Shown here piece after piece: positions 1 through 64,000 of a stretch of DNA of 64,000 nucleotides. This DNA comes from Sulfuritalea sp. (GTDB lineage: Bacteria; Pseudomonadota; Gammaproteobacteria; Burkholderiales; Rhodocyclaceae). Below the pieces are notes generated by a model, which was not told the DNA's origin, made no database searches, and saw nothing but the letters and a program-made list of their open reading frames with translations. Position 1 is the first letter of the stretch. Each line of letters opens with the position of its first letter. Both the position numbers and the translations under genes were made by a program. The DNA is taken from the NCBI GenBank assembly GCA_030680805.1, contig JAUXUK010000016.1:1-64000 (forward strand), written 5' to 3'.

Positions 1-321
1 CATGTACTCGACCGAGTCGGCGATCAGCTCGCGCGACGGCAGGCTGTAGAGCATGCCGCCGTGGCCCATGGCGATGCCGTCATCGATCGCGATGGTGTTG
101 AATTCCTTGGCGACGCCGCCCGCCGCCTCGATCTCGCGGGCGACCAGTTGCCCCATGTCCTTCAGATGCACGTGGCCCGGCACGAACTGGGTGAAGGAAT
201 TGACTACGGCGATGATCGGCTTGCCAAAGTCGCCATCCTTCATGCCGGTGGCGCGCCACAGCGCGCGGGCGCCGGCCATGTTGCGGCCGTGGGTGGAAGT
301 GCGGGAACGATAGGCGGGCAT
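1..321 (-). CDS. ilvD: Dihydroxy-acid dehydratase, N-terminal part (runs off left edge)
   Basis: Encodes the first 107 residues of the [Fe-S] dehydratase that makes the 2-keto acid precursors of valine, leucine and isoleucine in the cytoplasm. The protein begins [20 protein letters not shown] and continues with the family-typical stretches [40 protein letters not shown] and [12 protein letters not shown], nearly identical to the enterobacterial enzyme. The ATG lies at 321-319 with a GGAG just upstream. The catalytic and cluster-binding cysteines lie beyond the window. Identification is secure; only truncation by the window edge limits it. Confidence 0.97.
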
Positions 322-395
322 GGGAATCTCCTGCGATGGGCGCAACGGCGGGGAAAGATCGGTAATTCTAGCGGAAGCGCTGCAGCGGGCGGAAG

Positions 396-420
396 CGCCG
401 TACCGCCGGCGCCGAGTAAT
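396..420 (+). repeat. Degenerate copy of the short dispersed repeat
   Basis: Reads CGCCGTACCGCCGGCGCCGA followed by GTAAT. It matches the 25-base family consensus (CGCCGT-N2-CGCCAGCGCCGACTTTT) at most positions but has lost the T-rich end. It lies in the 276-base gap between ilvD and the next gene, where I see no other feature. Confidence 0.5.
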
Positions 421-597
421 CACCGATGGGACTGAATGGGAGTTAGCCGGGTTGCTGACGGCGTCAGTTTATCGGCCGAAGCGGCTCTTCGATGCAATGC
501 CATCTACTTCCGAGTTCGACCTGGAACCGAAATTCAATCCGATCTGACAACTGTCTTTGGGACGACTGTTAATCTCTGATCGCTGCCTACGGCCTCG

Positions 598-1056
598 TCA
601 CGATTGCGCCGCGCTCGGCGGCAAGCGGCCGGCCAGTTTCAATCCATCCCGGAAGCTGCGGCCCAGTAAGGTCAGTTGCAAGAGCCCCACGACAAGTTCG
701 ATAACCTGAACAGCGTAAAACACAGCGTCGAAGTTCCCGGTCGCGGCCTTGCTATTCAGGAAAAGCGCACAGGGAATCATGATCAACAGTCCATTGGCAC
801 CGATTTTCGGCATTCGTTTCTTCTTTTCTTCGACGATCCGGCCTTTGCGCCCTTTGGCGAGGAAAAATCCACTTCCACCGACACCCGCCATCAGGACTAC
901 GAGGGGAATCAACCCGTAATAGGCAATGGCATGCTTGACGATCTTGACGGCCTCCTGCCCCATGAATAATTCGGATACCAAAGTCGAGGTCCAGAAAGTG
1001 GCGACGACAAGCATGGCAAGGGCACCGGCAGTCGCGTGGATGATGGACTTTTTCAT
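598..1056 (-). CDS. Small integral membrane protein, function unknown
   Basis: A 152-residue protein starting MKKSIIHATAGALAML. Hydrophobic segments lie near residues 8-30, 44-63, 85-100 and 108-130, so roughly four membrane spans, with a lysine/arginine-rich loop (KGRKGRIVEEKKKRMPK) between spans 2 and 3. I chose the ATG at 1056 because AAGGAA sits 8 bases upstream; the reading frame extends 16 codons further into the marR gene. It lies 4 bases after the marR stop, so the two are almost certainly cotranscribed. No family recognised. The pairing suggests a membrane protein whose expression is controlled by the MarR protein. Confidence 0.75.
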   Translation of the reverse strand: MKKSIIHATAGALAMLVVATFWTSTLVSELFMGQEAVKIVKHAIAYYGLIPLVVLMAGVGGSGFFLAKGRKGRIVEEKKKRMPKIGANGLLIMIPCALFLNSKAATGNFDAVFYAVQVIELVVGLLQLTLLGRSFRDGLKLAGRLPPSAAQS

Positions 1057-1060
1057 GAGT

Positions 1061-1531
1061 TCATTCCTTGTTGGGAAGGGGGGTTGATTGAAGGCGGGCG
1101 TCAAGTTCCCGCAGGACGCTCAGAGTCGTTTTCCAATCTGAAAGGGCGACACCCCTTGCCAATGCCTTGGACCAGACTGCATGCAAGCCCATGGCTTTGC
1201 CGTACGCTTCCTGCCCTGCCGGGGTGAGTTCATAGAGCGGAGACCTGAGATTGCGCGGGTTCTCGTGGACAGCGAGCAGTTGATCCTTGATGGCGAGATT
1301 GAGCTGTTTCTGAGCCCCTTGGCGCGAGATACCCATTGCTGCGGCAATCTGCGGGCAGGACATGGCATCTCCTGACAAGGCGAGTGCGCCGAGCACTTGC
1401 CAGCGTGCGCTGGACATTCCCAGCGGGGCGACCATCTGATTGCCTTTTTCGAGGAGAAGCGAGTTGAGACGAAATATCTCAAGCATGATCTCTGTCAAGA
1501 CCTCGCGTTGAGTGTCACCGGTTTTGGTCAC
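1061..1531 (-). CDS. MarR-family transcriptional regulator
   Basis: A 156-residue winged-helix repressor. The N-terminal dimerisation helix (LTEIMLEIFRLNSLLLEKGN) is followed by the helix-turn-helix around residues 58-80 (CPQIAAAMGISRQGAQKQLN) and a wing ending SPLYELTPAGQEAY. The start is GTG at 1531, preceded by AAGGAG with 6-base spacing. Directly upstream lies a 38-base perfect palindrome, the obvious candidate operator, so autoregulation of this two-gene operon is likely. The ligand cannot be read from sequence; members of this family often sense aromatic compounds or oxidants. Confidence 0.9.
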   Translation of the reverse strand: MTKTGDTQREVLTEIMLEIFRLNSLLLEKGNQMVAPLGMSSARWQVLGALALSGDAMSCPQIAAAMGISRQGAQKQLNLAIKDQLLAVHENPRNLRSPLYELTPAGQEAYGKAMGLHAVWSKALARGVALSDWKTTLSVLRELDARLQSTPLPNKE

Positions 1532-1564
1532 AGCGGCTCCTTATCTGATCAATGCATGGGCACC

Positions 1565-1602
1565 TTGACAACCAGTTTCCATTAATGGAAACTGGTTGTC
1601 AA
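1565..1602. promoter_or_regulatory. 38-base perfect palindrome, probable MarR operator
   Basis: The left arm TTGACAACCAGTTTCCATT (1565-1583) is the exact reverse complement of 1584-1602. It ends 34 bases before the marR start. On the minus strand the arm begins TTGACA, so the palindrome overlaps a plausible -35 element and binding would block transcription. Function is inferred from position and symmetry. Confidence 0.75.
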
Positions 1603-1885
1603 CTGCTTCGATAGTTATGTTCGATAGCTATCGCAACGTTTGTCGACCCAGTTCATCCAACATGCGCCGCTGATTGCTCCGGCCGAGAACCAGCCGCCCA
1701 AGGCTGGGCGCCAATGAGCGTGGCAAGTTCTCTCCGCTCGGCCCCGGCCGGCATTGTCGCCGCCCCGCCATCCGCAGCGGCGAGGAAAGCGCACTTTGCT
1801 TGACTGCCCTGCTGCGCAGGGGGTTCATCAGTACCGAGTTGTAAGCCATTGAGCTGGCTCGGTGATGGCATCCCTCATCCTCGTC
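1603..1885. other. Intergenic stretch with no supported gene
   Basis: Between the palindrome and the antitoxin promoter I see only a short symmetric AT element near 1609-1632 (TTCGATAG occurs twice, the second inside CGATAGCTATCG). Reading frames of 70-90 codons exist on the minus strand, but they lack ribosome binding sites and recognisable motifs and look like accidental high-GC frames. Confidence 0.5.
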
Positions 1886-1914
1886 TTGACATCCGACGCG
1901 CATTCAATCATGAT
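1886..1914 (+). promoter_or_regulatory. Putative sigma-70 promoter of the toxin-antitoxin operon
   Basis: TTGACA at 1886-1891 and CATGAT at 1909-1914 with a 17-base spacer, 43 bases upstream of the antitoxin ATG. The match to consensus is good for the -35 and moderate for the -10. Confidence 0.6.
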
Positions 1915-1916
1915 GA

Positions 1917-1935
1917 ACTGGTCAGTCTGACTAGT
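1917..1935. promoter_or_regulatory. Putative antitoxin operator (19-base inverted repeat)
   Basis: ACTGGTCAGTCTGACTAGT is palindromic around its central T except for one mismatched pair. It lies just downstream of the predicted -10 and 22 bases before the antitoxin ATG, the usual place for the autorepression site of a Phd/YefM-type antitoxin. Confidence 0.55.
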
Positions 1936-1956
1936 TTGTTGGCGAGGAGCGTCATC

Positions 1957-2199
1957 ATGCACACATGGCAACTGCAGGAGGCCAAGAGCCGCTTCAGCGA
2001 GTTGGTGGATTGCACTCTTACCGAAGGGCCGCAGCTTGTGACGCGGCGCGGTGCGGAGGCGGTCGTGGTAATGGCCGCGCCGGAATACCGGCGCCTGCTG
2101 GCCGGGCCGTCCTTGCTGGCGGTGTTGAATGGCGCGCCGCGCGGCGAAGCGCTGGATATTTCCCGTTCCGCTGAAGCGGTGCGAGCACTCGACTTGTGA
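1957..2199 (+). CDS. Phd/YefM-family antitoxin
   Basis: An 80-residue antitoxin beginning MHTWQLQEAKSRFSELVDCT, the typical Phd/YefM opening, followed by GPQLVTRRGAEAVVVMAAPEY, which forms the rest of the DNA-binding fold. The C-terminus is the toxin-binding tail. The ATG at 1957 has GAGGAG 8 bases upstream; a longer frame starting at 1849 is ignored. The stop overlaps the toxin start by 4 bases (GTGA), so translation is coupled. It is expected to neutralise the adjacent PIN toxin and to repress the operon through the nearby inverted repeat. Confidence 0.9.
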   Translation: MHTWQLQEAKSRFSELVDCTLTEGPQLVTRRGAEAVVVMAAPEYRRLLAGPSLLAVLNGAPRGEALDISRSAEAVRALDL

Positions 2200-2618
2200 A
2201 GTATCTGCTCGACACCTGCGTGCTGTCGGAATTGGTCAAGACGGCGCCGGAGGCCAGGGTGTTGGCGTGGATCAATGCGCGTGCCGAAAGCGATCTGCAT
2301 GTTGCCGCGATGTCGCTGGCGGAACTGCGTCGCGGCGTGGCGCGCTTGCCCGCGTCGCGCCGCAAGACCGATCTGACGGCATGGCTTGAACAATTGCAGG
2401 CCGGGTTTGCCGACCGGATACTGCCTTTTACACGCGAGACGGCCGCTTACTGGGGCGAGATGTGCGCCCGCGTCGAGGCTGACGGGCGCACCATGGCTGC
2501 CTTCGATTCGATCATCGCGGCGACGGCGGTTGAACACGGGTTGGTCCTGGTGACACGCAATGACCGCGACTTCGTGGCGGCGCTGCCCGTGGTGTTCAAT
2601 CCCTGGGCGATCGCATAA
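2196..2618 (+). CDS. vapC: VapC/FitB-type PIN-domain ribonuclease toxin
   Basis: A 140-residue PIN-domain protein. The acidic metal-binding residues are visible: D6 in MKYLLDTCVLSEL, E43 in LAELRRGVARL, D104 in AAFDSIIAATA and D123/D125 in TRNDRDF. Toxins of this family are Mg-dependent endoribonucleases that stop translation by cutting tRNA or rRNA; the target here is unknown. The GTG start overlaps the antitoxin stop. The pair sits between ilvD and lgt, housekeeping genes often near one another in related bacteria, so it probably arrived by transfer together with the marR patch (inference). Confidence 0.92.
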   Translation: MKYLLDTCVLSELVKTAPEARVLAWINARAESDLHVAAMSLAELRRGVARLPASRRKTDLTAWLEQLQAGFADRILPFTRETAAYWGEMCARVEADGRTMAAFDSIIAATAVEHGLVLVTRNDRDFVAALPVVFNPWAIA

Positions 2619-2647
2619 GACGCCCTCACGTCCGGTCAGGCTGCCAC

Positions 2648-2672
2648 GCCGTATCGCCGGCGCCGACTTTTG
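2648..2672 (+). repeat. Short dispersed repeat copy
   Basis: CGCCGTATCGCCGGCGCCGA followed by CTTTT: a 25-base intergenic copy 24 bases before the lgt start. It marks the right border of the accessory patch. Confidence 0.6.
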
Positions 2673-2696
2673 GCTCGCGGTTAGAATCCTTCAATC

Positions 2697-3482
2697 ATGC
2701 TGATTCATCCCCAGTTCGACCCCATCGCCATTTCCATCGGTCCGCTCGCCGTGCGCTGGTACGGGCTCATGTACCTCGCCGGCTTCATCGCCTTTCTCTG
2801 GCTCGGCAAGCGGCGCGCGCAATCGCAGCCCTGGCATGGCATGAATGCACAGGATGTCGACGACCTGCTGTTCTACGGCGTACTCGGCGTGGTGCTGGGC
2901 GGCCGGCTGGGTCAGGTGATCTTCTACGAGCCGGGCTACTACCTCGCGCATCCGCTGGAAATCCTCGCGGTATGGAAGGGCGGCATGGCCTTTCATGGCG
3001 GCATGCTCGGCGTGTTCGTGGCGATGGCGCTGTGGGCGCGCAAGTCGGGCAGGACGTTCTTCCAGGTCACCGACTTCATCGCGCCGCTGGTGCCGCTGGG
3101 CCTCATGGCCGGGCGCATCGGCAATTTCATCAACGGCGAACTGTGGGGTCGTGCGGCCGATCCCGCCTTGCCCTGGGCGATGATTTTTCCGCACGTCGAC
3201 AGTTTGCCGCGCCACCCGTCGCCGCTGTATCAGGCGGCCGGCGAAGGCTTGCTGCTGTTCGTCGTCCTGTGGCTGTTTTCGGCGCGCCAGCGGGCGGTGG
3301 GCGCGGTGTCGGGCATGTTCATGATCGGCTATGGCGCGCTGCGCTTCATCGCCGAATATTTTCGCGAGCCGGATCACGGCATCTTCGGCGTCTCCTACGT
3401 CGTCAGCATGGGGCAGTGGCTGTCGCTGCCGATGATCCTGTTCGGGCTCTGGTTGTTGCTGAAGAAGCCGGCCCGTCGGTGA
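2697..3482 (+). CDS. lgt: Prolipoprotein diacylglyceryl transferase
   Basis: A 261-residue polytopic inner-membrane enzyme that moves the diacylglyceryl group of phosphatidylglycerol onto the lipobox cysteine of prolipoproteins, the first step of lipoprotein maturation. The sequence shows the conserved N-terminus ([17 protein letters not shown]), the [12 protein letters not shown] segment and the Lgt signature [18 protein letters not shown] around residue 140. About seven hydrophobic segments span the protein. The length is usual for the family. The ATG at 2697 has no strong ribosome binding site. Confidence 0.97.
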
Positions 3483-3652
3483 GCGAAGCTCTCAGCAAGG
3501 GCAAGGACGTGAGCGGCGAACACAGGAGCGCATCGCCAGGCAGCGCGTACCGGTTGTTCATGCGACGGCTTGCTGGAACCGTGGCGGTTCTTTCGGGCGG
3601 TGCCTCGCTGCTGTGTTTCCTGACGGCGAGGCTGCCGCCGCTGGACGACTGA
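3479..3652 (+). CDS. Possible small single-span membrane protein
   Basis: A 57-codon frame beginning GTG inside the lgt stop (GTGA overlap). The product starts [20 protein letters not shown], then has one hydrophobic segment (about residues 33-50, [20 protein letters not shown]) flanked by arginines, and ends LPPLDD. The coupling to lgt and the positive-inside hydrophobic segment argue for a real small protein, but no family is recognised and there is no clear ribosome binding site. It could be chance. Confidence 0.35.
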
Positions 3653-3764
3653 GCCCGGGAACGCCGTTGTCCGCGCCGAGGCCGACCGGCATCAGGCGGC
3701 GTGCGCTTCCAGCGCCTGGTCGATTTCGCTCTTCATGCCCATGGCGTCTTGTCCCCCTTTGGAT

Positions 3765-4649
3765 TCATTCGGGCGCGACGACGCAGCGATCACGCCCGGC
3801 CCTTTTCCCCTCGAACAGCGCCTTGTCGGCGCACTCGATCGCTGCATGCAGTTCCATATCCTCTTTCACCCGGCACAGGCCCATGGTCACCGTCATGGCA
3901 AGGGGTCCGGTTTGCGGAACCATGACAGGAGTCTCGCGCACCAGATTGATCAAGCGTTGTGCGGCCAGAGCGGCCTCTTCGGCAGATCTCGTTTGCATCA
4001 GCAGGAGAAACTCTTCGCCACCGAAGCGATACAACGGCTGTCCCGGCCGTATGTGGCGTTTCAGCGTGTCGGCCAGATGGACCAGGGCGATATCGCCCAC
4101 CGGATGACCGTGAGTGTCATTGATGTGCTTGAAGTGATCGACATCGATCACCGCCACGTAAAGCATCAGGCTGTTGCGCCTGCAAACCCTCTGTAGCTCG
4201 ATGAATTCCTCTTCGAGCCCGTAGCGCAGCGGCAGCCCGGTCAGGTGGTCGTGTCGCACGGCTGTGGCCAGGAACTGTGTCTTGAACTCGGCCAGCATAT
4301 GTATCAGCTCGGATTGCGTATCTTCGAAAACGTCCAGGTCGGCGCTTCGTCCCGGTCGTCCCGCCAGCACATCCTCGCAGATGGAACGAATGGCATCGTG
4401 CATGGATTGATGCACGGCCAGAAGTCGCTGCGTACGCGGCGCGCTCAGCTTTTCGAAAGCGGATTGCTTCGACACGAACCAGCAACCGAAACGGCACAAG
4501 GTGTGTGCTTCGGCAGCGAGCACGTCCTCGCCAGGGGAAGTGCGCAGTACCGCGCAGCGCATCACGCGGCGCGACCAGTTCAGGTGTGCCTCCACCGCCG
4601 CGTCGAGTTCGCTGGCGAAACTCTCCAATTCAGAAGACAAGTCAGGCAT
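3765..4649 (-). CDS. dgcZ: Diguanylate cyclase with N-terminal zinc-binding (CZB) domain, DgcZ-like
   Basis: A 294-residue cytoplasmic enzyme predicted to make cyclic di-GMP from GTP. The N-terminal CZB zinc-sensing domain shows its ligands: H22, C52 in the CRFGCWF motif, and H80/H84 in HQSMH. A GGDEF domain follows, with DHLTGLPLRYGL, VIDVDHFKHINDTHGHPVGD and the active-site variant GGEEF at residues 210-214. Architecture, order and length match E. coli DgcZ (YdeH), in which zinc inhibits the cyclase. The allosteric RxxD I-site is absent (RPGQ at the equivalent place). I chose the ATG at 4649; the frame extends to a TTG at 4685. The gene stands alone, convergent to lgt. Confidence 0.9.
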   Translation of the reverse strand: MPDLSSELESFASELDAAVEAHLNWSRRVMRCAVLRTSPGEDVLAAEAHTLCRFGCWFVSKQSAFEKLSAPRTQRLLAVHQSMHDAIRSICEDVLAGRPGRSADLDVFEDTQSELIHMLAEFKTQFLATAVRHDHLTGLPLRYGLEEEFIELQRVCRRNSLMLYVAVIDVDHFKHINDTHGHPVGDIALVHLADTLKRHIRPGQPLYRFGGEEFLLLMQTRSAEEAALAAQRLINLVRETPVMVPQTGPLAMTVTMGLCRVKEDMELHAAIECADKALFEGKRAGRDRCVVAPE

Positions 4650-4888
4650 GTTGGTTGCTGTTCGTGATCCAGTTGTGTGCGCCAAGACGCTCCCGGCAAT
4701 CCTCCCGAAATGGCATCTTTTCCCTATGTCTAAAGTTAACGATACAGCGGAAAAACCATTCTGTGGGACCGGACGCCAGTACGGCGGTGCCAGTCCGGGA
4801 ATGTGGTCGATCGGTCATGAGCCTTGCGGCTGCACCATCGTTTCGCGGAGGGCTCTGGGTGCTGAGGAAGCATTTCCCGGTGCGCGTG

Positions 4889-5683
4889 TCAGGCAAGCCC
4901 CTCGCGCAAGGTGGCCAGATAGCGCAAGCCGGCAATTGCGCGACTGCCGTACCACGAGACCATTTCGCCGTCGATGCGGGCTACCGGTCGTTGCGCCAGC
5001 ACGCTGACCTCGGCCAGGTCGCGATCTGTGAAGGCATAGGGTTCCGAGGGCAGCAGCACGCGCTCGACATCCGCCAGCCACGGTGCATCCCATGCGAATT
5101 CCGGAAAGCGCGCTGCCGCTTGCGCCGGCAGCGTGTCCCAGCCGGCGGCAGCGAGCATGGCCGCAATGTAGGTGTCGCACCGGACGGTCATCCAGGGATC
5201 GCGCCAGATCGGATAGAGCACCGCCTCGCGGGGTAGCGTTGCCGTTACGGCAGCGAGGTGCGCGCGAGCGTCGCCAAACTCCGCCGCGAGTCGTGCGGCT
5301 TCGGCGTCGCGCCGGAAAATCGCGCCGAGCAGTGCGTACAGGGCGAGGTTGTCATCCACGGTCTGCGGATGCACGACCACCACCTGCGGCACGAACTGCG
5401 CCATGGCTTCCACGGCCTCGCGCCGGTTCTCGTCGATGTCGGCGATCAGGTGGGTCGGCGCCAGATTGCGAACCACATCGAGCTTGACGTCCTTGGTGCC
5501 GCCGACCTTGGGCACATGACGCAGAAGCTGCCGCGGATGGACGCAGAAACCGGTGCGACCGACCAGGTGATCGGCCAGCCCCAGGTCGCAGATGAGTTCC
5601 GTCAGGCTCGGCACCAGGCTGACGATGCGCGGCACGCCCTCGCAGGGCAGATGTTCGCGTCCGAGCGCGTCGACCAGCGCCAT
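4889..5683 (-). CDS. BtuF/FepB-type cobalamin-binding-like protein without signal peptide
   Basis: A 264-residue helical-backbone metal-receptor protein of the periplasmic-binding-protein superfamily. Family marks are RIVSLVPSLTELICDLG near residue 19, GRTGFCVHP, the KVGGTKDVKLDVVRNLAPTH segment and a long middle helix. Relatives bind vitamin B12 or ferric siderophores for ABC importers. Here the N-terminus (MALVDALGREHLPCEGVPR) is hydrophilic, with no export signal, and no permease or ATPase is nearby, so it may act in the cytoplasm or be mis-started. The ATG overlaps the stop of the upstream SDR gene (TAATG), indicating cotranscription. Confidence 0.8.
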   Translation of the reverse strand: MALVDALGREHLPCEGVPRIVSLVPSLTELICDLGLADHLVGRTGFCVHPRQLLRHVPKVGGTKDVKLDVVRNLAPTHLIADIDENRREAVEAMAQFVPQVVVVHPQTVDDNLALYALLGAIFRRDAEAARLAAEFGDARAHLAAVTATLPREAVLYPIWRDPWMTVRCDTYIAAMLAAAGWDTLPAQAAARFPEFAWDAPWLADVERVLLPSEPYAFTDRDLAEVSVLAQRPVARIDGEMVSWYGSRAIAGLRYLATLREGLA

Positions 5684-6444
5684 TACAGGTCTAGGCCGCG
5701 CGGTTTTCTTCCGCCGCGGGCGAAAATCGCGTCGAACACGGGGTTGGGCAGCAGGCGCATGAGCTTGGCGACCACGCCCATCTGCCAGGGAATCACCGTG
5801 TAACTGGTGCCGCCTTCGATGGCGCGGGCGAAGCGCCGGGCGGCTTCATCGGCGGCGAGGATGAAGGGCATCGGATAGGAATTCACCGCCGTCATCGGTG
5901 TCGCGATATAGCCGGGCACGAGGGTGACCACCTTGACGCCGCTGCCGTGCAATTCGATGCGCAGGGATTCGAGGTAGGCGATGCTGGCGGCCTTCGATGC
6001 CGAATAGGCGCCTGCACCCGGCAGGCCGCGAATCCCCGCGACCGAGGCAATGCCCACCAGGCGGCCGCTGCCGCGTGCCTTCATGGCTGCAACGAAGGGT
6101 TGCAGAGTCTGAGCCATGCCCATCACGTTGGTCTGGAAAACGCGCTGGAAAGCCGGCAGGTCATCGGCTTCATCGGCCAGCGTGCCGACCGAGATGCCGG
6201 CATTGGCGATGACGATGTCGGGGCAACCGTGGCGCGCGATGAAATCCGCCGCCGCGGCCCGCAGCGCCTCGCCATCGCCCACATCCAGCGGGTAGCAGAG
6301 GTGCGTGCCGGGAAGGGCTGCAGCCAATTCGGCAAGCCGATCCCGGCGTCGCGCCGCCAATCCTAGGGTGGCGCCCGCCGCCGCGTAATTGCGGGCCAGC
6401 GCTTCACCGATGCCGCTCGATGCGCCGGTCAAAAAAATGCGCAC
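5683..6444 (-). CDS. Short-chain dehydrogenase/reductase (SDR)
   Basis: A 253-residue NAD(P)-dependent oxidoreductase. The Rossmann glycine motif TGASSGIGEALARNYAAAGA is at the very start, NAG at IVIANAGIS, the catalytic serine in GIASVAGIRG and the YxxxK pair in AYSASKAA. The C-terminal third, with a hydrophobic segment and PGYIATPMTAVNSYPMPF, resembles the YqjQ/DltE-like lipid- or fatty-acid-acting SDRs. The GTG start at 6444 is chosen because the dinucleotide-binding motif begins 6 residues later; the open frame continues out of register into dsbA. It lies 12 bases after dsbA and overlaps the next gene. Substrate unknown. Confidence 0.88.
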   Translation of the reverse strand: MRIFLTGASSGIGEALARNYAAAGATLGLAARRRDRLAELAAALPGTHLCYPLDVGDGEALRAAAADFIARHGCPDIVIANAGISVGTLADEADDLPAFQRVFQTNVMGMAQTLQPFVAAMKARGSGRLVGIASVAGIRGLPGAGAYSASKAASIAYLESLRIELHGSGVKVVTLVPGYIATPMTAVNSYPMPFILAADEAARRFARAIEGGTSYTVIPWQMGVVAKLMRLLPNPVFDAIFARGGRKPRGLDL

Positions 6445-6455
6445 GGGATCGGGGA

Positions 6456-7097
6456 TTACTTGCGGCCTGCTTCGGCGCGGACGCGCGCGATCAACTGGTC
6501 GATGTTGGCCAGCAGCTGGTCGTAGTCGCCGGGCGTCAGCGCCAGGTATCTGCCATGCACCATTACGGCGGGGACGCCTGTCAGCCCGCCTGCCAGCGTC
6601 AGTTCGCGCGCCTGCTGCACGCGTGTCTGGATGCCGAAGGACGACCATGTTTCGGCGAACTTCTTCGCCTCGACGCCCTTCTTCACCACCCATTCGAACA
6701 TGATCTTTTCGTCATCCAGGCGCAGGCGCTCAACGTGGATCGCGTGGAACACCTCGCCGTGCATTATCTCCAGCTGATTCATGGCTTCCAGGGTGTAGTA
6801 CAGCCTGGCGCCGGGCAACCATTTGTTGTTGGGGAATATCGCCGGTACGCGACGAAAGCTGGCATCGGCGGGCAGTTTCTTCACCCATGCCGCCAGCGCC
6901 GGCTCGAAATCGAAGCAGTGCGGGCAGCCGTACCAGAAAAACTCGGTGATCTCGATCTTGTTCTTGTCGGCCGCCAGCGGCGGATTGATCACGCGGAAAT
7001 CAAGTCCCTCTTTCAGTTCGGCCGCTGCTGCGCCGACTGCGGTCAGCAATCCAAGCGTCGCCAGAATTGCTGCCAGAATTGTCCGCCATGCCCTCAT
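6456..7097 (-). CDS. dsbA: Thiol:disulfide interchange protein DsbA
   Basis: A 213-residue periplasmic oxidase that introduces disulfide bonds into exported proteins. A signal peptide ends near residue 26 (GLLTAVGAAAAELKEG). The thioredoxin fold has active-site C58-P-H-C61 in EFFWYGCPHCFDFEP and the cis-proline loop GLTGVPAVMVHGRY. The place and order (argS, SPOR protein, dsbA, SDR) are usual for betaproteobacteria. It starts 9 bases after the stop of the SPOR gene, so the genes are likely one operon. Identification is firm. Confidence 0.96.
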   Translation of the reverse strand: MRAWRTILAAILATLGLLTAVGAAAAELKEGLDFRVINPPLAADKNKIEITEFFWYGCPHCFDFEPALAAWVKKLPADASFRRVPAIFPNNKWLPGARLYYTLEAMNQLEIMHGEVFHAIHVERLRLDDEKIMFEWVVKKGVEAKKFAETWSSFGIQTRVQQARELTLAGGLTGVPAVMVHGRYLALTPGDYDQLLANIDQLIARVRAEAGRK

Positions 7098-7106
7098 TGC
7101 CGACTC

Positions 7107-7784
7107 CTATTCCTTCTGCTTGATAACGGTGCCCTGCACTCCATTTTGTGACAGCAAGGTGCGCGCCTTGTTCATTTCCTCGGGACTGCGGAAGGGGCCG
7201 ACACGCACGCGATGCATGGTGCCCTTTTCGGGAATGCTGACTTCCTGGACGCTGGCTTCAAGGCCGGTGAGCGCGAGCTTGGCCTTGAGGTTGTCGGCAT
7301 CGGGAGCCTTCTGGAAAGCGCCCACCTGGAGGAAGTAGATATCTGTCGGCACCGGCTTGGCGTCGACCACGGGCGCCGCCGGTGCGGCCGGGGTCGCCGG
7401 TGTTACCGAAACGGCCGGAGGCGGCGCGGCAGAACCGGAGCCCGCCGGCTGCTTGCCTTCAAGGATGCCGTAGAACTCGAAGCGCTGCTTGTCGTTGGGC
7501 TTGTCGCCGGGCTTGCCGGGCAGGGGCGCCGGAATCTGTGCGGTGCCGGCTGAACCGGGGGGCGCGGCCTTGTCCTTCTCGGCCTTGGGTGCGCCTTCGT
7601 ACTTGTTGAGGAAGGGCAGCGGGGACTTGTTGAGATACAAAACCACGCCGAAGGCGATCGACACGCCGATGACCAGGCCGATAAAAACGCCAAGCAGGGT
7701 GCCGCCGCCGCTCTTCTTTTGCGATGACCGATTGCCCGACGCCGGGCGCGAGGTCTTGTCGGAATTTCTGTCGAATTTGCCCAT
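7107..7784 (-). CDS. SPOR-domain (FtsN-like) cell-division protein
   Basis: A 225-residue bitopic membrane protein. A short basic cytoplasmic N-terminus (MGKFDRNSDKTSRPASGNRS) precedes one membrane span (about residues 29-50, LLGVFIGLVIGVSIAFGVVL). A Pro/Ala-rich periplasmic linker follows, then a C-terminal SPOR domain (about residues 150-225, YFLQVGAFQKAPDADNLKAK ... VGPFRSPEEMNKAR) that binds denuded septal peptidoglycan. This is FtsN architecture. The ATG at 7784 has AGGA upstream; the frame is open 22 codons further but without signals. It lies downstream of argS as in relatives. Confidence 0.9.
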   Translation of the reverse strand: MGKFDRNSDKTSRPASGNRSSQKKSGGGTLLGVFIGLVIGVSIAFGVVLYLNKSPLPFLNKYEGAPKAEKDKAAPPGSAGTAQIPAPLPGKPGDKPNDKQRFEFYGILEGKQPAGSGSAAPPPAVSVTPATPAAPAAPVVDAKPVPTDIYFLQVGAFQKAPDADNLKAKLALTGLEASVQEVSIPEKGTMHRVRVGPFRSPEEMNKARTLLSQNGVQGTVIKQKE

Positions 7785-7953
7785 ACCGTTCCTGGTCGAT
7801 TTCAAGTTGAGACGCGAAGACAAGCCGAAGACAGTGCTGTAGCACGGCAAGGCGCTGACGAAAACGCAGTTTCAGTGAAGGCTAATGCTAGTTTCATCAG
7901 CGTTAAGCGTAGCGGCCGGAACTACAAAGTATTGACTTGAAAGCGGCTTGGAA

Positions 7954-9708
7954 TCACATGCTCACCGGTTGCGAAACCCCTAGCAGGGAAAGGCCGTTCT
8001 GCAGCACCTGCCGGGTTGCCAACGCCAGCGCCAGCCGCGCCTGGCGCGTCGCCTCGTCATCGACCAGCACCCGCTCGGCGTTGTACCAGCTGTGAAAATC
8101 GCCGGCCAGGTCCTTGAGGTAGAAGGCCAGAGCATGCGGCGCGTAGTCCCGCGCCGCCTGTTGAATCAGTTCGGGAAATTCGGCCAGCCGCGCGCACAGC
8201 GCGGTTTCCCGTTCATGCAGCAGCGGCGTCAGATCGGCGCGCGCCAGCAAGGATTGATCGCCATCCCACTGCGCCAGCACCGAGCAGATCCTGGCGTGGG
8301 CGTACTGCACGTAGTACACCGGGTTGTCGTTGCTTTCCGACTTCGCCAGGTCGAGATCGAAATCCAGCGCCTGATCGCATTTGCGCAGCATGTAGAAGAA
8401 GCGGCAGGCGTCATTGCCGACTTCGGCCCGCAACTGGCGCAGGGTTACATATTCGCCGGAACGCGTGGACATCGAGGCCTTCTGGCCGTCGCGGAACAGG
8501 CTGACGAACTGCACCAGCGCTACGTCGAGCCGGTCGGCATTGGCTCCGGAGGCGCTCAGAGCGCCCTTGACGCGGGGGATGTAGCCGTGATGGTCGGCGC
8601 CCCAGACATCGATCACCTTGTCGAAGCCGCGCTCGAATTTGTTCAGGTGATAGGCGATGTCGGAGGCGAAATAGGTATACAGGCCGTTGTCGCGCTGGAC
8701 CACGCGGTCCTTCTCGTCGCCGAAGGCCGTCGAGGTGAACCACTTGGCGCCGTCCTGCAGGTAGATGTGGCCGGACTGTTCGAGCGCCGCCACGGCGCGC
8801 GCCACCATGCCGGTGTCGAACAGGCTGCGCTCGGAGAACCAGACATCGAAATGCACGCCGAACTCTTCCAGGTCGGCGCGGCAATCCGCCAGCTGCTCGG
8901 AGAGCACGTGGCTGTGGACGTAGGCCCAGTCTTCGCCCAGCAGGTCCTTGCCGGCGAGGATCAGGCCGTCGAGCCGCGCCTCGGCATCGTCCGTCTCCGG
9001 CACGCAGGCCAGCACCGCTTCGGCCGGATGCACGTAGCGGTCGCCGTGGGCCTGCTTGATCTGCTCCGCCATCTCGAACACGTAGCCGCCCTGATAGGCG
9101 TTGGGCGGGAAGGGCACGGGTTCGTCGAACAGTTCCAGATAACGCAGCCAGGCGGACACCGCGAGGATGTCCATTTGCCGTCCGGCATCATTGACGTAGT
9201 ACTCGCGCGTCACCTCGTAGCCGGCGAAGGCCAGCAGCGAGGCCAGGCTGGCGCCATACGCCGCGCCGCGGCCGTGACCGACGTGCAACGGGCCGGTGGG
9301 GTTGGCGGAAACGAATTCGACCTGCAGCTTGACCCGGCCGGCCGGGCCGCGACCGAAATCGTGTCCCGCCGCGAGCACCGCGCCGACTACGGCGGTGCGC
9401 GCCGCCGCGGACAGGGTGAAGTTGATGAAGCCGGCGCCGGCAATCTCGACCTTGACCACGGCGGTGGATGACGGCAATTCGCGCACCAGACGCTCGGCAA
9501 TCTGGCGCGGATTGGCTTTCAGTTCGCGTGCCAGCTGCATCGCCAGGTTGCTGGCGAAGTCGCCGTGGCTGGCCTGTTTTGGGCGCTCAAGGAGGATTTC
9601 GGCGCCGAACTGTTCGGGCGCCACGCTGCCCAGCGCGGTGCGCAGCAGGCCGGCGAGATGCTGACGAACATCGAGGGCAATGTCGGTGGGTGCGCTGGAT
9701 GCGGCCAT
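7954..9708 (-). CDS. argS: Arginyl-tRNA synthetase
   Basis: A 584-residue class I synthetase that charges tRNA-Arg. It has the N-terminal Add-1 domain, the HIGH-type signature in NPTGPLHVGHGRGAAYG (about residue 130), ADHHGYIPRVKGAL, a KMSKS-like loop in the form KASMSTRSGEYV (typical degenerate form for ArgRS), and the C-terminal anticodon-binding domain with DNPVYYVQYAHARICS. The ATG at 9708 (MAASSAPTDIALDV) fits the family N-terminus; the extra 52 codons upstream are hairpin repeats. Length is normal. Confidence 0.97.
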   Translation of the reverse strand: MAASSAPTDIALDVRQHLAGLLRTALGSVAPEQFGAEILLERPKQASHGDFASNLAMQLARELKANPRQIAERLVRELPSSTAVVKVEIAGAGFINFTLSAAARTAVVGAVLAAGHDFGRGPAGRVKLQVEFVSANPTGPLHVGHGRGAAYGASLASLLAFAGYEVTREYYVNDAGRQMDILAVSAWLRYLELFDEPVPFPPNAYQGGYVFEMAEQIKQAHGDRYVHPAEAVLACVPETDDAEARLDGLILAGKDLLGEDWAYVHSHVLSEQLADCRADLEEFGVHFDVWFSERSLFDTGMVARAVAALEQSGHIYLQDGAKWFTSTAFGDEKDRVVQRDNGLYTYFASDIAYHLNKFERGFDKVIDVWGADHHGYIPRVKGALSASGANADRLDVALVQFVSLFRDGQKASMSTRSGEYVTLRQLRAEVGNDACRFFYMLRKCDQALDFDLDLAKSESNDNPVYYVQYAHARICSVLAQWDGDQSLLARADLTPLLHERETALCARLAEFPELIQQAARDYAPHALAFYLKDLAGDFHSWYNAERVLVDDEATRQARLALALATRQVLQNGLSLLGVSQPVSM

Positions 9709-9772
9709 ATCTAAGCCTGACCGAGAGGCCTCGAACGGGTGATCTCCGTGAGGCCGGCATGGACAAGTGAAC

Positions 9773-9846
9773 GAACAAGGGGAGAACCCCCCTTGTATAT
9801 CCCCCGAGTGAGAACAAGGGGGCCGGCCCCCTTGTAAATTCCCCGA
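9773..9846. repeat. Two tandem GC-hairpin repeat units
   Basis: Two units of about 35 bases follow each other: GAACAAGGGG-AGAA-CCCCCCTTGT followed by ATATCCCCCG, then GAACAAGGGGG-CCGG-CCCCCTTGT followed by AAATTCCCCG. Each folds into a strong stem with a 4-base loop. They lie between the divergent argS and ubiB genes and may act as bidirectional structure elements in both leaders. Confidence 0.7.
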
Positions 9847-9977
9847 CACCGGGGCTCCGGACAAATATGCCCAGAAAATGTGAAGAGTTGAGTCATGGAC
9901 GAGTTCGTGGAATCAAGGGTACGCAGCGGGTGAGTGGTGAATTATACTTCCCGTTCCTCGTCCGCCCCAGCCCCCCC

Positions 9978-11516
9978 GTGCGCATCTTCCGCCTCATCCG
10001 CATCGCCCGCGTTGCCTATCTCTACGGCCTCGACAGCCTGGTCCTCGAACACGAACTCGAGCCGAGCTTCCGCGCGCGCATGCTGTTCGCGGCGCAACGG
10101 CTGATGTTCTGGCGCGATGTCTCGGCGCCGCGCGCCGTGCGGCTAAGGCAGGCGCTGGAAGATCTGGGGCCGATTTTCGTCAAGTTCGGCCAATTGCTGT
10201 CCACCCGGCGCGACCTGCTGCCGCTGGATATCGCCGACGAGCTGGCCAGGCTGCAGGATCGCGTGCCACCGTTTGCGTCGGAGCTGGCCATCGCGGAACT
10301 GGAGAAAGCCTACGGCAAACCGGTGGACCAGGTATTTGCGGAATTCGACCGGGAGCCGGTTGCCTCGGCCTCGGTGGCGCAAGTGCATTTTGCGGTGCTG
10401 CCGGACGGCCGCGAAGTCGCGGTGAAAATCCTGCGCCCCGGCATCCAGCCGGTGATCGAGCACGACATCGCGCTGCTGCAGGTTGCCGCCAGCCTGCTCG
10501 AAACCCTCTGGGCCGATGGCCGCCGCCTCAAGCCGCGCGAGGTGGTCGCCGAGTTCGACAAGTACCTGCACTACGAGCTGGACCTGATGCGCGAGGCGGC
10601 CAACTGCTCGCAACTGCGGCGCAATTTCGAGGGCTCCGATCTGCTGATCCTGCCCGAGGTGCATTGGGACTGGTGTACGCAAAGCGTGATGGTGATGGAG
10701 CGCATGCACGGCACGACGATTTCGCAAATCGACGCGCTGCGCGAGAAGGGCGTCGATATTCCGCGCCTGGCCCGCGCTGGCGTCGAGATTTTCTTCACCC
10801 AGGTGTTCCGCGACGGCTTCTTCCATGCCGACATGCATCCGGGCAACATCTTCGTCGCCACCGAGGGGCCGCGCAAGGGCAGCTACATCGCGCTCGATTT
10901 CGGCATCGTCGGCACCTTGTCGGACGAAGACAAGAACTATCTGGCGCGCAACTTCCTCGCCTTCTTCCAGCGCGATTACAAGCGCGTCGCGGAAGTGCAT
11001 ATCGAATCGGGCTGGGCGCCGAAGGAAACCCGGGTCGACGAGTTCGAGGCGGCGATCCGTTCCGTGTGCGAACCCTTCTTCGACCGGCCGCTGAAGGACA
11101 TATCGCTGGGACGCGTGCTGCTGCGCCTGTTCCAGACATCGCGCCAGTTCAACGTCGAAATCCAGCCGCAACTGGTGCTGCTGCAAAAAACCCTGCTCAA
11201 TGTCGAAGGCCTCGGTCGCGAACTCGATCCCGAGCTCGATTTGTGGAAGACGGCGCTGCCCTATCTGGAACGCTGGATGAGCGAGCAACTGGGCTGGCTG
11301 GCACTGGAAAACAACATCAAGCGCGAGGCCGCCAGCTGGGCCAAGCTGCTGCCGACGCTGCCGCGACTGGTGCACCAGGCGCTGACGGCCACCGCGACGC
11401 CCGCGCCCAACCTTGAACTGGAGAGCTTGGCCGCGGAGATACGCAGCATGCGCCAGCTGCTTTGGCTGGCGTTTGCGGTCGCTGCATTTGCGCTGGGCTT
11501 CGCGATACTGCAATAA
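9978..11516 (+). CDS. ubiB: Ubiquinone biosynthesis regulatory ATPase UbiB
   Basis: A 512-residue member of the atypical UbiB/ADCK protein-kinase-like family, needed for ubiquinone synthesis at the inner membrane. It shows the KxGQ motif ([19 protein letters not shown]), [11 protein letters not shown] (the alanine-rich replacement of the glycine loop), AVKILRPGI (ATP lysine), [13 protein letters not shown] and [10 protein letters not shown] (metal-binding Asp). A hydrophobic helix at the C-terminus ([18 protein letters not shown]) is the membrane anchor. The GTG at 9978 (then [20 protein letters not shown]) matches the usual N-terminus; an alternative GTG at 9930 exists. A GGAGG-bearing gap of 12 bases leads to the symporter gene. 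Confidence 0.95.
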
Positions 11517-11528
11517 GGAGGATTCCAG

Positions 11529-13025
11529 ATGCTGGTCTGGTTTGTCGTGCTCTATCTGATGGTCTCGGTCGGCATCGGACTGTTTGCCGCCACCCGCGTC
11601 CATAACGCCCGTGATTTCGCCATTGCCGGCCGCAGCCTGCCGCTGCCGGTGGTCACCGCCACGGTATTCGCCACCTGGTTCGGCGCCGAAGCCGTGTTCG
11701 GCGTCTCGGCCACCTTCGTCAAGGACGGCCTCGGCGGCGTGGTGGCCGACCCTTTCGGTTCCGCGATGTGCCTCATCATCGCCGGCGTCATTTTCTCGCG
11801 CTACCTGTACAAGCTCAACATCATCACCCTCGGCGACTTCTACCGCATGCGCTACAACCGCACGGTGGAGGTAGTCACCACGGTCTGCATCGTGCTCTCC
11901 TACCTCGGCTGGGTGGCGGCGCAGATCAAGGCGCTCGGCCTGATCTTCTTCGTCGTCACCGACGGCGCCGTCTCGCAGAACGCGGGCATGGTCCTCGGCG
12001 CCGCCATCGTGCTCACCTACACCGTGTTCGGCGGCATGTTCTCGGTGGCGATCCTCGATTTCGTGCAGATGACGGTGTCGATGGGCGGCCTCCTGTTCAT
12101 CGCCTGGACGGTCAGCGGAAAAGTCGGCGGTGGCGCCACGGCGGTGATCGACCATGCCGCGGCCGCCGGCAAACTGGACTTCTTCCCCGCGCCCGACCCC
12201 TGGCTGTGGCTGACCTTCATCGGCACCTGGATGACCATGATGCTCGGTTCGATCCCGCAGCAGGACGTGTTCCAGCGCATCACCTCGGCGAAGACCGCCA
12301 ACATCGCGCTGTGGGGCTCGATACTCGGCGCCTCGATCTACTTCTGTTTCACCTTCGTGCCGATGTTCATCGCCTACTCGGCGACGCTGATCGACCCGGT
12401 CCTCTTCGCCGACCTGCTGCAAAAGGATTCGCAGCTGGTGCTGCCGACCCTGGTCCTGCAGCACACGCCGCTGTTCGCCCAGGTGCTGTTCTTCGGCGCC
12501 GTGCTGTCGGCCATCATGAGCTGCTCCTCGGCGACGCTGCTGGCGCCGTCGGTGACCTTCGCCGAGAACGTGATCAAGGGCTTCTACCCGAATATGGGCG
12601 ACCACCAGTTCCTGCGCGTGATGCGCATCTGCCTGGTGGTGTTCACCTGCATCGTGCTGGGCTTTGCGCTGAAATCCGAGGCCTCGATTTTCAAGATGGT
12701 GGAAAACGCCTACAAGGTCACCCTGGCCGGCGCCTTCGTACCGTTGGCCGCAGGCATCTTCTGGCGTCGCGCAACGACGCAGGGCGCGCTGGCGGCGACC
12801 TTCGGCGGCCTGATTTCCTGGATCCTGATCGAGGTCCTGATCGGCGAAGCCAGCCTCGTGCCGCCGCAGTTGATCGGCCTTTGCGTCTCGATTCTCGGCA
12901 TGGTCGCCGGCTCCCTGTTGCCGCAATGGGTCGGTCACCACGTGCCGGGTCAGGACCCGCACGCGATACTGCATCACCACGCCGCTTCACAGACCCATCA
13001 TGCCGAGCCGGAACACAAGCACTGA
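11529..13025 (+). CDS. Sodium:solute symporter (SSS family) with histidine-rich tail
   Basis: A 498-residue inner-membrane transporter with about 13 hydrophobic segments. It begins MLVWFVVLYLMVSVGIGLFA and carries the SSS marks ARDFAIAGRSLPLPVVTATV, FATWFGAEAV and SIPQQDVFQRITSAK. It should couple sodium entry to uptake of an organic solute; which one cannot be told. The last 35 residues are unusually histidine-rich (HHVPGQDPHAILHHH ... THHAEPEHKH, 10 His), perhaps a metal-binding or pH-sensing tail. The ribosome binding site AAGGAGG lies 9 bases before the ATG. It is cotranscribed with ubiB. Confidence 0.92.
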   Translation: MLVWFVVLYLMVSVGIGLFAATRVHNARDFAIAGRSLPLPVVTATVFATWFGAEAVFGVSATFVKDGLGGVVADPFGSAMCLIIAGVIFSRYLYKLNIITLGDFYRMRYNRTVEVVTTVCIVLSYLGWVAAQIKALGLIFFVVTDGAVSQNAGMVLGAAIVLTYTVFGGMFSVAILDFVQMTVSMGGLLFIAWTVSGKVGGGATAVIDHAAAAGKLDFFPAPDPWLWLTFIGTWMTMMLGSIPQQDVFQRITSAKTANIALWGSILGASIYFCFTFVPMFIAYSATLIDPVLFADLLQKDSQLVLPTLVLQHTPLFAQVLFFGAVLSAIMSCSSATLLAPSVTFAENVIKGFYPNMGDHQFLRVMRICLVVFTCIVLGFALKSEASIFKMVENAYKVTLAGAFVPLAAGIFWRRATTQGALAATFGGLISWILIEVLIGEASLVPPQLIGLCVSILGMVAGSLLPQWVGHHVPGQDPHAILHHHAASQTHHAEPEHKH

Positions 13026-13058
13026 ACAGGCCGTCCGGTTACCGGGCCGGCGGAAGCG

Positions 13059-14135
13059 GTGACTGTGGCACAAGGCACGCGCACCTACCTGACCCTCTAC
13101 CTGACCGGCGGCTATTTGCTGCTGATCATCTATGCGAGTTTGTATCCGCTGGCTGGCTGGCATGACAGCGGCAGTTATCCGCTGGCCTTCCTCGGCGCGG
13201 CATGGCCGCGGTACTACACCGGCTTCGACCTGGCGACCAACATGATCGCCTACCTGCCCTTCGGTTTCTTTTGCACGGCTGCATTGCGCCGCCGCCTGGC
13301 GCCGTTCCCGGCGTGGCTGGTGGCGGTGCTGTTTGGCGCCTCCCTGAGCTTTGTCCTGGAACTGCTGCAGAACTACCTGCCCAGCCGCGTGCCGTCCAAT
13401 CTGGATCTGGCCTGCAATACCGCCGGCGCCCTGCTCGGCGGGCTGATTGGCGCACGCTGGGGAGCGCGCGCGCTGGATGAGGGGCATCTGGCGCGCTGGC
13501 GCCAGCGCGTGATGATGCGCGCCTACGGCGTTGACGTCGGCGTGCTGCTGATCGGGGCGTGGCTGATGACTCAGCTGTCACCCGAAACCCTGCTGTTCGG
13601 CAGCGGCAACCTGCGGCAGATGCTCGACCTGCCGCCGGTGCAGCCCTTCCTGCCGGAGCGCTTTGTCAACCTCGAAACCGTGATTGCGGCCGCCGGCCTG
13701 CTGGCGGCGGGACTGATGACCACCCTGTTGCTGCGCCGGAACGCACGCCTGCTGACCGCCGGCCTGTTGCTGGCGGCGCTGCTGATCAAGACACTCGCCC
13801 ATGCCCTGCTGATGGGGCCGGCCGCGGCGCTGGCCTGGATCACGCCGGGCAACAGCATCGGCATAGCCGCAGGGCTGGTCTTGTGGTGGAGCGCGTCCTT
13901 CCTGGTCTTTCCGCTGCAGCGCGCGGCGGCGGCGCTGGCGCTGCTGTTTGCCACCGTCATGGTCAATGTCGCGCCGGAGAACCCCTATCTGCTCAACACG
14001 CTGCAAATCTGGAATCCTGGCCAGTTCCTGAATTTCAACGGCCTCACGCGCCTGATCTCTTCGTTGTGGCCCTTCCTTGCCCTGCCCTGGCTGATGATCT
14101 ACCGTCCGGAACGAAACGATGCACTCAATTACTGA
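13059..14135 (+). CDS. VanZ-like membrane protein
   Basis: A 358-residue polytopic membrane protein with a VanZ-like N-terminal half: YLLLIIYASLYPLAGW, then FDLATNMIAYLPFGFF, SFVLELLQNYLPSRVPSNLDL (the conserved ExxQ...R..D region) and NTAGALLGGLIGARWG. The second half adds four to six further hydrophobic segments. VanZ relatives affect teicoplanin resistance in Gram-positives; in proteobacteria the role is unknown. The GTG start at 13059 lies 33 bases after the symporter stop, and the end overlaps the MazG-like gene by 17 bases. Confidence 0.85.
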   Translation: MTVAQGTRTYLTLYLTGGYLLLIIYASLYPLAGWHDSGSYPLAFLGAAWPRYYTGFDLATNMIAYLPFGFFCTAALRRRLAPFPAWLVAVLFGASLSFVLELLQNYLPSRVPSNLDLACNTAGALLGGLIGARWGARALDEGHLARWRQRVMMRAYGVDVGVLLIGAWLMTQLSPETLLFGSGNLRQMLDLPPVQPFLPERFVNLETVIAAAGLLAAGLMTTLLLRRNARLLTAGLLLAALLIKTLAHALLMGPAAALAWITPGNSIGIAAGLVLWWSASFLVFPLQRAAAALALLFATVMVNVAPENPYLLNTLQIWNPGQFLNFNGLTRLISSLWPFLALPWLMIYRPERNDALNY

Positions 14136-14445
14136 TTTGACTAACTTGCGCGACGCCTTGCGCGACTTCTGTGCCGCGCGCGACTGGCATCGCTATCACA
14201 CGCCGAAGAACCTAGTCATGGCGCTGAGCGTCGAAGCGGCTGAACTGGTCGAGCATTTCCAGTGGGCGACGCCCGAGGAAAGCCAGGCCCTCGCCCCGGA
14301 GAAGCGCGCCGAGGTCGCCGACGAAATCGCCGACGTGCTGATCTACCTGACCGAACTGGCCGACGTACTCGGCATCGACCCGATCGCGGCGGCGCGCGAC
14401 AAGATCGTCAAGAATGCCCTCAAGTACCCCGCGCCGGAAAGATAG
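14119..14445 (+). CDS. MazG-like nucleotide pyrophosphohydrolase (RS21-C6/DCTPP1 type)
   Basis: A 108-residue all-helical NTP pyrophosphatase thought to remove non-canonical or excess dNTPs (dCTPase-type house-cleaning). The Mg-binding ExxE...ExxD pattern is visible in LVMALSVEAAELVEHFQW and EVADEIADVLIYLTELAD. The N-terminus (LRDALRDFCAARDWHRYHTP) is typical. It overlaps the 3' end of the VanZ-like gene by 17 bases and is followed closely by the ferredoxin gene. Substrate preference is not deducible. Confidence 0.9.
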   Translation: MHSITDLTNLRDALRDFCAARDWHRYHTPKNLVMALSVEAAELVEHFQWATPEESQALAPEKRAEVADEIADVLIYLTELADVLGIDPIAAARDKIVKNALKYPAPER

Positions 14446-14476
14446 AATCCCTGTTCCTGATTCCTGATCCCCGAAA

Positions 14477-14785
14477 ATGAGCCATTTCAAGCACCACGTG
14501 TTCTTCTGCACCAACCAGCGTGCCGCCGGCGAAGCCTGCTGCAACAACCACGGCGCCGGCGACATGCGCGCCTACGCCAAGGACAAGGTCAAGGCGCTGG
14601 GCAAAAAGCTGCCGGGCAATGTCCGCATCAATTCCGCCGGCTGCCTCGATCGCTGCGAAGAGGGGCCGGTGCTGGTGATCTACCCTGAGGCGGTCTGGTA
14701 CACCTACGTGGACAAGGACGACATCGACGAGATCATCGATCAGCACCTGGTGCATGGCAAGGTCGTAGACCGGCTCAAGATCTGA
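14477..14785 (+). CDS. Thioredoxin-like [2Fe-2S] ferredoxin
   Basis: A 102-residue protein of the Shethna/thioredoxin-like ferredoxin family. The four cluster ligands are C11 (FFCTNQR), C21 or C22 (EACCNNHG), C56 and C60 (NSAGCLDRCEEGP). The C-terminal part (PVLVIYPEAVWYTYVDKDDI) is characteristic of this family. It should be a cytoplasmic electron carrier; partner unknown. It is separated from the following hydrolase by 3 bases, an arrangement also familiar in relatives. Confidence 0.9.
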   Translation: MSHFKHHVFFCTNQRAAGEACCNNHGAGDMRAYAKDKVKALGKKLPGNVRINSAGCLDRCEEGPVLVIYPEAVWYTYVDKDDIDEIIDQHLVHGKVVDRLKI

Positions 14786-14788
14786 ACA

Positions 14789-15445
14789 ATGTCGCGCCAC
14801 GAGCGAGTCCTGGTCGACGGGCCGGACGGCAAGATCGAGGTTTTCGTCGAAGGACATGAAAATCCGCAGGGCATCGCGCTGATCGCCCATCCGCATCCGT
14901 TGTTCGGCGGCACTGCCGACAACAAGGTGGTGACCACGTTGTCGCGCGCCTTTCGCGAGCGCGGCTGCATCACGCTGCGGCCGAGCTTTCGCGGCGTCGG
15001 CGGCAGCGAGGGCGAGCACGACCATGGTGATGCCGAGACCGACGACGTGCTGGCAGTACACGACTGGGCACGCGTCCGTTATGCCGACGTGCTGATAGCG
15101 TCCGGCGTCCCGCTGCCGCTTTATCTGGCCGGCTTTTCCTTCGGCGCCTATGTCACCACGCGCCTGGCCAGGCGCCTTGCGGCAGCCGGCGACCCGGCGC
15201 GCTGGCTGGTGCTGGTCGGTACTGCCGCAGGCCATGTCGAAGGCACGCGCAGCTACGATACCGAGGCGGTGCCGGCCGACACGCTGGTGATCCACGGCTC
15301 GGAAGACGACACCGTGCGTCTGGCCAACGTTTTGGCCTGGGCCGAGCCGCTGAGTCTGCCTGTCGTCGTGATCCCCGGTGCCGACCATTTCTTCCATCGC
15401 CGCCTGCATTTGATCCGCGACATCATTCATCGCGCGTGGCGCTAA
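14789..15445 (+). CDS. Alpha/beta hydrolase (dienelactone-hydrolase-like)
   Basis: A 218-residue cytoplasmic alpha/beta hydrolase. The opening IALIAHPHPLFGGTADNKVV with its HPHPL motif marks the COG2945-type group. Nucleophile S117 is in AGFSFGAYV, the acid is D173 or D174 in IHGSEDDTV, and the base is H200 in IPGADHFFHR. A serine hydrolase acting on an unknown ester or amide is predicted. It starts 3 bases after the ferredoxin gene. Confidence 0.88.
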   Translation: MSRHERVLVDGPDGKIEVFVEGHENPQGIALIAHPHPLFGGTADNKVVTTLSRAFRERGCITLRPSFRGVGGSEGEHDHGDAETDDVLAVHDWARVRYADVLIASGVPLPLYLAGFSFGAYVTTRLARRLAAAGDPARWLVLVGTAAGHVEGTRSYDTEAVPADTLVIHGSEDDTVRLANVLAWAEPLSLPVVVIPGADHFFHRRLHLIRDIIHRAWR

Positions 15446-15474
15446 TGCGCATGGCAGCAAGCTCCACCCGCAAA

Positions 15475-15630
15475 AGATGAAACGCGCGAAAGGCAAATTG
15501 AAGGCCCGCCCCTCCCATCCGCTCCGCGGCCCACGGCAGGCATTGCACTGCCTGCCGGCTGCGGCGGCGCAACGCATGCGTCGCGAAACCCCGCCTCGCC
15601 CCCTCGCGGGGAGGCTTCTGGTCAGATCGC
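15475..15630 (+). repeat. Dispersed ~150-base repeat, copy 1
   Basis: This gap copy shares long blocks with the reverse strand of 42656-42816: AGATGAAACxCGCxAAA, GCGGCCCACGGC, GCCGGCTGCGGCGGCGC, GCGTCGCGAA and CCCGCCTCGCCCC in the same order. It spans most of the 232-base gap before the ABC genes; the rest of the gap shows no other signal. See findings. Confidence 0.8.
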
Positions 15631-15677
15631 TTCGCTCGACTATGACCAGTCGCTCCGAACAAGGTATTTCACGGTAA

Positions 15678-16589
15678 ATGAGTCCTTTGGTCGTCAGCGA
15701 TCTGCGCAAGTCCTACGACGGCCGCGAAGTCGTCGCCGGGCTCAATTTCGAACTGCAGCGCGGCGAGTGCTACGGCCTGCTCGGCCCCAACGGCGCCGGC
15801 AAAACCACCACCCTGCGCTGCTGCCTCGGCCTCACTGCGCCGGACTCGGGCGAGATTACGCTGGTCGGCGAGCCGGTGCCGGCGCGCGCCCGTGAAGCAC
15901 GCATGAAAATCGGCGTGGTGCCGCAATTCGACAACCTCGACCCCGACTTCACCGCCGCCGAAAACCTCATCGTCTATGGCCGCTACTTCGGCATGGCCGA
16001 TGCTGCGATCCGCCCGAAGATCGCCGATCTCCTCGATTTCGCAGGCCTCGCCGGCAAGGAAGACGCCAACATCCGCACCCTGTCCGGCGGCATGAAGCGG
16101 CGCCTGACCCTGGCCCGCGCGCTGGTGAACGATCCCGAGCTGCTGCTGCTCGACGAGCCCACCACCGGCCTCGACCCGCAGGCGCGCCACCTCATCTGGG
16201 AACGCCTCAAGCGCCTGCTGGCGCAGGGCAAGACCATCCTGCTGACGACGCATTTCATGGACGAGGCCGAGCGACTCTGCCGGCGTCTGGCCATCATCGA
16301 CGACGGGAAAATGGTGGCCGAAGGTGCGCCGCGAGAGTTGATCCAGCAGCATATCGAGGCGCAGGTGGTCGAGGTCTATGGCGAAGATGCGCCGGGCTGG
16401 GCCGCGCGCGAAGCGCATGCATTTTCGCGTCGCGTCGAAGTCAGCGGCGAAACAGCCTTCTGCTATGTCGAGGACGCCACGCCGCTGCTCGCCCACCTCG
16501 CCGCCTGGCCCGCGCTGCGCACCCTGCACCGTCCGGCGAACCTCGAAGACGTGTTCCTCAAACTTACCGGCCGGGAACTGCGGGACTAG
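15678..16589 (+). CDS. ABC transporter ATP-binding protein (NodI-like)
   Basis: A 303-residue ABC ATPase of the drug/lipo-oligosaccharide exporter (NodI/DRA) group. Walker A is [15 protein letters not shown], the Q-loop [10 protein letters not shown], the signature [15 protein letters not shown], Walker [15 protein letters not shown] and the switch H in [13 protein letters not shown]. The C-terminal ~80 residues are typical for the group. It pairs with the permease 1 base downstream to form an inner-membrane exporter. In many betaproteobacteria this pair lies next to thiS-thiG, as here; the substrate is unknown. Confidence 0.93.
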
Positions 16590-16590
16590 C

Positions 16591-17364
16591 ATGACCATGA
16601 TCCCGCAACTCTCGCTGCGCGCCTTCGCCGTCTGGCGGCGCAACTTCCTGGTCTGGAAGAAACTGGCGATCCCCTCGCTGCTGGGCAATCTGGCCGACCC
16701 GATGATCTACCTGTTCGGCCTCGGCTACGGCCTGGGCGGGCTGCTGCCGCAGATCAACGGCGTGTCCTACATCGCTTTCCTTGCCAGCGGCACGGTGTGC
16801 GCCTCGACCATGAATGCGGCTTCGTTCGAGGCACTGTATTCGGCTTTCTCGCGCATGCATGTGCAGCGCACCTGGGAAGCGATCATGAATGCGCCGGTGA
16901 CGCTGGAGGATGTGATGGCCGGCGAACTGCTGTGGGCAGCCGCCAAGGCGACGCTGTCTGGTGTGGCGATCCTGGTCGTCATTACCCTGCTGGGTTTCGT
17001 CGCCTCGCCGCTGGCGCTGTGGGCGCTGCCGGTAATCTTCCTCACCGGGCTGGCCTTTGCCGCGCTCGGCCTGATCGTCACCGCACTGGCGCCATCCTAC
17101 GATTTCTTCATGTACTACTTCACCCTGTTCATCACGCCGATGGTGCTGCTGTGCGGCGTGTTCTTCCCGCCCGACCAGTTGCCGCCGCTGGTGCAGGCGG
17201 TGGCGGCCTGGTTGCCGCTGACGCACGCGGTGGCGCTGGTGCGGCCCCTGCTGTTCGGCGAGATTCCGGCCGACATCGTGGTGCACATTGCGGCCCTGCT
17301 GGCGGTTGCACTGGTTGCCTTCTGGATTGCGCTGACGCTGATCCGGCGCCGTCTGCTGAAGTAA
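16591..17364 (+). CDS. ABC-2 type transporter permease (NodJ-like)
   Basis: A 257-residue ABC-2 permease with about six hydrophobic segments. It begins [20 protein letters not shown], with [15 protein letters not shown] early and the conserved ABC-2 region [20 protein letters not shown] near residue 187. It should form the membrane channel for the NodI-like ATPase. The ATG at 16591 follows the ATPase stop by 1 base; a second ATG lies 2 codons on. The frame is open upstream inside the ATPase gene, but that part is not used. Confidence 0.92.
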
Positions 17365-17373
17365 AATTGCCCC

Positions 17374-17574
17374 ATGGACATCATCATCAACGGCGAGCCG
17401 CAACGGCTGGCCGAACCGCTGACCGTAGCCGCCCTGCTCGAAGCCCGTGGCCTGGCCGGCAAGCGCGTGGCCGTCGAACGCAACGGCGAAATCGTGCCGA
17501 AGAGCCAGCATGCGGAAACGGCGCTGGCGAGTGGCGATCAGATCGAAATTGTCGTCGCCGTCGGCGGCGGTTGA
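17374..17574 (+). CDS. thiS: Thiamine biosynthesis sulfur carrier protein ThiS
   Basis: A 66-residue ubiquitin-like carrier that holds the sulfur for the thiazole ring of thiamine as a C-terminal thiocarboxylate. It begins [20 protein letters not shown] and ends IVVAVGGG, with the required terminal Gly-Gly. It lies 9 bases after the permease and 23 bases before thiG, its pathway partner. Confidence 0.96.
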
Positions 17575-17597
17575 ACGTACCTTCAGGATTCCTCACC

Positions 17598-18389
17598 ATG
17601 AGTTCAGATTCGCTCGTCATCGCCGGCAAGGCCTATAACTCGCGGCTGCTGGTCGGCACCGGAAAATACAAGGACTTCGCGCAGACCCGTGAAGCCATCG
17701 ACGCCTCGGGCGCCGAGATCATCACGGTGGCCATCCGCCGCACCAACATCGGGCAGGAGCCGGGCCAGCCCTCGCTGCTGGAAGTGCTGCCGCCCTCGCA
17801 ATTCACCATCCTGCCCAACACGGCGGGTTGCTACACGGCCGATGATGCGGTGCGCACCCTGCGCCTCGGCCGCGAGCTGCTCGACGGCCATGCGCTGTGC
17901 AAGCTCGAAGTGCTGGGTGATCCGCACACGCTGTTCCCCAACATGCCGGAAACCCTCAAGGCCGCCGCAACGCTGGTCAAGGACGGTTTCCAGGTGATGG
18001 TGTATTGCGCCGACGATCCGATCCAGGCGCGCATGCTGGAAGACATCGGCTGCGTCGCGATCATGCCGCTGGCCTCCTTGATCGGCTCCGGCATGGGCAT
18101 CCTGAATCCGTGGAACCTGAAGCTGATCATCGAGCAGGCCAAAGTACCGGTGCTGGTCGATGCCGGCGTCGGCACGGCGTCGGATGCGGCGATCGCGATG
18201 GAACTCGGTTGCGATGGCGTGCTGATGAATACCGCGATTGCCGGCGCGCAGGACCCGGTGCTGATGGCCGGCGCCATGAAGAAGGCGGTCGAAGCCGGCC
18301 GCGAAGCGTATCGCGCCGGGCGCATGCCGAAAAAGTTTTACGCCGCGACGCCCAGTTCCCCGAGTGGCGGATTGATCGGCGGCAAGTGA
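17598..18389 (+). CDS. thiG: Thiazole synthase ThiG
   Basis: A 263-residue TIM-barrel enzyme that condenses deoxyxylulose 5-phosphate, dehydroglycine and ThiS-thiocarboxylate into thiamine thiazole phosphate. It has [12 protein letters not shown] at the start, [39 protein letters not shown] (Schiff-base lysine), [13 protein letters not shown] and [20 protein letters not shown]. The ATG at 17598 gives the normal length. The stop overlaps the start of the next gene (GTGA). Confidence 0.97.
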
Positions 18390-19015
18390 AGCGTCTCTTC
18401 ACCAGCGTCCTCTTTGCGGTACTGCTGGGTTCGGCGCAGGCCGAGGATGCGCCGCAAATCGTGACTCCGGCCGAGGCACAGCCGGCGCTGGAAGTCCCGG
18501 TCCAGCGGATGGGCTACGCCTTCGAGCAGCCGGAAATCCTGATCCGCCAGCGCCTGTTCGGTCTCGCCCACGGGCTCTCCCTGCTGGCGGCGGCCTGCCT
18601 CGATCTGCCGGCGTATTCGGGATCGATCCAGGACGCCTACGCCGCATGGCACGCGAAGCAGGCCAAGACCATCGAAGTCATCGTGCATGACCTTGCCCGC
18701 TATTACTTCGGGGCGCGCGCCGGCGAGGCACAGTGGCCCGATTTGTCGCGTGCCCTGAACCTCGGCAACCGCATCGAGTCGGCATTGAATGAAGTCACCC
18801 TGCATGCTGCCTGCGCCAGCCTGCCCGAGGCGATCGGCCGGCCGCGCTACGAACTCGACAGGATGCTGGTCGAAGGTATCGAACCCGCTGCCAGAGAGAC
18901 CGCCGTTACCAGCCCGGGCCTTGCCTGCCGGGAATGCCCCTCCGGGGGCCGGCAAAGCGGAAGCCCTGGTACGCAGAGCGAGCCAGCGCCGAGTTTTCAT
19001 AAGCCCGCCGAATGA
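18386..19015 (+). CDS. Secreted protein of unknown function with a repeat-derived C-terminus
   Basis: A 209-residue protein with a signal peptide ([22 protein letters not shown] start overlapping the thiG stop) and a mostly helical body ([40 protein letters not shown]). No family recognised. From about residue 172 onward ([20 protein letters not shown] to [12 protein letters not shown]) the sequence is encoded by a long dispersed-repeat copy at 18901-18999, so the original C-terminus was probably replaced or extended. The stop overlaps the trmB start by 4 bases. Conserved residues can only be judged in the first 170. Confidence 0.75.
18901..18999 (+). repeat. Long-form dispersed repeat inside a coding region
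   Basis: Starts CGCCGTTACC, has a central palindrome-like CCGGGAATGCCCCTCCGGGG, then GCGGAAGCCCTGG, TACGCAGAGCG and the terminal AGCCAGCGCCGAGTTTT. The reverse strand of 29607-29697 and of 34967-35029 carries the same blocks in the same order. It forms the 3' end of the secreted-protein gene. Confidence 0.8.
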
Positions 19016-19716
19016 GCGAGATCGACGACGAGGCAGCAGCGGAGCGCCGCGCCGGCCACATCCGCAGTTTCGTCCTGCGCCAGGGGCGGGTCTCCGATGC
19101 ACAGCGGCGCTTCCACGAGGAAGGCATGCCGCGCTGGGGCATTCCCTATCGGTCGGGCGCGCTGGATTTCGATGCCGTCTTCGGCCGCCGCGCCCACCGG
19201 ATTCTCGAAATCGGCTGCGGCATGGGCGAAACCACGGCGACCATTGCCGCCGCGCATCCGCAGAACGACTACCTCGGCATCGAGGTGCACACGCCCGGCG
19301 TCGGCAGCCTGCTGAAGGAAATCGCCACGCGCGAGCTGTCCAACCTGCGCGTGATCCAGCACGACGCGGTCGAGGTGGTGCGCGACATGATTGCGCCGGG
19401 TTCGCTGTCCGGCGTCCATGTCTTCTTTCCCGATCCGTGGCCGAAGAAGCGCCAGCAGAAGCGCCGCCTGATCCAGCCCGAATTCGTCAAGCTGCTGGCG
19501 ACGCGGCTGGCGCCGAGCGGCTACCTGCATTGTGCGACCGACTGGGAGGAGTACGCTATTCAGATGTTGAACGTGCTCTCCGCCGAACCGCAGCTGACCA
19601 ACATGGCCAAGGACTTCATTCCGCGCCCTCCCTACCGGCCGCAGACCAAATTTGAAACGCGTGGCTTGCGGCTGGGCCACGGCGTGTGGGACGTGGTTTT
19701 TCGGCGCAGGGTCTGA
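19012..19716 (+). CDS. trmB: tRNA (guanine-N7-)-methyltransferase TrmB
   Basis: A 234-residue SAM-dependent enzyme that makes m7G46 in tRNA. The SAM motif is [16 protein letters not shown], followed by [17 protein letters not shown], the TrmB signature [20 protein letters not shown] (PDPW) and [14 protein letters not shown]. The C-terminal [15 protein letters not shown] is also typical. The ATG overlaps the stop of the secreted-protein gene. Length and motifs make this certain. Confidence 0.97.
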
Positions 19717-19718
19717 GA

Positions 19719-20867
<1,149 letters not shown>

Positions 20868-20872
20868 GCGCC

Positions 20873-22030
20873 GTGGCTTTCGTTGCTCATCCGTTGTGGC
20901 TGGTCGGCTTTCGCCCCTTCTTTGCCCTTGCCTGCCTTGCCGGGCTCAGCCTGCCGCTGCTCTGGGTCGCGATATTTCTCGGCACGATCGCGGCGCCCCA
21001 CGCAAGCGTTTCCGCGGTGCAGTGGCATGCCCACGAGATGTTCTTCGGCTTCGGCTGGGCCGTGCTTGGCGGTTTCCTGCTGACCTCGACCAAGAATTGG
21101 GTGGGAATTCGCGGCTATCACGGCGCGGCCCTTGTGTTTCTGGTCGCGGCCTGGCTGTTCGAGCGCGCGGGCATGTGGTTCGGCGGGAACTGGCCGGCTT
21201 CGCTGTTCGGCATCTCCAACGTACTGTTTCTCGCCTCGATTGTCGCCATGCTGCTGTGGACGCTGGTACGCCACCGCAAGCAGGACGACTATCGCGACAA
21301 CTATTTCTTCCTGGTGATCCTTCCCGCCTTCCTGATTGCCAAGCATCTGCTGCTGAGCGCCGAGCACTTTCAGTTCGGCATCGACATGGCCACCGGCCTG
21401 TTCCGCATGGCGTTTCTGGTGATGCTGGAACGCACCCTGACGCAGTTCATGAAGGGCGTTTTTCAGGTCGAGATTCTGCGCAACGCCGCGCTGGACAGGA
21501 GCATCAAGCTGCTCGGCCTGCTGCTGGTCGGCGGCGGGCTGATGCCGGTGGCGGCGGGATGGGTTTCGCTGCTGCTGGCGCTGTTGCTGGCGGGCCGGTT
21601 CCTGTTCTGGAAACCGCAACTGGCGATGCGGCGGCTCGATCTCGGCATCATGTACCTGGGCTATATCGCCATCGTGCTGCAACTGCTGGTCGAGTTCCTC
21701 GGTCAGGTCGCGCCGCCGGCATGGGTCGGCGCCTTCTCGATGCATGTGTTCGGACTGGGCGTCATGGGCCTGATCATTCCGGCCATGTTGATCCGGATCG
21801 CGAAGGGACACACCGGCCGGAAAGTGGTCTTCGAGCCGATGGACAAACTGGTGCTCTGGATCATGATCGCCGCCTTCGTGCTGCGGGTCGTTGCGCCGCA
21901 GATTCATCCCGACGCATACGCGCTCTGGATACTGCTCGCCGCCTGCGGCTGGTTTGCCGGCTTCGCGATCCTGGCCTGGCGGCTGATCCCGTCACTGCTG
22001 CAAGCCCGGGTGGATGGCCGCGAGCATTGA
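20873..22030 (+). CDS. nnrS: NnrS family membrane protein
   Basis: A 385-residue polytopic protein with about 12 hydrophobic segments. The family start is evident (LWLVGFRPFFALACLAGLS), as are QWHAHEMFFGFGWAVLGGFL and GAFSMHVFGLGVMGLIIPAM, which contain the conserved histidines. NnrS proteins are heme- and copper-containing membrane proteins linked to nitric oxide tolerance and denitrification. The GTG lies 5 bases after the diguanylate cyclase stop, suggesting cotranscription. No nitrite or nitric oxide reductase genes are in the window. Confidence 0.9.
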   Translation: MAFVAHPLWLVGFRPFFALACLAGLSLPLLWVAIFLGTIAAPHASVSAVQWHAHEMFFGFGWAVLGGFLLTSTKNWVGIRGYHGAALVFLVAAWLFERAGMWFGGNWPASLFGISNVLFLASIVAMLLWTLVRHRKQDDYRDNYFFLVILPAFLIAKHLLLSAEHFQFGIDMATGLFRMAFLVMLERTLTQFMKGVFQVEILRNAALDRSIKLLGLLLVGGGLMPVAAGWVSLLLALLLAGRFLFWKPQLAMRRLDLGIMYLGYIAIVLQLLVEFLGQVAPPAWVGAFSMHVFGLGVMGLIIPAMLIRIAKGHTGRKVVFEPMDKLVLWIMIAAFVLRVVAPQIHPDAYALWILLAACGWFAGFAILAWRLIPSLLQARVDGREH

Positions 22031-22045
22031 AGCCGCGATCCGGGG

Positions 22046-23263
22046 TCAGTCAAGAAACCCGGCCAGCAGTTGATTGAGAAAGCGCCTGCCGCGCGGCGTC
22101 GGGCGCATCACGCCATCCGCCGTCTCCAGCAACCCTGCCCGCCGTGCCGCCAGCGCCGACTTTTCGATGGTGGCGAGCGGCAGGCCGGTGCGTTCGGCGA
22201 ACAGCCCAAGCGGGAAGCCCTCGTTCAGCCGCAGCGCATTCATCATGAATTCGGCGGGCAGGTCGGCGCGGGAGATGGTCTGCCGGGTGCTCATGAAATT
22301 GCCGCTTGCCGCGCCCTCGAGATAGGCGCGCGGGTTGCGGTGGCGTGCTTCGCGCCAGATCGACTCGTGGTTCGACAGCTTGCTGTGCGCGCCGGCGCCG
22401 ATGCCGAGGTAATCGCCGAAGGTCCAGTAGTTGAGGTTGTGCTGGCAGCGCGAATTTGTGTCGACGGCGCGTTTGGCGAACGCGGAGGTTTCGTAGTGTT
22501 CGAACCCTGCAGCGCCTAGCGACGCTTCGACCATTTCCTGCATGTCGGCCGCCAGGTCGTCGTCGGGCAGCGGCGGCGGCGCGTGATGAAACGGCGTGTT
22601 CGGTTCCAGGGTCAGGTGGTAGGCCGAGATGTGGCTGACGCCCGTGGCTATCGCCGTCGCGATGTCGCGCTGGGCTTCGTCCAGTGTCTGCGCCGGCAGC
22701 GCGTACATCAGGTCGAGATTGACGCGGTCGAAATTCTTCTGTGCCAGGTCGATGGCGCGCCGCGCCTCGGCGCTGTCGTGAATACGGCCCAGCGCCGCGA
22801 GTTTGGCGTCGTCGAAACTCTGCACGCCGATCGACAGCCGATTGACGCCGGCCTCACGGAACGCGGCGAACTTCGCGGCCTCCGCCGTGCCGGGATTGGC
22901 TTCGAGCGTGACCTCGGCGCCGGGGTGCAGCGGCAGGCGCATGCGGATTGCGGCGAGCAGCGCCTCGGCGGTTTCGGCGCGCATCAGGCTCGGCGTGCCG
23001 CCACCGATGAAGACGCTGATCACCGGCCGGTTCCAGATCTGCGGCAGGGCGGCTTCGAGGTCGGCAATCAGAGCGGCGAGATAGGCAGCGTCATCGATCT
23101 CGCTGCGGCTCTCATGTGAATTGAAATCGCAGTAGGGGCACTTCTTGACGCACCAAGGCCAGTGCACGTAAAGGGCCAGCGGTGGTGGGGCGGCCAGACC
23201 GGAGCCTAAAAAACTCGGCGCTGGTGATGCGGCGATTGGCGCGATCGGAATGATCGGAATCAC
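22046..23263 (-). CDS. hemW: Radical SAM heme chaperone HemW (coproporphyrinogen III oxidase-like)
   Basis: A 405-residue radical SAM protein related to HemN. The cluster motif is C38-VKK-C42-PY-C45; then come GGGTPSLM, TLEANPGTAEAAKFAAFREA, GVNRLSIGVQSFDD and DLMYALPAQTLDEA. HemW relatives bind and deliver heme rather than oxidise coproporphyrinogen. The GTG start overlaps the rdgB stop. Residues 11-18 (AASPAPSF) are encoded by a dispersed-repeat copy, so the N-terminus is longer than usual before LALYVHWPW. A second repeat-like match encodes KSALAARR near the C-terminus. Confidence 0.94.
   Translation of the reverse strand: MIPIIPIAPIAASPAPSFLGSGLAAPPPLALYVHWPWCVKKCPYCDFNSHESRSEIDDAAYLAALIADLEAALPQIWNRPVISVFIGGGTPSLMRAETAEALLAAIRMRLPLHPGAEVTLEANPGTAEAAKFAAFREAGVNRLSIGVQSFDDAKLAALGRIHDSAEARRAIDLAQKNFDRVNLDLMYALPAQTLDEAQRDIATAIATGVSHISAYHLTLEPNTPFHHAPPPLPDDDLAADMQEMVEASLGAAGFEHYETSAFAKRAVDTNSRCQHNLNYWTFGDYLGIGAGAHSKLSNHESIWREARHRNPRAYLEGAASGNFMSTRQTISRADLPAEFMMNALRLNEGFPLGLFAERTGLPLATIEKSALAARRAGLLETADGVMRPTPRGRRFLNQLLAGFLD
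22140..22164 (+). repeat. Short dispersed repeat match inside hemW (3' part)
   Basis: CGCCGTGCCGCCAGCGCCGA followed by CTTTT, 23 of 25 positions as in the consensus, lying in the hemW reading frame where it encodes KSALAARR. The encoded peptide is not out of place for the family, so this may be a chance resemblance or an old copy. Confidence 0.45.
23208..23235 (-). repeat. Short dispersed repeat inside the hemW N-terminal coding region
   Basis: On the minus strand the copy reads GCCGCATCACCAGCGCCGAG followed by TTTTTTA and encodes AASPAPSF. The same peptide type (PAPTF/PAPSF) is encoded by copies in pilD and proS. Confidence 0.6.
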
Positions 23264-23850
23264 ATCCCCAGCCGCAACCGCTCAATCAGCAGCGCCAGCG
23301 CCTTGCCGCGATGCGAGCAGCGATTCTTTTCTTCGTGCGGAAGTTCGGCCGCCGTGAGGCCGGTGCCGGGCACCAGGAAGTAGGGGTCGTAGCCGAAGCC
23401 GCCGGCGCCCCTGGGCGTGTCGATGATCTCGCCATGCCATTCGCCTTCGGTGATGACCGGCTGCGGATCGTCGGCATGGCGCATCAGCACCAGAACCGCA
23501 ACATAGTGCGCGCGGTGATCGGCGACGCCGGCGAGATCGGCGAGCAACCTGGCGTTGTTCTTCGCATCCGATTTCGGCTCGCCGCCGTAGCGCGCCGAGA
23601 ACACGCCCGGCGCACCACCCAGCGCGCTCACGCACAAGCCTGAGTCGTCGGCCAGCGCCGGCAGGCCGGTGAGCCGCGCGGCGTGGCGCGCCTTGGCGAT
23701 GGCGTTTTCGACGAAGGTGATGTGCGGTTCTTCGGCTTCCGGCACATCGAAGGCCGACTGCGGCAGCACCTCGAAATCGAAGGGCGCCAGCAACTGGCCG
23801 AACTCGCGCAACTTGCCGGCGTTGCCGGAGGCCAGAACGAGTTTCTTCAC
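23260..23850 (-). CDS. rdgB: XTP/dITP pyrophosphatase (RdgB/HAM1)
   Basis: A 196-residue house-cleaning enzyme that hydrolyses dITP, XTP and related deaminated purine nucleotides. It shows [18 protein letters not shown] at the start, [40 protein letters not shown] and [14 protein letters not shown], all Ham1 signatures. The GTG at 23850 overlaps the rph stop (GTGA); the end overlaps the hemW start. The order rph-rdgB-hemW is standard in beta- and gammaproteobacteria. Confidence 0.96.
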
Positions 23851-24578
23851 CGTATCGCCAACGCCGACTTCTGGGTCGCGACGATGTCGCCGATGCCGGC
23901 TGCGGCGAGTTCCAGCAGCGTATCGAGTTCGGCGCGCGAGAACGGTTCGCCTTCGGCGGTGCCCTGCACTTCGATGATGCCGCCGCTGGCCGTCATCACC
24001 ACGTTCATGTCGGTGTCGCAGGTCGAATCCTCGGCGTAATCGAGATCGAGCATCGGCTGGCCGCCGACGATGCCGACCGACACGGCGCCGACCAGTTCGC
24101 GCATCGGGTGGCTGGCCAGCTTGCCGCCGGCGACGAGCTTGGACAGGGCGTCGTGGAGCGCCACGCAGGCGCCGGTGATCGAGGCGCAGCGCGTGCCGCC
24201 GTCGGCCTGCAGCACATCGCAATCGAGCGTGATCTGGCGTTCGCCGAGCGCCGCCATGTCGGTCACGGCGCGCAAGGACCGGCCGATCAGGCGCTGGATT
24301 TCCTGGGTGCGGCCGGACTGCTTGCCCTTCGCCGCTTCGCGCGCCATGCGCGTGTTGGTGGCGCGCGGCAACATGCCATATTCGGCCGTCACCCATCCCG
24401 AGCCCTTGCCGCGCAGGAAGCCCGGCACCGATTCCTCGAGGCTGGCGGTGCACAGCACCTTGGTGGCGCCAAACTCGACCAGCACGCTGCCCTCGGCGTG
24501 GCAGGTGTAATTGCGGGTGATCTTGAGATTGCGCAGTTGCGACGCTGCGCGGTCGGTGCGTTGAAACGAACTGCTCAT
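23847..24578 (-). CDS. rph: Ribonuclease PH
   Basis: A 243-residue phosphorolytic exoribonuclease that trims tRNA 3' ends. It has [60 protein letters not shown] (phosphate-binding arginines) and [20 protein letters not shown]. It ends [16 protein letters not shown] like its relatives. The ATG overlaps the stop of the PP2C gene by 4 bases and the end overlaps rdgB by 4, so all are translated from one message. Confidence 0.97.
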
Positions 24579-25480
24579 GAGGATGCTCCATTGGGGGTGT
24601 GCGGAATGCGACGACGGATCGCCGCGATGGCGAGCTCGATGTCCTCGTCACTGACCGGCGCTTCCGCCATCTTTTTCTGCGCGGCGGGCCTCCGGTCAAG
24701 GGTGTCGGTGTCTTTGTCGGGATCGGACGCTTCCCAGCGCATGGCAATCAGGGTCAGGTTGTCGGCTTCGGGGCCGGCGGCCAGTTCGGCGGCATTGAGC
24801 AGATGCGGTACGGTGGTATTGGGCGACGCCCGTCCGAGTTCGGTCACCAGTGTTTCGCCCAGGGGCGACCATGCGCCGTCGGTGCACAGGGCAATCAGAT
24901 CGCCATCCTGCAGCTTCACGGCGGGCGAGACCTCGATGTGCGGCTTCGCATCGCCGCCCAGGCAACTGAAGACGCGGTTGCGCAACGGGTGGGTGGCGGC
25001 CTCGGTATCGCTGAGGCTGCCCTGGTCAACCATGCGTTGCACGATACTGTGGTCACGCGTCTGGGCCACGCGGGGCGCTCCGTCGGCGTGGCCGTGGATC
25101 AGGTACAGGCGCGAATCGCCGGCATGCGCCCAGCTCGCCTGGCCATCCTGCACCACGCAGGCGATGCACGTGGTGCGCGGCGCGGCGTGGGGCGGAATGC
25201 GGCAGTCGGTGGCGTAGCGGACGATGGTTTCGTGCGCCTGCTGCAGCGTCGCGGCGAGAAACCCGGGTGGGTCGGCCAAGCGCGATTTTGCCTCGCGGCG
25301 AAAGCGCTCGGTCAGGGTATCGATGGCAATCTGCGCGGCGACCTCGCCTTGCAGATGGCCGCCCATGCCGTCGGCCACCACCATCAAGACGGCATCTTCG
25401 GTGGCCAGCCAGGTGACGCGATCCTGATTGATGCGGCGGCCGCCGATGCGGCTTTCCTGGGCGATGGTGTAATTCATCAT
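24575..25480 (-). CDS. PP2C-family serine/threonine phosphatase
   Basis: A 301-residue Mg/Mn-dependent phosphatase. The PPM motifs are present: [10 protein letters not shown] (metal Asp), [40 protein letters not shown] and [10 protein letters not shown]. About 50 residues of charged tail follow the catalytic domain. It should reverse phosphorylation by the kinase encoded immediately upstream; the ATG at 25480 overlaps the kinase stop (ATGA). Together they form a eukaryote-type phospho-switch located in front of rph-rdgB-hemW. Confidence 0.93.
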
Positions 25481-26406
25481 TCGCGGCGCAGGCCGAGCAG
25501 CGAAAGCCACGAGTCCGGCCGCTTGTCACCCGGCTGATCGGTGTTGAGCGAAGCCTGCAGCGCGCGCGCATGCTGCGGTCGCCGCGTCGGATCAATGCGC
25601 AGGCATTCGTCGATGGTCGCCAGCAGGCGCGGCGAATAGTCCAGCCCCCAGCGCTGGCGTGCGGGCAGCAGTTGATCATCGACCAGCCGCTCGTCGGCCG
25701 CCTGCGGCGCGGCCCCGGCCAGGGCGGCATAGATGCAGGCGCCGACGGCGTAGATGTCAGTCCACGGCCCCAGCGTGAATTTGCCGTGGTACTGCTCGGG
25801 TGCCGCATAGCCCGGCGTGTACATGGCGCGCGGTTCCGGCGGGCCGATATCCACCGCATAGCGCGCGGCGCCGAAGTCCAGCAGTACCGGGCTGCCGTCA
25901 TCCCGCAGCCAGATGTTGGCCGGCTTGATGTCCAGATGCAGCAGGCCGCAGCCGTGCACCTCGCCGAGGCCGTCGAGCAGGCCGCTGAACATGGTGCGCA
26001 AAAAAGTTTCCTTCAAGCGACCGCGATTCTTGCGGATGTGGTCGCGCAAGGTGTGGCCGACTTCAAAGCGCATCACCAGATAAACGGTGCCGTTGGCGCG
26101 GAAGAAATTCAGCACCTGCACCACGTTGGGATGATCCAGGCCCTTGAGCGCCCGGCCCTCCTCGAAAAAGCATTTCAGTCCGTGGTTGAAATCCGACTGA
26201 AACTCGGGTGGCACCGTCGGCGCAATCTGGCCCTCACCGCGCAGCGCGAGGGCATTGGGCAGGTACTCCTTGATCGCCACCGGCTTGCCGGCGGCGTCGT
26301 GCGCCAGATAGACAATCGAAAAGCCGCCGACCGAGAGCTGTCGCTCGATGCGATAGCCTTCAAGTTCGTAGCCAGGCGGCAGGGCCTGATTGTTCTGGGT
26401 AACCAC
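25477..26406 (-). CDS. Eukaryotic-type serine/threonine protein kinase
   Basis: A 309-residue soluble kinase. The glycine loop is QLSVGGFSIVYLAHD, the ATP lysine is in PVAIKEYLP, the catalytic loop is HLDIKPANIWL (HLD instead of HRD) and the metal site LLDFGAARY. GYAAPEQY and GPWTDIYAVGACIY complete the C-lobe. The last ~40 residues (after RPQHARALQASL) have no membrane span. I chose the GTG at 26406 (VVTQNNQALPPGYELEGYRI); the frame extends only to a TTG. Substrates are unknown. It is divergent from yicC. Confidence 0.9.
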   Translation of the reverse strand: MVTQNNQALPPGYELEGYRIERQLSVGGFSIVYLAHDAAGKPVAIKEYLPNALALRGEGQIAPTVPPEFQSDFNHGLKCFFEEGRALKGLDHPNVVQVLNFFRANGTVYLVMRFEVGHTLRDHIRKNRGRLKETFLRTMFSGLLDGLGEVHGCGLLHLDIKPANIWLRDDGSPVLLDFGAARYAVDIGPPEPRAMYTPGYAAPEQYHGKFTLGPWTDIYAVGACIYAALAGAAPQAADERLVDDQLLPARQRWGLDYSPRLLATIDECLRIDPTRRPQHARALQASLNTDQPGDKRPDSWLSLLGLRRE

Positions 26407-26444
26407 GGTTAGTCCAAATGCCAAAAAATGCGCCGAGCAATCAT

Positions 26445-26515
26445 CGAGCGTAGCGAGCCAATCAATAACCCCCCGCGAGGGGGGATGGGGGGCGGGCGTT
26501 CAAACGAACCTTCCA
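26445..26515 (-). repeat. Half-copy of the ~150-base repeat
   Basis: On the minus strand, CCCGCCCCCC, then CCCTCGCGGGG, GATTGGCTCGCTACGCTCGA. The block resembles the 3' half of the 15475-15630 element (CCCCTCGCGGGG ... TCGCTTCGCTCGA). It occupies the leader between the kinase and yicC. The remaining ~110 bases of this gap show no feature. Confidence 0.5.
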
Positions 26516-26630
26516 GGGACTGGAAGGGGCGGATTGATATACTGCCGTGATTTTCCTTGTTCGCCCCCCCACTGTAAACAACTGCTTTTGGGCGGCGTCC
26601 GGGCAACAGGAGCGGAGACACCCCCACACC

Positions 26631-27503
26631 ATGATCTACAGCATGACCGGATATGCCGCTGCCAGCCGTGACCTCGGCAGCGCAGTGATGAACCTCGAAA
26701 TCAAGAGCGTCAATTCGCGCTATCTGGATATCAGCTTTCGCCTCAGCGAAGACCTGCGCTTTCTTGAAATGCCGCTGCGCGAGAAGATCACCGAGCGCGT
26801 CGGGCGCGGCAAGATCGAATGTCGCGGCTACTTGCAGGCGCAGCCGGCGCAAGGCGCGGCACGCGAGCGGGCGCCCAATGCGGCGCTGCTGGCTGAGCTG
26901 GGCAAACTCGACGACGCCGTGCGCGGCGTGCTGCCGCAGGCGGCGCCGCTGTCGGTGGCCGAAGTGCTGCGCTGGCCCGGCGTGCTGGGCGACGACTCGC
27001 TCACCGCGGAACAGTTGCAGGCGGCGGCGCAGGAGTTGTTCGCCAAACTGCTCGACGATTTCGTCGCCACCCGCGAACGCGAGGGCGCCAAACTGGCCGA
27101 CGTCTTGCGCGATCGCGCCGCCCGCATGCGCGAGCAGGTGCGCGCCGCCGAGCCGCTGCTGCCGGCTGCGCTGGCCGCCTATCGCGAACGACTGTCTACC
27201 AAGTTGCGTGAGGCGGTGGCGAATCTCGACGAGGAGCGCATCCGCCAGGAAGTCGGCGTGTTTGCCGCCAAGATCGATGTCGCCGAGGAAATTGCGCGGC
27301 TGGTGACCCACATGGACGAACTCGAGCGCGTGCTCAAGAAGGGCGGCGCGGTCGGCAAGCGGCTGGATTTCCTGATGCAGGAACTCAATCGCGAGGCCAA
27401 TACGCTGGCCTCGAAATCGGTCTCCGGCGAAGTCACCGCCATTGCGTTGGAACTCAAGCTGCTGATCGAGCAGATGAGGGAGCAGGTGCAGAATCTGGAA
27501 TAG
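26631..27503 (+). CDS. yicC: YicC family endoribonuclease
   Basis: A 290-residue protein with the YicC N-terminal domain (MIYSMTGYAAASRDLG, LEIKSVNSRYLDISFRLSED) and the DUF1732 C-terminal domain (FLMQELNREANTLASKSVSG, ALELKLLIEQMREQVQNLE). E. coli YicC is reported to be an endoribonuclease acting on sRNA RyhB. The ATG at 26631 fits the family exactly; the upstream extension does not. A hairpin follows the stop. Confidence 0.95.
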   Translation: MIYSMTGYAAASRDLGSAVMNLEIKSVNSRYLDISFRLSEDLRFLEMPLREKITERVGRGKIECRGYLQAQPAQGAARERAPNAALLAELGKLDDAVRGVLPQAAPLSVAEVLRWPGVLGDDSLTAEQLQAAAQELFAKLLDDFVATREREGAKLADVLRDRAARMREQVRAAEPLLPAALAAYRERLSTKLREAVANLDEERIRQEVGVFAAKIDVAEEIARLVTHMDELERVLKKGGAVGKRLDFLMQELNREANTLASKSVSGEVTAIALELKLLIEQMREQVQNLE

Positions 27504-27505
27504 TA

Positions 27506-27523
27506 AACCGCGCTATCGCGGTT
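27506..27523. terminator. Hairpin after yicC, possible terminator
   Basis: AACCGCG-CTAT-CGCGGTT, a perfect 7-base-pair stem directly after the yicC stop. There is no U-tract, so it may be a stabilising hairpin rather than an intrinsic terminator. The cytochrome gene ends 22 bases away on the other strand. Confidence 0.4.
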
Positions 27524-27545
27524 GAGTGGCAGGTCGTTGGCCGGC

Positions 27546-27968
27546 TCAGCGCGTGCGCCAGGAGTAGTGGCAGGCAACACAGCCCTCGGTCAGCTTGGGC
27601 AGCAGGGCCAACGCCTTATCCCGGTCACCGCTGGATGCCGCCTTGGCGAACTCGCTGGCGGCGCGGTGGCCGTCGATGCCAATGCCGTGCATGGCGGGCG
27701 GCATGTGCTGGCCGGGACGGGCATCGAAAGGCTTGTCGCGATGTTTGCCTTGGGCGGATTGCCCGAGTGAGGTTTCCGCCGCCTGGCCGGCTTCCTTGAT
27801 CTTGCCGGCCGCCATCAGTGTCAGGATCTCGTTGATGGCCAGCAGGTTGCCGAGCATTTCCTCGCGCAGTGCTTCCTTTGCGGCGGGCGGAAGGGTTGCC
27901 AGCTGACGGTGGTCTTCGGCCAGTGCCTGGCCGGTCAGGAATGCGGCGATCAGCATGAATGCTCTCAT
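27546..27968 (-). CDS. Secreted cytochrome c'-like monoheme protein
   Basis: A 140-residue periplasmic protein. The signal peptide is MRAFMLIAAFLTGQALA; the mature part is helical (KEALREEMLGNLLAINEILT) and a single heme-attachment motif C130-VAC-H134 lies near the C-terminus (EGCVACHYSWRTR), as in class II cytochromes c. The family is not identified beyond this general type. Electron transfer or gas binding is possible. It stands between yicC and purU in its own small unit. Confidence 0.75.
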   Translation of the reverse strand: MRAFMLIAAFLTGQALAEDHRQLATLPPAAKEALREEMLGNLLAINEILTLMAAGKIKEAGQAAETSLGQSAQGKHRDKPFDARPGQHMPPAMHGIGIDGHRAASEFAKAASSGDRDKALALLPKLTEGCVACHYSWRTR

Positions 27969-27984
27969 TTAGAACCTCTCAGAG

Positions 27985-28110
27985 CTTTGAAGAAATCGTA
28001 GCGAGCGGGTCGCAGCGGGGTGCGGCCGGAGCGCAGCTACCGGAATGTACGTGTCTGTACATGAGGATAGCGAGCACCGCCCAAGCCCTGATCCGACACG
28101 CGCAGTAGAT
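27985..28110. repeat. Structured intergenic element between purU and the cytochrome gene
   Basis: The element contains a TGTAC-GTGTCT-GTACA stem-loop inside a longer unusual sequence (GCGCAGCTACCGGAA on the left; GAGGATAGCGAGCACCGCCC and CTGATCCGACACGCGCAG on the right). It does not look like coding DNA or a standard terminator. No second copy was seen in the window. Confidence 0.4.
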
Positions 28111-28124
28111 TTATTCACAAGCTC

Positions 28125-28985
28125 TTAGCGGAACACCACGGTCTTGTTGCCGTGAACCAGCACGCGGTCCTCCAGGTGATAGCGCAGGCCTCGCGCCAGC
28201 ACGGTTTTTTCGATGTCCTTGCCGTAGCGCACCATGTCCTCGACGGAATCGGAATGGTCGATGCGGATCACGTCCTGCTCGATGATCGGTCCCTGGTCGA
28301 GCGCTTCGGTGACGTAGTGACAGGTGGCGCCGATCAGCTTGACGCCGCGCGTGTAGGCTTGGTGGTAGGGCTTGGCGCCGACGAAGGAGGGCAGGAAGCT
28401 GTGGTGGATGTTGAGGATGCGCCCCGGGTAGGCGGCGCACAGTTCCGGCGACAGGATCTGCATGTAGCGCGCCAGGACCATTGTGTCGCCATGCACTTCC
28501 TCGAACAGGCGCCGCACCTCGGCATAGGCGGCGGCCTTGCTGTCGGCCGTTACCGGCACGTGATGAAACGGGATGCCATGCCACTCGACGAAACCCTTGA
28601 AGGTATCGTGGTTCGAGATCACGCAGGCAATCTCGATGTCGAGTTCCTTCGATTGCCAGCGCGCGAGCAGGTCGTAGAGGCAATGTTCCTGCTTTGACAC
28701 CAGCACCACGACACGCTTCTTGACTGCCGAGTCGCTGATGCGCCAGTCCATTTGCAGTTCATTCGCCACGGGCTGGAAGCGGCTGCGGAACTCGGCGAGG
28801 TGGAAGGGCAGCGAGTCGGCCTTGACTTCGATGCGCATGAAGTAGCGCCCATCCAGGTCGTCGGCGTGGAAGCTGGATTCGAGAATCCAGCCCTTGTGCT
28901 GGGCGATGAAGTTGGTGACGCGCGCGATGATGCCAACCTGATCCGGACAGGAGGCGGTCAGCGTGTAGAAGCGCTCCCTGTGCAT
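28125..28985 (-). CDS. purU: Formyltetrahydrofolate deformylase
   Basis: A 286-residue enzyme that hydrolyses 10-formyl-THF to formate and THF, balancing one-carbon pools. The N-terminal ACT domain (YTLTASCPDQVGIIARVTNF) is followed by a formyltransferase-like domain with VLVSKQEHCLYDLLARWQ, IACVISNHD, ILNIHHSFLPSFVGAKPYHQ (catalytic His) and IGATCHYVTEALDQGPII (catalytic Asp). It lies 1 base after the thrH stop and is probably cotranscribed with it. Confidence 0.96.
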   Translation of the reverse strand: MHRERFYTLTASCPDQVGIIARVTNFIAQHKGWILESSFHADDLDGRYFMRIEVKADSLPFHLAEFRSRFQPVANELQMDWRISDSAVKKRVVVLVSKQEHCLYDLLARWQSKELDIEIACVISNHDTFKGFVEWHGIPFHHVPVTADSKAAAYAEVRRLFEEVHGDTMVLARYMQILSPELCAAYPGRILNIHHSFLPSFVGAKPYHQAYTRGVKLIGATCHYVTEALDQGPIIEQDVIRIDHSDSVEDMVRYGKDIEKTVLARGLRYHLEDRVLVHGNKTVVFR

Positions 28986-28986
28986 T

Positions 28987-29595
28987 TCAGATGCGGCGCG
29001 ATGCCTTGTCGATTTCGGCGCGCAGCTCGGTGTAGTTCATGGTTACCGGGAACTGCGGAAATTCGTCGATCACGTTCTGCGGCGGATGGAACAGGATGCC
29101 GGCGTGGGCCTCGGCCAGCATGGCGGTGTCGTTGTAGGAATCGCCGGCCGCGATGACCTTGAAATTGAGTTCCTTGAAGCGCTTGACCGACTCCTTTTTC
29201 TGGTTCGGCATGCGCAGGTGGTAGTTCACCACAAAGCCGGCGGCATCCGTCTCGAGCTTGTGGCAGAACAGCACCGGCATGTTCAGCTGCGCCATTAGCG
29301 GCATGGCGAATTCGTAAAACGTGTCGGAGAGGATGATGACCTGATAGTCGCGGCGCAGGGCGTCGAGGAACTCCTTCGCGCCGGCCATCGGGCCCATGTC
29401 GGAAATTACCTTCTGGATGTCGGGCAGGCCGAGCTTGTGCTTCTTCAGCAGGTCCAGGCGGTACTTCATCAGCGTGTCGTAGTCCGGCTCGTCGCGCGTG
29501 GTGCGGGAAAGTTCCGGGATGCCGGTACGCTTGGAAAACTCGATCCAGATTTCGGGAACGAGGACGCCTTCGAGGTCGAGACAAACGAGTTGCAC
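28987..29595 (-). CDS. thrH: Phosphoserine phosphatase / homoserine phosphotransferase ThrH
   Basis: A 202-residue HAD-family protein. The nucleophile motif has the ThrH-type form VCLDLEGVLVPEIWIEF (E in place of the second D's usual neighbour), followed by VIILSDTFYEFAMPLMAQLN, K in MPNQKKESVKRFKEL and AAGDSYNDTAMLAEAHAGIL. The match to Pseudomonas ThrH is strong throughout, and the length is the same. It dephosphorylates phosphoserine and can transfer the phosphate to homoserine. The GTG at 29595 has GGAG 9 bases upstream; the open frame upstream is repeat sequence. Confidence 0.93.
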   Translation of the reverse strand: MQLVCLDLEGVLVPEIWIEFSKRTGIPELSRTTRDEPDYDTLMKYRLDLLKKHKLGLPDIQKVISDMGPMAGAKEFLDALRRDYQVIILSDTFYEFAMPLMAQLNMPVLFCHKLETDAAGFVVNYHLRMPNQKKESVKRFKELNFKVIAAGDSYNDTAMLAEAHAGILFHPPQNVIDEFPQFPVTMNYTELRAEIDKASRRI

Positions 29596-29606
29596 TGAAA
29601 TTCTCC

Positions 29607-29697
29607 AAAAGTCGGCGCTGGCGCGCTCTGCGTGCCTGGGTTTCCGCTTTATGTCCCGGAGGGACGGCATCCACCCGGACGCGGGCAAGTAACGGCG
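29607..29697 (-). repeat. Long-form dispersed repeat upstream of thrH
   Basis: On the minus strand it opens CGCCGTTACTTGCCCGCG, carries a CGTCCCTCCGGGAC hairpin, then AAAGCGGAAACCCAGG, CACGCAGAGCGCGCCAGCGC and CGACTTTTG. The blocks match the copies at 18901 and 34967. It ends 11 bases before the thrH start and so forms the thrH leader. Confidence 0.8.
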
Positions 29698-29760
29698 ATT
29701 GACAGGTTGGCGGAATGGGCTCTGCGTGGGCCAAGCGCCGCGAAAGCGCTAGATTTTACC

Positions 29761-29766
29761 TATAAT
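29761..29766 (+). promoter_or_regulatory. Candidate -10 element for hemA
   Basis: A perfect TATAAT, 41 bases upstream of the hemA GTG. No convincing -35 was found 16-18 bases upstream, so the promoter may depend on an activator or an extended element. Confidence 0.4.
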
Positions 29767-29807
29767 CCGCTAACTCGCAGTTCGCGTTGTCCCAAGGTCC
29801 CATCGCC

Positions 29808-31061
29808 GTGCAGTTGTTCGCTCTGGGTATCAATCATCATACGGCCCCGCTGGCAGTCCGCGAGCAGGTGGCCTTCGACCCATCCCGCATGGGTCAGGCT
29901 CTGCACGACCTGCTGCGGGCGAAAACCGTGCGCGAAGCCGCGATCCTGTCGACCTGCAATCGCACCGAACTGTATTGCGCCGCCGAGAATTCCCAGTCGG
30001 CGGCGGACTGGCTGGCGGAGTACCACTCGCTCTCGCCGCAGAAGATCCAGCCCTACCTCTACCAGCATCCGCAGCAGGAAGCCGTGCGCCACATGTTTCG
30101 CGTCGCGGCCGGGTTGGACTCGATGGTGCTGGGCGAGCCGCAGATCCTCGGCCAGATGAAGCAGGCGGCGCGGGCCGCGGAAGAGGCCGGGACGCTCGGC
30201 ACGCTGTTGGGCAAACTGTTCCAGCGCACTTTTTCCGTCGCCAAGGAAGTGCGCTCGACCACAGCGATCGGCGCCAACACGGTGTCCATGGCGGCAGCGG
30301 CCGTGCATCTTTCGGCGCGCATTTTCGACAGCCTGGCCGAGCAAAAGGTGCTGTTCATCGGCGCCGGCGAGATGGTCGAGCTGTGCGCGGCCCACTTCGC
30401 TGCGCAAAAGCCGCAGCGCCTTACCATCGCCAACCGCACGCTGGAGCGCGGCGCCGATCTGGCGACGCGCTTTGGCGGCGACGCGATGCGGCTGGAGCAG
30501 CTCGGCGAACGCCTGGCCGAGTACGACATCGTGGTTTCCTGCACCGCCAGTTCGCTGCCCATCATCGGCCTCGGCATGGTCGAGCGCGCCCTCAAGGCAC
30601 GGCGCCACCGGCCAATGGTGATGGTCGATCTGGCCGTGCCGCGCGACATCGAAGTCGAAGTGAATCGACTCGACGACGTCTTTCTCTACACCCTCGACGA
30701 CCTCGGCCAGATTGTCGAATCCGGCCTTGAGTCGCGCCAGGCCGCCGTGATTGAAGCCGAGGCGATCATTACCGACCGCGTCTCGGGTTTTCTGCATTGG
30801 CTCGAATCCCGCGAGACGGTACCGACCATTCGTGCCCTGCGCGATACGGCCGAGCGCGCACGCCGTCATGAAGTGGAGCACGCCCTGAAGCTGCTGGCGC
30901 GCGGCGACGATCCGGCCAAGGTGCTGGATGCCTTGTCGCATGGCCTCACCAACAAGCTGCTGCATGCGCCGACCCACGCGCTGAATCAGGCTGAAGGTGC
31001 GGAGCGCGCGGAGGTCGCAGAGCTCATCTCCCGCATCTATCGCCTCAATTACGCGGAGTAG
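29808..31061 (+). CDS. hemA: Glutamyl-tRNA reductase
   Basis: A 417-residue enzyme that reduces glutamyl-tRNA to glutamate-1-semialdehyde, the first committed step of C5 tetrapyrrole synthesis. It shows [20 protein letters not shown], the catalytic cysteine in [31 protein letters not shown], the NADPH motif [14 protein letters not shown] and the C-terminal dimerisation helices. I chose GTG at 29808 with AAGG upstream; a TTG at 29787 is the alternative. hemW, hemA and hemB are all in the window but in separate units. Confidence 0.96.
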
Positions 31062-31084
31062 CTGCGTGGCCCCGCATCGACTGC

Positions 31085-31100
31085 CCGGGCGCGCGCCCGG
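31085..31100. promoter_or_regulatory. 16-base GC palindrome just before plsB
   Basis: CCGGGCGCGCGCCCGG is perfectly self-complementary and ends 6 bases before the plsB GTG, where a ribosome binding site would be expected. No Shine-Dalgarno sequence is seen. A hairpin here could limit plsB translation. Confidence 0.4.
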
Positions 31101-31106
31101 CCGCAC

Positions 31107-33587
31107 GTGAGCAAGCTGCCGATCTTCGACTTCATGGGGCTGGCGCTGGCCCTCATGCGCCGCATCCTCTACCTGGGGACGCGAACCCAGGTCTTTCCGG
31201 AGACCCCGGAAGCGCTCGGACTGCGGCCCGACCTGCCCGTCTGCTACGTGCTCGACGAGCGCCACCTTTCCAACCTGCTGGTACTTGATCATGAGTGCGG
31301 CGAGGCTGGACTGCCGCGCGCCCTGCACCCGATGCGGGACGAGGCCTACACGTCGCCGCGCTCTTTTTTCTTCCTCTCGCACAATGAACGCGGCCGGCTG
31401 GTGCCCAATCCGCGCGTCAGCGCGGCGCCGATGCTCATCGCCATGGTCCGGGCCGCGTTTGCCGATCCCCGTTTCGATGTGCAACTGGTCCCGGTGACCA
31501 TACTTTGGGGGCGCGAGCCCGGCAAGCAGGACTCGGTAGTGAAGGCTTTGTTCGCCGAGTCCTGGCAGCAGGTCAGTACCCTGCGCCACCTGTTGGCGAT
31601 GCTGATCCACGGGCGCCACACGATGCTGCGTTTCAACGCGCCGATTTCCCTGCGCGAATTCCTCAGCGACGGCATCGACGAACCGCACGCCGTGCGCAAG
31701 CTCGGGCGCATCCTGCGGGTGCATTTCCGGCGCCAGCGAGAAATGGCCATCGGCCCCGACCTGTCCCATCGCCACACCCAGTTGCAAACGCTGCTCAGCA
31801 TGCCTGCGGTGCGCGCGGCCATTGCGGTCGAGGCAAGCGGGAAATCGGTCTCCCCGGCCGCCGCCCGGAAAACCGCGCGCGAATTCGCGTTCGAGATCGC
31901 CTCGGACTACACCTACTCGGTGGTGAAGGCCTTCGCCTTGTTCCTGACCTGGGTCTGGAACAAGGTCTATAACGGCATCGAGGTGCACAACTTCGAGCGC
32001 GTCACCGCCGTGGCGCCCGGGCATGGCGTGATCTACGTGCCCTGCCATCGCAGCCACGCGGATTACCTGCTGCTGTCCTACATCATCTTCAATCGTGGCC
32101 TGATGGTGCCGCACATCGCTGCCGGCTCCAACCTCAACCTGCCGCTCGTCGGATCCATCCTGCGGCGTTCGGGGGCCTTCTTCCTGCGGCGCAAGATCAA
32201 GGGAGAGCCGCTCTACGCGGCGGTGTTCCAGGAATACTTGCATCTGATGATCGACCGCGGCTTCCCGATGGAGTACTTCATCGAGGGCGGACGCAGCCGC
32301 AGCGGGCGCACGCTGGCGCCCAAGGCGGGCATCCTGGCGATGACGGTGCATAGCTTTGTGCGCAGCCATGCGCGGCCGCTGGTTTTCGTTCCCGTCTATA
32401 TCGGCTACGAGAAATTGATGGAAGGCAGCAGCTACATCGCCGAACTGCACGGCCGGCCGAAGAAATCCGAATCGCTGATCGGACTGGTGCGCGCGGCGCG
32501 GCTGCTGAAGCGCAATTTCGGCCGGGTCCATGTGAATTTCGGTTCGCCGCTGGCGCTGGCCGAGTTCCTCGATGTCCATCACCCGGATTGGCGCAGCGAC
32601 AACCTCGAGGCGCAGGCGCCCTGGCTGCGCGGCGCGGTGGATGCGACGGCGACGGAACTCGCGCGTCGCATCAATTCCCTGGCGGTGGTCAATCCGGTGA
32701 ATCTGCTTGCCGTGACCCTGCTGTCCACGCCCAAGCACGCCGCCGATGTACGTCTGCTCCGGAAGCAGATCGAGCATGTCCAGTACCTGCTGGCCGAATC
32801 CCCGTACAAGTCCTCGATCATCAGTTGCGACCTGCCCGCCGCCGAAGTGATCGACTATGTTCGCACGCTCGATCTGGTCGAACGCCACCCGCATCCTCTG
32901 GGGGAAATAGTTCGCGCCGAAGAGCAGCAGGCCGCATTGCTGGCCTATTTCCGCAACAACGTGCTGCACCTGCTGGCCCTGCCCGCGCTGCTGGCCTGCC
33001 TGATCAGCCACAACCAGGTGCTGTCCCGGCAGCGCGCCAGGGAGGCGATCAATGGCATCTACGGCCTGTTGCGCGCGGAGCTGTTCCTGCCGTGGGACGC
33101 CGAGGAACTCGACGGCGTGATCGATTCCGCCGAAGCGGCGCTGACCCGCCGCGGCCTGATCCTGGACGACGGGCAGTCCGGCATGCTGCGCGCGCCGCCG
33201 CCCAACAGCGAAGCCAATCCGGAACTGCGCCAACTGGGCAACATCATCCGCCCCACGCTGGAGCGGCAGTTCCTCACCCTGGAACTCCTGCAGCACCATG
33301 GCAGCGGCCAATTGACGCGCGCCAGCCTGGAGGAGGCCACCCACCTGCTGGCGCAGCGGCTGGCCATGCTGTACGAATTCAACGTCGCCGAGTTTCCCGA
33401 AAAGCTGCTGTTTGCGAACGTGATTCGCAACCTGATCGACGCCGAAATCCTGGAGGTCGATGATTCCGGCCTGCTGCGTTTCGACGAGAGGATCACCCAT
33501 GCCGCCGGACAGACCGAACTGCTCCTCGCAGCGGACGTTCGTCACAGCATTCAACTCATGGCCCGCGCCGTCGCGCCGGTTTCCTGA
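31107..33587 (+). CDS. plsB: Glycerol-3-phosphate 1-O-acyltransferase PlsB
   Basis: An 826-residue membrane-associated enzyme that acylates sn-glycerol-3-phosphate at position 1, starting phospholipid synthesis. The acyltransferase motif H314-RSHA-D319 (VPCHRSHADYLLLSY) is followed by GAFFLRRKI, the FIEGGRSRSGR motif and PVYIGYEKLMEGSSY. Length matches the large PlsB family (about 800-830). The start is GTG at 31107, with a GC palindrome upstream instead of a ribosome binding site. The gene lies 45 bases after hemA and 9 bases before prfA. Confidence 0.96.
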   Translation: MSKLPIFDFMGLALALMRRILYLGTRTQVFPETPEALGLRPDLPVCYVLDERHLSNLLVLDHECGEAGLPRALHPMRDEAYTSPRSFFFLSHNERGRLVPNPRVSAAPMLIAMVRAAFADPRFDVQLVPVTILWGREPGKQDSVVKALFAESWQQVSTLRHLLAMLIHGRHTMLRFNAPISLREFLSDGIDEPHAVRKLGRILRVHFRRQREMAIGPDLSHRHTQLQTLLSMPAVRAAIAVEASGKSVSPAAARKTAREFAFEIASDYTYSVVKAFALFLTWVWNKVYNGIEVHNFERVTAVAPGHGVIYVPCHRSHADYLLLSYIIFNRGLMVPHIAAGSNLNLPLVGSILRRSGAFFLRRKIKGEPLYAAVFQEYLHLMIDRGFPMEYFIEGGRSRSGRTLAPKAGILAMTVHSFVRSHARPLVFVPVYIGYEKLMEGSSYIAELHGRPKKSESLIGLVRAARLLKRNFGRVHVNFGSPLALAEFLDVHHPDWRSDNLEAQAPWLRGAVDATATELARRINSLAVVNPVNLLAVTLLSTPKHAADVRLLRKQIEHVQYLLAESPYKSSIISCDLPAAEVIDYVRTLDLVERHPHPLGEIVRAEEQQAALLAYFRNNVLHLLALPALLACLISHNQVLSRQRAREAINGIYGLLRAELFLPWDAEELDGVIDSAEAALTRRGLILDDGQSGMLRAPPPNSEANPELRQLGNIIRPTLERQFLTLELLQHHGSGQLTRASLEEATHLLAQRLAMLYEFNVAEFPEKLLFANVIRNLIDAEILEVDDSGLLRFDERITHAAGQTELLLAADVRHSIQLMARAVAPVS

Positions 33588-33596
33588 CAGGCCTCG

Positions 33597-34673
33597 ATGA
33601 AAAAAAGCATCCTCGACAAACTCGAACAGCTCAGCGAACGCCTGGCGGAGATCGACGGCCTGCTCGGCGCAGAGCAGGCCGCGCGCGACATGGACAGCTA
33701 CCGCAAGCTCACCCGCGAGCGTGCGGAAATCATGCCCGTGGTGGAACTGTTCCATGCGCACCGTAGCGCCAGCGCCGATTTTTCGAGTGCGGGCGAAATG
33801 CTCGGCGACCCGGAGATGAAAGAGCTCGCGCTCGCTGAACAGGCGTCTGCCGGCGCGGAAATCCTGCGGCTTGAAGCGGAGTTGCAGCGCGCCCTGCTGC
33901 CGAAGGACCCCAACGACGAGCGCAACCTCTTCCTCGAAATCCGCGCCGGCACCGGCGGCGACGAATCCGCGCTTTTCGCCGCGGATCTCTTTCGGATGTA
34001 CAGCCGCTATGCCGAACGCCAGCGCTGGAAGGTGGAGATCGTCTCGCGCAGCGAATCCGACCTCGGCGGCTTCCGCGAAATCATCGCCCGCGTCGAGGGC
34101 AACGGCGCCTACTCCAAACTCAAGTTCGAATCCGGCGGCCACCGTGTGCAGCGCGTGCCGGTGACCGAAACCCAGGGCCGCATCCATACCTCGGCCTGCA
34201 CCGTGGCGGTGATGCCGGAGGCGGACGAACTGGTCGACATCGAGATCAATCCGGCCGACCTGCGCATCGACACCTTTCGCGCCTCGGGCGCCGGCGGCCA
34301 GCACATCAACAAGACCGATTCCGCGGTGCGTATCACCCACATCCCGACCGGCATCGTCGTCGAATGCCAGGATGACCGCTCGCAGCATCGCAACAAGGCG
34401 CAGGCGATGTCGGTGCTGGCGGCGCGGATCAACGACGCCAAGCAGCGCCAGCAACAGCAGCAGATCGCCTCGCAGCGCAAATCGCTGATCGGTTCGGGCG
34501 ACCGCTCCGAACGCATCCGCACCTACAACTTCCCGCAGGGACGCATCACCGACCATCGCATCAACCTGACCTTGTACAAGATCGACGCCATCATGGACGG
34601 CGATCTGGATGAGTTGGTGGCAGGCTTGACCGCCGAGCACCAGGCCGAGCTGCTGGCGGCGCTGGGCGAATGA
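33597..34673 (+). CDS. prfA: Peptide chain release factor 1
   Basis: A 358-residue release factor reading UAA and UAG. The GGQ motif at residues 233-235 lies in [19 protein letters not shown]; the tripeptide anticodon is in the [14 protein letters not shown] region (PVT, the PxT form of RF1). Its GGQ glutamine is the substrate of PrmC, encoded next with an ATGA overlap. The length is normal. Confidence 0.98.
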
Positions 34674-35536
34674 CCACCGTGGCCGCAGCGCTGGCGGCGG
34701 CACGCGCAAAGCTGCCGGTGGCCGAGGCGCGCCTGCTGCTGGGGCATGTGCTGCAACGGCCGGCGGCGTGGTTGATCGCGCATGACGACGAAGCGATCGA
34801 TGAAGATGCGATGCTCGGCTTTGCCTCCCTGGTGGCGCGTCGTGCCGGCGGCGAACCGGTGGCCTACCTCGTCGGCCACCGTGAATTTTTCGGGCGGGAT
34901 TTCGCCGTCTCGCCCGCGGTGCTGATCCCGCGCCCGGAAACCGAACTGCTGGTCGACATTGCACTGAAAAAACTCGGCGCTGGCGCGCTTTGCGTACCTG
35001 GGAATCCGCTTCGCGGGCAGGTAACGGCGAGGATTGTCGATCTGGGCACCGGCAGCGGCTGCATCGCGATCACACTGGCGCTGGAAGTTCCCCGGAGCCA
35101 GGTGACGGCCGTGGACGCGTCCGAGGCGGCCCTGCATATCGCGAGCAAGAATGCCGAACAACTTGGCGCGCAACTGCGCATTGTCCGCAGCGACTGGTTC
35201 GCCGCGCTGGACGGCGAAAGCTTCGATCTGATCGTCGCCAATCCGCCCTACGTCGCCGTCGCCGATCCGCATCTTGCCGCGGGCGATCTGCGCCACGAAC
35301 CGCCAACTGCGCTAGCCAGCGGTGCGGACGGCCTGAAAGACATTCGCCGCATCATCGCGGCTGCGCCAGCGCATCTGGTACCGGGCGGGCAACTCTGGCT
35401 GGAGCATGGCTACGATCAGGCGGACGAGGTGTGCGAGTTGCTCGCGACGGCGGGCTTTGCCGATACCGAGCAACACCGCGATCTGGCCGGCATCGTGCGT
35501 GTCAGCGGCGGACGGCTGAGGCGTCAGAGCATCTGA
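34670..35536 (+). CDS. prmC: Release factor glutamine methyltransferase PrmC, with a repeat-encoded insertion
   Basis: A 288-residue SAM enzyme that N5-methylates the GGQ glutamine of release factors. It has the N-terminal helical domain, [35 protein letters not shown], the SAM motif [16 protein letters not shown] and the catalytic NPPY at residues 191-194. Between ALKK and ARIVDLG, residues 100-120 ([18 protein letters not shown]) come from a dispersed-repeat copy and add about 14 residues compared with relatives. The hinge between the two domains seems to tolerate it. Coupled to prfA. Confidence 0.95.
34967..35029 (-). repeat. Dispersed repeat (intermediate form) inserted in prmC
   Basis: On the minus strand: CGCCGTTACCTGCCCGCGAA, GCGGATTCCCAGGTACGCAA and AGCGCGCCAGCGCCGAGTTT plus TTT. 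It lacks the central hairpin of the long forms. Its length is 63 bases, a multiple of three, which keeps the prmC frame open. Confidence 0.8.
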
Positions 35537-35636
35537 TACTCGGTGGGTGCCGTCCCTGTATCAACCACTGCCGCTACAATCCGCGCTGACAAAATGAGCT
35601 GCCGGAAAGTCGCTTGCCGACCGCCGGAAGGAGCAG

Positions 35637-36053
35637 ATGATGAAGTGGGACAGCAGTTTTGCGATCGGCATCGACGCAATCGACACGCAGCACAAGCAGA
35701 TCTTCGAACTGCTGCTGGCCATCGAAAACTCGGTCGCAAAAAGGGATCCCTGGCACATCCTGCATTTCTTCCTGACGGAACTGTCGGATTACATGAAGTT
35801 CCATCTGGCCGTCGAGGAGGCCCTGCTGGAAATAGTCCGGTATCCGGATCGTGCCGGCCATTGCGACTTGCACGCCAGACTCATCGAACAGGTCGCGAAA
35901 CTGGAAAATCAGTTGAAAAACAAGCCCTCGGGCGAGAATCTGGTCGGCTTCTTCGAGGACTGGTTCCTCCGTCACGTGCTGGCCAGCGACCGGGACTACG
36001 CGGCGTATGTCAGCAAGCAGTTTCCGGCGTTGTCAGGCGCTTCGTCGCCATAG
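35637..36053 (+). CDS. Bacteriohemerythrin
   Basis: A 138-residue four-helix-bundle protein with a non-heme diiron oxygen-binding site. The ligands are visible: H19 (DAIDTQHKQIFE), H56 and E60 (KFHLAVEEALL), H75 and H79 (RAGHCDLHARL), H113 and D118 (LRHVLASDRDYAA). It likely stores or senses oxygen in the cytoplasm. AAGGAG precedes the tandem ATG pair at 35637/35640. It stands alone after prmC. Confidence 0.93.
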   Translation: MMKWDSSFAIGIDAIDTQHKQIFELLLAIENSVAKRDPWHILHFFLTELSDYMKFHLAVEEALLEIVRYPDRAGHCDLHARLIEQVAKLENQLKNKPSGENLVGFFEDWFLRHVLASDRDYAAYVSKQFPALSGASSP

Positions 36054-36079
36054 GCAATGCGCGAGAGGTCAGACTGCCT

Positions 36080-36196
36080 CGCCGTTGCTTTGCATGACAG
36101 GGATTCCCCTTCGGGGGGCCTTCGCTTTGCGTGCCTGGAATTCCCCTCCGGGGGCAGGCTGCTTTGCATAACGGGGAATCCCCTTCGGGGGCCGTT
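36080..36196. repeat. Array of three tandem palindromic units
   Basis: Three units of about 36 bases each: GGGATTCCCCTTCGGGGGGC, GGAATTCCCCTCCGGGGGCA and GGGGAATCCCCTTCGGGGGC, separated by GCTTTGCATGAC-, GCTTTGCGTGCCT- and GCTTTGCATAAC-like spacers. The units resemble the inner part of the long dispersed repeat (for example at 18930). They fill the gap between the hemerythrin gene and the terminator of the cytochrome c4 gene. Confidence 0.75.
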
Positions 36197-36236
36197 AAAA
36201 AACAAAGGGCGGCCCGAATGCCTCCGGGCCGCCCTT
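36196..36236 (-). terminator. Intrinsic terminator of the cytochrome c4 gene
   Basis: AAGGGCGGCCCG (205-216) pairs perfectly with CGGGCCGCCCTT (225-236) around an 8-base loop. On the minus strand the stem is followed by TTTGTTTTTT. It lies about 20 bases after the stop of the cytochrome gene. Confidence 0.9.
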
Positions 36237-36256
36237 GATCGAGGCAAAGACTGTTC

Positions 36257-36910
36257 TTAGTGCAGGCCGGCGATGTAGTCGGCCACTGCCTTGATTTCGG
36301 CGTCGGTCATCTTGATCGCAACCATGCGCATCATCTTGTTCGGGTCGTTGGCGCGGGCGCCTTCGCGGAAGCTTTTCAGTTGCGCCTCCGTGTATTCGGC
36401 AAACTGGCCGCCGATGCGCGGGTACTGGGCAGGCATGCCGGCGCCGGCCGGGCCATGGCACGCGGCGCAGGCGGGCAGTCCCTTGGATTGGTCGCCGCCA
36501 CGATACAGCTTCTGGCCGAGTTCGACGGTTTCGCGGCTCTTCGCAGCTTCGCCCTTCTGGGTCTGCGTCGCATAGAAGGCGGCGAGGTCACGCATCTGGC
36601 CCTCGTCGTAAGCGGCGATCATGCCGTTCATGATCGGGCTGACGCGCTCAGCCGGCTTGCCGTCGGCGGCCTTGAAGTTTTGCATCTGTTTGAACAGGTA
36701 TTCGGGGTGCTGTCCGGCCAGTTTGGGGTTGGCAGCCAGCGGGCTGTTGCCATCCGGGCCGTGACAGGCCACGCAGACGGTGGAGGCGACGCCCTGGCCG
36801 CGTGCGGCGTCGCCCTTGGGGGTTGCCTTGGGGGCATCGGCTGCCTGGGCGCCGAATGCAGCCATGGCGCACAACAGGGAAAGAAGGCAACTGAGCAGGG
36901 GACGCTTCAT
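36257..36910 (-). CDS. Diheme cytochrome c4
   Basis: A 217-residue periplasmic or membrane-attached cytochrome built of two class I heme domains. The signal peptide MKRPLLSCLLSLLCAMAAFG is cut near AQA-ADAPK. Heme motifs are CVACH (about residue 46) and CAACH (about 148), with distal methionines plausible in SPIMNGMIAAY and PNKMMRMVAI. It would carry electrons to terminal oxidases. The ATG at 36910 has GAGGAG 9 bases upstream. It has its own terminator and is divergent from engB. Confidence 0.94.
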   Translation of the reverse strand: MKRPLLSCLLSLLCAMAAFGAQAADAPKATPKGDAARGQGVASTVCVACHGPDGNSPLAANPKLAGQHPEYLFKQMQNFKAADGKPAERVSPIMNGMIAAYDEGQMRDLAAFYATQTQKGEAAKSRETVELGQKLYRGGDQSKGLPACAACHGPAGAGMPAQYPRIGGQFAEYTEAQLKSFREGARANDPNKMMRMVAIKMTDAEIKAVADYIAGLH

Positions 36911-37029
36911 GGACAAGAACTCCTCGGAAACCGCAGGATTCGGAAATTGTAAACCTGATATTCTATCCCAGCCCGTCCGATTTCTCCACGTCAGCCCGTC
37001 CCGGCGACGTATCTGTGAAGCATTCCCCC

Positions 37030-37647
37030 ATGTCAGTATTCCGCCACGCCACCTTCGAAATTTCCGTTGCCCAGCCCAGCGGCCTGCCCCCTCCCGCGGG
37101 TGTCGAGATCGCTTTCGCCGGGCGCTCGAATTCCGGAAAGTCGAGCGCCATCAATACCCTGGTCGGGCACACCCGTCTCGCCTTCGTCTCCAAGACACCC
37201 GGCCGCACGCAACTGATCAACCTGTTTCGCATGAGAAACGGCGCTGCGCTGGTCGATTTGCCCGGATATGGCTATGCTCAGGTGCCTTTGGCGGTCCGAT
37301 TGCAGTGGCAAGGCCTGCTGGAACACTATCTGACCTGCCGGTCCAACCTGGTCGGCCTGGTGCTGATCATGGATTCGCGGCGCCCGCTGACCGAACTCGA
37401 CTGGAAAATGATCGGCTGGTTCGGACCCACCGGACGACCGATCCACTGCCTGCTGACAAAGTCCGACAAACTCACGCGCCAGGAGCAGACCAAGACCTTG
37501 CGCGAGACGCGTGCCGCGCTCGCCGACTTTGGCGGGCAGGTCACCGTGCAGATGTTTTCCAGCCTGAAGAAGACCGGCATGGATGAAGCCGAGCAGGTCA
37601 TAGGGAAATGGCTGGACGATAACGGAGCGACGGCTTCAGGCGCGTGA
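37030..37647 (+). CDS. engB: Ribosome biogenesis GTPase EngB/YsxC
   Basis: A 205-residue TrmE-Era-EngA-EngB type GTPase needed for 50S assembly. G1 is FAGRSNSGKSSAINTL, G2 SKTPGRTQLIN, G3 LVDLPGYGYAQVP, G4 LLTKSDKLTRQE and G5 FSSLKKTG. The ATG at 37030 gives the family N-terminus (MSVFRHATFEISVAQPSGLP); a GTG at 37015 is also in frame. Confidence 0.95.
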   Translation: MSVFRHATFEISVAQPSGLPPPAGVEIAFAGRSNSGKSSAINTLVGHTRLAFVSKTPGRTQLINLFRMRNGAALVDLPGYGYAQVPLAVRLQWQGLLEHYLTCRSNLVGLVLIMDSRRPLTELDWKMIGWFGPTGRPIHCLLTKSDKLTRQEQTKTLRETRAALADFGGQVTVQMFSSLKKTGMDEAEQVIGKWLDDNGATASGA

Positions 37648-37689
37648 CGAAGGCAGCGAATCCATCCCGGCAGGGTTTTTATTTTTGCT

Positions 37690-37814
37690 TCGCCAAAATA
37701 AAAACCCTCGACCAAAGGGGAGGAGGTCGAGGGCGAAAACACCTTGAAATGTTCAAGGTACCCGCTCAGGGAGGTGAAGCGGGAGACAACGGGAACAAGG
37801 TCCGCCGCCATCTG
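37690..37814 (-). ncRNA. Candidate small RNA with two CCUCC loops and an intrinsic terminator
   Basis: Reading the minus strand from about 37814, three hairpins follow one another. CCCGCT-TCACCTCCCTG-AGCGGG is at 37783-37761, ACCTTGAA-CAT-TTCAAGGT at 37759-37741 and CCCTCGACC-TCCTCCCCTTT-GGTCGAGGG at 37733-37705. The last is followed by TTTTTATTTT, a textbook intrinsic terminator. Two loops expose CCUCC, complementary to the Shine-Dalgarno core GGAGG. Upstream is a promoter-like TTGAAC-16-TATCAT. The element stands alone between engB and hemB, is about 120 nt long and has no plausible protein: a minus-strand frame reads through the terminator into antisense engB. Function is inferred. Confidence 0.7.
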
Positions 37815-37820
37815 GGTAAT

Positions 37821-38891
<1,071 letters not shown>

Positions 38892-38913
38892 TTGCTGCCG
38901 GCCCTGACGCCAC

Positions 38914-40458
38914 GTGAAGCTATCTGCGCAACTTCTGGTTCGCAGCTTCGACGCTTTCATTCGTCGCCCGGCGTGGTGGCCGCTGCTGATCCTGTTCTGG
39001 GGCCTGGTCACGGTTGCCTCTTACAACTGGCACCTCCATGAACTTGAGCGGCATGCCCACACCATGGCGGCGGCGCGTGGCCGGCTGGTGTTCGAGATGG
39101 TCGAGACCACGCGGCTCTGGGCCGCGAACCACGGCGGAGTGTATGCGCCGGTAACAGCCTCGAATCAGCCCAATCCGTGGCTCGAGGCAGTGGACAAGAC
39201 CATCGCCACGCCGTCCGGAATAACGCTCACAAAAATCAACCCGGCGTACATGACTCGCCAACTCAACGACCTGATTGGAGCGCAGGGCGACCTGCGGGTG
39301 CACCTGACCAGCCTGAAGCCCATCAATCCGGCCAACGCGGCCGACGCCTGGGAGAGCGAGTCGCTGCACGGCTTCGAGGCAAGCCGTTCCGAGCGGATCT
39401 CGATAGTCGGCGCGGGCGCTACGGCGAGCTTTCGCTACATGGCGCCACTGGAAGTCAGGAAGCCGTGCCTGGAATGCCATGAAAAACAGGGATACCGCCT
39501 GGGCGACGTGCGCGGCGGCATCAGCGTCAGCTTTCCTGTCAGCTACATTTACGCCATCATCGATGCACAGAAGCGCGACTTCATGATCATTCATGTCGCG
39601 ATGTTCGCCATCCTCGGTTTGCTGGCGTGGGGCAGCCTGTTGATAACGCGGCGCAATCTGCGCGCTCTGGAGGAAGTGCGGGGCGAACTGGTCGAGAGCG
39701 AGAAAATGGCTTCGCTCGGGCGCATGGTGGCCGGCTTCGCCCATGAGGTGAATACCCCTGTCGGCGTGGCCGTAGGTGCGACTTCGCAGTCCCAGGAACT
39801 GGTCGCGGAACTCGGCCGACTGATTGACAAGGAAGAAGTCAGCGAAGCGGATCTGCGTCAGCGGCTGGGTCTGCTGGGCGAAACATCTGCACTGGCTCTG
39901 GCCAATCTGCGGCGGGCGGCGGCCATGGTGCAAAGCTTCAAGCGCACGGCGGTCGACCAGACATCCGAGGCGGAGCGCGATTACGATCTTGCTGAAGTGA
40001 TCGATGACGTCAGCCGCACTCTATTCAGCAGTTTCAAGAACACCGCGATCCGGATCGCGGTCGAGTGTCCTCCCGATATCCGGCTCTATGGTTCTGTTGG
40101 CGCACTGGAACAGCTGCTCACCAATCTTCTGCAGAACAGCCGTTTGCATGCCTACGAGGATGGCAAGCGCTCCGGCGTAATTCGCATTCAGGCGCGAGCG
40201 GAAGAGGAAAGCGTCAGGATCGAGTTCAGCGATGATGGTGCGGGCATGGACGCCAACACGCTGGCGCATGCCTTTGAACCTTTCTTTACCACTCGTCGCG
40301 GCAGCGGCGGCAGCGGACTCGGGCTGTATATCACCTACAATCTCGTCACCCGGGTACTCGGCGGCACCATATCCTGCAGCAGCCGGCCCGGGCAGGGAAC
40401 CCGGTTTCTGATCGTGTTTCCGCGAAACCGCCACGCGAAGGACGTCAGCAGCTCATGA
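38914..40458 (+). CDS. Sensor histidine kinase with a c-heme-binding (Tll0287/DUF3365-like) periplasmic domain
   Basis: A 514-residue membrane kinase. Spans are near residues 22-38 and 224-245. The periplasmic part between them carries a CxxCH motif at residues 185-189 (KPCLECHEKQGYRLGDVRGG), as in Tll0287-like heme sensors. The cytoplasmic part has the phospho-acceptor H277 (KMASLGRMVAGFAHEVNTPV), N in LTNLLQNSRLHA, and the G boxes DDGAGMD and GSGGSGLGLYI. It probably senses redox state or a small gas through c-type heme. The GTG start is at 38914, 22 bases after hemB. The end overlaps the next gene by 4 bases, so the two form a two-component pair. Confidence 0.9.
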   Translation: MKLSAQLLVRSFDAFIRRPAWWPLLILFWGLVTVASYNWHLHELERHAHTMAAARGRLVFEMVETTRLWAANHGGVYAPVTASNQPNPWLEAVDKTIATPSGITLTKINPAYMTRQLNDLIGAQGDLRVHLTSLKPINPANAADAWESESLHGFEASRSERISIVGAGATASFRYMAPLEVRKPCLECHEKQGYRLGDVRGGISVSFPVSYIYAIIDAQKRDFMIIHVAMFAILGLLAWGSLLITRRNLRALEEVRGELVESEKMASLGRMVAGFAHEVNTPVGVAVGATSQSQELVAELGRLIDKEEVSEADLRQRLGLLGETSALALANLRRAAAMVQSFKRTAVDQTSEAERDYDLAEVIDDVSRTLFSSFKNTAIRIAVECPPDIRLYGSVGALEQLLTNLLQNSRLHAYEDGKRSGVIRIQARAEEESVRIEFSDDGAGMDANTLAHAFEPFFTTRRGSGGSGLGLYITYNLVTRVLGGTISCSSRPGQGTRFLIVFPRNRHAKDVSSS

Positions 40459-42011
40459 AGATATTGCGAGATCTGCCAGGGGATGAAGCAGGCCACGTTC
40501 GCGTGCCGCGTCAGCAACCATGGCTGGTGCTGGTGGTTGACGACGAACCCGATGTTCGCCAACTGACCACCCTCAATCTGCGCGGCTTCGAGTTTGCCGG
40601 TCGTCCTCTGCAATTGATCGAGGCAGGCTCCGCGGAAGAGGCAAGGCGCGTGCTGCACGAACAGCCCGGCATCGCGCTGGCGCTGATCGACGTGGTCATG
40701 GAGACTGACGATGCCGGACTCAAACTGGTCGAGTTCATTCGCGGCGAATTGCGGAATGTCATGATCCGCCTGGTGATCCGGACCGGGCAGCCGGGAGTTG
40801 CCCCCGAGCGTTACGTCATCGACAATTTCGACATCGACGACTACAAGGACAAGACGGAACTTACCGTGCAGAAGCTATACACCACGGTGCGTTCGGCGCT
40901 CAAGAGCTACCGTGACCTGCAAACCATCGAGATCAACCGGGCGGGATTGCACCGCATCCTGGATGTGACCCCGGAGCTCTACAGTCTTCATCGGGAAAAG
41001 CTCGAGGATTACTTTCACGGCCTGCTGCTGCAGATCATCGGAGTGTGCAATCTGGGCCGTTCCGGGATGATTTCGACCATCGATGGACTGGTGGCAACGA
41101 TGGAAGGAAGCGACATTCGCGTTCGTTCGGGGACCGGCGAGCTGGATGACGGTCCCGGCAGTGAATCGCGCCGCCGGGAGATTGCCGAGCTCTGCGCACA
41201 AACGATCCTGAAAGGCGAGCCACCGGAAAAGCTGCGCAGCAGCGCCCTGATCATCCCGATGCAGGTGCATGGCGAAACTCTGGGCTTCGTCTATCTCGAG
41301 GCGCACGAGAAGATTTCGACGGCCGACCGTGAACTGATCCAGATCATGGCCAACCAGTGCGCGGCCGCGCTCGATAACTTCTATCTGCATCAGAGCCTGG
41401 AGGAGTCCTACGACCAGGCGATCGATACGCTGGCGGAAGTGGCCGAGTTCAAGGACAGCGCCACCGGTGCCCATATCCGTCGCATCGAGGAATACACGCG
41501 CAGGCTCGCGCTTGAACTCGGTCTCGATCCCGCCGTGGCGGACGCCTATGCCCAGGCAAGCCGACTGCACGACGTGGGCAAGGTGGGCATTGCGGACAGC
41601 ATCTTGCGCAAGCCGGCCCCGCTGAGCCGGGACGAGTACGAGGTCATGAAGCGCCATACCCGCATTGGAGACACCATTTTGCGCCGAAGCCCGGCCATGG
41701 CGCTGGCACGAAGCGTGGCGCGGGCTCATCACGAATACTGGAACGGCTGTGGCTATCCCGATGGCCTGCGGGGCGAAGAAATCCCGCTTGAAGCGCGTAT
41801 CGTGGCCGTGGTGGACGTCTTCGACGCCCTGGTCAGCACGCGTCCCTACAAGGGGCCATGGGATCCTGACAAAGCGATTCTTCAGCTAACGCAGGAGTCG
41901 GGAACCCATTTTGATCCGGACGTCGTCCGCGCCCTGGTCGCGCTCTACCAGCGAGGCACATTGAACGACCTGATCGCCAGCGCCAACGACGACAGGCCGC
42001 ACGCCGGCTAG
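40455..42011 (+). CDS. Response regulator with DUF3369 and HD-GYP domains (c-di-GMP phosphodiesterase)
   Basis: A 518-residue regulator. The receiver domain (residues 22-150) has VLVVDDEPDVRQ and phospho-acceptor D79 in LALIDVVMETDD; a GAF-like DUF3369 domain spans about 155-310; the HD-GYP domain has H340, H372-D373 in RLHDVGKVGI, HH in RAHHEYWNG and G433-Y-P435. All key residues for cyclic di-GMP hydrolysis are present. The start overlaps the kinase stop, so phosphorylation by the heme-binding kinase should control c-di-GMP breakdown. This opposes the two cyclases elsewhere in the window. Confidence 0.93.
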   Translation: MKILRDLPGDEAGHVRVPRQQPWLVLVVDDEPDVRQLTTLNLRGFEFAGRPLQLIEAGSAEEARRVLHEQPGIALALIDVVMETDDAGLKLVEFIRGELRNVMIRLVIRTGQPGVAPERYVIDNFDIDDYKDKTELTVQKLYTTVRSALKSYRDLQTIEINRAGLHRILDVTPELYSLHREKLEDYFHGLLLQIIGVCNLGRSGMISTIDGLVATMEGSDIRVRSGTGELDDGPGSESRRREIAELCAQTILKGEPPEKLRSSALIIPMQVHGETLGFVYLEAHEKISTADRELIQIMANQCAAALDNFYLHQSLEESYDQAIDTLAEVAEFKDSATGAHIRRIEEYTRRLALELGLDPAVADAYAQASRLHDVGKVGIADSILRKPAPLSRDEYEVMKRHTRIGDTILRRSPAMALARSVARAHHEYWNGCGYPDGLRGEEIPLEARIVAVVDVFDALVSTRPYKGPWDPDKAILQLTQESGTHFDPDVVRALVALYQRGTLNDLIASANDDRPHAG

Positions 42012-42595
42012 GCGCGCAGTATCGGCCACTGCGCCGGCCAGCTGGCCAGCGGATCATCCTTGAAGCCGCTTTTGACGAAGCGCTGCCAGCGGCCCACGGT
42101 ATAGCAAACCAGCAGGTCGGCATGGGCGGAAAAATCGTGCTCGGCCGCCAGCGCGCCCTGTGCCGAGGCGACTTTCAGGCATTGCTTGAGTGTGGATTCG
42201 ATGCGATCCAGCAACTGGTTGATGCGCGCCTGCAGGCGCGGGTTCTCATGCACCAGCGCGTCGCCCACCAGTACCCGCGTCAGGCCCCGGTTCTTCTGCG
42301 CAAAGCGCAGCAGCGAGGCGACGACGGCTTCGGCCTGTTTGAGGCCGGATTCTTCCTTGGCCTCGATCTGGGTGATGACCGAAAACACGCCGCTCTCGAT
42401 GAACTCGATCAGCCCCTCGTACATCTGCGCCTTGCTGGCGAAGTGGCGGTAGAGCGCTGCCTCCGACACCTGAAGCTGCTTGGCGAGCAGGGCAGTGGTG
42501 ACCTTTTCCACCGCCGGGCGCTCCAGCATTTCGGCGATGGTTTGCAGGATCAGGAGCTTCTTTTCACCAACTTTTGCGGCGCGGGCTTCGTTCAT
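42008..42595 (-). CDS. slmA: Nucleoid occlusion factor SlmA (TetR fold)
   Basis: A 195-residue TetR-family DNA-binding protein that blocks FtsZ assembly over the nucleoid. The helix-turn-helix is TTALLAKQLQVSEAALYRHF, followed by ASKAQMYEGLIEFIESGVFS, close to known SlmA. The helical C-terminal domain ends LASWPAQWPILRA. The ATG at 42595 (MNEARAAKVGEKKLLILQTI) is preferred to the upstream GTG/TTG options. Position next to argB is usual for the family in this class. Confidence 0.9.
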   Translation of the reverse strand: MNEARAAKVGEKKLLILQTIAEMLERPAVEKVTTALLAKQLQVSEAALYRHFASKAQMYEGLIEFIESGVFSVITQIEAKEESGLKQAEAVVASLLRFAQKNRGLTRVLVGDALVHENPRLQARINQLLDRIESTLKQCLKVASAQGALAAEHDFSAHADLLVCYTVGRWQRFVKSGFKDDPLASWPAQWPILRA

Positions 42596-42655
42596 GGCGG
42601 GTCCAGTGATTAGGTGGTCAGAGTGAAGCGCCCGCATCGGAGTCCCCGTGACAAA

Positions 42656-42816
42656 CGCGCGCAGCGCGCTAACCAGTAATCCCCTGTGAGGGGCGAGGCG
42701 GGAATTCGCGACGCTTGCGTCGCGCCGCCGCAGCCGGCTGGCTGTGCAAAGCCAGCCGTGGGCCGCGTAGCGGAAGGGGGGCGGGCGACCAATTGGCTTT
42801 TTGCGTGTTTCATCTG
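42656..42816 (-). repeat. Dispersed ~150-base repeat, copy 2
   Basis: On the minus strand: CAGATGAAACACGCAAAAAG, GCGGCCCACGGCTGGC, AGCCGGCTGCGGCGGCGC, GCGTCGCGAA, CCCGCCTCGCCCCTC and ACTGGTTAGCGCGCTGCGCG. The blocks pair in order with copy 1 at 15475-15630. It fills most of the gap between argB and slmA; nothing else is seen there. Confidence 0.8.
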
Positions 42817-42851
42817 TGGCGAGAATCGCTGTGCGCGATAAGCGTTAGCAG

Positions 42852-43772
<921 letters not shown>

Positions 43773-43794
43773 CTACCGGCGCCGAAAGCAAATG

Positions 43795-43827
43795 GGGCAA
43801 GCCGCCGGAATTCCGGTGGCTTGCCCG
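43795..43827 (-). terminator. Strong hairpin after hsp20, possible terminator
   Basis: GGGCAAGCC and CCGGAATTCCGG and GGCTTGCCC form one long, nearly perfect palindrome with a single mismatched pair. It lies about 40 bases after the hsp20 stop. No U-run follows (CATTTGC), so termination may be Rho-assisted. Confidence 0.5.
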
Positions 43828-43830
43828 GTT

Positions 43831-43856
43831 CGCCGTGTCGCCAGCGCCGACTTTTT
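43831..43856 (+). repeat. Short dispersed repeat copy
   Basis: CGCCGTGTCGCCAGCGCCGA followed by CTTTTT, an exact consensus copy, between the hsp20 stop and the hairpin. Confidence 0.7.
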
Positions 43857-43864
43857 GCGGGCGC

Positions 43865-44278
43865 TTACTGGATGGTGATCCTGCGCGCCTGCGTGGCAGC
43901 CTTCTTCGGCAGCGTCAGTTCAAGCACGCCATCGGCGTATTTGGCGGTCACCTGTCCCTCGTCGATTTCCTGCGCCAACTGAAAACTGCGCGACACCTTG
44001 CCGAAATAGCGCTCGGTGCGCAACACGCGCTCGCCCTCTTTCACATCCCTGTCTTCACGTCGCTCGGCACTGACCGAGACGACGGCGCCATCAATGGCGA
44101 CATGGATGTCTTCCTTCTTCACGCCGGGGATTTCGGCATGGACCAGATAGCTGCTCTCCTGTTCCTTGACGTCGATTTTCAGAACAGGTGCATCAGGCTG
44201 CGATCCCAGATCGACCGGGCGCACGAAGAAGCCACGGAACAAGTCATCGAGTGGATCGCGACGGATCAAGTTGCTCAT
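43865..44278 (-). CDS. Small heat shock protein (Hsp20/alpha-crystallin)
   Basis: A 137-residue holdase chaperone. The N-terminus is MSNLIRRDPLDDLFRGFFVR; the alpha-crystallin domain (about residues 33-130) has IDVKEQESSYLVHAEIPGVK, ERREDRDVKEGERVLRTERY, FGKVSRSFQLAQEID and the closing GVLELTLPKK. The C-terminal RRITIQ carries the I-x-I anchor used in oligomer assembly. AAGGAG lies 6 bases before the ATG. A sigma-32-like -35 (CTTGAAA) is upstream. Confidence 0.95.
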   Translation of the reverse strand: MSNLIRRDPLDDLFRGFFVRPVDLGSQPDAPVLKIDVKEQESSYLVHAEIPGVKKEDIHVAIDGAVVSVSAERREDRDVKEGERVLRTERYFGKVSRSFQLAQEIDEGQVTAKYADGVLELTLPKKAATQARRITIQ

Positions 44279-44332
44279 TTCATTCTCCTTTTGAGTTGAG
44301 GGCCTCGTTCAGGCGGGAGGCCATGTAAACCA

Positions 44333-44359
44333 GATTGGTACCCCGAAGGAAATTTCAAG
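44333..44359 (-). promoter_or_regulatory. Weak sigma-32-like promoter of hsp20
   Basis: On the minus strand CTTGAAA (44359-44353) is followed 12-14 bases later by TACCAATCT, a partial match to the heat-shock -10 (CCCCATNT). The -35 is a full match. The rest of the 203-base divergent gap has no other clear signal. Confidence 0.35.
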
Positions 44360-44481
44360 CCCGTTCATCGCCCGCCCCTGCCATTCGCGCCGCGCGATTG
44401 CCGATTCGTCGCAGGGCGGATGACTTCGCCGCAACGCGTTTCTAGCATGGCCCCACATTCAACCAAACGGAGGTTTCCATC

Positions 44482-45054
44482 ATGCAAATCCTGTTGTCGC
44501 ACTGCCGCCTGTGGCTGCTGGCGCTGTTCATGTTTCCCCTCGCCGGATTCGCGGCTCCGACCCTTGCCCAGAATGCCGCCGACCCCGCCTTCGAGGCGGC
44601 GCTGGGCCATTTCAACCGTGCCCGGCAGGGCGAGGCGGATCAGATAGAAGCCACCATCGCGGCATTTCAGGTCGCGCCCGCCAACCCGGCGCTGCAGCCG
44701 CTGTATTCGGCGTATCTGGGTAGCGCCCATGCGCTCAAGGCCAAGGCGGCGTGGCTGCCGTGGAACAAGATGAAGCTCTCCGAACAGGGCCTCGATCACA
44801 TCGACCTGGCACTGGCCGCGTTGCGCCCCGAACACGACCGCGTGCTGGTGCACAACACGCCGGCGAGCCTGATGACGCGCATGGCGGCGGCGGCCACCTT
44901 CGTCGCGCTGCCCGACGGCCTTTTCCATCGTCGCGCCGGCGGCAAGGCGCTGCTCGCCGAGATCCGGCGCAGCCCGCTGCTGGCTGAAACGCCGGCCGGC
45001 TTTCGCGCCGAATTGAGCGCCATCGAAGCCCGCCTGCGGGAGACCGAGAAATGA
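44482..45054 (+). CDS. Secreted helical protein heading a Lol-like operon
   Basis: A 190-residue exported protein. The signal peptide runs to about residue 30 (LWLLALFMFPLAGFAAPTLA-QNAADP), with no lipobox cysteine. The mature part is alpha-helical with TPR-like character (FEAALGHFNRARQGEADQIE, PALQPLYSAYLGSAHALKAK). No named family recognised. The ATG has GGAGG 8 bases upstream. Its stop overlaps the ATPase start (ATGA), making it the first gene of the five-gene operon 44482-48964. It may be a periplasmic adaptor for the transporter (inference). Confidence 0.85.
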   Translation: MQILLSHCRLWLLALFMFPLAGFAAPTLAQNAADPAFEAALGHFNRARQGEADQIEATIAAFQVAPANPALQPLYSAYLGSAHALKAKAAWLPWNKMKLSEQGLDHIDLALAALRPEHDRVLVHNTPASLMTRMAAAATFVALPDGLFHRRAGGKALLAEIRRSPLLAETPAGFRAELSAIEARLRETEK

Positions 45055-45731
45055 GCACCGATACCTGCACTGTCCGCCTGACCGGCTTGCGCAAGAGCTA
45101 CCGTGTAGGCGAGGCCAGTGTCGAGGCCCTGAAAGGCGTCAGCCTCGATGTGCGCAGCGGCGAGATGGTCGCGCTGACCGGCCCGTCCGGCAGCGGCAAG
45201 AGCACGCTGCTGAACCTGTGCGGCCTGATCGACACGCCGGATGCGGGCAGCCGCGAACTGGGCGGCATCGTCATCGACGGCCTCGATGAACTCGGTCTGA
45301 CGCGCCTGCGCCGGGAGCAGGTCGGTTTCATCTTCCAGGGCTTCAACCTGGTACCGGTGATGACCGTGTTCGACAACGTCGAGTACCCGCTGATGCTGCT
45401 CGGCATGCCAGCCGGCGAGCGCAAGGAGAAGACGATGACGGCACTGCAACGGGTGGGGCTGGAAACCTTTGCCCGGCGCCTGCCCGACGCACTTTCCGGC
45501 GGCCAGCGCCAGCGCGTGGCGATCGCCCGCGCCCTGGTCAAGTCGCCGGCGCTGGTGATTGCCGACGAGCCCACGGCCAACCTCGATTCGACCACGGCGC
45601 GGCAGATCGTCGATCTGCTGCATGAACTGGCGCACGAGCGCAATGCCTCGGTGGTCGTGGCGACCCACGACGAGCGCATGAGCTCGCACTGCGACCGCGT
45701 GCTCCACCTGATAGATGGAGAACTGCAATGA
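45051..45731 (+). CDS. ABC transporter ATP-binding protein (LolD/MacB type)
   Basis: A 226-residue ATPase of the LolD/MacB/FtsE group. Walker A is LTGPSGSGKSTLLNLCGLID, the Q-loop GFIFQGFNLVPVMTVFDNVE, the signature LSGGQRQRVAIARAL, Walker B LVIADEPTANLDSTTA and the switch His in VVVATHDERM. It drives mechanotransmission-type transporters rather than conventional import. The paired permease follows with an ATGA overlap. It is a paralogue rather than LolD itself, because its operon partners differ. Confidence 0.93.
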   Translation: MSTDTCTVRLTGLRKSYRVGEASVEALKGVSLDVRSGEMVALTGPSGSGKSTLLNLCGLIDTPDAGSRELGGIVIDGLDELGLTRLRREQVGFIFQGFNLVPVMTVFDNVEYPLMLLGMPAGERKEKTMTALQRVGLETFARRLPDALSGGQRQRVAIARALVKSPALVIADEPTANLDSTTARQIVDLLHELAHERNASVVVATHDERMSSHCDRVLHLIDGELQ

Positions 45732-46939
45732 AATGGCTGATGTTTGCCTGGAAGAACGTCATGCGCAACCGCCGCCGCTCGCTGACGGCGATGCTGATCA
45801 CGGCACTGGGAACCGCGGCGGTGCTGGCCAGCGGCGGCTTCGCGCTATTCACCTACGAATCACTGGAGGAAATGACGGCGCGCGATACGGGCCATGTCGT
45901 CGTCGCCCATGCGCGTGGTTTCGACGGCGATGAAGACGTGCCGCTGCAGCATGGCCTGGCTGATTCGGCCGCGCTGGCGGCGAAGTTCGCGGCACTGTCC
46001 GGCGTCCGTGCCGTGGCGCCACGCGCGCAGTTTTCCGGCCTGATCTCCAACGGCGACAAGTCGGCGGTGTTCGTCGGCAGCGGCGTGGTGCCCGAGATCG
46101 ACTTTCGCCTGCGCGGCCCGCAGATGAACTTCATCGCCGGACAGCCGCCCGTGGGCAACGCGCCGCAGCCGGAAGTGGTGATCGGCAACGAACTGGCGCG
46201 CCTGATGAAAGCCAAGGTCGGCAGTTCGCTGACCCTGCTGGCCACCACTACCGAAGGCAATCTGAACGCAGTGGATGTCATCGTCAGCGGCATCGCCAGC
46301 GTCGGCGTGCCGGAAATCGACAAGCGACTGGTACTTGCCGATCTTGCTGCGGTACAGAAACTCCTGCTCAGCGACAAGGTCGGCACGCTGTCGATCTACC
46401 TGAAGGAAACCGCGGAGACGGAAGCCACCGCCGCGCGCGTCAGGGAAATGCAGCCCGGCCTTGCGGTGAAAACCTGGCGCGACCTGGCGGTGTTCTACCA
46501 GGCCGTGCGGGCGCTCTATAACCGCATCTTCGGCATCCTCGGGGTGATCATGATCTGCATCGTGCTGTTCGCCATGAGCAACACGCTGGGCATGGCCGTC
46601 GTCGAGCGGACGCGCGAGATCGGCACGCTGCGTGCCATCGGCACGCTGCCGGCGGAGATCGTGCGCAACTTCGTCTTCGAGGGCATGGTCATCGGCGCCG
46701 CCGGCGCGCTGCTCGGCATGTTGCTGGCGGGCGTCGCCACGGTGTTCCTGCTCTTCGCCGGGATCGAGATGCCGCCGCCGCCGGGGCGTTCGGCCGGCTA
46801 TCCCTTGTTCCTGAGTTTTTCGCCACTGCTGTATGGCGCGAGCGCCCTCGTGGTGATTGTGCTTGCCGCAGGCGCGGCATGGCTGGTCAGCCGCCGCGCC
46901 GCCAACAAACCCGTTACGGAGGCTCTTGCTCATGTTTAA
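45728..46939 (+). CDS. FtsX/MacB-like ABC permease (LolC/E-type)
   Basis: A 403-residue permease with the FtsX layout: one N-terminal span (RRRSLTAMLITALGTAAVLA), a periplasmic domain of about 220 residues, and three C-terminal spans from about residue 265 (LGVIMICIVLFAMSNTLGMA, GMVIGAAGALLGMLLAGVAT, ASALVVIVLAAGAAWLVSRR). ERTREIGTLRAIGTLPAEIV is the typical cytoplasmic coupling segment. It would extract or move a substrate at the outer face of the inner membrane. It overlaps its neighbours at both ends (ATGA; 8 bases). Confidence 0.92.
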   Translation: MKWLMFAWKNVMRNRRRSLTAMLITALGTAAVLASGGFALFTYESLEEMTARDTGHVVVAHARGFDGDEDVPLQHGLADSAALAAKFAALSGVRAVAPRAQFSGLISNGDKSAVFVGSGVVPEIDFRLRGPQMNFIAGQPPVGNAPQPEVVIGNELARLMKAKVGSSLTLLATTTEGNLNAVDVIVSGIASVGVPEIDKRLVLADLAAVQKLLLSDKVGTLSIYLKETAETEATAARVREMQPGLAVKTWRDLAVFYQAVRALYNRIFGILGVIMICIVLFAMSNTLGMAVVERTREIGTLRAIGTLPAEIVRNFVFEGMVIGAAGALLGMLLAGVATVFLLFAGIEMPPPPGRSAGYPLFLSFSPLLYGASALVVIVLAAGAAWLVSRRAANKPVTEALAHV

Positions 46940-47672
46940 GCGAATTGCATTACTGATGTTGGCGTCGATGAGTCTTGCGGCATTGGCGGCGGAGGACGAC
47001 AAAGTGAAGTCCCTGCTCAAGCAGGCCGATGCCTATCGCCTGGCCATGGAATCAGGGCGCGTCGAAACCGAGGTGCGCACCTTCAAGGCCGGCGTGCCGG
47101 ACAAGACGCGGCTCTACGCTGTCTATCTCAAGCCCGGCCATCGTTCGCTGGTGCTGTTCCGCACCGCGAGCGAGCGCGGACAGAAGATGCTGATGCTCGG
47201 CGACGACTACTGGCTGATGATGCCCTCCAGCCAGCGGCCACTGCGCATCACCGCCATGCAGAAGCTGCTCGGCGAAGCCTCGACCGGCGACGTGGCGACC
47301 ATGACCTGGGGCGAGGACTACGATGGCACACTGTCCGGTGAGGAGACCATCGATGGCGTGCCCTGCCTCAAGCTCGATCTGACGGGTCAGCGCAAGGGCG
47401 TCAGCTATCCGCGCATCGTGCTCTATCTGGCGAAGAAGGGCCATCATCCGGTGCAGGCCGAACTGTACGTCGCCTCGGACAAGCTCGCCAAGCTGGCGCA
47501 CTTCAAATTGGGCGAGGTCGATGGCCGCAAGCAGGTGACGGTGATGACCCTGATCGATCATCTGCAGAAGGAGCGTTCGACCGAAGTGCATTACCTGTCG
47601 CGCACCGACAAGACGCTCTCCGACGACTACTTCAATCCGGCCTTCCTGGTGCGGGCGGATGTGACGCAATGA
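46932..47672 (+). CDS. LolA-like outer-membrane lipoprotein-sorting protein
   Basis: A 246-residue periplasmic protein of the LolA/LolB-fold group (COG2834-like). The signal peptide is MFKRIALLMLASMSLAALAA; the body has KPGHRSLVLFRTASERGQKM, DDYWLMMPSSQRPLRITAMQ, GTLSGEETIDGVPCLKLDLT and ELYVASDKLAKLAHF, a half-open beta-barrel pattern that binds acyl chains. It is the probable soluble carrier between the permease and the outer membrane. The start lies within the permease gene (ATGTTTAA) and the end overlaps the next gene (ATGA). Confidence 0.85.
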   Translation: MFKRIALLMLASMSLAALAAEDDKVKSLLKQADAYRLAMESGRVETEVRTFKAGVPDKTRLYAVYLKPGHRSLVLFRTASERGQKMLMLGDDYWLMMPSSQRPLRITAMQKLLGEASTGDVATMTWGEDYDGTLSGEETIDGVPCLKLDLTGQRKGVSYPRIVLYLAKKGHHPVQAELYVASDKLAKLAHFKLGEVDGRKQVTVMTLIDHLQKERSTEVHYLSRTDKTLSDDYFNPAFLVRADVTQ

Positions 47673-48964
47673 GATCGCCGCCTCGCCATCGCCAGCGCGG
47701 TGCGTCCCTTCGGGAAGTTTTTCAGGTTCTGGCCGGAGTGTCGGCACTGATGCTGACGCTTCCCGCCAGTGCCGAGGATGGCGCGACGGATTTCGGCTGG
47801 AACACGCGCTTCGTCGGCGAAGGGCGCGAACCGCGGCGCGACAGCCCGTTCGCGGCGGGAATGGATCTGACCAGCTTCGGCCGCGATCGCTACCGCATCG
47901 AGCAGGAATTGCGCGGTCGCGCCGGGCCGGTGTCGCTGCTGCTCACCGCCACCGAGTCCGCGCAGGAGGGCTCCAAGCCTAACGGGCGCTTCGTCGCCAA
48001 CGAGGCATACGCCGATTTCAGCGTCGGCGGCGAGCGCTTTACGACCGGCAAGAAAGTCCTGTCCGGCGATGTCGGCTACGCCTTCCGGCCGATCGACGTG
48101 CTGCAGCGCGAAAGCCGCATGCAATTGCTTGCGCCGCCACTGGAGGGCATCCCGATGCTGAGCTGGGACAACTTCTCGACCGACGGCGCCTGGTCGGTCG
48201 TAATCGCCAATCCGGGTCACCAGCGGCGTAACGAGGCGCGCGAAGACGGATCGGTGGCCTTGAAGCTCTATCGCCGTGTCGCCAGCGCCGACTTTTACGG
48301 CGTGTTGCGCAACTCGACGCGCTACGGCTCCGAACTCGGCGTGGCGACGTCCTGGGTGCCGGACGACGCGCTGGAACTGCATGCCTCCATGCTGGTGCAG
48401 AAGCGCGGCGAGCGGCGCGTGCCGTTGGCGGACACGGCGTCGATCGGACTGCTGCTGGCGGCGGACAGCGCGCTTGTTACCGAAGCGATCAACTCGCCGC
48501 GCAAGGCGCTGGTGGGCGGCACGTGGACCACTGAAGGCGGCTTTTCGGTGCTCGGCGAATTCTGGTGGGACGGCACGGCGCCGGCCGCTACGGATTGGCA
48601 GCGATTGAAACGGCAGGCCGCGCAACGGGCGGCGCTGATCGGCGTGCCGGGCGTTCCCGCAGCGGCTGTCGCCGGCGCAACGGCGGCATCGACGCGCATG
48701 TTCGATCAGGGCAACCTCGCGCAACGCGGCATGCTGGCGCGTCTGGCGTGGAGCGATCCGGGTGGCCGCGTGTCGGCATCGGCCGACCTGCTGAGATCGA
48801 TGGGAGATGGTGGCTGGACCCTGACCACCTCGGTCGGCTGGCAAGGCGAGAAGTTCAGGATCGATGCCGGTTTGCGCCGTTACGGCGGCCCCGCCGACTC
48901 GGCTTACCGCTTGCTGCCCGAACGTGCGGCAGCCTTTGTCGGACTCAGCCTGGCCTACCAGTAA
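47669..48964 (+). CDS. Outer-membrane beta-barrel-like protein, last gene of the Lol-like operon
   Basis: A 431-residue exported protein (signal region VFQVLAGVSALMLTLPASA, cut near EDGATDF). The mature chain alternates polar and apolar residues with many aromatic-ended strands (RYRIEQELRGRAGPVSLLLT, GWTLTTSVGWQGEKFRIDAG) and ends FVGLSLAYQ, so an outer-membrane barrel is likely. No named family recognised. It overlaps the preceding LolA-like gene by 4 bases and runs 20 bases into the 3' end of nudB on the other strand. A repeat-like string encodes VASADFYG at 48272. Confidence 0.8.
   Translation: MRSPPRHRQRGASLREVFQVLAGVSALMLTLPASAEDGATDFGWNTRFVGEGREPRRDSPFAAGMDLTSFGRDRYRIEQELRGRAGPVSLLLTATESAQEGSKPNGRFVANEAYADFSVGGERFTTGKKVLSGDVGYAFRPIDVLQRESRMQLLAPPLEGIPMLSWDNFSTDGAWSVVIANPGHQRRNEAREDGSVALKLYRRVASADFYGVLRNSTRYGSELGVATSWVPDDALELHASMLVQKRGERRVPLADTASIGLLLAADSALVTEAINSPRKALVGGTWTTEGGFSVLGEFWWDGTAPAATDWQRLKRQAAQRAALIGVPGVPAAAVAGATAASTRMFDQGNLAQRGMLARLAWSDPGGRVSASADLLRSMGDGGWTLTTSVGWQGEKFRIDAGLRRYGGPADSAYRLLPERAAAFVGLSLAYQ
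48272..48296 (+). repeat. Short dispersed repeat match inside the barrel gene
   Basis: CGCCGTGTCGCCAGCGCCGA followed by CTTTT: an exact match to the intergenic copy at 43831, here in frame and encoding RRVASADF. Confidence 0.6.
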
Positions 48965-49397
48965 CTCGCTGCGGCAAGTCGAGGATGGCGTCGCGGTTGG
49001 TCCACGAAAAACAGGCCTCGGCGGCTTCCCGCCAGGGTAGCCAGCGCCAGGCGAGATGCTCTTCCGGCGCGATGTTCACCGGGCCTGGTTCAGGCACGCA
49101 GAGGCTGAAGACGTGCTCGATATTGTGCGTGATGCCGGGTGCGTAGCGGTAGCGCCACTCGGTGAATATTTCGTAACGATTGTTGATTTGCCAATCGACG
49201 AAGTCGGTCGCGGCGGCATCGATGCCGGTTTCTTCGAGCACTTCGCGCCGCGCCGTTTCCAGCAGCGGCTCGTCGTCTTCCTGGCTGCCGGTGACCGACT
49301 GCCAGAAGCCGGGGTGGCGGGCGCGCTCGAGCAGCAGCACGTCGAGCGCCGCGGTGTGGATCACCACCAGAACCGAGACGGGCTTCTTGTATTTCAT
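48945..49397 (-). CDS. nudB: Dihydroneopterin triphosphate diphosphatase
   Basis: A 150-residue Nudix hydrolase that removes pyrophosphate from dihydroneopterin triphosphate in folate synthesis. The Nudix box runs from GSQEDDEP through LLETARREVLEETGI (about residues 37-59). The start MKYKKPVSVLVVIHTAALDV and the segment IEHVFSLCVPEP are typical for NudB. The ATG overlaps the barstar stop. Position next to aspS is usual. It overlaps the barrel gene tail by 20 bases. Confidence 0.93.
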   Translation of the reverse strand: MKYKKPVSVLVVIHTAALDVLLLERARHPGFWQSVTGSQEDDEPLLETARREVLEETGIDAAATDFVDWQINNRYEIFTEWRYRYAPGITHNIEHVFSLCVPEPGPVNIAPEEHLAWRWLPWREAAEACFSWTNRDAILDLPQRVTGRPG

Positions 49398-49849
49398 CAG
49401 CCCGGCTGGGGCACCGTCGGCAGCCAGGCAATGCCGTCGGCCTGCATGTCGACCAGGCACCAGAACGGGATGTCGTCCTCGCGCCAGATTGCGGCGGCGT
49501 CCTGGAAGGTCTGCATCAGCGTGACGAAATCAGCCTCGGCACGGCCATGGATGCCGTCGCAATGATCGAGGATGATCACATAGCCGGTGGCGGGCAACCA
49601 GCCCATGTCGAGCAGGCAATCGGTCAGCGCGTCCCAGTTCTGGCCGAACCATTCGGGAAAGCGCAGGGCATGGCCGAGCGCCGCCAGCATTTCGTCCTTG
49701 TTGCGCGCTGCGGCAAGATCGACCCGCAACACCAGGCAGCCCGCCGCACCCGCGCCGGCGAGAAGGTCGTCGATGGGCCCGTGAGGAAGGTGATGCACGC
49801 CGGCCTTCGCGGCATCGGCAAACAGATGTTCGTAGTGCGGGGCGCTCAT
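49397..49849 (-). CDS. Barstar-family ribonuclease inhibitor
   Basis: A 150-residue cytoplasmic protein with a barstar core (about residues 38-130): LVLRVDLAAARNKDEMLAAL, GHALRFPEWFGQNWDALTDC and LLDMGWLPATGYVIILDH. The FGxNWDALxD pattern is the family signature. It should bind and block the ribonuclease encoded directly upstream, protecting the cell before export. Stop/start overlaps (ATGA) link ribonuclease, barstar and nudB. Confidence 0.93.
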   Translation of the reverse strand: MSAPHYEHLFADAAKAGVHHLPHGPIDDLLAGAGAAGCLVLRVDLAAARNKDEMLAALGHALRFPEWFGQNWDALTDCLLDMGWLPATGYVIILDHCDGIHGRAEADFVTLMQTFQDAAAIWREDDIPFWCLVDMQADGIAWLPTVPQPG

Positions 49850-50190
49850 CGCTGAACCCTGCGAAAGGTCTTGTAATGATCGCCAGTGTAGTAGAACACC
49901 TGCGGCGGCTTGTCGCCGGCGACGATGCGCCGTGCGCCGCGATCCCTGCTGCCCGGCGTCGGTACGGTGTATTCGCGGTAGTAGCCTCGGGGTTGCTCGG
50001 GCAGCCGGCGTTCGCGATTCTGGAAAACGATGCCGTCGCGGCGGTAGGGATACGGGCCGCCGGCATCGATCAGCCGGAGGGTTTCGCGCGCCTCCGCCGG
50101 CAGTTCGCCAACCGTTATCGTCGATGACTGGAACGCGGCCGCCGTCAGTGCAAGCAGCAAAGCCGCCGTGGCAAGCAAGCGGCGCATCAT
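49846..50190 (-). CDS. Secreted guanyl-specific ribonuclease (RNase Sa/barnase family)
   Basis: A 114-residue exported ribonuclease. The signal peptide is MMRRLLATAALLLALTAAAF. The mature enzyme aligns well with Streptomyces RNase Sa: LPAEARETLRLIDAGGPYPY, GIVFQNRERRLPEQPRGYYR, EYTVPTPGSRDRGARRIV and YYTGDHYKTF. Catalytic residues are E73, R84 and H105. The two Sa disulfide cysteines are missing. It probably degrades extracellular RNA or acts against rivals; barstar is its immunity partner. It starts 6 bases after aspS ends. Confidence 0.93.
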   Translation of the reverse strand: MMRRLLATAALLLALTAAAFQSSTITVGELPAEARETLRLIDAGGPYPYRRDGIVFQNRERRLPEQPRGYYREYTVPTPGSRDRGARRIVAGDKPPQVFYYTGDHYKTFRRVQR

Positions 50191-50195
50191 GGTGT

Positions 50196-52007
50196 TCAGC
50201 CCTTGCCGACCTCGACCTGGGTTTCGACTTTCTGCCTCAGCCGGATGTGCAACTCGCGCAACTGCTTTTCATCGACGTCCGACGGCGCGTCGGTGAGCAG
50301 GCACTGGGCGCGCTGGGTCTTGGGGAAGGCGATGACGTCGCGGATCGACTCGGCGCCGGCCATCATGGTGACGATGCGGTCGAGGCCGAAGGCCAGGCCG
50401 CCGTGGGGTGGCGCCCCATACTTCAGCGCGTCGAGCAGGAAGCCGAACTTGGCCTGCTGTTCCTCGGGGCCGATGCCCAGCGCCTGGAACACCCGTTCCT
50501 GCACCTCGGAACGATGGATACGCACCGAGCCGCCGCCCATTTCCCAGCCGTTCAGGGCCAGATCGTAGGCCTTGGCCAGACAGTTGCCCGGATCGGTCTC
50601 CATCAATGCTTCGTGACCGTCCTTGGGACTGGTGAAGGGGTGATGGCAGGCCGACCAGCGCTGGTTGTCCTCGTCGTATTCAAACATCGGGAAATCGACC
50701 ACCCACAGCGGCCGCCAAGCCGAGCCGTCGACATAGCCCTTCTCGTGACCGAGCTTGGTACGCAGGGCACCGAGCGCGTCATTGACGACCTTGGTCTTGT
50801 CGGCGCCGAAGAAAATCAGGTCGCCGGATTGGGCTCCGGTGCGCTCGATGATGGTCTTCAGCGCGGCTTCATGGAGATTCTTGACGATGGGCGACTGCAG
50901 GCCTTCCTCGTTGAGTTTCGAGGCGTCATTGACCTTGATGTAGGCCAGCCCGCGGGCGCCATAGATCTTGACGAACTCGGTGTAGCCGTCGATTTCGCCG
51001 CGGGTCAGCGCAGTTGCCCCAAGCGCGCCGCCGGGGACGCGTAGCGCCGCGACACGGCCACCCGAGGTCGCCGGACCGCTGAATACCTTGAAGGCGACAT
51101 CGGCCACTGCATCGGTGACTTCGGTGAGTTCCAGCGTCACGCGCAGGTCCGGCTTGTCGGAACCATAGCGCCGCATGGCTTCGGCGTGAGTGATGCGGGG
51201 GAAGGGGTTGGGCAGATCGACGGCCAGTGCGGTCTTGAACACACTGCGGATCATTTCCTCCATCAGCGCGGTGATCTGGGTCTCGTCAAGGAAAGAAGTC
51301 TCGATATCGACCTGGGTGAATTCCGGCTGGCGGTCGGCGCGCAGGTCTTCGTCGCGGAAGCACTTGGTGATCTGGTAGTAGCGGTCGTAGCCGGCCACCA
51401 TCAGCAGTTGCTTGAACAACTGCGGCGATTGTGGCAGGGCGAAGAACTGGCCGGGATGCACGCGCGATGGCACGAGGTAGTCGCGTGCGCCTTCCGGCGT
51501 CGACTTCGTCAGCATCGGCGTCTCGATGTCGATGAAGCCGTTGTCGTCGAGGAAGCGGCGGAAGGCGCGGGCCGTCTTGTAGCGCAGCATCATGTTCTTC
51601 TGCATCTGCGGCCGGCGCAGGTCGATGACGCGATTGACCAGGCGCACGTTTTCGGAGAGGTTCTCCTCGTCCAACTGGAAGGGCGGTGTCACGGCGGCGT
51701 TGAGGATCTCGAGCTCGTGGCAAAGGATCTCGATCTCGCCCGAGGGCATGTTGGGATTCTCGGTGCCGGCGGGACGGCGGCGCACCTTGCCGGTAATCCT
51801 GAGCACGAACTCGTTGCGCACGACTTCGGCGAGCTTGAACATTTCCGGACGGTCGGGGTCGCAAACGATCTGGGCGATGCCTGCCCGGTCGCGCAGGTCG
51901 ATGAAGATCACGCCGCCATGGTCGCGGCGGCGATGGTTCCAGCCGCACAGGGTGACGATCTGGTCGATGTGGCCGGCATTGAGTTGGCCGCAGTAATGGG
52001 TACGCAT
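50196..52007 (-). CDS. aspS: Aspartyl-tRNA synthetase
   Basis: A 603-residue class IIb synthetase. It has the N-terminal OB-fold ([40 protein letters not shown]), motif 2 ([20 protein letters not shown]), a bacterial insertion domain of about 140 residues ([20 protein letters not shown]) and motif 3 ([16 protein letters not shown]). In bacteria lacking AsnRS such enzymes also mischarge tRNA-Asn; this cannot be decided here. Order aspS-DUF502-fmdB is typical for betaproteobacteria. Confidence 0.97.
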
Positions 52008-52060
52008 GGGGGTTCCGATATCAAAAGTGATTGGCGCGGGCGGGACGGCGCCAAGCTGGA

Positions 52061-52696
52061 TTATTCGTTTTGCGCACGTCCGACGAGGTTGGGGTGGCGC
52101 CGCACGGGCGGCACGACGCCCATCGAGACGATGTACTTCAGGGCTTCATCGACACTGATGTCGAGCTCGATGGTCTCGCTTTTCTTGACGAAAAAGAAAA
52201 AGCCGTTGACCGGGCTGGGCGCGGTGGGGATGAACACACTGACATGTTCCTCCGCCAGCAGCTCGCCAACCTGGGACGCGGGGGTGCCGGTCTGGAAGGC
52301 GACCGACCAGGCTTGAGGATGCGGGTAGCGCACCAGCAGCACCTTGCGGAAGGCGTTGCCATTGCCGGAAAACAAAGTATCCGACACCTGCTTGACACTG
52401 TAGTAGATCGATTTGACGATCGGGATGCGGGCGAGGATGCCCTCCCAGAAGCGCACCAGTTTCTGGCCGACGATGTTGGCGGTCACCAGGCCGGTCAGGA
52501 AAATCACCAGCAGGGTGAGCACGGTGCCGACGCCGGGGATATGGATGCCCAGCAGCTTGTCCGGATGAATGACCTCCGGCAGCAGGTAAAGCGATTGGTC
52601 CATGGCGCCGATGATCGCCGACACCACCCAGACGGTGATCACCAGCGGGATCCAGATCAGGAGCCCGGTGATGAAGTATTTCTTGAAGGCTTTCAC
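52061..52696 (-). CDS. DUF502 family membrane protein
   Basis: A 211-residue inner-membrane protein with two N-terminal spans ([20 protein letters not shown] and [20 protein letters not shown]) and a cytoplasmic domain showing [20 protein letters not shown] and [20 protein letters not shown], the DUF502 hallmarks. The role is unknown. The GTG start lies 10 bases after fmdB, and aspS follows 53 bases downstream; the three are probably cotranscribed. Confidence 0.92.
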
Positions 52697-52706
52697 GCAG
52701 TGATAG

Positions 52707-52964
52707 TCAATTGCAGGAGGGACAGGAACCCGTCCCGCCCTGGCATGGCGGTGGATTGTCCGCCTTGGCCGCCGGTTTGGAGCCGCTCTTGAAATCGGTC
52801 TGGTACCAGCCGCTGCCTTTCAGCTGAAAACCCGCGGCGGTCAGTTGCTTGCTGAAGTTTTCGGTCTTGCATTCCGGGCATACGGCCAGTGGGGCATCGG
52901 ACATCTTCTGCAGGACATCCTTCTCGAAACCGCACTGACTACAACGGTAAGCATAAATTGGCAT
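52707..52964 (-). CDS. FmdB-family zinc-ribbon protein
   Basis: An 85-residue protein with an N-terminal zinc ribbon: MPIYAYRCSQCGFEKDVLQK and VCPECKTENFSKQLTAAGFQ (two CxxC pairs), then a glycine-containing tail ending in more cysteines (CPSCN). The family name comes from a putative formamidase regulator, but the cellular role is unknown. It heads the run fmdB-DUF502-aspS. Confidence 0.93.
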   Translation of the reverse strand: MPIYAYRCSQCGFEKDVLQKMSDAPLAVCPECKTENFSKQLTAAGFQLKGSGWYQTDFKSGSKPAAKADNPPPCQGGTGSCPSCN

Positions 52965-53005
52965 GAATTTCTCCTAAGAGTTTCGCCAATTATACAAGTG
53001 CTTGG

Positions 53006-53854
53006 CTAGATCAAGCCCAGATAGGTCTGGTTGAGCGACTTTCCCCAAAACAGTGCGATGACGCCGGCGGCGGCAAGGTAGGGGCCGAAGGGAATGGGGA
53101 CGTTTCGTCCGCGCCGCGCCAGCACGATCAGGGCGATGCCGACCACCGCGCCGACCAGCGAGGACAGCAGGATGACCAGGGGCAGCATCTGCCAGCCGAA
53201 CCAGGCACCGATGGCCGCCAATAGCTTGAAATCGCCGTAGCCCATGCCTTCCTTGCCGGTCGCCAGCTTGAAGAGCCAGTACACCAGCCACAAGATCAGA
53301 TAGCCGGCGGCGGCACCGATCACGGCATGGCTCAGTGTCGTGAAGGTGCCGCCGACATTAAGCAGCAGACCGACCCAGAGCAAGGGCAGGGTGATGTCGT
53401 CGGGCAGCAGTTGCGTGTCGAAATCGATGCAGGTCAGCGCGATCATCGCGGCGATGAACAGCAGAGTCCCCGCCCCGGCCAGGGTCGGGCCGTAACGCCA
53501 GGCGGCATAGCCGAACAGCAGTCCGGTGACGGCTTCGACCAGCGGGTAACGCAGGCTGATGGCTTTGCCACAGCCCTTGCAGCGACCTTTCTGCAGCAGA
53601 TAGCTGAGGATCGGAATGTTTTCGAGCGCGCCGATCGGGTGGCCGCAATGCGGGCAGCGCGAACGCGGCGACAGCAGCGATAACGGTTCAAAAGTCGGCG
53701 CTGGCGAGACGGCAAGTTCGGCACACTGGATGCGCCAGTCGCGCTCCATGATGATCGGCAAGCGATGGATGACGACGTTCAGGAAGCTGCCGATCAGCAG
53801 CCCGAAAACCACACCTGTGACGGCCAGCGTCGTCGGATCGTTGAGGGCAATCAA
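53006..53854 (-). CDS. pilD: Type IV prepilin peptidase/methylase PilD, with a repeat-encoded segment
   Basis: A 282-residue inner-membrane aspartic protease and N-methylase that matures type IV pilins and related pseudopilins. It shows GSFLNVVIHRLPIIMERDW, two cysteine pairs (C67/C70 and C92/C95) and the catalytic aspartates in CIDFDTQLLPDDIT and GMGYGDFKLLAAIG. Residues 48-55 (AVSPAPTF) are encoded by a dispersed repeat and lie just before the cysteine domain. The start is TTG overlapping the pilC stop (TTGA). Confidence 0.95.
   Translation of the reverse strand: MIALNDPTTLAVTGVVFGLLIGSFLNVVIHRLPIIMERDWRIQCAELAVSPAPTFEPLSLLSPRSRCPHCGHPIGALENIPILSYLLQKGRCKGCGKAISLRYPLVEAVTGLLFGYAAWRYGPTLAGAGTLLFIAAMIALTCIDFDTQLLPDDITLPLLWVGLLLNVGGTFTTLSHAVIGAAAGYLILWLVYWLFKLATGKEGMGYGDFKLLAAIGAWFGWQMLPLVILLSSLVGAVVGIALIVLARRGRNVPIPFGPYLAAAGVIALFWGKSLNQTYLGLI
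53690..53713 (-). repeat. Short dispersed repeat inside pilD
   Basis: On the minus strand GCCGTCTCGCCAGCGCCGAC followed by TTTT, encoding the SPAPTF peptide in frame. It is 24 bases, a multiple of three. Confidence 0.75.
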
Positions 53855-55065
53855 ACGACAGCGCCCAGCTTGAAGATCGGCAGGTACATCGCGATGATGA
53901 TGCCGCCGATCAGGACGCCGAGCACCACCATGATCATCGGTTCCATCAGGCTGGACAGCCGATTGACGGCTTCGTCGACCTCCGCCTCGTAAAAGTCGGC
54001 GACCTTGGCGCTCATCGAATCTATCTGGCCGGATTCCTCGCCGATCGAGATCATCTGGATCGCCATGTTCGGGAAGATATTGGTGTTTTGCATGGAGACC
54101 GTCAGGCTCGACCCGGTGCTGATTTCGGCCTTGATCTGTTTCGTGGCTTCCCGGTAGATGTAGTTTCCGGACGCGCCGCCCACCGAATCCAGCGCCTCGA
54201 CCAGCGGGACGCCGGCCGCGAACATGGTGGATAGCGTGCGCGTCCAGCGCGCGATGGTCGCCTTGCGGATCACTTCACCGAAGATCGGCAGGCGCAGGGC
54301 CAGCCGGTCCATGAAGATCTGCATTTTTTCGGAACGTTTCCAGAAATAGAAAAATGCATAGACGCCACCGAAAATCGCGCCGAAGACGATGTACCAGTAT
54401 TCGACAAAATAATCCGAGATCGCCATGACGACGAGCGTCGGTCCCGGCAGGTCGGCACCGAAGCTGGTGAACACCTTCTTGAACTGGGGAACGACAAAAA
54501 TCATGATCACCGCAGTGACGATGAAGGCCACCACCAGTACCGAGATCGGGTAGAACAGCGCGCTCTTGATCTTGGCGATGATCGCCTGGGTTTTTTCCTT
54601 GTAGGTGGCCAGACGATCCAGCAACTGGTCGAGAATACCGGCCTGCTCGCCAGCCTCGACCAGATTGCAGTACAAGGTGTCGAAATGGAGCGGATATTTG
54701 CGGAAGGCCTGATTGAGTGCCGATCCCGTTTCAACGTCCGTCTTGATGTCCGACAAAAGCTTGCTGACCGCGGCGTTGCTCGCCCCTTTGCTGACGATAT
54801 CGAAAGCCTGCAGGAGCGGTACGCCGGATTTCAACATGGTCGCCATCTGACGCGTGAACATGGTGACATCCTTGTCGGTCACCCTTCCTCTGCCGTGCAG
54901 CGATTGCTTGGAGACTTTGCTGACCAGTATGCCTTGGCGACGCAAGGTGGTGCGCACCAAGCCGGCGGCCGCTGCGCGCATCTCCCCCCGAACCATTTTG
55001 CCGCTTTTGTCTTTGCCTTCCCAGCTAAATGTCGGTTGCGATACGTCTTTCTTGGGGGTTGCCAT
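53851..55065 (-). CDS. pilC: Type IV pilus assembly inner-membrane protein PilC
   Basis: A 404-residue platform protein (GspF family) of the type IV pilus machine. Two T2SSF domains are visible, with VSKVSKQSLHGRGRVTDKDV, TMFTRQMATMLKSGVPLLQA, the repeat-domain counterpart WTRTLSTMFAAGVPLVEALD, and three hydrophobic spans near residues 165-200, 215-240 and 375-395. The ATG at 55065 has GAGGAG 7 bases upstream. pilD follows by overlap. The motor gene pilB, usually directly upstream, is not here. Confidence 0.95.
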   Translation of the reverse strand: MATPKKDVSQPTFSWEGKDKSGKMVRGEMRAAAAGLVRTTLRRQGILVSKVSKQSLHGRGRVTDKDVTMFTRQMATMLKSGVPLLQAFDIVSKGASNAAVSKLLSDIKTDVETGSALNQAFRKYPLHFDTLYCNLVEAGEQAGILDQLLDRLATYKEKTQAIIAKIKSALFYPISVLVVAFIVTAVIMIFVVPQFKKVFTSFGADLPGPTLVVMAISDYFVEYWYIVFGAIFGGVYAFFYFWKRSEKMQIFMDRLALRLPIFGEVIRKATIARWTRTLSTMFAAGVPLVEALDSVGGASGNYIYREATKQIKAEISTGSSLTVSMQNTNIFPNMAIQMISIGEESGQIDSMSAKVADFYEAEVDEAVNRLSSLMEPMIMVVLGVLIGGIIIAMYLPIFKLGAVV

Positions 55066-55167
55066 GCCTGCTCCTCGCCTCATTTATGCAGAGTGATAAT
55101 GCCTTGCCTGGATAAGCTTGTAAAGGCGAAACAGCCCGGGTTTTGCCCCCGATAGCGTACCGGCAGG

Positions 55168-55195
55168 TTAGGGACGGTAAATTAGGGACGGTAAA
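55168..55195. repeat. Exact 14-base tandem duplication over a stop codon
   Basis: TTAGGGACGGTAAA occurs twice in direct succession (55168-55181 and 55182-55195). The second unit contains the stop codon and last codons of the corC-like gene, and the first is a copy just after it. It looks like a slippage duplication. The rest of the 116-base gap to pilC shows no terminator. Confidence 0.7.
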
Positions 55196-56441
55196 TTTTC
55201 ACCATCTTGATCCGCCGGTTTTCGGTCTGGATGATCTCCATGGCGACACCGTTGATGCGCAAGCCGACGCCGATTTCCGGAATATCGCGCAGATGCTCGA
55301 GGATCAGGCCGTTCAGTGTTTTCGGACCATCCACAGGCAAGGCGGTGCCAAGCAGGCGGTTGATTTTGCGCAGACTGCTGCTGCCGTCGACCAGAACGGC
55401 GCCTGCGTTGTCCCAACAGTAAGCCGTTTCGCTGCCCGGCATGCTGGTGGTGAATTTTCCGACGACTTCCTCGACGATATCCTCGATCGTGACGAGTCCG
55501 AGCAATTCGCCGTATTCATCGACGACCAGCCCGAGTCGTTGGCGATTCTCGCGGAAAAAGCGCAACTGGTCGTACGCCGGCGTTTCGGCGGGGATGAAAT
55601 AGGGCTCCGCAATGTCCTGCCGTAGCGCCTCGTGATTCAGTGTGCCGCCAAGCGCCATGCCTACCATGCGCCGCATGTGGATGACGCCGATGATATTGCC
55701 CGGATCGCCTTCGAATACCGGCAGGCGCGTATGGAAGCTGGTGGCCAGCTTGTCGGCGATTTCATCGAGGGGGGCGGCGATGTTGATGCTTTCGATCTCG
55801 CCCCGTGGCGTCATGATGTCTTCGACGGTAATGTGCTCCAGATCCAGAAGATTGATCAGGATCTCGCTATGCGCGCCAGGGAGGAAATGGCTCGATTCGA
55901 GCACCACGGAGCGCAGCTCCTCGGTGGTCAGGCCGGCGGTCTCGTTGCCGATCGGCTTGAGGCGCAGCAGGCGCAGCAGACCGCCCACAAACAGATTGAC
56001 GAACCAGACCAGCGGATAGGTGATGCGTAACAGCGGCCAGATCAGGAAAGCCAGAATGACGGCCAGCCGGTCGGCATTGGCGGCACCGATGACCTTGGGT
56101 GTGATTTCCGAAAAGACCAGGATGACGAAGGTGACGAAGAGCGTACCGGCGGCCAGCGCCCATTCCTCCTCGCCGAACAGTTCGATGGCGATGACGGACA
56201 CCAGGGTAGCCGCCGCCGCATTGAGCAGGTTGTTGCCCAGCAGGATTACTCCCAGCATCTTGTCGGTGCTGGCGAGCAGTTCCATGGCTAGCCGCGCGCC
56301 ACGATGACCCTGGCTGGCGAGGTGGCGCAGCCGATAGCGGTTGGCTGCCATCATGCTGGTCTCGGCCATCGAGAAGAAACCCGAGAGAATCAGCAAAACC
56401 ACCAGCGCGATGGACAGCGCCGAAAGCGGATACTCCGCCAT
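55182..56441 (-). CDS. corB: CNNM/CBS/CorC_HlyC-domain protein (magnesium/cobalt efflux type)
   Basis: A 419-residue membrane protein. The CNNM domain (residues 1-180) starts LSIALVVLLILSGFFSMAET with GHRGARLAMELLASTDKMLG and VFSEITPKVIGAANADRLAV. A CBS pair follows (DIMTPRGEIESINIAAPLDE ... LGLVVDEYGELLGLVTIEDI), then a CorC_HlyC C-terminal domain. Relatives act in magnesium homeostasis (CorB/YfjD group). The ATG overlaps the stop of the ccsA-like gene. This pair divergent from ffh is a common arrangement. Confidence 0.92.
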   Translation of the reverse strand: MAEYPLSALSIALVVLLILSGFFSMAETSMMAANRYRLRHLASQGHRGARLAMELLASTDKMLGVILLGNNLLNAAAATLVSVIAIELFGEEEWALAAGTLFVTFVILVFSEITPKVIGAANADRLAVILAFLIWPLLRITYPLVWFVNLFVGGLLRLLRLKPIGNETAGLTTEELRSVVLESSHFLPGAHSEILINLLDLEHITVEDIMTPRGEIESINIAAPLDEIADKLATSFHTRLPVFEGDPGNIIGVIHMRRMVGMALGGTLNHEALRQDIAEPYFIPAETPAYDQLRFFRENRQRLGLVVDEYGELLGLVTIEDIVEEVVGKFTTSMPGSETAYCWDNAGAVLVDGSSSLRKINRLLGTALPVDGPKTLNGLILEHLRDIPEIGVGLRINGVAMEIIQTENRRIKMVKIYRP

Positions 56442-57292
56442 CAGGTCGGGCGACCGAGAACGACTTCAAGGACGAAACGGCTGCCGACATAGGCCAGCAG
56501 CAGCACCGCAAAGCCGGTCAGCGTCCAGCGCAAGGCGATGCGGCCACGCCATCCATAGCGATGGCGCCCGAACAGCAACGCGGCGAAAATCAGCCACGAA
56601 AGCACGGCAAAAATCGTCTTGTGATTGAACGGCAGCGGCTTGCCGAAGATTTGTTCCGAAAAAAGAATGCCGGATGCCAGGGTCAGCGTCAGCAGAACGA
56701 AGGCGATGTGAATCAACCGGAACAGCAGCGTCTCCATCGTCAGGAGCGGCGGCAGGCCGGCAAACAGCGGCGTCATGCGGCCGCGGTGCAGGCGCTTTTC
56801 GGCAACGGCCATCAGGATGGCGTGCAGTGCGGCCAGGGTGAACAGGCTGTAGGCCAGCATGGCCATGAGGAAATGCAGACGGAAGGTCGGGGAGGCGGCG
56901 TTGGCGATCAGGTGCTCCCCCGGCAGCAGCCACGGCAGCAGCCCGCAAACCGCCGCCAGCGGCAGACCAAGCATCTGCAGCCCTTCCATGCGGGCGTAGA
57001 AACTTTCGATCCAGTACAGGGTGACCGCGAGCCAGGTCATCATCGACAAGGCCACGGCGAAACCGAAACGCATGCCCGCGCCGCCTGCCGGAAAAATTTC
57101 CTGAGCCAGCGTGGCACCATGAACGACCAGCGCTACCGCCAGCCAGCCGCGTTCCCATCCCACCAGGCCGCGTACGGGTTGATCGAGCACTGCGCCGCGC
57201 CAGCGCGAACGCCAGAAATGGATGGCCAATCCAACATAGAGCACGGCGGCCAGCAAATGCGGAAAGGGGGGATGCAGTAAAATCGACGGCAT
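56441..57292 (-). CDS. CcsA/YpjD-like cytochrome c assembly family membrane protein
   Basis: A 283-residue protein with eight hydrophobic segments. The heme-handling cytochrome_C_asm family marks are the histidine in LHFLMAMLAYSLFTLAALHA and the C-terminal LPFNHKTIFAVLSWLIFAAL with FGRHRYGWRGRIALRWTLTG. The short tryptophan-rich loop is weak, so it may be the YpjD type, whose exact role is unclear. It overlaps the corC-like gene and lies 22 bases from the divergent ffh start. Confidence 0.9.
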   Translation of the reverse strand: MPSILLHPPFPHLLAAVLYVGLAIHFWRSRWRGAVLDQPVRGLVGWERGWLAVALVVHGATLAQEIFPAGGAGMRFGFAVALSMMTWLAVTLYWIESFYARMEGLQMLGLPLAAVCGLLPWLLPGEHLIANAASPTFRLHFLMAMLAYSLFTLAALHAILMAVAEKRLHRGRMTPLFAGLPPLLTMETLLFRLIHIAFVLLTLTLASGILFSEQIFGKPLPFNHKTIFAVLSWLIFAALLFGRHRYGWRGRIALRWTLTGFAVLLLAYVGSRFVLEVVLGRPT

Positions 57293-57314
57293 ATTTGGAG
57301 TCTACACTAAGCCC

Positions 57315-58685
57315 ATGCTCGACAATCTGACCCAACGACTTGCCAAGGTCGTCAAGACGCTACGCGGCCAGGCGCGCCTGACCGAAGAAAACATTTCCGA
57401 GATGCTGCGCGAAGTGCGCATGGCGCTGCTCGAAGCCGACGTGGCCCTGCCGGTGGTCAAGGACTTCATCACGCGCGTCAAGGAAAAGGCCGTCGGCCAG
57501 GAAGTAATCGGTTCGCTGACGCCGGGGCAGGCATTGATTGGCGTCGTACATCGCGAACTCACGGAGTTGATGGGCGGCACGAAGTCCGAGTTGAATCTGG
57601 CCACCCTGCCACCGGCGATCATCCTGATGGCGGGCTTGCAGGGCGCGGGCAAGACCACGACGACTGCCAAACTCGGGAAGTGGCTCAAGGAACGGCAGAA
57701 GAAGAAGGTGCTGGCGGTCAGCTGCGACGTTTATCGTCCGGCGGCCATCGAGCAGTTGAAGACCGTGTCGGCTCAGGCCGGCATCGATTTCTTCCCCTCG
57801 TCCGTCGGCCAGAAGCCGGCCGAAATCGCCGCCGCAGCGCTGGATTACGCGAAACGTCATTTTCATGACGTGCTGTTCGTCGATACCGCGGGCCGACTCG
57901 CGATCGACGAGGCGATGATGGCGGAGATCCGCGAACTGCATGCGCAACTCAAACCGATCGAGACGCTGTTTGTCGTCGATGCGATGCTCGGCCAGGATGC
58001 GGTGAATACCGCCAAGGCTTTCAGCGAAGCCTTGCCGCTGACGGGGGTGATTCTCACCAAACTCGACGGCGATTCACGGGGCGGCGCGGCGCTGTCGGTG
58101 CGTCACGTGACCGGCAAACCGCTCAAGTTCGCCGGCGTCGGCGAGAAGCTGACCGGCATCGAGGAATTCCACCCCGAGCGCATGGCCAGCCGCATCCTCG
58201 GCATGGGCGATATCCTCGGGCTGGTCGAGGAAGCGCATCGCAACGTCGATCAGGAAAAGGCGCAAGAGTTCGTCAAGAAGATGAAGTCCGGCAAGGGCTT
58301 CGATCTCAACGACTTCAAGGCGCAGATCGGCCAGATGCGCAGCATGGGCGGCATTGGCGCCTTGCTCGACAAGCTGCCGGCGCAGTTGGGTGCGATGGCG
58401 CAACAGGCGGGTGGCCAGATGGAAGACAAGGCAACCCGTCGCATCGAAGGCATCATCGACTCGATGACCCCGACGGAGCGCAGCAAGCCCGAGATCATCA
58501 AGGCCAGCCGCAAGCGCCGCATCGCTGCCGGCGCCGGCGTGCAGGTGCAGGAAGTCAATCGGCTGCTGAATCAGTTCGAGCAGTCGCAGAAGATGATGAA
58601 GCAGTTCTCCAAGGGCGGCATGGCAAAGATGATGCGCGGCATGAAAGGCATGATGGGCAAGGGAATGCCCGGACTACCCAGATAA
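57315..58685 (+). CDS. ffh: Signal recognition particle protein Ffh
   Basis: A 456-residue SRP54 GTPase that binds 4.5S RNA and signal sequences for co-translational insertion. It has the N domain, G1 LMAGLQGAGKTTTTAKLGKW, DVYRPAAIEQLK, G3 VLFVDTAGRLAID, G4 GVILTKLDGDSRGGAALSVR, GVGEKLTGIEEFHPERMASR and a methionine-rich M domain (MKQFSKGGMAKMMRGMKGMM). Length and order are normal. The 4.5S RNA gene is not in the window. Confidence 0.98.
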   Translation: MLDNLTQRLAKVVKTLRGQARLTEENISEMLREVRMALLEADVALPVVKDFITRVKEKAVGQEVIGSLTPGQALIGVVHRELTELMGGTKSELNLATLPPAIILMAGLQGAGKTTTTAKLGKWLKERQKKKVLAVSCDVYRPAAIEQLKTVSAQAGIDFFPSSVGQKPAEIAAAALDYAKRHFHDVLFVDTAGRLAIDEAMMAEIRELHAQLKPIETLFVVDAMLGQDAVNTAKAFSEALPLTGVILTKLDGDSRGGAALSVRHVTGKPLKFAGVGEKLTGIEEFHPERMASRILGMGDILGLVEEAHRNVDQEKAQEFVKKMKSGKGFDLNDFKAQIGQMRSMGGIGALLDKLPAQLGAMAQQAGGQMEDKATRRIEGIIDSMTPTERSKPEIIKASRKRRIAAGAGVQVQEVNRLLNQFEQSQKMMKQFSKGGMAKMMRGMKGMMGKGMPGLPR

Positions 58686-58693
58686 GCTGGCGG

Positions 58694-58717
58694 CGCCGTC
58701 TCGCCAGCGCCGACTTT
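58694..58717 (+). repeat. Short dispersed repeat copy after ffh
   Basis: CGCCGTCTCGCCAGCGCCGA followed by CTTT, an exact consensus copy 9 bases after the ffh stop. Confidence 0.75.
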
Positions 58718-58727
58718 CAGGACCCAC

Positions 58728-58795
58728 CCACCCCCAGCCCCGCCCTCGCAGGCGTGGAGACTTTGTGCTCGCTACGCTCGTTGCGGCTGGTTATT
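58728..58795 (+). repeat. Remnant of the larger intergenic repeat
   Basis: CCCAGCCCCGCCCTCGCAGG, then GTGCTCGCTACGCTCGTTGC. The pattern (C-rich stem, then GCTCGCTACGCTCG) resembles the elements at 15590-15640 and 26445-26515. It sits directly beside the short repeat copy. Confidence 0.5.
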
Positions 58796-59408
58796 GTCGC
58801 GCCTGGATGACGCGAGGCCCCCAGCCCCACTGTTTCTCCCACGATGCGCGCACCATGTTCGGATATTCCGGCCGACCGAGGCTGCCGTTGTAGCGGCCGA
58901 GCGCGCGAAACAGGTCGCCGTTCTCGATGTCGAGGTAGTGGCGCAGGATGGTGCAGCCGAAGCGCAGGTTGGTCCGCAGGTGGAACAGGTTGTTGTCCGG
59001 GTTGCCGATCAGCTTGACCCAGAACGGCATCACCTGCATGTAGCTGCGCGCCCCCGCGCTGGAAACGGCGTGCTTGCGAAAGCCGCTTTCCACCTGGATT
59101 AGCCCCAGGACCAGTTGTGGGTCGAGGCCGGCGCGCTGTGCCTCGTAACGCACTGCCTTGAGAAATTCAAGACGTCCTTCCCGGTCGGGCATGCGTCGTT
59201 CCAGTCGCCGCGACATTTCCGTCAGCCAGTCGATTTTTTCCTCGATGCTGGCGAACCGCGGTTCCGGCGCGGCGCGGTCCGAAACGGCCGCATGCAGGGC
59301 CGCCTGGACGCTGGCGGCGAGCGGTTCGTACTTTTGTGCGCCCGCCACAGCCTGTGCAGCCCAGAAAAAGCACAGGCAGAAAAGCAGTTTCAGCAACCGG
59401 GGGTGCAT
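58791..59408 (-). CDS. Lytic transglycosylase (SLT domain)
   Basis: A 205-residue exported peptidoglycan lyase. The signal peptide is [19 protein letters not shown]. The SLT domain (about residues 85-190) has the catalytic glutamate in [20 protein letters not shown], then [34 protein letters not shown] and [13 protein letters not shown]. It may cut the cell wall for insertion of envelope machines or for turnover. The ATG at 59408 overlaps the 3' end of proS by 19 bases; the longer frame is antiparallel noise within proS. Confidence 0.92.
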
Positions 59409-61126
59409 GCTTTCTGGCGCGCCAGCGCGGCGATTTCCGTCAGTGGCACCTTGGTGACTTCCTTGTCGTGGCGGTGCTGGTACTCGACCAGGCCCTCTTT
59501 GAGGCCGCGATCGCCGATGGTGATCCGGTGTGGTACGCCAATTAATTCCCAATCCGCGAACATCACGCCGGGGCGTTCGTCGCGGTCGTCGAGGATGACG
59601 TCGATATCTGAGCCAACGAGCTTTTCATAAAGCTCCAGTGCGGCCAAACGCACGGCCTCGGATTTGCCCCAGCCGACCGGGCAGATGACCACGGTACAGG
59701 GGGCAATCGAATCCGGCCAGAGGATGCCGCGCTCGTCGTTATTCTGTTCGATGGCGGCGCCGACCAGGCGCGTCACGCCGATCCCGTAGCAGCCCATCAC
59801 CATGAATTGCGGCTTGCCGGTTTCGTCGAGATAAGTGCAGTTCATCGATGCCGAGTATTTGGTGCCGAGGAAGAAGACGTGGCCGACCTCGATCCCGCGT
59901 TGTATGGATAGCGCTCCCTTGCCGTCGGGCGATGGGTCGCCCGCGACGACGTTGCGGATGTCGGCGATGAGTTCCGGCTCCGGCAGGTCGCGGCCCCAGT
60001 TGATGCCCTGGATGTGGAAGCCGATCTCGTTGGCGCCGCTGACGAAGTCGCTCATGTTGGCCACCGTCCGGTCGGCGACGACCTTGACCGGCTTCCTGGT
60101 GTTGAGCGGGCCGAGAAAGCCCGGCGGGCAGCCGAAGTGCTCGATGATTTCCTGCTCCGTGGCGAAGCGGAAGCCGCCTTCGAGGCCCGGCAGCTTGCCG
60201 GCCTTGACCTCGTTGAGCTCATGATCGCCGCGCACCAGCAGCAGCCAGACTTCGGCGCCCAGCGGCGTGTCGGTGGCGAGCACGATGGACTTGACGGTGC
60301 GTTCGAGCGGCAGGCCGAGCAGCTTCGCCACATCCTCGCAGCGGACGGTGTCGGGGGTGGCGACCTTAGCCATCGCAAAAGTCGGCGCTGGCCGGACGGC
60401 GATCAAGGACAGTGCCTCCGCCAGTTCGATGTTGGCCGCGTAGTCGGAATCCGGACAATAGACGAGCAGATCCTCGCCGGTGTCGGCGATGACCTGGAAC
60501 TCATGCGACAGCGAGCCGCCGATGGCGCCGGTGTCGGCGCGCACGGCACGGAAGGTGAGGCCGAGCCGCCCGAAGATTTTGGTGTAGGCGGCATACATTG
60601 CCTGGTAACTCTTTTCGGCAGCGGCCTCGTCGCGGTCGAAGGAGTAGGCGTCCTTCATGGTGAATTCGCGGCCGCGCATCACACCAAAGCGCGGCCGGCG
60701 TTCGTCGCGGAACTTGGTCTGGATGTGATAGAAATTTTTCGGCAACTGGCGGTAGCTGTGGATCTCGCTGCGGGCGATATCGGTGACGACCTCCTCGGAG
60801 GTCGGCTGGATGATGAAGTCGCGGTCGTGGCGGTCCTTCACGCGCAGCATTTCTGGCCCCATCTTGTCCCAGCGCCCGGTTTCCTGCCACAGCTCGGCCG
60901 GCTGCACCAGCGGCATCAGCAATTCGATGGCGCCGGCGCGGTTCATTTCCTCGCGAATGATCGCCTCGATCTTGCGGATTACCCGCAGACCCATCGGCAG
61001 ATAGCTGTAGATGCCGCCAGCCAGCTTGCGAATCATGCCGGCACGAGTCATCAATTTGTGAGAAACGACCTCGGCGTCGGTGGGCGCTTCCTTGAGCGTG
61101 GAAATGAAAAACTGGGTGGCGCGCAT
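59390..61126 (-). CDS. proS: Prolyl-tRNA synthetase (bacterial type), with a repeat-encoded segment
   Basis: A 578-residue class II synthetase of the long bacterial type with an editing domain. Marks include [60 protein letters not shown] (motif 2), the editing domain around [20 protein letters not shown] and [20 protein letters not shown] (motif 3). Residues 242-250 (AVRPAPTFA) at the start of the editing insertion are encoded by a dispersed repeat; relatives have RAAPAQAM-like sequence here. Function is probably intact. Confidence 0.96.
60377..60401 (-). repeat. Short dispersed repeat inside proS
   Basis: On the minus strand GCCGTCCGGCCAGCGCCGAC followed by TTTTG, encoding AVRPAPTF in frame at the linker before the editing domain. 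Confidence 0.7.
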
Positions 61127-61238
61127 GTCGAACCTTCTTGTCGGGCACTAAATAAATCATTTTACCCGTCTGACCGGCTTTCCTCGGACGGGCGAATGTG
61201 GAACAATTTGCACCAGTCAAACAAATTGGGGTAACACC

Positions 61239-61787
61239 ATGCTCGATCGGGAAGGTTATCGCCCGAACGTCGGCATCATTCTCACCAATCAGCGTTACGA
61301 GGTCTTCTGGGGCAAACGGATTCGCGAACATTCCTGGCAATTCCCGCAAGGCGGGATCAAGAAGGGGGAATCGCCGGAAGAGGCGATGTTTCGCGAGCTG
61401 TATGAGGAAGTCGGGCTGAAGCCCGAGCATGTGCGGATTCTCGGGCGCACACGGGATTGGTTGCGATACGACGTTCCCAGGCATTGGGTTCGCCGCGAAT
61501 GGCGCGGTACGTACAAGGGACAGAAGCAGATATGGTTTCTGTTGCGGCTGACCGGCCGCGACAGCGATATCAGTCTGCGCGCCAGCCCGAAGCCGGAGTT
61601 CGATGCCTGGCGCTGGAGCAGTTATTGGGTGCCCCTCGAGTCGGTGATCGAATTCAAGCGCATGGTTTATGGGCAGGCGCTGACCGAACTGTCTCGTCTG
61701 CTGTTCCACGTGCCCGGGCAGATCTCCGGCTGGCCGGATTTCATCGGGGAGCAGGCTGAAGACGAAATGCGGGTGGGCGAACAATGA
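61239..61787 (+). CDS. rppH: RNA pyrophosphohydrolase RppH
   Basis: A 182-residue Nudix hydrolase that removes pyrophosphate from mRNA 5' ends and so starts decay. It begins [20 protein letters not shown]; the Nudix box is at residues 38-60 ([20 protein letters not shown] then VGL), followed by [12 protein letters not shown] and [20 protein letters not shown]. Its TGA stop comes from the first bases of a repeat, and the next gene starts on it (ATGA). Confidence 0.96.
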
Positions 61788-62380
61788 GCCCACCCCGCAA
61801 ACCTTCGCTGCGCTCGGTTCTCCCCTCAAGGGGCAAGAAACTCTTGGGGCAGCCCGGCGAGTTTCTTAGCCGTTTAGTTGTCGCCTTGGCGGGCGTGATG
61901 GTTTCTGGCGCTGCATTTGCCGGATTGGGTTTTCGTGACAACGACGACCCGGATGCCCCCAAATGGGAAGAAGCGACGGCGCAACTCCCGCCCTTCCCGC
62001 TGGAGGCCAATCTGCGCGAGTTCTATGTCAGTGCAACGACCGCGCACAAGTTCTATATTGATGCGGCCACCCTGAGCGTAGGCAAGGATGGCGTGGTCCG
62101 CTATGTGCTCGTGGTGCGCACCAGCGGCGGGACAACGAACACGACCTATGAAGGCATGCGTTGCGAAAGCGGCGAGTACAAGCTTTATGCGACCGGTCAT
62201 CGCGACGGCACGTGGGCGATGGCGCGCAAGGGCGAATGGCGTCTCATCGTGAACAAGCCGACCAATCGGCACCATGCCGCCCTTGCCCGCGACTATTTTT
62301 GCCCGGTTGGAACCGCTATTTCGACGCCTGCCGAAGGACGGGAAGCTTTGCGCCTGGGCAAGCATCCCAACGCTATTTGA
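61784..62380 (+). CDS. CNP1-like family exported protein, N-terminus encoded by a repeat
   Basis: A 198-residue protein of the CNP1 family (found mainly in betaproteobacteria, function unknown). The family part starts at about residue 46: [20 protein letters not shown], then [20 protein letters not shown] and [20 protein letters not shown], ending with [11 protein letters not shown]. The signal core [16 protein letters not shown] is normal, but the basic n-region ([20 protein letters not shown]) comes from a dispersed 85-base repeat. No shorter start gives a workable signal peptide, so the repeat seems to have been adopted. The start overlaps the rppH stop. Confidence 0.88.
61785..61870 (+). 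repeat. 85-base direct repeat, copy 1 (CNP1 gene start)
   Basis: TGAGCCCACCCCGCAAACCT through CTGCGCTCGGTTCTCCCCTC, AAGAAACTCTTGGGG and CGAGTTTCTTAG. It aligns over its full length with 63017-63102, with about eight differences and one indel. Confidence 0.85.
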
Positions 62381-62389
62381 GGCCCCGTC

Positions 62390-63016
62390 ATGAGCATCCT
62401 TGATTCTTTCATTCTGCAAGTCGACCAGGCGTTGCGTACCGTTTTCACCAAGGCGCCGACCGCCCGGCCGATGCCGGGCGAAGCGCTTCCCGAAGCCGAG
62501 TTGACCGAAGAGGAGCGGCGCCATGTTGCGGCGCTGATGCGCATCAACCACGTGGGTGAGGTTTGCGCTCAGGCCCTGTATGCCGGCCAGGCCTTTACCG
62601 CGCAGGATGGAACGGTGCGCGAGGCACTGCAACAGGCCGCTTGGGAGGAAACCGAGCATCTGAACTGGACCGAACGACGCATCGAAGAGTTGGGCGGTCG
62701 CAAGAGTCTGCTCAATCCCCTGTGGTATGCCGGCGCCTGGACGATCGGCGCCGTGGCCGGCCGGCTGGGCGATCCCGTCAGCCTGGGGTTCGTCGCCGAA
62801 ACCGAACGCCAGGTGGAGGCACATCTGGACGGGCACATGAGCCAGCTACCGGCGGCGGATCGCCGTTCGCAGGCGATCATCGACCAGATGAAGACGGATG
62901 AGATTTCGCATGCCCAGACGGCGCTCAGCCTGGGTGCCGCAGAATTGCCGGGCGTCGCCAAAGGCGCCATGAAACTGGCGGCCAAGGCGATGACGACAAC
63001 TGCCTACTGGGTGTAG
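62390..63016 (+). CDS. coq7: Demethoxyubiquinone hydroxylase Coq7
   Basis: A 208-residue diiron monooxygenase for the next-to-last hydroxylation in ubiquinone synthesis. Ligands are visible as E57 ([13 protein letters not shown]), E87 and H90 ([12 protein letters not shown]), E139 ([17 protein letters not shown]), E171 and H174 ([12 protein letters not shown]). The [18 protein letters not shown] segment is membrane-associating. Together with ubiB it shows aerobic ubiquinone synthesis. The stop TAG directly precedes the second copy of the 85-base repeat. Confidence 0.97.
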
Positions 63017-63102
63017 TGAGCCCACCCCGAAAACCTCGCTGCGCTCGGTTCTCCCCTCAAGGGGCCAAGAAACTCTTGGGGCGGCCCGGCGGGTTTCTTG
63101 CT
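63017..63102 (+). repeat. 85-base direct repeat, copy 2 (after coq7)
   Basis: TGAGCCCACCCCGAAAACCT, CTGCGCTCGGTTCTCCCCTC, AAGAAACTCTTGGGG and CGGGTTTCTTGC. It begins on the base after the coq7 stop, just as copy 1 begins at the rppH stop. Confidence 0.85.
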
Positions 63103-63521
63103 CAGACTTCGACAATTTCCCAGGAGTGGCTCATCCGGGCGGTCTTGCCCAGCATGATCGAGGCGGAGCAGTATTTTTCCGCGGAAAGCTTGATCGCCCG
63201 CTCCACGGCATCGGGCTTCAATCCGCGCCCCTTGACGACGAAGTGCATGTCGATGCGCGTGAACACCTTGGGGTCTTCCGTCGCGCGCTCCGCCGTGAGC
63301 TTGACCTCGCAATCGACGATGTCCTGCCGCGCTTTTTTCAGGATCATGATGACGTCGAAGGAAGTACAGCCCCCCGTTCCTGCCAGCAGCATTTCCAGTG
63401 GTCTGGGCGCCCAGTTGTGACCCCCCGCTTCGGGCGCGCCATCCATTGCGACCAGATGGCCGCTGCCGGTTTCGGCGATGAAACTCATACCCTCGTGCCA
63501 GCGTACCGTGCATTCCAGCAT
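63102..63521 (-). CDS. OsmC-family peroxide-reducing protein
   Basis: A 139-residue OsmC/Ohr-fold protein. The two redox cysteines are in LAGTGGCTSFDVIMILKKAR and LSAEKYCSASIMLGKTA. The YhfA-like group is suggested by MLECTVRWHEGMSFIAETGS and HNWAPRPLEMLLAG. It may reduce organic hydroperoxides, though the substrate is unknown. The ATG at 63521 has GGAGG 8 bases upstream. It is divergent from rplM. Confidence 0.92.
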   Translation of the reverse strand: MLECTVRWHEGMSFIAETGSGHLVAMDGAPEAGGHNWAPRPLEMLLAGTGGCTSFDVIMILKKARQDIVDCEVKLTAERATEDPKVFTRIDMHFVVKGRGLKPDAVERAIKLSAEKYCSASIMLGKTARMSHSWEIVEV

Positions 63522-63577
63522 TGATCTAACCTCCATGTTGTTGGTGCGAATGATTGTATGCGCATCGTGGTGCCACG

Positions 63578-63602
63578 AAAGTCGGCGCTGGCGGGACGGC
63601 GT
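63578..63602 (-). repeat. Short dispersed repeat upstream of osmC-like gene
   Basis: On the minus strand CGCCGTCCCGCCAGCGCCGA followed by CTTTC, an exact-type copy in the osmC/rplM divergent gap. Confidence 0.7.
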
Positions 63603-63663
63603 TAGCCGGCCCGCCGCCAACATGGGGACGACGATTCAGTCCTGCCGGCAAGGAGAAAAGAGT

Positions 63664-63693
63664 TTGACTTCTCATCGGGGTATGGGATACCAT
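63664..63693 (+). promoter_or_regulatory. Putative rplM promoter
   Basis: TTGACT at 63664-63669 and TACCAT at 63688-63693 with an 18-base spacer. This gives an rplM leader of about 75 bases, in which I see no standard ribosomal-protein leader motif. Confidence 0.5.
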
Positions 63694-63777
63694 GCCCGGC
63701 TTTCCGCGTGGCGGACTGGTATTTTTTGGTTCGAACGCCAACCAAGCTGTGTGATTTAAGGTAGCAAGGATCCCTCC

Positions 63778-64000
63778 ATGAAGACTTTTTCCGCCAAACC
63801 GCATGAAGTGAAGCGCGATTGGTTCGTCGTTGACGCGTCGGACAAGGTGCTCGGCCGCCTGGCTGCCGAAGTCGCCCGTCGCCTGCGTGGCAAGCACAAA
63901 CCGGAATACACCCCCCACGTCGATACGGGTGATTTCATCGTCGTCGTCAACGTCGAAAAACTTCGCGTGACCGGCAACAAGGCGCAAGACAAGAAGTATT
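63778..64000 (+). CDS. rplM: 50S ribosomal protein L13, N-terminal part (runs off right edge)
   Basis: The first 74 codons of L13. The protein begins [20 protein letters not shown], then [40 protein letters not shown] and GNKAQDKKY, matching the family closely. rpsI would follow beyond the edge. The ATG at 63778 has AAGGA about 9 bases upstream. Confidence 0.97.

Follow-up and report, generated by a model that had tools for sequence, protein, structure and literature searches.

A conserved five-gene operon of Sulfuritalea sp. encoding an ABC/FtsX-type module, a LolA_like carrier and a predicted outer-membrane barrel

Described systems of similar layout

Apart from LPS, phospholipids and lipoproteins, little has been settled about the way in which hydrophobic products travel across the periplasm. 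One line that combines an FtsX-type permease with a LolA carrier is Lol, for which a single permease, LolF, is reported to be used by many Pseudomonadota (PMC10865981). In Castellaniella defragrans, AmeABCD consists of a DUF1302 barrel, a DUF1329 protein of the LolA superfamily, the COG4447 protein AmeC and an HAE3 RND pump; deletion lowered tolerance to apolar monoterpenes and slightly raised Nile Red accumulation; the ameABCD products were increased during growth on a monoterpene, and ameB was needed for growth on several of them (PMC6394551). The Borrelia genes BBJ23–BBJ29 encode two secreted TPR proteins, an ATPase, a single MacB-type permease, a LolA-like protein and a barrel (PMC13078400). 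A further comparison is the afc N-acyl-tetrapeptide cluster (PMC12186527), one ABC transporter of which, BCAS0204, is reported to be dispensable for antifungal activity (PMC6301696); the literature consulted assigns no transport role to the transporter genes of the afc-like cluster. BCAS0219 of B. cenocepacia J2315 is a PF17131 entry (PMC7565204).

Searches of open-licence PMC papers showed no description of the five-gene operon analyzed here, nor was any experimental work found on precisely this family. The original prediction had called the operon the window's best candidate for an undescribed system, which holds in part: AmeABCD and BBJ23–BBJ29, the closest published analogues, have the same layout.

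Layout and conservation of the operon

The window, a stretch of 64,000 nucleotides from a Sulfuritalea sp. contig, carries at positions 44482–48964 five open reading frames, all on the + strand, in which adjoining genes overlap, as seen from the ORF list and the sequence (Table 1). As originally proposed, they are joined by ATGA or 8-base overlaps (three and one, respectively). The same order is found in relatives. A purine-rich cggagg lies upstream of the gene 1 ATG. Compared with five relatives, dN/dS was 0.09–0.52 across the five genes, indicating that all five are kept as proteins. Taken together, the overlaps, the selection seen in dN/dS and the recurring order exclude chance reading frames.

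Table 1. Features of the operon, in window coordinates.
Feature	Position	Strand	Basis
Gene 1, secreted helical protein, 190 aa	44482..45054	+	N-terminal signal peptide by eye; relatives TPR-like
Gene 2, ABC ATPase, LolD/MacB-like, 226 aa	45051..45731	+	ABC_tran match
Gene 3, FtsX/MacB-type permease, 403 aa, without LolC Hook stretch	45728..46939	+	MacB_PCD + FtsX, Hook alignment, tree
Gene 4, LolA_like periplasmic carrier with a signal peptide (by eye), 246 aa	46932..47672	+	PF17131
Gene 5, predicted outer-membrane beta-barrel, 431 aa, probable distant kin of weak-scoring DUF1302 proteins	47669..48964	+	C-terminal aromatic, profile comparisons
ATGA overlap, genes 1/2	45051..45054	+	Sequence
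ATGA overlap, genes 2/3	45728..45731	+	Sequence
8-base overlap, genes 3/4	46932..46939	+	Sequence
ATGA overlap, genes 4/5	47669..47672	+	Sequence

The gene order was fixed across 86 related loci; of 286 carrier relatives, 80 were examined. Among loci having room for the respective gene, the ATPase and permease were present in 80 of 80, the barrel gene in 79 of 81 and helical gene 1 in 68 of 76. A search that started from the barrel instead found matches in 16 of 398 genomes, and in all 16 the carrier gene was at most 12 kb away: 14 genomes had it next to the barrel gene, and in the remaining two the distance was 5 or 12 kb. The five-gene set is thus a real cassette, and the co-occurrence of the helical and barrel genes with the ABC/LolA genes, set beforehand as a test of the original prediction, was borne out from both directions. 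The cassette is present in many Betaproteobacteria and some Gammaproteobacteria, and its order is shared by many environmental bacteria.

The five flanking window genes that were scanned with Pfam encode Hsp20, NUDIX, barstar, amino-acid kinase and SlmA/TetR-type proteins. No cargo gene beside the core operon recurs beyond the shared synteny of close kin; the recurrent flanking families reflect that synteny, and some of them are spurious frames.

A LytS/LytTR regulator pair lies downstream of the operon in 30 of the 67 loci having room, and 36 of the 67 have no kinase there. The barrel gene is directly beside kinase and regulator in two genomes (G517 and G271). A pair in the Sulfuritalea genome itself, sharing 55% and 59% identity with the pair that the L026 cassette carries, is the likely counterpart and sits on another contig, C70; the four genes scanned near it (acyl-CoA-ligase-like, cyclase, rhodanese and ABC ATPase) gave no hint of a cargo. 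Among relatives having room, close to half have such an adjacent pair, which probably controls the operon.

The five proteins and their distant relatives

Gene 2 matched ABC_tran (E 2.3e-32, Pfam) and, across 213 aa, shared 43% identity with E. coli LolD. LolD and lolCE were the best NCBIfam matches of genes 2 and 3, with scores far below the equivalog cut-offs (210 bits against 308 for TIGR02211 and 101 bits against 362 for TIGR02212). Gene 3 was 20–22% identical to LolC, LolE and the LolC/E-like protein of its own genome, and in a tree whose root was chosen by the analyst, a long branch set these three apart from gene 3, the rest of its family and four permeases found in clusters. In the Hook region, which in E. 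coli LolC (residues 167–179) recruits LolA, the window protein and the 17 relatives compared were six residues shorter than LolC and five shorter than either LolE or the genome's own LolC/E-like protein. In place of the Hook, a TxxGxLNAxD loop was found in gene 3 and 19 of 20 aligned relatives, L048 being the one without it. By this alignment the LolC Hook is missing from gene 3, although the Hook sequence is reported to be poorly conserved in general (PMC10865981). On these comparisons, with the cut-offs missed widely by permease and ATPase and the Hook missing, the operon is not Lol. The genome has its own, separate LolA (PF03548, contig C65), LolB and LolC/E-like permease, and the operon is therefore an extra line. 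This supports the original view of a dedicated line with a single permease and a barrel.

The carrier, gene 4, matched LolA_like (PF17131; 126.5 bits, gathering cut-off 30) and no other Pfam family, the LolA family PF03548 included. Its nearest solved chain was 3buu_A, NE2245 (E 1.4e-27).

Gene 5 is predicted to be an outer-membrane barrel. The C-terminal residue was F, W or Y in 51 of 58 gene-5 relatives, compared with 6/6 E. coli barrels and 3/31 other E. coli proteins; the window protein ends in ...LAYQ. Beta-amphipathicity, a score that separates the groups weakly, had a mean z_beta of 1.33 among the relatives (24% above 2), compared with 1.22–4.18 for the six E. coli barrels, while 2 of the 31 other proteins exceeded 1.33; the z_beta of 1.16 for the window protein is by itself a weak barrel signal. 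The gene-5 profile was similar, over nearly its full length, to the barrel genes of two related clusters and matched no solved structure at E ≤ 1. The original statement that the last gene belonged to no recognized family is true of Pfam, where gene 5 had no match at E ≤ 1, DUF1302 (PF06980) included, and DUF1302 was not among the five families matched by 58 gene-5 members at E ≤ 0.1. However, the gene is probably related to proteins that pass the DUF1302 cut-off weakly: hhalign gave 96.6% (E 6e-10) against six of these together (L095–L100), and 7–91% against them singly. The classical DUF1302 proteins L090–L093 reached a probability of 1.3%, so the link holds for the weaker-scoring group only, and a comparison between the two groups gave only 39%. 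No DUF1329-type carrier matching gene 4 was found in the short stretches around L090–L093.

For gene 1, the claim of no recognized family likewise stood for the window protein, which had no Pfam match at E ≤ 1, but not for its relatives, of which 18 of 59 matched TPR_14 at E ≤ 0.1 (best E 2.5e-6; no such match in the window protein). Among solved structures the gene-1 profile retrieved only designed four-helix proteins (E 0.03–0.2). A lipobox pattern within the first 60 residues was present in 5 of 59 gene-1 and 7 of 58 gene-5 relatives; by the same pattern the window cassette contains no lipoprotein.

Distant versions, in which the carrier was 27–30% identical among the matches listed, had genes for acyl, polyketide or lipopeptide synthesis close by in five contexts. 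Locus L113 of Burkholderia arboris combines an AMP-binding enzyme with a DIP2-like domain, a fatty acid desaturase, a weak KAS III match, AurF and a PLP decarboxylase, a gene content that makes it afc-like. The others are a KS-KR-DH protein with a PPTase in Paraburkholderia, KS/KR/FabZ-like/ACP/malonyltransferase genes on an E. coli island, a ketosynthase in Aliiroseovarius and a FeeM-type N-acyl amino acid synthase in G020, whose 12-kb stretch (L157) showed no permease. The Paraburkholderia barrel was missed by the gene-5 HMM and reached 21% by hhalign. For the barrel and helical gene of the E. coli island, homology to gene 5 and gene 1 was not supported (profile probabilities 0.06% and 0.07%). 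In G016, an MMPL–LolA_like (RND) fusion reading frame is followed by a DUF1302 barrel, a pairing much like that of AmeABCD.

Possible functions

The best reading, to which we give about even odds, is that the operon forms a self-contained line exporting a small molecule, acylated or otherwise strongly hydrophobic, through the envelope. It would be a dedicated ATP-driven shuttle from the inner to the outer membrane: the ABC module, with the permease as a putative homodimer, would draw a greasy molecule from the inner membrane, the gene 4 protein would accept the cargo in its greasy cavity and ferry it across the periplasm, and the DUF1302-related barrel would take it over for release into the outer membrane or across it. 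The secreted, TPR-like gene 1 protein may aid carrier docking or act as a cargo chaperone. The cargo class is borrowed by analogy from the distant homologues, the core operon having no linked biosynthesis gene. This counts against the reading, as do the differences in barrel, helical gene and permease among the distant versions, the weak barrel signal of the window protein by itself and, if that transporter belongs to the cassette, the dispensability of BCAS0204. The original suggestion was a special lipoprotein, lipid or hopanoid-like cargo; of these, the lipoprotein is disfavored by the linkage of the distant versions, which points to acylated or polyketide-like small molecules.

It is unlikely that the operon is a LytS/LytTR-induced defence pump that clears membrane-inserted toxic hydrophobes or the antimicrobial lipids and peptides of others. 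The regulator pairs described above and the monoterpene tolerance conferred by AmeABCD would fit such a role, but the linkage in the five cluster contexts suggests export of something that the cell makes itself, and none of the five scanned flanking genes is a resistance gene.

Also unlikely is a second Lol pathway, dedicated to a single special lipoprotein or a few of them, with the barrel as a receptor or surface-display factor replacing LolB. The NCBIfam matches, the LolA-superfamily carrier and the precedent of LolF argue for it; against it are the scores far under the Lol cut-offs, the missing Hook, which is reported to be essential in E. coli, the cassette without a lipobox and the acyl/polyketide enzymes beside distant relatives.

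Uptake or recycling, in which barrel and carrier import a hydrophobic compound or take lipid from the outer membrane back to the inner one, is very unlikely. Many outer-membrane barrels serve as uptake channels, and the behavior of ameABCD and ameB on monoterpenes is compatible with import, but to our knowledge all characterized MacB/LolC-type permeases are extractors or exporters, and the five contexts show linkage to biosynthesis, not catabolism. That the ABC module informs the LytS/LytTR pair of the envelope state and moves no cargo is highly improbable: ABC modules of the FtsX type, FtsEX and BceAB among them, function in signalling, and the barrel gene adjoins kinase and regulator in G517 and G271, but it is hard to see what a hydrophobic carrier would do in pure signalling, and the kinase is often absent.

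Relation to known systems

As an export line, this compact cassette, related to transporters in lipopeptide/polyketide-like clusters, would give a tractable carrier-type (shuttle) system and hint at what PF17131 LolA_like proteins and DUF1302-like barrels do. More tentatively, it is possible that a LolA-fold carrier and a DUF1302-related barrel serve Gram-negative bacteria in general as a module that hands over hydrophobic small molecules and is coupled to interchangeable inner-membrane engines, either RND/MMPL (AmeABCD, the G016 fusion) or ABC/FtsX, of which the operon would be the regulator-linked version; this would be a shuttle-type route beside the bridge-type (Lpt) and tunnel-type (TolC) routes.

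With Lol (LolCDE/LolDF, LolA, LolB) the operon shares an FtsX-type permease, a LolD-like ATPase and a LolA-superfamily carrier, but it differs in having a barrel in place of LolB, no Hook, a long permease branch and the additional TPR-like gene. In the Borrelia cluster, the permease and ATPase aligned with those of the operon by hhalign at 99.9% and 100%. The gene-3 profile scored BBJ27 at 178 bits, above the own LolC/E-like protein (119), LolE (90) and LolC (78), whereas the gene-2 profile scored E. coli LolD (243 bits) above BBJ26 (193). Homology of BBJ28, BBJ25 and BBJ23/24 to genes 4, 5 and 1 was not supported (each below 1% profile probability), and the cluster differs further in its Omp85-type barrel and its host among the Spirochaetes. 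The afc-like cluster L113 has the ATPase, the permease, the LolA_like protein and a barrel matched by the gene-5 HMM (E 2.2e-16), but it is embedded in a biosynthetic cluster, and gene 1 was not detected in it. AmeABCD resembles the operon in encoding an inner-membrane engine, a LolA-superfamily periplasmic protein and an outer-membrane protein together; its engine is RND rather than ABC, it has another periplasmic partner, and gene 5 is not like classical DUF1302. Export of hydrophobic compounds is backed by a deletion phenotype for AmeABCD.

Layout, conservation and regulation of the operon

The five overlapping genes originally predicted at 44482–48964 were confirmed in position and overlap from the open reading frames; three of the four junctions are ATGA overlaps and the fourth is an 8-base overlap. 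Genes 1 and 5 matched no Pfam family at E ≤ 1. The dN/dS ratios against five relatives were 0.20–0.42 for gene 1, 0.15–0.28 for gene 2, 0.09–0.26 for gene 3, 0.125–0.31 for gene 4 and 0.19–0.52 for gene 5. The operon is preceded by an Hsp20 gene on the opposite strand and followed by a NUDIX gene transcribed toward it; a gene for a barstar-family protein lies directly past the NUDIX gene.

Coordinates of the operon genes and of features in the window and related loci
Feature	Sequence	Position	Strand	Assignment
Gene 1	window	44482-45054	+	ORF
Gene 2	window	45051-45731	+	ORF; Pfam ABC_tran
Gene 3	window	45728-46939	+	ORF; Pfam MacB_PCD + FtsX
Gene 4	window	46932-47672	+	ORF; Pfam LolA_like PF17131, 126.5 bits
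Gene 5	window	47669-48964	+	ORF
Barstar-family gene	window	49397-49849	-	
Tandem gene-1 copies	L034	2225-3754		
E. coli island	L116	6129-20922		
Single frame of G016	L156	1408-5007	+	MMPL + LolA_like
Gene of note	L157	3804-4631		
Gene of note	L157	4654-6147		
Gene of note	L157	6017-6802		
Gene of note	L157	6869-7711		

Named genomes were scanned with a six-sequence carrier alignment, and the best 80 of 286 relatives were retained and combined with six earlier loci (two found via the barrel, four via the carrier), giving 86 loci, a sample biased toward close relatives. Among the best 80 of 286, the nearest came from Sulfuritalea and other Rhodocyclales metagenome genomes (carrier identity up to 93%), which makes this group the probable origin of the window, and other hosts included Massilia, Pseudoduganella, Undibacterium, Rhodoferax, Thiomargarita and its relatives, and Agarivorans. 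Every one of the 80 loci that extend 2 kb upstream has both the ATPase and the permease. Gene 1 is present in 68 of the 76 that extend 3 kb upstream (not found in L005, L006, L008, L038, L048, L057, L058 and L076), and gene 5 in 79 of the 81 with 1.5 kb downstream (not found in L008 and L067). Wherever the genes were detected in the 86 loci, the order 1-2-3-4-5 was kept.

A search starting from the predicted barrel (gene 5) in 398 Pseudomonadota genomes (E ≤ 1e-5) gave 16 matches, the window included. The carrier (gene 4) adjoined the barrel in 14 of these. In the remaining two it lay at a distance, ≈12 kb in genome G517 and ≈5 kb in genome G271, both of which have in this neighbourhood all seven genes, that is, genes 1–5 plus the kinase and regulator of a LytS/LytTR two-component pair. 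Their order is barrel-kinase-regulator-1-2-3-4 in G271, while in G517 they are split into two groups ≈7 kb apart. The predicted co-occurrence of barrel and carrier was thereby borne out, with the two genes close together in 16/16 barrel-bearing genomes, and the objection that they might not co-occur therefore fails. The cassette is patchy, being found in 16/398 Pseudomonadota genomes and, in a single-sequence search of the taxonomic order, in 3/150 (own genome included).

Among the 67 loci with 4 kb past the carrier, the kinase was present in 31 and kinase and regulator together downstream in 30; 18 of these pairs share the orientation of the operon and 12 point toward it. All 33 kinases scanned matched His_kinase PF06580, and all 32 regulators scanned had a LytTR domain. 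The window has no such pair; its genome has two elsewhere. Of these, the one on contig C70 is likely to be the displaced partner of the window operon, since it shares 55% and 59% identity with the pair found at the cassette in locus L026, versus only 32–38% (kinase) and 32–37% (regulator) for the other.

Genes 1 and 5

Gene 1 has a signal peptide, as judged by eye. TPR_14 was matched by 18 of 59 family members at E ≤ 0.1 (best 2.5e-6), but not by the window protein at this threshold, and the product would best be described as TPR-like rather than TPR. The Parabeggiatoa locus L034 has two tandem gene-1 copies, recalling the paired TPR genes of the Borrelia cluster.

A C-terminal F, Y or W was found in 51/58 members of the gene-5 family, a check that was positive for 6/6 E. 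coli barrels and 3/31 other E. coli proteins. The last two residues of the window's own copy are YQ. Beta-amphipathicity averaged 1.33 for the family and was 1.16 for the window protein, compared to 1.22–4.18 for the six E. coli barrels, and exceeded 1.33 in 2 of the 31 other E. coli proteins, so that this score is a weak indication of barrel nature. In one draft locus (L125), the barrel gene has an in-frame TGA.

In profile comparisons, gene 5 matched the barrel of the Burkholderia cluster at 98.6% and that of the Aliiroseovarius cluster at 92.6%, both over nearly their full length, and that of Paraburkholderia at 21% (E 2e-4). The E. coli island barrel gave 0.06%, or no similarity, and neither the barrels nor the soluble proteins of E. 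coli K-12 exceeded 0.42%. Against DUF1302, gene 5 reached only 1.3% with the classical group (L090–L093) but 96.6% (E 6e-10) with the weak-scoring group L095–L100 (Pfam scores of 32–69 bits; cut-off 23.2). By these tests it does not qualify as a DUF1302 member and is probably a distant cousin of DUF1302-like proteins. The two DUF1302 groups match each other at 39%.

Relationship to the Lol pathway

From sequence, we infer that the operon is not a Lol system. The genome has a separate LolB, LolA and LolC/E-like permease. Gene 2 was rejected as LolD (210 bits, cut-off 308) and gene 3 as a lolCE member (101 bits, cut-off 362). In the alignment of the Hook region, which is reported to be essential to lipoprotein trafficking in E. 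coli and to vary widely in sequence (PMC10865981), gene 3 and the 17 relatives listed have six residues fewer than LolC. Both the window protein and 19 of 20 aligned relatives contain the loop TxxGxLNAxD. In a permease tree rooted by choice on LolC, LolE and the genome's own LolC/E-like protein, a long branch separates these three from gene 3 and its family, along with four permeases found in the clusters. The gene-3 family profile scored Borrelia BBJ27 (178 bits) above the own LolC/E-like protein (119), LolE (90) and LolC (78), whereas the ATPase family profile scored LolD (243 bits) above Borrelia BBJ26 (193).

Distant versions, cargo and published analogues

In a raw tally covering five of six distant loci (L156 being the sixth), remote versions of the operon have genes for acyl-chain or polyketide assembly close by in all five. 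Burkholderia arboris (L113) has an ATPase, permease, carrier and barrel (gene-5 HMM E 2.2e-16); genes in the vicinity encode a fatty acid desaturase, a PLP decarboxylase, an AurF-type enzyme, an AMP-binding enzyme that carries a DIP2-like domain, a LysR regulator and a weak, below-cut-off KAS III match. This gene content resembles the afc cluster, whose product is described as an N-acyl tetrapeptide (PMC12186527, PMC6301696). BCAS0219 of strain J2315, listed as PF17131 (PMC7565204), lies between BCAS0208 (afcE) and BCAS0225 (shvR). The Paraburkholderia context has a KS-KR-DH protein and a PPTase, and that of Aliiroseovarius a ketosynthase ≈3.6 kb past the barrel gene. In G020 (L157), from the same family as the window, a 12-kb stretch contains an ATPase, a divergent LolA_like gene and a DUF1302 barrel next to genes for a PEP-CTERM protein and an FeeM-type N-acyl amino acid synthase, and a permease was not detected there. 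The flanks of the core operon had no recurrent cargo gene.

The E. coli context comprises holo-ACP synthase, KR, FabZ-like, ACP, ketosynthase and malonyltransferase genes, and 375 of the 5426 complete E. coli genomes contain a match to its transporter stretch. This island (L116; L112) adjoins ycdU/ghrA and carries a fatty-acid/polyketide-like set with its own ABC-LolA-barrel transporter; no account of it was found in the literature searched. Its aminomethyltransferase gene presumably recalls the streptococcal cyl cluster. The 4.9 Mb NZ_CP134663.1, labelled an E. coli plasmid, looks chromosomal from its size and ghrA context.

In G016 (L156), a single 1199-aa frame, apparently a pump fused to its own carrier, is followed by a DUF1302 barrel. 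AmeABCD of Castellaniella defragrans combines an RND pump with a DUF1329 LolA-superfamily protein and a DUF1302 barrel; it reportedly confers protection from apolar monoterpenes and slightly reduces the accumulation of Nile Red (PMC6394551). A LolA-superfamily protein and a DUF1302-type barrel are therefore seen with two kinds of engine.

The most economical reading is that the operon may be an ABC-powered shuttle by which a small molecule, acylated or hydrophobic in some other way, is exported to the outer membrane. Confidence in it is moderate, because homology and linkage are the basis for both the cargo and the direction. No paper describing the operon was found in the open-licence literature searched. 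Its published analogues are AmeABCD and Borrelia BBJ23-29. The Borrelia carrier, barrel and TPR proteins gave no profile match to their counterparts in the operon, and the Borrelia barrel is an Omp85 protein, unlike that of the operon; export of a non-polar ligand was proposed for BBJ23-29 in 2026 (PMC13078400).
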